Positions 1 to 13,203 of a stretch of 13,203 bases of DNA are shown piece by piece. Numbering within the stretch: the stretch's first letter is position 1; each line of letters opens with the position of its first letter. The stretch is from the NCBI GenBank assembly GCA_007117145.1, contig SKHC01000025.1:1-13203 (forward strand). The letters run 5' to 3'. The notes under the pieces are model-generated. The model saw nothing but the letters and a program-made list of their open reading frames with translations. It made no database searches and was not told the DNA's origin. The DNA comes from Candidatus Woesearchaeota archaeon (GTDB taxonomy: Archaea; Nanobdellota; Nanobdellia; Woesearchaeales; 21-14-0-10-32-9). A program made the position numbers and the translations under genes.

Positions 1-969
1 AAGTTTAGCATCATCATCTTCAAACATGTAACGCAAGTACTGGAAAGACACATCAATACTTGGATCTCCACCTTTCAATCTGTGCTCTTCAAGACTATCC
101 TTGCCACCTGAAAAAGCGTATTTGTTTATCTTTAATTTAACATCATTAAAACTATCAGTAGTTAAAATACCTTTCACAGAGTCAGTACTACTCATTTTCC
201 CTTCACTTCCACTCAAAGGTGGAAGGAAACTGCATTGAATACTTGCTGGCTTGTAATATCCAAGCTTTGGAAGGATATCTCTTGTAATCCTAAAATGAGG
301 ATCTTGGTCTACAGCGTGAGGGATAAGACAAGGAATCTTTTTCTTTTTCAAAATACTTGGAAGAAACGCAGGTACAGCCTGAACACTCGTAAAAAATATG
401 GAGCCAATGTTACTGCTGTCAGTAAACCCAAAACTAGACTTAATAGTCGAAAACGTAATCTTCTTAGCAACCTTTATAGCCTCAGGGTATAAAAGATTAG
501 CATGCTTAGTATCAATTATGAAATGAGTTTTCTTCGGATTAAACCCGACAGCTATCACATCTAACATGTTCTCTTTAAGCCAACTTTGAATTTCCTCATA
601 GCTCTTGTCTTTGTATAAGAACTTTTCATCATCAGTAAACTGAAAATAAAGCTCTACATCGAACACGTCCTGAAGCCACTTCGTAAACTCCCAAACAAGT
701 AAGTGACCAATGTGAATAGGACCTGAAGGACCACAACCTGTGTATAAGAAGAACTTGTTACCTTTTTCTAACTCATCTAGAATCCATTTCATATCTCTAT
801 GCGCAAAAAATATTTTTCTATCCAGCATAAAATGAAGTTTTCCAGTATGCTTTTTTATACGATTTAAAAGTTTTTCATCAAGCTTTTCAAGACCAAATTC
901 TTTAATCAATTTATCATAATCAACTTTTCCTTCAACACTGTATGGATTCACTTTAGCTTTCTTTGTCAT
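1..969 (-). CDS. trpS: Tryptophanyl-tRNA synthetase, archaeal/eukaryal type (3' end outside window)
   Basis: This class I aminoacyl-tRNA synthetase charges tRNA-Trp with tryptophan in the cytoplasm. The first 323 codons are present; the family is usually about 370 aa, so roughly the last 50 lie beyond position 1. The N-terminus (residues 8-27) carries the NPYSVEGKVDYDKLIKEFG pattern of archaeal and eukaryal TrpRS. The HIGH signature is at residues 86-89 in TGCGPSGPIHIGH, and the second ATP-binding motif is KMSSTD at 258-263. FTDDEKFLYK (111-120) and YAFSGGKDSLEEHR (284-297) are further family hallmarks. The Arg usual in TGRGPS is Cys79 here. The ATG at 969 follows a TATA-like box at 997-1004, consistent with a leaderless or very short-leader mRNA. 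The gene is divergent from the small gene at 1082. Confidence 0.97.
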   Translation of the reverse strand, partial: MTKKAKVNPYSVEGKVDYDKLIKEFGLEKLDEKLLNRIKKHTGKLHFMLDRKIFFAHRDMKWILDELEKGNKFFLYTGCGPSGPIHIGHLLVWEFTKWLQDVFDVELYFQFTDDEKFLYKDKSYEEIQSWLKENMLDVIAVGFNPKKTHFIIDTKHANLLYPEAIKVAKKITFSTIKSSFGFTDSSNIGSIFFTSVQAVPAFLPSILKKKKIPCLIPHAVDQDPHFRITRDILPKLGYYKPASIQCSFLPPLSGSEGKMSSTDSVKGILTTDSFNDVKLKINKYAFSGGKDSLEEHRLKGGDPSIDVSFQYLRYMFEDDDAKL

Positions 970-996
970 ATATACAAGATATACATGATAATTAAT

Positions 997-1004
997 AAAT
1001 ATAT
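997..1004 (-). promoter_or_regulatory. TATA box for trpS
   Basis: On the minus strand this reads ATATATTT. Its centre is about 31 nt before the trpS ATG, as expected for an archaeal box A feeding a leaderless or very short-leader transcript. Confidence 0.5.
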
Positions 1005-1050
1005 CGAACCAGAACCCTTTTAATTACAAAGTAGTAATAATTATAAAAAC

Positions 1051-1058
1051 ATTTAAAT
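1051..1058 (+). promoter_or_regulatory. TATA box for the 136-aa gene
   Basis: ATTTAAAT preceded by AAAAC (a BRE-like purine run), centred about 27 nt before the ATG at 1082. The same AAAC-ATTTAAAT combination occurs ahead of grpE at 10259-10269. No Shine-Dalgarno site precedes the start, so the mRNA is probably leaderless. Confidence 0.6.
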
Positions 1059-1081
1059 CTGTATGCGATAGTAACATTAAG

Positions 1082-1492
1082 ATGCGAGAGATTGGCAACA
1101 TATCAATAGGTTCCATAGAGGACTTGATTGAATCTCATAAAACTAAAATTCTAGGAAAAGGCGAAGTAGAAGTATATTTAGATAATATAAGATTATTCGG
1201 GCATGAATACGAAGAAATCAAAACAGATACTGGACTTACAATATGTACAACCAGCAAAAGCAAAATACACATAGATGAAGTAATAACACATTCAGATGAT
1301 AGGAAAACAATTCTCAGTAACATTTCAAAAGGAAAAAGAAATATAGAAAAGTATAGAAACTTGTTTTTAAAAGACATAGATTCATTATTAAAAAATAGGA
1401 AATTATACGTTGCAGAAGCCAGATTCATTTCACATCCTGATTGGAATAATGCTTTGTATTCTCTAAAAGGAAAATTATACAGAGAAAAATAG
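1082..1492 (+). CDS. Uncharacterised 136-aa protein
   Basis: I do not recognise this protein. It is soluble, charged and lysine-rich, with no signal peptide or membrane segment. The first half (about 1-75) looks like mixed alpha/beta with a possible strand region around residues 28-66. The second half (about 76-136) looks helical and basic, with KGKRNIEKYRNLF, and ends in an aromatic patch (FISHPDWNNALYS). Coding potential is supported by a well placed TATA box 27 nt upstream and by AGA/ATA-rich codon use like the neighbours. It shares the 970-1081 gap with divergent trpS. The next gene starts 44 nt downstream with its own TATA box, so this is probably monocistronic. The antisense frame at 1135-1524 is a shadow. 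Confidence 0.75.
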   Translation: MREIGNISIGSIEDLIESHKTKILGKGEVEVYLDNIRLFGHEYEEIKTDTGLTICTTSKSKIHIDEVITHSDDRKTILSNISKGKRNIEKYRNLFLKDIDSLLKNRKLYVAEARFISHPDWNNALYSLKGKLYREK

Positions 1493-1502
1493 ATTAGCAA
1501 AA

Positions 1503-1512
1503 ATATATAAAT
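1503..1512 (+). promoter_or_regulatory. TATA box for the UPF0316 gene
   Basis: ATATATAAAT, centred about 29 nt before the ATG at 1537, with no Shine-Dalgarno site in between. This suggests a leaderless transcript. Confidence 0.55.
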
Positions 1513-1536
1513 CCCGCTAGTCAATCACGAAACTAT

Positions 1537-2103
1537 ATGTTAGAAATACTTCAAAACGAACAATTCATAACCTTATTTATAATACCTCTCCTAATACTTA
1601 TAGCAAGAATAGTAGACGTCACACTTGGCACAATAAGACTAATATTTATATCCAAAGGAGAAAAACTACTAAGCGCAGTAATCGGGTTCTTTGAAGTACT
1701 CATTTGGCTCTTAGCCATCACAAGGATAATGGATAACTTAAGCAACATATACGCGTACCTGGCCTACGCTTTAGGTTTTAGTCTTGGAACCTACATAGGT
1801 ATAATACTAGAACAAAAAATACTTATCGGAAAAGTAATAGTTAGAGTCATCACACATAAAGACAGCAAAGACCTAATAGAAGAACTTAGAAGAAAAAGAT
1901 ACACATTTACATGTATAGGAGTAGATGGACCAGATGGAGAAGTAAAATCTCTGCACGTTATCTGTCATAAAAAAGATGTAGGAAAAGTAATAAATTACGT
2001 TACAGAATACGATGAAAACGCATTCTACTCAGTTGAAGATGTAAGGATAGTAACTGAACATAAAGCAGCACAAATCTTAGGTCAAAACATCAAGGCAAAA
2101 TAA
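1537..2103 (+). CDS. UPF0316 family membrane protein (DUF5698 + DUF2179)
   Basis: This matches the UPF0316/YebE-like family of small membrane proteins of unknown biochemical role. Residues 10-30, about 44-64 and 71-91 form three hydrophobic segments, with the conserved IARIVDVTLGTIRLIFISKG stretch (22-41) at the first helix and its loop. The C-terminal cytoplasmic part (about 97-180) is a DUF2179-type domain, with a conserved VRVITHKDS strand and helix and the TFTCIGVDGPDG turn. DUF2179 domains also occur as C-terminal modules of YitT-type membrane proteins and are suspected ligand-binding domains. The 188-aa length is normal for the family. The gene converges with the HEPN-like gene, the stop codons being 4 nt apart. 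A run of seven T at 2120-2126 just past the stop may terminate it. Confidence 0.88.
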   Translation: MLEILQNEQFITLFIIPLLILIARIVDVTLGTIRLIFISKGEKLLSAVIGFFEVLIWLLAITRIMDNLSNIYAYLAYALGFSLGTYIGIILEQKILIGKVIVRVITHKDSKDLIEELRRKRYTFTCIGVDGPDGEVKSLHVICHKKDVGKVINYVTEYDENAFYSVEDVRIVTEHKAAQILGQNIKAK

Positions 2104-2107
2104 CAAT

Positions 2108-2545
2108 TTAAACCAACTCTTTTTTTAAATCTTCATAAATCTTAATAGTTTTATTAAGTAACAATTCCAATTCTTTCTTTGTTAAGTGCTCTTTGTTTTG
2201 CAAGTTTTTACAATAAAGCATACCATTTTCTATCCTAAAATCTAAGTGTTGAATTGAATTTCTAACCTTATAATCTACAGAGCTTAGATAACTATTATTA
2301 AGTTTTGAGAATACTTGGCCTGCAGACTTACAATCTTGAATGTTTAAGGAGTTATAGAGCAAGAACGCAATCAATTCTACGTAGTAAGAATAAACAAGTC
2401 CTAATTTAACAAACCTCAAATTAACATTATCCTCTTCCAAAAAATCAGCGTATAAAAGTTTTGTAACATCTTCCTTAGCTTTTAGAAGTTCAATGTTTTT
2501 TTTAAAACTGATATCCTGACTTTTCAAAAACTTGCGAGCATCCAT
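2108..2545 (-). CDS. HEPN-like protein with an Rx4H motif
   Basis: This is a 145-aa, mostly helical protein. The strongest clue is KVRNSIQHLDFRIENG at residues 93-108, where R95 and H100 form R-N-x3-H. That fits the Rx4-6H motif, with a polar residue after the Arg, that forms the active site of HEPN-domain RNases. The following F-R-I-x-N-G segment resembles the RNxxxHxxFxI context of HEPN proteins related to Abi and other defence systems. HEPN proteins act in toxin-antitoxin, abortive infection and RNA processing, often with an MNT nucleotidyltransferase. No MNT gene is adjacent here, so it may be a solitary member. The assignment rests on the motif plus predicted helices. A TATA box at 2568-2576 supports the ATG at 2545. 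Confidence 0.55.
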   Translation of the reverse strand: MDARKFLKSQDISFKKNIELLKAKEDVTKLLYADFLEEDNVNLRFVKLGLVYSYYVELIAFLLYNSLNIQDCKSAGQVFSKLNNSYLSSVDYKVRNSIQHLDFRIENGMLYCKNLQNKEHLTKKELELLLNKTIKIYEDLKKELV

Positions 2546-2567
2546 ATTGTATCAAAAACGAACCTGT

Positions 2568-2576
2568 GTTTATATT
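2568..2576 (-). promoter_or_regulatory. TATA box for the HEPN-like gene
   Basis: The minus strand reads AATATAAAC, centred 27 nt before the ATG at 2545. This implies a leaderless transcript separate from the racemase gene upstream. Confidence 0.5.
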
Positions 2577-2588
2577 TTTTCGCAATAC

Positions 2589-3275
2589 TTATTTCTTAAA
2601 TATTTCGTCAGCTGTTGCAATAGCCAATACATTCATAGTGTCAAAGACATGAACATTTGCTTGCAAAGGTTTCAGTAATTGAAAATCAGTACACGCCAGC
2701 AATACAGAGTCCACATCTTCAAAATCATTTATCACTTTTATCAAGTTCGCTCTATCCTCAGTAGTTTTTTCTCCGTAAGTCGTATTCATTACAATGCTTT
2801 CCAAAATCTTTTGATCTTCAAAGCTTGGCGTTTTAAATAAAATGTTGTTTTCTTCTAAAATAGAATCATACAATTTATTATCAATTGTTGAAGTAGTACT
2901 TACAATCCCTGTCTTTCGAATTTTGTTTTTAATCAAAAACTTAGCCGTTTCCTCTAAAATGCTAAGAACGGGTATACTCACAGATTCACGAACTTCATCA
3001 ATGTATACATGAACAGAATTGCAAGGAATAACCAAAAAATCACAACCGGCCTTTTCTAATCTTTGAGCTTCTTCAATCATATAAGGCAAATACCTTTCAA
3101 TACCTTTATTGTTTAAAATTAAGTCTTCTCCCATATCGTAAGTTACTGGCAGACTTGAAATAATAATTCTAGGTCTTACCTCTTTATACTTTTCTTGACA
3201 TAAATATATCAAATCATTATAGAAATTCGCTGTTGTTTCAGGTCCTAAACCTCCAATAACTCCTACAGTCCTCAT
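2589..3275 (-). CDS. Aspartate/glutamate racemase family protein
   Basis: This is a PLP-independent amino acid racemase of the Asp/Glu/hydantoin racemase superfamily, which interconverts L- and D-amino acids by a two-cysteine, two-base mechanism. The N-terminus has the family signature VIGGLGPETT (residues 6-15). The two catalytic cysteines are both present: C85 in IPCNSVH and C195 in LACTDF. The 228-aa length is standard and both alpha/beta lobes look complete. Aspartate racemase is the likeliest activity because of the GGxGPxxT start and the YgeA-like layout; broad-specificity amino acid racemase is the alternative. Substrate cannot be read from sequence. It has its own TATA box 26 nt upstream, so it is probably transcribed alone or continues into the HEPN-like gene 43 nt downstream. 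Confidence 0.9.
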   Translation of the reverse strand: MRTVGVIGGLGPETTANFYNDLIYLCQEKYKEVRPRIIISSLPVTYDMGEDLILNNKGIERYLPYMIEEAQRLEKAGCDFLVIPCNSVHVYIDEVRESVSIPVLSILEETAKFLIKNKIRKTGIVSTTSTIDNKLYDSILEENNILFKTPSFEDQKILESIVMNTTYGEKTTEDRANLIKVINDFEDVDSVLLACTDFQLLKPLQANVHVFDTMNVLAIATADEIFKK

Positions 3276-3295
3276 CTCACATTGGATTATCTAAT

Positions 3296-3305
3296 GTTTT
3301 AAATT
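3296..3305 (-). promoter_or_regulatory. TATA box for the racemase gene
   Basis: The minus strand reads AATTTAAAAC, centred 26 nt before the ATG at 3275. No Shine-Dalgarno site is present, so the mRNA is probably leaderless. Confidence 0.5.
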
Positions 3306-3317
3306 GTTTTTTCTTTT

Positions 3318-3587
3318 TCATGTCTTGTATATTACATCGTGATGGTTGAATTCTTCAAATATTATCTTTCCATTTTCGTTTATTGAGAATATTAACACAA
3401 AGCTTTTATCTATGTGTACTCGTTTTAGATGATTTAATGGTTTGCGTAAGTTTTTATAGTGATTTATGTCTTTGCAGGAAATGATTTCCTTTATTTTTTT
3501 CTCTATAACAAGCACTTGTTTAGGGTTTTTCTTTGCTAATTTTAAGAATTGTTTCTCTAAGCTTTTTCTGATTTCATATTTGTACAT
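3318..3587 (-). CDS. RelE/ParE superfamily toxin
   Basis: This is an 89-aa protein with the compact alpha-alpha-beta layout of RelE-type ribosome-dependent mRNA interferases. Two N-terminal helices (about 5-37, rich in Lys and containing EKQFLKLAKKNP) are followed by the strand motif LNHLKRVHIDKSFVLIFSI (51-69). The C-terminal end is FEEFNHHDVIYKT, matching the H-x-D-x-I-Y end of archaeal RelE proteins. It starts 2 nt after the stop of the DUF2683 gene and lacks its own Shine-Dalgarno site, so translation is probably coupled to the antitoxin. That order, antitoxin first, is typical of type II toxin-antitoxin operons. No truncation is seen. Whether it still cleaves mRNA is unknown. Confidence 0.82.
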   Translation of the reverse strand: MYKYEIRKSLEKQFLKLAKKNPKQVLVIEKKIKEIISCKDINHYKNLRKPLNHLKRVHIDKSFVLIFSINENGKIIFEEFNHHDVIYKT

Positions 3588-3589
3588 TT

Positions 3590-3820
3590 TTATATGTTAA
3601 AATGTTTTTTAAAATCTTTTATCTCTACAGTATCTTCCTTTTCCCTTATTTTCATATGTTCAATGAATTCAGGTTTTAGTTCAGGTTCTAAATAATCTTT
3701 TCCGTAATCTATAACTACTTTTTCTATAGCTTCAGATTTATCTTTTAATCCATATTTGGCTTTAACAATATTCAGTACTTGATTCGCATTTTTAGATATT
3801 TTAATCATAGCTTGCACCAT
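3590..3820 (-). CDS. DUF2683 family protein, probable antitoxin of the RelE-type toxin
   Basis: This is a 76-aa archaeal DUF2683 protein, with the hallmark N-terminus MVQAMIKISKNANQVLNIVKAKYGLKDKSEAI split over residues 1-32. The short strand followed by two helices resembles ribbon-helix-helix antitoxins, which bind their own promoter through the N-terminus and wrap the toxin with the C-terminus. The charged tail (about 45-76) would be the toxin-binding part. I chose the ATG at 3820: GGTGAT at 3825-3830 sits 4 nt upstream, and family members begin MVQA. A GTG at 3829 would add MIY but would overlap the Shine-Dalgarno site. The toxin gene follows after 2 nt. The promoter carries a palindrome at 3830-3839, consistent with autorepression. 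Confidence 0.82.
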   Translation of the reverse strand: MVQAMIKISKNANQVLNIVKAKYGLKDKSEAIEKVVIDYGKDYLEPELKPEFIEHMKIREKEDTVEIKDFKKHFNI

Positions 3821-3829
3821 ATATATCAC

Positions 3830-3839
3830 CCATATATGG
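3830..3839. promoter_or_regulatory. Palindromic candidate operator of the toxin-antitoxin operon
   Basis: CCATATATGG is a perfect 10-bp dyad at the expected transcription start. Upstream, ATATAT tracts recur about every 10 bp up to the TATA box. Such an array of AT half-sites on one helical face is what cooperative binding by a ribbon-helix-helix antitoxin would need. This is inference from position and symmetry. Confidence 0.4.
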
Positions 3840-3852
3840 AATATATATGAAA

Positions 3853-3860
3853 TATATAAA
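3853..3860 (-). promoter_or_regulatory. TATA box of the DUF2683-RelE operon
   Basis: The minus strand reads TTTATATA. Transcription should start near 3830, giving a leader of about ten bases that just accommodates the GGTGAT Shine-Dalgarno site before the ATG at 3820. Confidence 0.55.
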
Positions 3861-3894
3861 TATTCCTTTTTTTAATGAATTGTTTTTTCTTTTT

Positions 3895-5223
3895 TTACAA
3901 AGAGCTATATCTTTTTAGTGCTGTATTTCTAGCATTACCATGATCCACTATAGGGCTTGGATAATCTACACCTAAAGGTTTTTCTTTATGCAGATTATGA
4001 ATTTGTTTTGGCGCTAACCCTTTAAGTTCAGGAACCCATTTTTTTATATACTCGCAATTCTTGTCAAATTTTTCTTGTTGCCTCCAAGGATTAAAAATCC
4101 TAAAGTAAGGGGCAGCATCACAACCAGTTCCAGCAGCCCACTGCCAATTACTATTATTTATGCAAGGATCATAATCAACAAGCTTTGTTGCAAAATACTC
4201 TTCTCCAATTCTCCAACTAACACCTAAATCTTTAGTTAAGAAACTCGCTGTAATCATCCTAACACGATTGTGCATGAGCCCTGTGTCATTTAATTCACGC
4301 ATCCCAGCATCAACAATAGGAAACCCTGTTTTTCCACTCTTCCAAGCCAAAATCATCTCAGGATCGTCATCCCATTTTATAAAATCATACTTTTTATCAA
4401 ACGCACCTGTAAAAACGTGAGGATTATGAAAAGCTACGTAAGTAAAGAAATCCCTAAAATACAACTGTCTAACAAGTCCGTGATTTTCCCCAAACAACAC
4501 ACGTAATTCATGGTAGACTTCTCTTATGCTAACAACTCCGAATTTCAAGTACGCAGACAATAAACTAGTATTAATACTTGGGTAATCTCTTCTTTCATTA
4601 TAATCTTTAAACTCTTTTAAGCTTTGTAAAACTCGCAATCCTTCACCTCTTCCTCCTTTCATTTTGCTTTTCTCAATCAATTCAAAGTTCAACTTAGAAA
4701 CACTCTCACTTTTTTCATCAATTAAGAATTCGCCGTTAACCGTGGTTGGCTTTGAAACAGTTAATTGCAACGCTTTCTTATAATAAGATGTGAAGACTTG
4801 GTAACTAGTTTTATCCTCTTTAAAAACAGATTCAGGGCTGTTTAGCATTGAATCATTAAAACTATAAAATTTTAACCCTGCATCCTTGCACGCAGCCTTT
4901 ATTTTCTTATCCCTTTCAATACTGAATGGAGTATAATCTCTATTTACAAAAACTGCCTGATATTTTTTTGATAAACTTTCAACAACTTTTTCTGGAGAGC
5001 CAAAATAAATGTTTAATCTACTACCCTGCTTTCTAAGCTCTTCATCTAAACTGCCAAGGCTATCAATTAAAAAGTTAAATGCCTTCCAACTAAAATATTT
5101 ATGATTTCTTTGCCGTGGGTCAAATATGAACACCGGCAAAACTTCTCCTTGACTTAAAGCAAAGTTTAACCCAGAATTATCTACTAAGCGTAAATCTCTT
5201 CTAAATACAAATATGCTCTTCAT
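3895..5223 (-). CDS. phrB: Deoxyribodipyrimidine photolyase, class I (CPD photolyase/cryptochrome family)
   Basis: This FAD-dependent enzyme uses blue or near-UV light to split cyclobutane pyrimidine dimers in DNA. Residues 1-130 are the Rossmann-like antenna-binding domain, starting with SIFVFRRDLRLVDN. The helical FAD domain spans about 205-440. Conserved blocks are GKTGFPIVDAGMRELNDTG (297-315), MHNRVRMITASFLTKDL (317-333) and WQWAAGTGCDAAPYFRIFNP (360-379). By gap-free alignment with remembered E. coli PhrB motifs, the electron-transfer Trp triad is intact (W284, W337, W360 for W306, W359, W382), and N356 matches the FAD-contacting Asn378. At 442 aa it is near normal for class I. These residues argue for a working repair enzyme. 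The antenna cofactor (MTHF or deazaflavin) cannot be told by eye. A TATA box lies 24 nt upstream, so the transcript is probably leaderless. Confidence 0.95.
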   Translation of the reverse strand: MKSIFVFRRDLRLVDNSGLNFALSQGEVLPVFIFDPRQRNHKYFSWKAFNFLIDSLGSLDEELRKQGSRLNIYFGSPEKVVESLSKKYQAVFVNRDYTPFSIERDKKIKAACKDAGLKFYSFNDSMLNSPESVFKEDKTSYQVFTSYYKKALQLTVSKPTTVNGEFLIDEKSESVSKLNFELIEKSKMKGGRGEGLRVLQSLKEFKDYNERRDYPSINTSLLSAYLKFGVVSIREVYHELRVLFGENHGLVRQLYFRDFFTYVAFHNPHVFTGAFDKKYDFIKWDDDPEMILAWKSGKTGFPIVDAGMRELNDTGLMHNRVRMITASFLTKDLGVSWRIGEEYFATKLVDYDPCINNSNWQWAAGTGCDAAPYFRIFNPWRQQEKFDKNCEYIKKWVPELKGLAPKQIHNLHKEKPLGVDYPSPIVDHGNARNTALKRYSSL

Positions 5224-5253
5224 AATATTAAAAAAAAATTAAAAATATAAAAA
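5224..5253 (-). promoter_or_regulatory. Promoter of the photolyase gene overlapping a T-rich terminator
   Basis: This 30-nt gap serves two purposes on the minus strand. The box TTTATATTTTT (5241-5251) is centred about 24 nt before the photolyase ATG. A T9 run at 5230-5238 and a T5 run at 5241-5245 are the kind of U-rich stretch that ends archaeal transcription, here of the SIMPL gene. Confidence 0.5.
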
Positions 5254-5943
5254 TTATCTGATTTTGTAAGTTACACTGACACTAGCGCTACTTGTAACCA
5301 ATCCAGGCTCAATAGTTGTGCCTCCGTCCATAGCTTCAAGACCCGCACTTCTCATCATAGGATAAAATTGTTGATTTACATCGATCTTTAAAGCAGGGCC
5401 AAGCCTTCCTCTTTGAATAACAGATTTAGCTTCAAGTTCAGCTTCTTTTTTTGCCTCTTTCAAAAGAGTTTCTCTAAGCTCTTTTCGTTTAGCATCACTT
5501 AAATCAAATCTGACATTACTTACAACATTTGCATTATTATCTCTTGCAACATCAAGTATAGGACCTGCAAGTTCAACATCATCAACCCTAATATTTACAC
5601 CACGGTAAACACTATACCCAATCAACTCAGCAGTTCTTAGGCTGTAATCATACCTAGGACTTACTCTGTATTCCTCTCTTAAAATATTAGCCTCAACAAG
5701 ACCTAACTCAAAAAGAGATTGTTTCAAATCTTCAATTATAACACTTGCTCTTCTTTGCGCATCTTGGCTATCATCATCTAATATTTCAACTCCGATGCTA
5801 GCATAAAAAACATCCGGAACAGCTTCAACTTCAGCATTTCCAACAACAGTTACAGTTCTATCTTCCATAGTTGTGTTAGCACCGTAAATCAATATGGTAA
5901 CACTTAAGATAATAACTGCGAAAATAATAGTGCTATCTTTCAT
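5254..5943 (-). CDS. SIMPL domain (DUF541) membrane-anchored protein
   Basis: This is a 229-aa DUF541/SIMPL protein, the family of E. coli YggE, linked to oxidative-stress tolerance but without a defined enzyme activity. Residues 5-21 form one N-terminal hydrophobic segment (TIIFAVIILSVTILIYG), probably an uncleaved anchor or signal sequence that puts the rest outside the cell. The domain begins at RTVTVVGNAEVEAVPDV (29-45), a family hallmark, and ends with VSVTYKIR. The 43-173 stretch alternates strands and helices as expected, with the typical long Lys/Glu helix (151-173). The ATG lies 1 nt after the stop of the lipoprotein gene and has a GGTGAT Shine-Dalgarno site (5949-5954) inside that gene's last codons. 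The two proteins are therefore co-expressed and probably both face outward. Confidence 0.88.
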   Translation of the reverse strand: MKDSTIIFAVIILSVTILIYGANTTMEDRTVTVVGNAEVEAVPDVFYASIGVEILDDDSQDAQRRASVIIEDLKQSLFELGLVEANILREEYRVSPRYDYSLRTAELIGYSVYRGVNIRVDDVELAGPILDVARDNNANVVSNVRFDLSDAKRKELRETLLKEAKKEAELEAKSVIQRGRLGPALKIDVNQQFYPMMRSAGLEAMDGGTTIEPGLVTSSASVSVTYKIR

Positions 5944-5944
5944 T

Positions 5945-6280
5945 TTAAATCACCCTTCTTTGAACAAGCTCCCCATCAATGTAGATTTCAACAAGAACTT
6001 CGTCATCTAAGTTTATACTACCACCAACACTTTGCTCGTCAATAACTTGAGCACACATAACATCAGGGTCAGGTGGTATAATGTTAAAATCAATCCTTGC
6101 AACACCGTCAATACTTGATACTTCTTTTTCTAAATTATGACAAGGAGTTGGCAAATTGATAATTCCTTGGTACTCTAAACCTTGAGAAGTTACTTCTAAT
6201 TCAAAAGGCCCTTCAATTTCTTGGACGCTTTGACATCCAACCATAAGTATACTAAAAAAAATTAGTGCTTTCCATATCAT
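5945..6280 (-). CDS. Putative secreted lipoprotein with paired cysteines
   Basis: This 111-aa protein has an N-terminal hydrophobic stretch (IWKALIFFSILMVG) ending in the lipobox-like LMVGC, so C16 could be lipidated after signal cleavage. The mature part is short and strand-rich, with INLPTPCHNLEKEV and PPDPDVMCAQVI placing two further cysteines that could form an extracellular disulfide. I recall a PTPC...C-x-Q pattern in small uncharacterised archaeal proteins, but can name no function. I chose the ATG at 6280 over a GTG at 6307: GGTGAG lies 5 nt before the ATG, and transcription from the TATA box at 6311-6321 would start near 6290, after the GTG. It is the first gene of the operon with the SIMPL protein. 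Confidence 0.72.
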   Translation of the reverse strand: MIWKALIFFSILMVGCQSVQEIEGPFELEVTSQGLEYQGIINLPTPCHNLEKEVSSIDGVARIDFNIIPPDPDVMCAQVIDEQSVGGSINLDDEVLVEIYIDGELVQRRVI

Positions 6281-6310
6281 AAGACTCACCCAAACACTGT
6301 AAAGCACTTT

Positions 6311-6321
6311 AAATATATAAA
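6311..6321 (-). promoter_or_regulatory. TATA box of the lipoprotein-SIMPL operon
   Basis: The minus strand reads TTTATATATTT. It lies in the 40-nt gap after the Lrp gene and should drive a transcript starting near 6290, with a very short leader holding the GGTGAG ribosome site. Confidence 0.6.
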
Positions 6322-6322
6322 T

Positions 6323-6784
6323 CTATTTAACAACGTTCAAATTCTTCCTGTACGTTAAGAATTCTTCTCTTTTCAAATCCTCCATTACAAAGAACTCTTG
6401 TTTTTCCTGAAAATCAAAGTCTTCAAGTTGCCTTGTAAACTTATCAAGCTCTTCAAGTCCTCGGAAAATTGTTTCAATCAAAAAGTCGTAACCATTACTA
6501 ATCCTAAAAACGTTGTTTACGTTTTTGTGTTTGACTAAAAATCTTTGAAGACTATCTTTTTTGTCTTTGTGAGCTCTGATTAAAATCTTTGCTCTAACGT
6601 TGTAGCCAAGTTGCTTAAAATCAATAAGAGACGTGTGTTTTGAAATTAAGTTGTTCTTTTCATATTCCTTTAACTTGTCATATATGGTGCTTACAGGTAC
6701 ATTGGTGTCTCGGCTTAGCTTTGTCAAACTCGTTCTGGAATTATTCCTGAAGTGTCCTAAAACTCTCAAGTCTTTTTCCTTCAT
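6323..6784 (-). CDS. Lrp/AsnC family transcriptional regulator
   Basis: This is a 153-aa DNA-binding regulator. Residues 4-50 form the AsnC-type helix-turn-helix, with SLTKLSRDTNVPVSTIYDKLKEYEKNNLI giving the tri-helical core and recognition helix around 30-41. Residues 62-136 form the RAM ligand-binding and dimerisation fold (strand ARILIRAH-like, FRISNGYDFLIETIF with the conserved Gly-Tyr-Asp). Family members sense amino acids or other small ligands as dimers or octamers and often regulate themselves and divergent genes. The gene is divergent from the three-gene operon starting at 6929. The intervening 144 bp hold several dyads, making that operon and itself the obvious targets. The ATG at 6784 has a G-rich stretch about ten bases upstream as a weak ribosome site. 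The ligand is unknown. Confidence 0.92.
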   Translation of the reverse strand: MKEKDLRVLGHFRNNSRTSLTKLSRDTNVPVSTIYDKLKEYEKNNLISKHTSLIDFKQLGYNVRAKILIRAHKDKKDSLQRFLVKHKNVNNVFRISNGYDFLIETIFRGLEELDKFTRQLEDFDFQEKQEFFVMEDLKREEFLTYRKNLNVVK

Positions 6785-6831
6785 GTTTATCTGCCCCCGA
6801 ACAAAAAGTCCAACACTAATTATGGAGAAGG

Positions 6832-6844
6832 CTTATTAAATAAG
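6832..6844. promoter_or_regulatory. Perfect 13-bp palindrome over the Lrp-gene TATA box
   Basis: CTTATTAAATAAG is a perfect dyad (CTTATT-A-AATAAG). Read on the minus strand it includes a TTATTTAATAAG TATA-like box centred about 54 nt before the Lrp-family start, implying a leader of about 25-30 nt. A protein bound here would block TBP, which fits autorepression. Symmetry is partly expected in AT-rich DNA. Confidence 0.4.
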
Positions 6845-6850
6845 TTATTT

Positions 6851-6888
6851 CTGAAACTAAAACGTTTGTTTCAGGAATTTTCTGAAAC
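6851..6888. promoter_or_regulatory. Three CTGAAAC boxes in alternating orientation, candidate operator
   Basis: CTGAAAC occurs at 6851-6857 (+), as its complement GTTTCAG at 6868-6874, and again at 6882-6888 (+). The two direct copies start 31 bp apart, about three helical turns. The second and third form an inverted repeat over 6868-6888, and the first and second another over 6851-6874. Both direct copies sit in the longer TTTCTGAAAC. The array lies between the divergent promoters, just upstream of the expected TATA region of the gene at 6929. The Lrp-family protein or the winged-helix protein itself is the likely binder. Confidence 0.55.
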
Positions 6889-6893
6889 AAAAA

Positions 6894-6913
6894 AGTATTA
6901 ATATTATAATACT
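6894..6913 (+). promoter_or_regulatory. Probable promoter core of the three-gene operon, with an inverted repeat
   Basis: Arms AGTATTA (6894-6900) and TAATACT (6907-6913) flank ATATTA, about 27 nt before the ATG at 6929, where a box A is expected. No canonical TTTATATA is present, so the promoter may be weak or activator-dependent. The dyad may be an operator or chance. Confidence 0.35.
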
Positions 6914-6928
6914 AATACAATAATAGAG

Positions 6929-8389
6929 ATGAACACTCAAAAACAAAAAGTACTCCTAGCATTCACAAAAGAAAAAAACAAACCGCTTAGCACAAGCGAT
7001 CTAGTAAAACACGTATTCAAAAAAGAATACGAGGAATGCCAAGACAAAATAACTACACCAACAAAAGACAAAGAAGTTATAAAACTTGGAAAAAGAGAAC
7101 TCGCAAGACTACACAGAAAACTACTATACCACTTAAACACGTTAGTACAAGACTCAACACTAATAGTTACAAACGTTAAAGGGAAAGGAGAGAAACACTA
7201 CGCAGTAAACACTCAAAAAGAACAAGACGATTACAAACTAAAAAAAATCGTGGAGACAATCACAGGAAGAGAGCTTGAAAACGTAGACTTACAAGGACTA
7301 GAAAAATTCATATCAAAAGGCTACATAAAAAAACCGAAAAGCAACTACATCAGAAAACTAAAAACTATATTGATAAACCCGAAAGGAAAAACACTAACAG
7401 AACTTTTCATATTACTAGAAGATTTAATGGTCACAATCACTGACACGATAGCAATAGAAGACTTCCAAACATTAATCAGTCAAAACGAGCCAGAACATCT
7501 ACAAACATTTCTTAGAAAACTAGACTATGAAAGCCAAGAGTACAACATACAAATCAACTTACTCCTAGAAGCCAAAAGTACAGATCAAGCAAGAATGACT
7601 GATTTTCTTGAAAGCTTAAAAAAAACAAACCTGAAAGCAATCCTATTAACCTCAGTAGAAGAAATTGGAAACAAAAACCGACTTTTTAAAAAACTGCTAG
7701 GCATTACAAACGTGTCTTTTCAAAACAAAGCAATAAACCACAGTCCGATAATACTTGGAAAAGAAGGAGCATACAGTGTAAGCAGAAAACACTGGGACGA
7801 ATACCTCCAAGTAAAAAACGATTTAACAGGCCTATTATATAGCAGCACATCAGTAGTGGTAGATGCCAAGAAAGTTTTTGAGAGAAAACTAACATACTTT
7901 GAATTCAGAGAACTAATAATAGAGCTTGCAAAAAACATGATAAAAGCAATGACACATCAAAGAAGAAACGCAGACACACTATTTTTCAAAATAAACCACT
8001 TAAACAAAGCCAAGCAAAAAGAATTCTACCAAGCAAACACATCATACATCAGATTAAAACATATAGAATCAGAAGTAAAAAATTCAGATGATGAACTACT
8101 AAACTTACTTGAAAGCACAACAGAACAATTAAAAGAATTCTGCACATCATCAGAAACCATATTCAAAAGCTGTGGTTTGCCAACAAGAATCAGAATCAAA
8201 CTTGGAACAACAACTCCAACAAGCACAAAAGACGTTGTAACAAATGAGATAATAAAAACAATAGATAGCCATCACAGCTTTGCAAACATAAAAGACACAA
8301 ACCAGTTAATAACAATATTTAACGAGTGCAAAACAGCCCTAATAGAAGTTAAAAGAACAGAAAGCGTGACATTGGAGAAATTCATATGA
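6929..8389 (+). CDS. Winged-helix protein of unknown function, first gene of the TS-like operon
   Basis: I do not recognise this 486-aa protein as a whole. Residues 1-95 look like a winged helix: helices around 3-13, 22-33 and 56-74 (recognition-like LHRKLLYHLNTLVQ), then a wing VTNVKGKGEKHYAV. The rest appears soluble alpha/beta. Residues 100-200 are mostly helical. Residues 205-320 alternate strands and helices (YNIQINLLLEAKS, KAILLTSVEE, HSPIILGKEGAYSV, SSTSVVVDAKKVF). Residues 321-486 are largely helical, with a basic patch QRRNAD near 344. I see no Walker, nuclease, methyltransferase or membrane motif. The ATG at 6929 lacks a Shine-Dalgarno site and lies about 27 nt from the promoter core. 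The stop overlaps the next start by 4 bases (ATGA). DNA binding and a shared role with the TS-like protein are inference. Confidence 0.8.
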   Translation: MNTQKQKVLLAFTKEKNKPLSTSDLVKHVFKKEYEECQDKITTPTKDKEVIKLGKRELARLHRKLLYHLNTLVQDSTLIVTNVKGKGEKHYAVNTQKEQDDYKLKKIVETITGRELENVDLQGLEKFISKGYIKKPKSNYIRKLKTILINPKGKTLTELFILLEDLMVTITDTIAIEDFQTLISQNEPEHLQTFLRKLDYESQEYNIQINLLLEAKSTDQARMTDFLESLKKTNLKAILLTSVEEIGNKNRLFKKLLGITNVSFQNKAINHSPIILGKEGAYSVSRKHWDEYLQVKNDLTGLLYSSTSVVVDAKKVFERKLTYFEFRELIIELAKNMIKAMTHQRRNADTLFFKINHLNKAKQKEFYQANTSYIRLKHIESEVKNSDDELLNLLESTTEQLKEFCTSSETIFKSCGLPTRIRIKLGTTTPTSTKDVVTNEIIKTIDSHHSFANIKDTNQLITIFNECKTALIEVKRTESVTLEKFI

Positions 8390-9030
8390 AAACTATAGAT
8401 GTTTGGAAACAAAAATTAAAGAAAATAAAAAACGAAGGCTACACATACGTAGATATAGATAACAGAAGAGCAAAAGAGCTATTAAACGTCATAATCACAA
8501 TTGAAGATCCAAAAAAACAAGAAATTGAAGGCCCACTAGATTATTTAAGTGCACAACATAAATGGTTATACCCATCAAAAACAGAGATAAGCAACGTCAT
8601 GTTTAAAGAAATACTAAATCCGGCGTATGACTACACTTATGGAGGTAGAATATTTAACTTTGCAGACAAATTCAACCAAATAAACAACTTCATAATACCT
8701 CTATTAAAAAAACAACCATTAACACGGGCAGCAGTTGTCAGCGTTTACAACCCTATAGAAGATAGCAATTTCACAAACACAAACAAACCAGGAATAATAA
8801 TGCTATACTTTAGAATAATCGAAGAGAAACTCACAATAAGCGCAGTTATTAGAAGCCAAGACTTCTTTTTTGGCTGGCCAGCAAACATCTACCAAATATA
8901 TTCACTGCAAAAATACGTAGCAGAAAACCTAAATGTGGAAATTGGAAGTTTAACAACACTTAGCAACTCAACCCATATCTTCGAATCAAACTTTGAAGAC
9001 ATAAACCAATTAGTTCAAGAGGAAAAATGA
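8386..9030 (+). CDS. Thymidylate-synthase-like protein lacking the catalytic cysteine
   Basis: This 214-aa protein has the fold signature of archaeal-type thymidylate synthase (TS). YTYGGRI (84-88 region), LTRAAVVSVYNP (112-123), IRSQDFFFGWPANIYQIYSL (155-174) and THIFESN (196-202) match TS blocks. Aligned without gaps to remembered E. coli ThyA motifs from the active-site loop to the C-terminal His, R156, D159, N167 and H197 match Arg166, Asp169, Asn177 and His207. The nucleophile Cys146 falls on G136 (NKPGII instead of PPCH) and Tyr209 on F199. The nucleotide-binding fold thus looks kept while classical dUMP methylation should be lost. It may be a sensor, a scaffold, or an enzyme with different chemistry. 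It is coupled to the 486-aa protein and to the small coiled-coil protein by ATGA overlaps on both sides. Confidence 0.8.
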   Translation: MKTIDVWKQKLKKIKNEGYTYVDIDNRRAKELLNVIITIEDPKKQEIEGPLDYLSAQHKWLYPSKTEISNVMFKEILNPAYDYTYGGRIFNFADKFNQINNFIIPLLKKQPLTRAAVVSVYNPIEDSNFTNTNKPGIIMLYFRIIEEKLTISAVIRSQDFFFGWPANIYQIYSLQKYVAENLNVEIGSLTTLSNSTHIFESNFEDINQLVQEEK

Positions 9031-9203
9031 AAGTAAAAAAAATAAGCAAAGATGAGCAAATAAGAATACTTAGAGAAGAGCTCAAAAGAAAAAATACTCA
9101 GATAGAACAGTTAAAAAAAGAAAAAGAGTTACTCTTTAAACTAAGTATAAAAACAACTCAGAAGATGCAAGAAGAACAAAAATTCAAAGAAAACTCGAAA
9201 TAA
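9027..9203 (+). CDS. 58-aa coiled-coil protein, third gene of the TS-like operon
   Basis: This short gene starts at ATG 9027 inside the last codons of the TS-like gene (ATGA overlap) and ends at TAA 9201-9203. The protein begins MKVKKISKDEQIRILREEL. It is almost entirely charged helix (about 35 percent Lys plus Glu), with hydrophobic residues spaced as in a coiled coil (I13, L14, L18, I25, L28, L35, L36), and has no cysteine or signal peptide. The coupling to the previous gene, the clean stop and the coiled-coil pattern support a real gene, probably a small partner that dimerises or bridges the other two proteins. Its last 20 bases overlap the 3' end of the convergent uracil-DNA glycosylase gene. 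I know no named family. Confidence 0.68.
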   Translation: MKVKKISKDEQIRILREELKRKNTQIEQLKKEKELLFKLSIKTTQKMQEEQKFKENSK

Positions 9204-9750
9204 CTTTGAAATCTAATTCCAAGACTTTTCTAAGCCCTGGGTTGTATAACATGCTAGCAGGATGATATAGTGGAATTACAATTCTTGGACTTCCAGCTAA
9301 AACAATATTTTTTGGCTTTCCATGCAACTTACTAATACCTTCAATTTTATTCATACCCAAAACTTCAAAACCACTCAAAACAAACTTCGTTGCGTAGTTG
9401 CCAAGCGTGCAAATAATCTTTGGATTAATAATACTTATTTGTTTAATCAAAAAAGGCGTATGACTTTTTATTTCTTCAATGCTCGGATTCCTATTATTTG
9501 GAGGTCGATACTTTAAAATGTTGGCGATGTAGACATCATCTAAATCTAAGTTGATGCTGTTTAGAAGTTTATCTAACTCTTTGCCAGCACTTCCCACAAA
9601 AGGAACACCTAACTCATCTTCTTTAGCCCCCGGAGCTTCTCCTATGAATAAAATTTTAGCTTTTGGATTTCCCTTACCAAAAACCAAATTGTTTTCAGCC
9701 AAAGGCAGATTTTTGGATTCAATTTCTTTCTTTAACTCTTCCAGCTCCAT
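9184..9750 (-). CDS. udg: Family 4 uracil-DNA glycosylase without iron-sulfur cysteines
   Basis: This enzyme excises uracil from DNA, starting base-excision repair of deaminated cytosine. The motifs are those of family 4: [20 protein letters not shown] (37-56) as motif [18 protein letters not shown] (74-90), and [12 protein letters not shown] (163-174) as motif B. Length, 188 aa, is typical. The family normally binds a 4Fe-4S cluster with four cysteines. Here S12 and L15 stand at the usual CxxC, Y81 replaces the Cys of KCRPP, and H97 replaces the Cys of the next helix. The only cysteine left is C114, which is not a ligand. The fold must therefore be stabilised without the cluster. The upstream gene ends 2 nt before this start, so the two form an operon. 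Confidence 0.9.
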
Positions 9751-9752
9751 CT

Positions 9753-10172
9753 TTAAAATAAGCTAGCTATCCTGATAAACATCCTTGAAACTACAAGCTT
9801 AGTTTGACTTCCAAAACTTTGACCTTCAAGAATAATATCTTCTTTTAACCTAGCATTTAATTCTTTCAAAGGGTCATCACTATCTAAAATTATGTCAATA
9901 ACTTCCAAATCAGAGATGTATGCATGAATGTTTGGCTCATCAAGTGCTTCGCATCCAATACTTTCAACTTTTCCGTTACTAGTTTCTAAGTGGCCGATTA
10001 ACTCTTCATTTGGATCAAAGATGTTAATTTTGTCATTTCTATATGGGAGATACCTCGGAATACTTGCATCTTCAACAACTTCAGTTCTTTCAATTAACTC
10101 TTGACATAAGTCATTAGCACTAACCATACTTATTGTTCCAATCATTATTAATAATATAAATAGATATTTCAT
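9753..10172 (-). CDS. Small secreted protein of unknown function
   Basis: This 139-aa protein begins with a clear signal peptide ([19 protein letters not shown]), with a likely cleavage after residue 19 (VSA-N). The mature part is acidic, with two cysteines (C23 and C74) that could pair outside the cell. A segment [20 protein letters not shown] (49-68) looks like beta strands with turns, and [28 protein letters not shown] (90-117) like a strand followed by an amphipathic helix. I cannot assign a family; a weak likeness to SCP2-type lipid-binding ends is only an impression. I prefer ATG 10172 to a TTG at 10187: the TATA box centred near 10203 would start transcription about there. It is the first gene of an operon with uracil-DNA glycosylase, an odd functional pairing. 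Confidence 0.72.
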
Positions 10173-10196
10173 AGAATTTTTTATCAAGCATGGTTA

Positions 10197-10208
10197 GTTA
10201 TATATTTT
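10197..10208 (-). promoter_or_regulatory. TATA box of the secreted protein-UDG operon
   Basis: The minus strand reads AAAATATATAAC, centred about 30 nt before the ATG at 10172. No Shine-Dalgarno site lies between, so a leaderless or near-leaderless mRNA is likely. Confidence 0.55.
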
Positions 10209-10262
10209 TCTGTTAACAAAATAAATAATTTCTATATAGAAAATAAATATAAAAACGAAACA

Positions 10263-10270
10263 TTTAAATA
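10263..10270 (+). promoter_or_regulatory. TATA box of the grpE-dnaK operon
   Basis: TTTAAATA, preceded by CGAAACA as a BRE-like element. Transcription should start near 10290, leaving a leader of about 40 nt with GGTG (10322-10325) as ribosome site ahead of the grpE ATG. This leader is longer than the other promoters in the window give. Confidence 0.6.
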
Positions 10271-10294
10271 AAAAACATCGTTTTTGCATGGTTG

Positions 10295-10311
10295 GTTGAT
10301 TTAAAGTCAAC
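10295..10311. promoter_or_regulatory. Inverted repeat just downstream of the grpE transcription start
   Basis: GTTGATTTAAAGTCAAC has perfect 5-bp arms GTTGA/TCAAC around TTTAAAG. It begins a few bases after the expected start of transcription, where a bound repressor would block polymerase. This is a plausible heat-shock operator by position only; I do not recognise a named regulator's motif. Confidence 0.35.
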
Positions 10312-10333
10312 GTAAAAAGTGGGTGTATGATCA

Positions 10334-10786
10334 ATGGCAAAACAAACAAAAATATCAAAATTAGAACAAGAGCACAAAGAGTTAAAGGAATTACTACAAA
10401 GAAACCTAGCAGAATTCCAAAACTACCAGAAAAGAACGCAAAAAGATAAAGAAAACTTAGTAAAAATAGCGACGGAGGGATTAATACACAAAATCTTGCC
10501 AGTAATTGACAACCTCGAATTAGCACTCAAAAATAACAAAACACAAAACGATTTTTCAAAAGGAGTTGAAATGATATACACACAACTCTTAGAAGTATTA
10601 GAAGAAGAAGGAGTTAGACAAATACCCTCAGAAGAATTCAATCCCGCTCTGCACGAAGTAGTGTTAGTTGATGACAATGCAAAAGAAGAAAGCGTAATAG
10701 TACTACAAAAAGGGTATATGCTCGGAGACAAAGTACTAAGACACGCAAAAGTAAAAATAAACAGGAAAGGTGATAAAAATGAGTAA
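10334..10786 (+). CDS. grpE: Nucleotide exchange factor GrpE
   Basis: GrpE releases ADP from DnaK and so resets the chaperone cycle in the cytoplasm. This 150-aa protein is short, lacking the acidic N-terminal extension of many bacterial forms. Residues 5-45 form the long dimeric coiled coil, including the conserved [26 protein letters not shown] (55-65) and [18 protein letters not shown] (77-94) form the four-helix region. [11 protein letters not shown] (100-110) is the family signature of the beta domain that touches DnaK. The C-terminus [20 protein letters not shown] is canonical. GGTG at 10322-10325 serves as ribosome site. Its last 8 bases overlap dnaK, whose Shine-Dalgarno site lies in the grpE 3' end. 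Confidence 0.96.
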
Positions 10787-12611
10787 AGTAATCGGAATAG
10801 ATCTTGGAACAACATTCTCAGCAGTATCTGTAATGGAAGGAGGAAAACCAGTAATAATACCAAACGCGGAAGGAAGCAGAACAACACCTAGCGTTGTTAG
10901 CATATCAAATGATGGAGAAAGATTAATAGGAAACACAGCAAGAAACCAAGCAATTGTAAACCCAGAACACACAGTTCGAAGCATAAAAAGACATATGGGT
11001 GAAGACTACAAAGTAAAAATTAGAGGAAAAGAATACACGCCACAAGAAATAAGCGCGATGGTGTTGCAAAAACTAAAAGCAGACGCTGAAAGCTACCTTG
11101 GACAAAAAATTCAAAAAGCAGTAATCACAGTGCCAGCATACTTTAGTGATAGCCAAAGACAAGCAACAAAAGATGCAGGAAAAATTGCAGGCCTCGACGT
11201 ACTAAGAATAATCAACGAGCCAACAGCAGCAAGCCTAGCATACGGATTAGATAAAGGAGAAGATCAAACAGTACTAGTATTTGACTTTGGAGGAGGAACC
11301 TTCGACGTATCCATACTAGAACTTGGAGATGGAGTCTTTGAAGTAAAAGCAACAAACGGAGACAACCACTTAGGAGGAGATGACATAGACGAAATAATCA
11401 TTGACTTCATAGCAGAAGAATTCAAAAAACAAAATAAAATAGACTTAAGAGAAGACAAAACAGCATACCAAAGACTAAAAGAAGCAGCAGAGAAAGCAAA
11501 AATTGAACTCTCGACCAAAGTCAAAACAAGCATTAACCTGCCATTTATAACAGCAGACCAAACAGGACCAAAACACTTAGACATAGAGCTTACAAGAGCA
11601 AGATTTGAAAGCCTAATAAGTGACGTTATAAAAAGACTTGAAAGTCCAACAAAACAAGCACTAAAAGATGCAAAGATGACAGAGAAAGACTTAAACAAAG
11701 TAATCTTTGTGGGAGGAAGCACAAGAATACCTGCAGTGCAAGAACTAGTAAAAAAAATTACGAGCAAAGACGGAGACAAATCAGTAAACCCAGACGAAGC
11801 AGTAGCAATGGGAGCAGCAATACAAGGAGGAATACTAGCAGGAGAAGTAAAAGATGTATTACTACTTGATGTAACACCTCTAAGCCTTGGAATAGAAACC
11901 CTGGGAGGGGTCATGACAAAGATAATCGAGAAAAACACGACAATTCCAACAAAGAAAAGTCAAACGTTTAGCACAGCAGAAGACAATCAAAGCGCCGTGA
12001 CAATACACGTCTTGCAAGGAGAAAGACCAATGTCACAAGATAATAAAAGCCTTGGAAGATTCGACTTAGTAGGAATACCTCCAGCAACAAGAGGAGTACC
12101 ACAAATCGAAGTAACCTTTGACATCGACGCAAACGGAATAGTAAACGTCTCTGCAAAAGACCTTGGAACAGGAAAAGAGCAAGCAATAAAGATAACATCA
12201 ACCACTAACTTGTCAAAAGAAGAAGTGGAAAAAATGCAAAAAGAAGCAGAAGCAAACGCCAAGGAAGACGAAAAAAGAAAAGAAGAAGTTGAAGTATTAA
12301 ACCAAGCAGACAACTTAGTATACACAACAGAAAAACTCTTCGAAGACCTAAAAGACAAAGAAAAAGCAAAAGAGTTCGAGCCAATAAAAAAAGACATCGA
12401 TGAGCTAAAAAAACTCCGTGAAGAGAAGAAGATCGATGACTTGAAAAAGAAAATGGAAGAAATCAACAAGAAAGTCCAAGAAATGAGCCAAGAACTCTAC
12501 AAACAATCAGCTAAAGTACAAGAAAAACAAAAAACTGACGAAAAAGAAAAAACGGCTGACTTCGAAGAAGTAAAAGACAAAGAAGAAAACAATGATAAGG
12601 GCAAAAACTAA
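10779..12611 (+). CDS. dnaK: Molecular chaperone DnaK (Hsp70)
   Basis: This ATP-dependent chaperone binds exposed hydrophobic segments and refolds proteins with GrpE and DnaJ. The protein has 610 aa from the ATG at 10779. That start has GGTGAT (10769-10774) 4 nt upstream; a GTG at 10770 would overlap the site. Hsp70 signatures are all present: [14 protein letters not shown] at the N-terminus, [16 protein letters not shown], and [14 protein letters not shown] in the ATPase domain (about 1-360). The substrate domain (about 370-490) has [16 protein letters not shown], and the helical lid is very Lys/Glu-rich. After [16 protein letters not shown] the ATPase lobe lacks the insert of about 25 residues seen in E. 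coli, the state known for Gram-positive and archaeal Hsp70, consistent with old transfer from Firmicutes-like bacteria. Codons are strongly A- or C-ending. Confidence 0.98.
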
Positions 12612-12641
12612 AAACCCTTACCTTTTTCTTTTCTTTTCAAA
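12612..12641 (+). terminator. Pyrimidine-rich tract between dnaK and dnaJ
   Basis: The 30-nt gap contains CCTTACCTTTTTC followed by two more TTTTC repeats. A U-rich stretch like this is the normal archaeal termination signal, yet dnaJ starts just behind it, with no TATA box and no Shine-Dalgarno site visible. It could be a partial terminator that lowers dnaJ expression relative to dnaK. Confidence 0.4.
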
Positions 12642-13203
12642 ATGACAAAAGACTACTATAAAATACTAGGTGTAGATAAAAATGCTAGTAAAGAAGAAAT
12701 AAAAAAAGCATACAAGAAACTAGCAAAAAAATATCACCCCGACCTAAACAAAGACAGCTCCGCTGAAACCAAATTCAAAGAAATAAGCGAAGCAGCAGCA
12801 GTTCTAGGAGATGACCAGAAAAGACAACAATACGATTCTATGGGTCACGACGCATTCAAACAAGGAGGAGGTTTCCAAGGATTTGATTTTAATGATTTCC
12901 AAGGAGGCTTCCAAGGCTTTGACATGGACGACATATTAAACACATTCTTTGGAGGCGGAAGTCGAAGAAGACAAACAGGGAGCGACTTAAGAGTAGACAT
13001 AACCTTAGACTTAGAAGAAGCAGCGTTTGGAGCAGAAAAAGACATAAAAATAAAAAAAAGAGTCTCATGCAACTCATGCGATGGAAAAGGGGGAAAAACA
13101 AAAACTTGCTCTGTATGTGGTGGAAGCGGTATCACAAGGCAAATAAGAAGAACACCATTTGGAAGCTTCCAAACCCAAACCACGTGTGGAAACTGCCAAG
13201 GAA
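12642..13203 (+). CDS. dnaJ: Co-chaperone DnaJ (Hsp40), 3' end outside window
   Basis: DnaJ delivers substrates to DnaK and stimulates its ATPase. The first 187 codons are present, about half of a normal 370-aa protein. Residues 1-70 are the J domain, with the catalytic HPD at 32-34 in [10 protein letters not shown]. Residues 74-106 are a short Gly/Phe-rich linker with three near-repeats of QGF(D). The zinc module starts at C143-x2-C146 and continues with C156-x2-C159 and C182-x2-C185 before the window ends. The spacing between the first two cysteine pairs is about four residues shorter than in E. coli DnaJ (GKGGKTKTC instead of GSGAKPGTQPQTC). It is the third gene of the chaperone operon, separated from dnaK by a T-rich tract. 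Confidence 0.96.

Follow-up and report, generated by a model that had tools for sequence, protein, structure and literature searches.

A thymidylate synthase-fold protein without the catalytic cysteine is paired with a winged-helix protein that has a ribonucleotide reductase-like barrel: a possible ligand-responsive regulatory module of DPANN archaea

The window (the whole 13,203-nucleotide stretch analysed, from Candidatus Woesearchaeota contig SKHC01000025.1) carries two adjoining genes on its forward strand. The first (6929..8389) encodes a 486-amino-acid protein, here called the partner, in which a winged helix-turn-helix (residues ~1-93) is fused to a predicted ribonucleotide reductase (RNR)-like barrel; its stop codon overlaps the start of the second gene (ATGA), which encodes a 214-amino-acid protein (8386..9030) that has the thymidylate synthase (TS) fold and no catalytic cysteine. 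Divergent from these on the reverse strand is a gene for a 153-amino-acid Lrp/AsnC-type regulator (6323..6784; PF01037 at 2.3e-6 and PF13412 at 1.7e-5). Upstream of the partner are a 21-bp palindrome, GTTTCAGGAATTTTCTGAAAC (6868..6888), a putative operator that ends 40 bp before the partner start, and a further half-site, CTGAAAC, on the forward strand (6851..6857). A family 4 uracil-DNA glycosylase (UDG) gene (9184-9750, reverse strand) is convergent with the TS-like gene, and the window also contains a DNA photolyase/cryptochrome-family gene (3895-5223, reverse strand; PF03441 at 2.5e-78), which is beside the operon also in G002, a genome of the same genus.

The archaeal (methanogen-type) TS profile TIGR03283/PF00303 covers most of the TS-like protein at 1e-34 and a structure model gives the TS fold; the TIGR03283 equivalog score, 119.8 bits, is below the curated cut-off of 174.55 bits. 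A preliminary description of this DNA had noted that Gly136 (codon GGA, 8791..8793, forward strand) takes the position of E. coli Cys146 and Phe199 (TTC, 8980..8982, forward strand) that of Tyr209, and both observations hold. In an alignment of 78 rows, the window protein and 77 homologues, none has cysteine at position 136 (61 have Gly, nine Ser and eight Ala) and 77 have Phe at 199. A second set of 48 loci, reached through the partner gene (six nearly duplicate rows of the first set), likewise has no cysteine at 136 (31 Gly, 13 Ser and four Ala). The loss of cysteine is thus fixed, but glycine, whose fixation the preliminary description had proposed to check, alternates with Ser and Ala. Since the nucleophile loss is fixed, classical TS chemistry is not to be expected of this protein, as had been predicted along with the fold itself.

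Has the cysteine moved elsewhere in the active site, which would have undone the earlier interpretation? We found no universal cysteine elsewhere in the TS-like family; the best column, position 29, has Cys in 61 of the 78 rows and Ala in the window protein, and a relocated catalytic cysteine there was ruled out. The pocket itself is largely intact. All 78 rows of the first set have R156, S157, N167 and H197, 77 have R27 and R114, 76 have D159 and 72 have R115 (the window has Ala115), so that the dUMP-binding residues Arg156, Ser157, Asn167, His197 and Arg114/115 are retained in that set. The second set is laxer (of 48, R156 in 48, H197 in 47, N167 and R115 in 46, R27 in 44, S157 and R114 in 43, D159 in 39 and F199 in 38), and some of these wider members are without at least one dUMP-binding residue. 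A tree built from 42 TS-like proteins places the Cys-less rows on one side of one branch, with weak support (46/88; 48% of bootstraps). Fifteen further stretches that were sampled hold 16 TS-like genes: the nine that come right after a partner gene (four are also among the 48 loci) have Gly, Ser or a gap at 136, and the seven without an adjoining partner all have Cys. Cys-containing archaeal TS domains also occur within proteins of ~460-580 amino acids that have extra N- and C-terminal parts (L021, L023, L024, L026 and L029).

The partner (about 490-610 amino acids at other loci) has no Pfam match to NrdD, the class III anaerobic RNR, and HMMER against the PDB gave no RNR among the matches listed. 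Comparison by hhalign gave P 0.85 with two NrdD rows and P 0.016 (HH-suite probability 2.8%) with 29, against P 0.6 for a class II RNR control. These sequence profiles are too weak, so the kinship with RNR rests on the structure models (single chains), in which the partner has an RNR barrel. By the model, then, it is an RNR fold that has neither the conserved finger-loop cysteine nor the radical domain. In the segment corresponding to the finger loop, Gly277 (codon 7757..7759, forward strand; P0083 Gly291) is Gly in all 133 ungapped rows, its correspondence to the NrdD Cys-Arg being a match made by eye that the profile alignment did not confirm, and across P0083 positions 276-299, where the exact register is uncertain, there is no conserved cysteine (at most 10 of 134, at position 297). 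The C-terminal zinc and glycyl-radical domain is missing, the partner ending where the profile alignment gets to that domain, and among eight partner proteins there was no Pfam match to a zinc ribbon or ATP-cone. The sole cysteine kept in at least 90% of the partner family is Cys415 (8171..8173, forward strand; P0083 Cys439), found in 131 of 132 ungapped rows. Polar positions are kept in the RNR-like barrel, with Cys439-Gly-x-Pro among the conserved residues, and many members have by consensus a Cys-Cys-Ser shortly after the finger-loop segment that is missing in the window. The most conserved stretches of all are the recognition helix and the wing. The C-terminal tail has a conserved Leu-x-x-Phe (P0083 543-546, about 8372-8386 in the window; L543 in 128 and F546 in 117 of 131 ungapped rows), which we take to be reminiscent of a sliding-clamp-binding or subunit-docking peptide. 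That this 486-amino-acid neighbour might be a divergent tandem ThyX was ruled out, since tandem ThyX-like proteins are encoded by a separate gene and the partner fold is that of RNR.

The pairing of the two genes is strict. The TS-like gene is directly behind the partner gene in 23 of 23 other neighbourhoods, chosen from the 46 other carriers then known (the partner is cut at the contig end in L052), and starting from the partner it is the next gene on the same strand in 48 of 48 loci; some contigs are common to the two sets and many loci are related. Only three gene families recur widely near the loci: the partner, the TS-like protein and the Lrp/AsnC-type regulator, the last of which has a homologue in 20 of the 23 neighbourhoods and lies near 32 of 49 loci. 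Two Lrp/AsnC-type copies stand upstream of the operon in L153, L165, L166, L167, L169, L173 and L174, and at several of these loci they are in tandem. By record name the 48 loci belong to Woesearchaeota, Pacearchaeota, Nanoarchaeota or Nanoarchaeia, Aenigmatarchaeota, or unnamed archaea, and include one complete chromosome (CP066684, Aenigmatarchaeota). The UDG gene was ruled out as a part of the system; it is near the operon in seven of 49 loci of the second set and in eight of the 23 neighbourhoods, those eight all belonging to the window's own family. Two other candidate explanations were also discarded: a viral origin, none of 140 pattern matches in viral contigs having been confirmed, and a defence role, PADLOC having given no match to an anti-phage defence system for five proteins (three TS-like and two partners).

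The palindrome has the form GTTTCAG-N7-CTGAAAC. Its 7-mer CTGAAAC is 46-fold enriched upstream of the partner (8.4 versus 0.18 per kb) and is present in 42 of 47 loci; it was also counted in 19 of the 23 loci of the first neighbourhood set, which shares some contigs with the 47. L170, with 7 bp of upstream sequence, was dropped from the palindrome counts. When one mismatch is allowed per half, 37 of 48 promoters have the palindrome with a spacer of 7, and no other spacer is seen in more than two; with no more than two mismatches in all, the site is in 40 of 47 promoters and there are three sites across the surrounding 368 kb, one of which immediately precedes an Lrp gene (L156) and another of which is directly at a partner start (L183). 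Thinning the loci to partners less than 50% identical leaves the palindrome in 23 of 26 promoters, and to those less than 40% identical in 12 of 14.

Does the motif mark a wider set of genes? The window palindrome is the only strict match in its 640-kb genome. A strict pattern search of 22 genomes gave 40 matches versus 10 for the reversed control, and the 30 that were examined lie at the operon (12), inside ORFs (12) or elsewhere (six); two of these six precede a gene, for a GTPase (L126, G016:C7) and for a thioredoxin-like protein (L144, G077:C23). A second strict search, of 31 genomes, gave 17 sites versus four for the control, with 12 at the operon; four of the five others were examined, two being inside ORFs, one in a tRNA-like gene and one near the G077 gene just named. 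Sixteen of these 31 carriers have no strict match. A wider regulon defined by the strict motif was therefore rejected, most strict matches being at the operon or inside ORFs. Sites with up to two mismatches number zero in 242 kb (123 kb from carriers) around RNR, NrdD, ThyX and ThyA genes, so the searches brought out no regulon outside the operon. L126 and L144 each have a strict half-site and a TATA-like box, and no other intergenic candidate for an additional target is followed by a sizeable gene; in L222 (G020:C1:841554) the palindrome is within an apparent tRNA-gene intron and is probably a chance stem.

Two putative DNA-binding proteins are encoded beside this palindrome, and it could belong to the Lrp/AsnC-type protein, which would then control the operon while the partner's winged helix binds other DNA or RNA. 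We regard this as possible but rather unlikely; it overlaps the other readings, so the probabilities are not additive. An Lrp homologue accompanies 20 of the 23 neighbourhoods; in L156, where the Lrp gene is displaced 3 kb from the partner, the palindrome (two mismatches) is just before Lrp and there is none before the partner; and L055 (G004), which has no Lrp, also has no CTGAAAC in the 250 bp upstream and no strict palindrome in the genome. Against this, the palindrome is kept in six of nine loci without an Lrp match in the stretch, Aenigmatarchaeota and Pacearchaeota included (an Lrp gene elsewhere in those genomes is possible), and the partner's own recognition helix and wing are its most conserved parts. 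Binding by the winged helix rather than by the Lrp-type protein is the likelier.

Both enzyme-like proteins are without the reactive cysteine and one of them carries a winged helix, so the simplest reading is that they sense nucleotides and control the operon that encodes them. The two folds, the loss of catalytic residues, the strict pairing, the promoter palindrome and the coexistence with RNR-family and other TS-like genes (below) are seen in sequences or models, and on these we give an even chance to the proposal that two degenerate DNA-precursor enzymes make up a ligand-responsive regulatory module of DPANN archaea. The TS-like protein and the partner would form a complex whose former catalytic pockets have kept nucleotide binding: that of the TS-like protein would take dUMP or dTMP, and that of the RNR-like barrel a ribo- or deoxyribonucleotide; the ligand state would alter binding of the winged helix to the palindrome, and the operon, possibly with weaker-site targets, would thereby track the state of the DNA-precursor pool. 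The divergent Lrp-type protein, in most loci, would be a second regulator at the same promoter region. The more specific version, that a dead RNR with a winged helix and a dead TS jointly read two points of DNA-precursor supply and set transcription through the 21-bp palindrome, as an old DPANN invention beside NrdR, is tentative and we lean somewhat against it. A sensor had been one option of the preliminary description, and it gains strength from the invariable operon linkage to a winged-helix protein and from the conserved promoter palindrome; with the partner gene, the palindrome and the neighbouring regulator, all missed at that time, a single odd protein becomes a module.

Several points count against the sensor module. 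No regulon beyond the operon came to light in the sequence searched, and 16 of the 31 carriers are without a strict palindrome match. The known RNR regulator NrdR is already present, as a separate gene, in 176 genomes of a 213-genome sample of the order (161 over the cut-off), and was not found in the window genome. The conserved residues of the barrel, which include Cys439-Gly-x-Pro, could take part in some other reaction, the palindrome could be the binding site of Lrp instead of the winged helix (compare L156, above), and the kinship of the partner with RNR comes from the model. If the module is real, both central enzymes of DNA-precursor supply would have been jointly turned into a sensor in small-genome archaea, and a defined palindrome with two proteins would give a direct handle on how such cells track nucleotide supply. 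Some sources label the TS-like gene thymidylate synthase, so these genomes may be credited too readily with thymidylate prototrophy.

It is less probable, and in our judgement unlikely, that the two proteins together make a working enzyme that acts on a pyrimidine nucleotide by new chemistry, with the winged helix serving only to couple expression to ligand, a style of coupling for which PutA and NadR are precedents. The strongly kept TS pocket of the main family (R156, S157, N167 and H197 in 78 of 78), the polar barrel positions with the near-invariant Cys439 (131 of 132), and the Cys-Cys-Ser of many members would suit an enzyme, as would the near-confinement of the palindrome to the operon in strict searches, expected of a self-regulated one; TS-fold enzymes with other chemistry are moreover among the matches (MilA, 5b6e; the FAD-dependent phage dCMP hydroxylase, 9iqu/9iqc). 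However, both usual catalytic cysteine positions are lost and the TS-like subunit has no universal cysteine, some partner-linked members are also without Arg156, Ser157 or His197, and RB69ORF048c, assumed to be similar to the phage hydroxylase, retains its cysteine.

The other TS and RNR genes of the carriers bear on the two remaining alternatives. At a cut of E 1e-38 there are 43 carriers among the 213 genomes (G036, G067, G105 and G155 hold diverged members outside this tally), and 37 of them have another TS-like gene, ThyA, ThyX or tandem ThyX-like, three by weak ThyX matches only (1e-3 to 1e-5; G008, G063 and G148). The Cys-less gene is thus usually not the cell's only candidate TS. Of the kind of genes that the preliminary description had suggested looking for, the window genome (G000, 80% complete) has neither ThyX nor a second ThyA; it is one of six carriers, 80-93% complete, without another TS. 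In this one organism an unusual catalytic role may exist, and the missing TS is weak evidence for it because of that incompleteness and because ThyX-like genes scoring only 1e-3 to 1e-5 exist. Among 20 of the known carriers surveyed for RNR, 16 have a PF02867 match (weak in G077, 1.3e-5; partial in G000 and G003) and two have NrdD; the two without any RNR are 77% and 73% complete. Proteins of ~400-670 amino acids with one or two ThyX (PF02511) matches (L032-L044; G003, G004, G020, G024 and others) are found, many in genomes without a PF00303 match, and tandem, partly degenerate ThyX may be the main thymidylate synthase in many Woesearchaeota. In G016:C45, G020:C1:336835-338710, G015, G024, G087 and others, the glycyl-radical domain of NrdD (profile about 520-562) is encoded by its own short ORF immediately downstream, so that the class III RNR is split.

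Could both proteins act as prozymes, regulatory subunits that attach to the cell's RNR and TS and modulate them? Their modelled folds match those of the enzymes to be modulated, and trypanosomatids are known to have dead paralogues that activate their enzyme. Carriers vary in RNR family (PF02867 in 16 of 20, NrdD in two of 20) and in TS type, so no constant enzyme partner is seen, and the conserved winged helix would be left unexplained; we consider such a role quite improbable. Least probable, and very unlikely, is that the TS-like protein remains a thymidylate synthase and dispenses with a covalent nucleophile, at least in genomes with no other visible TS (the window genome and the rest of the six), given the incompleteness of those six genomes, the low-scoring ThyX-like genes and the other TS of 37 of 43 carriers, and we know of no flavin-binding feature in the TS fold apart from the phage hydroxylase. 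The precedent is ThyX, which, according to PMC5954106, activates dUMP without a nucleophile.

How does the proposed module compare with known systems? The TS-like protein shares its fold and most dUMP-pocket residues with archaeal TS (TIGR03283/PF00303), and differs in having Gly, Ser or Ala for the nucleophilic cysteine in every row examined, in scoring below the curated cut-off and in its pairing with an RNR-like winged-helix protein. MilA CMP hydroxymethylase and the phage dCMP hydroxylase AfhB (5b6e, 9iqu, 9iqc) differ in that the cysteine is kept in the phage protein RB69ORF048c, whose annotation points to similarity with dCMP hydroxymethylase and whose relation to AfhB is assumed; to our knowledge neither has an RNR-like partner. 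Unlike NrdD, the partner is without a conserved cysteine in the finger-loop segment and without the zinc/glycyl-radical domain, has an N-terminal winged helix and is blank in Pfam. The parts of the module belong to no family found, listings of the open-access literature contained nothing on such a TS/RNR-fold regulatory module, and we know of no TS-fold or RNR-barrel protein that is part of a DNA-binding regulator. The nearest system in logic is NrdR, the zinc ribbon and ATP-cone RNR repressor, which is alike by analogy in joining an RNR-type nucleotide-binding part to a DNA-binding part and in having boxes at promoters; the module has different domains, and no module palindrome was found at RNR genes. 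BirA, PutA and NadR are enzyme-derived autoregulators, in which an enzyme fold with a DNA-binding domain controls its own operon and catalysis is kept. The mode of action proposed here would be a variant of such enzyme-derived regulators, one in which both enzyme folds are without their usual catalytic residues.
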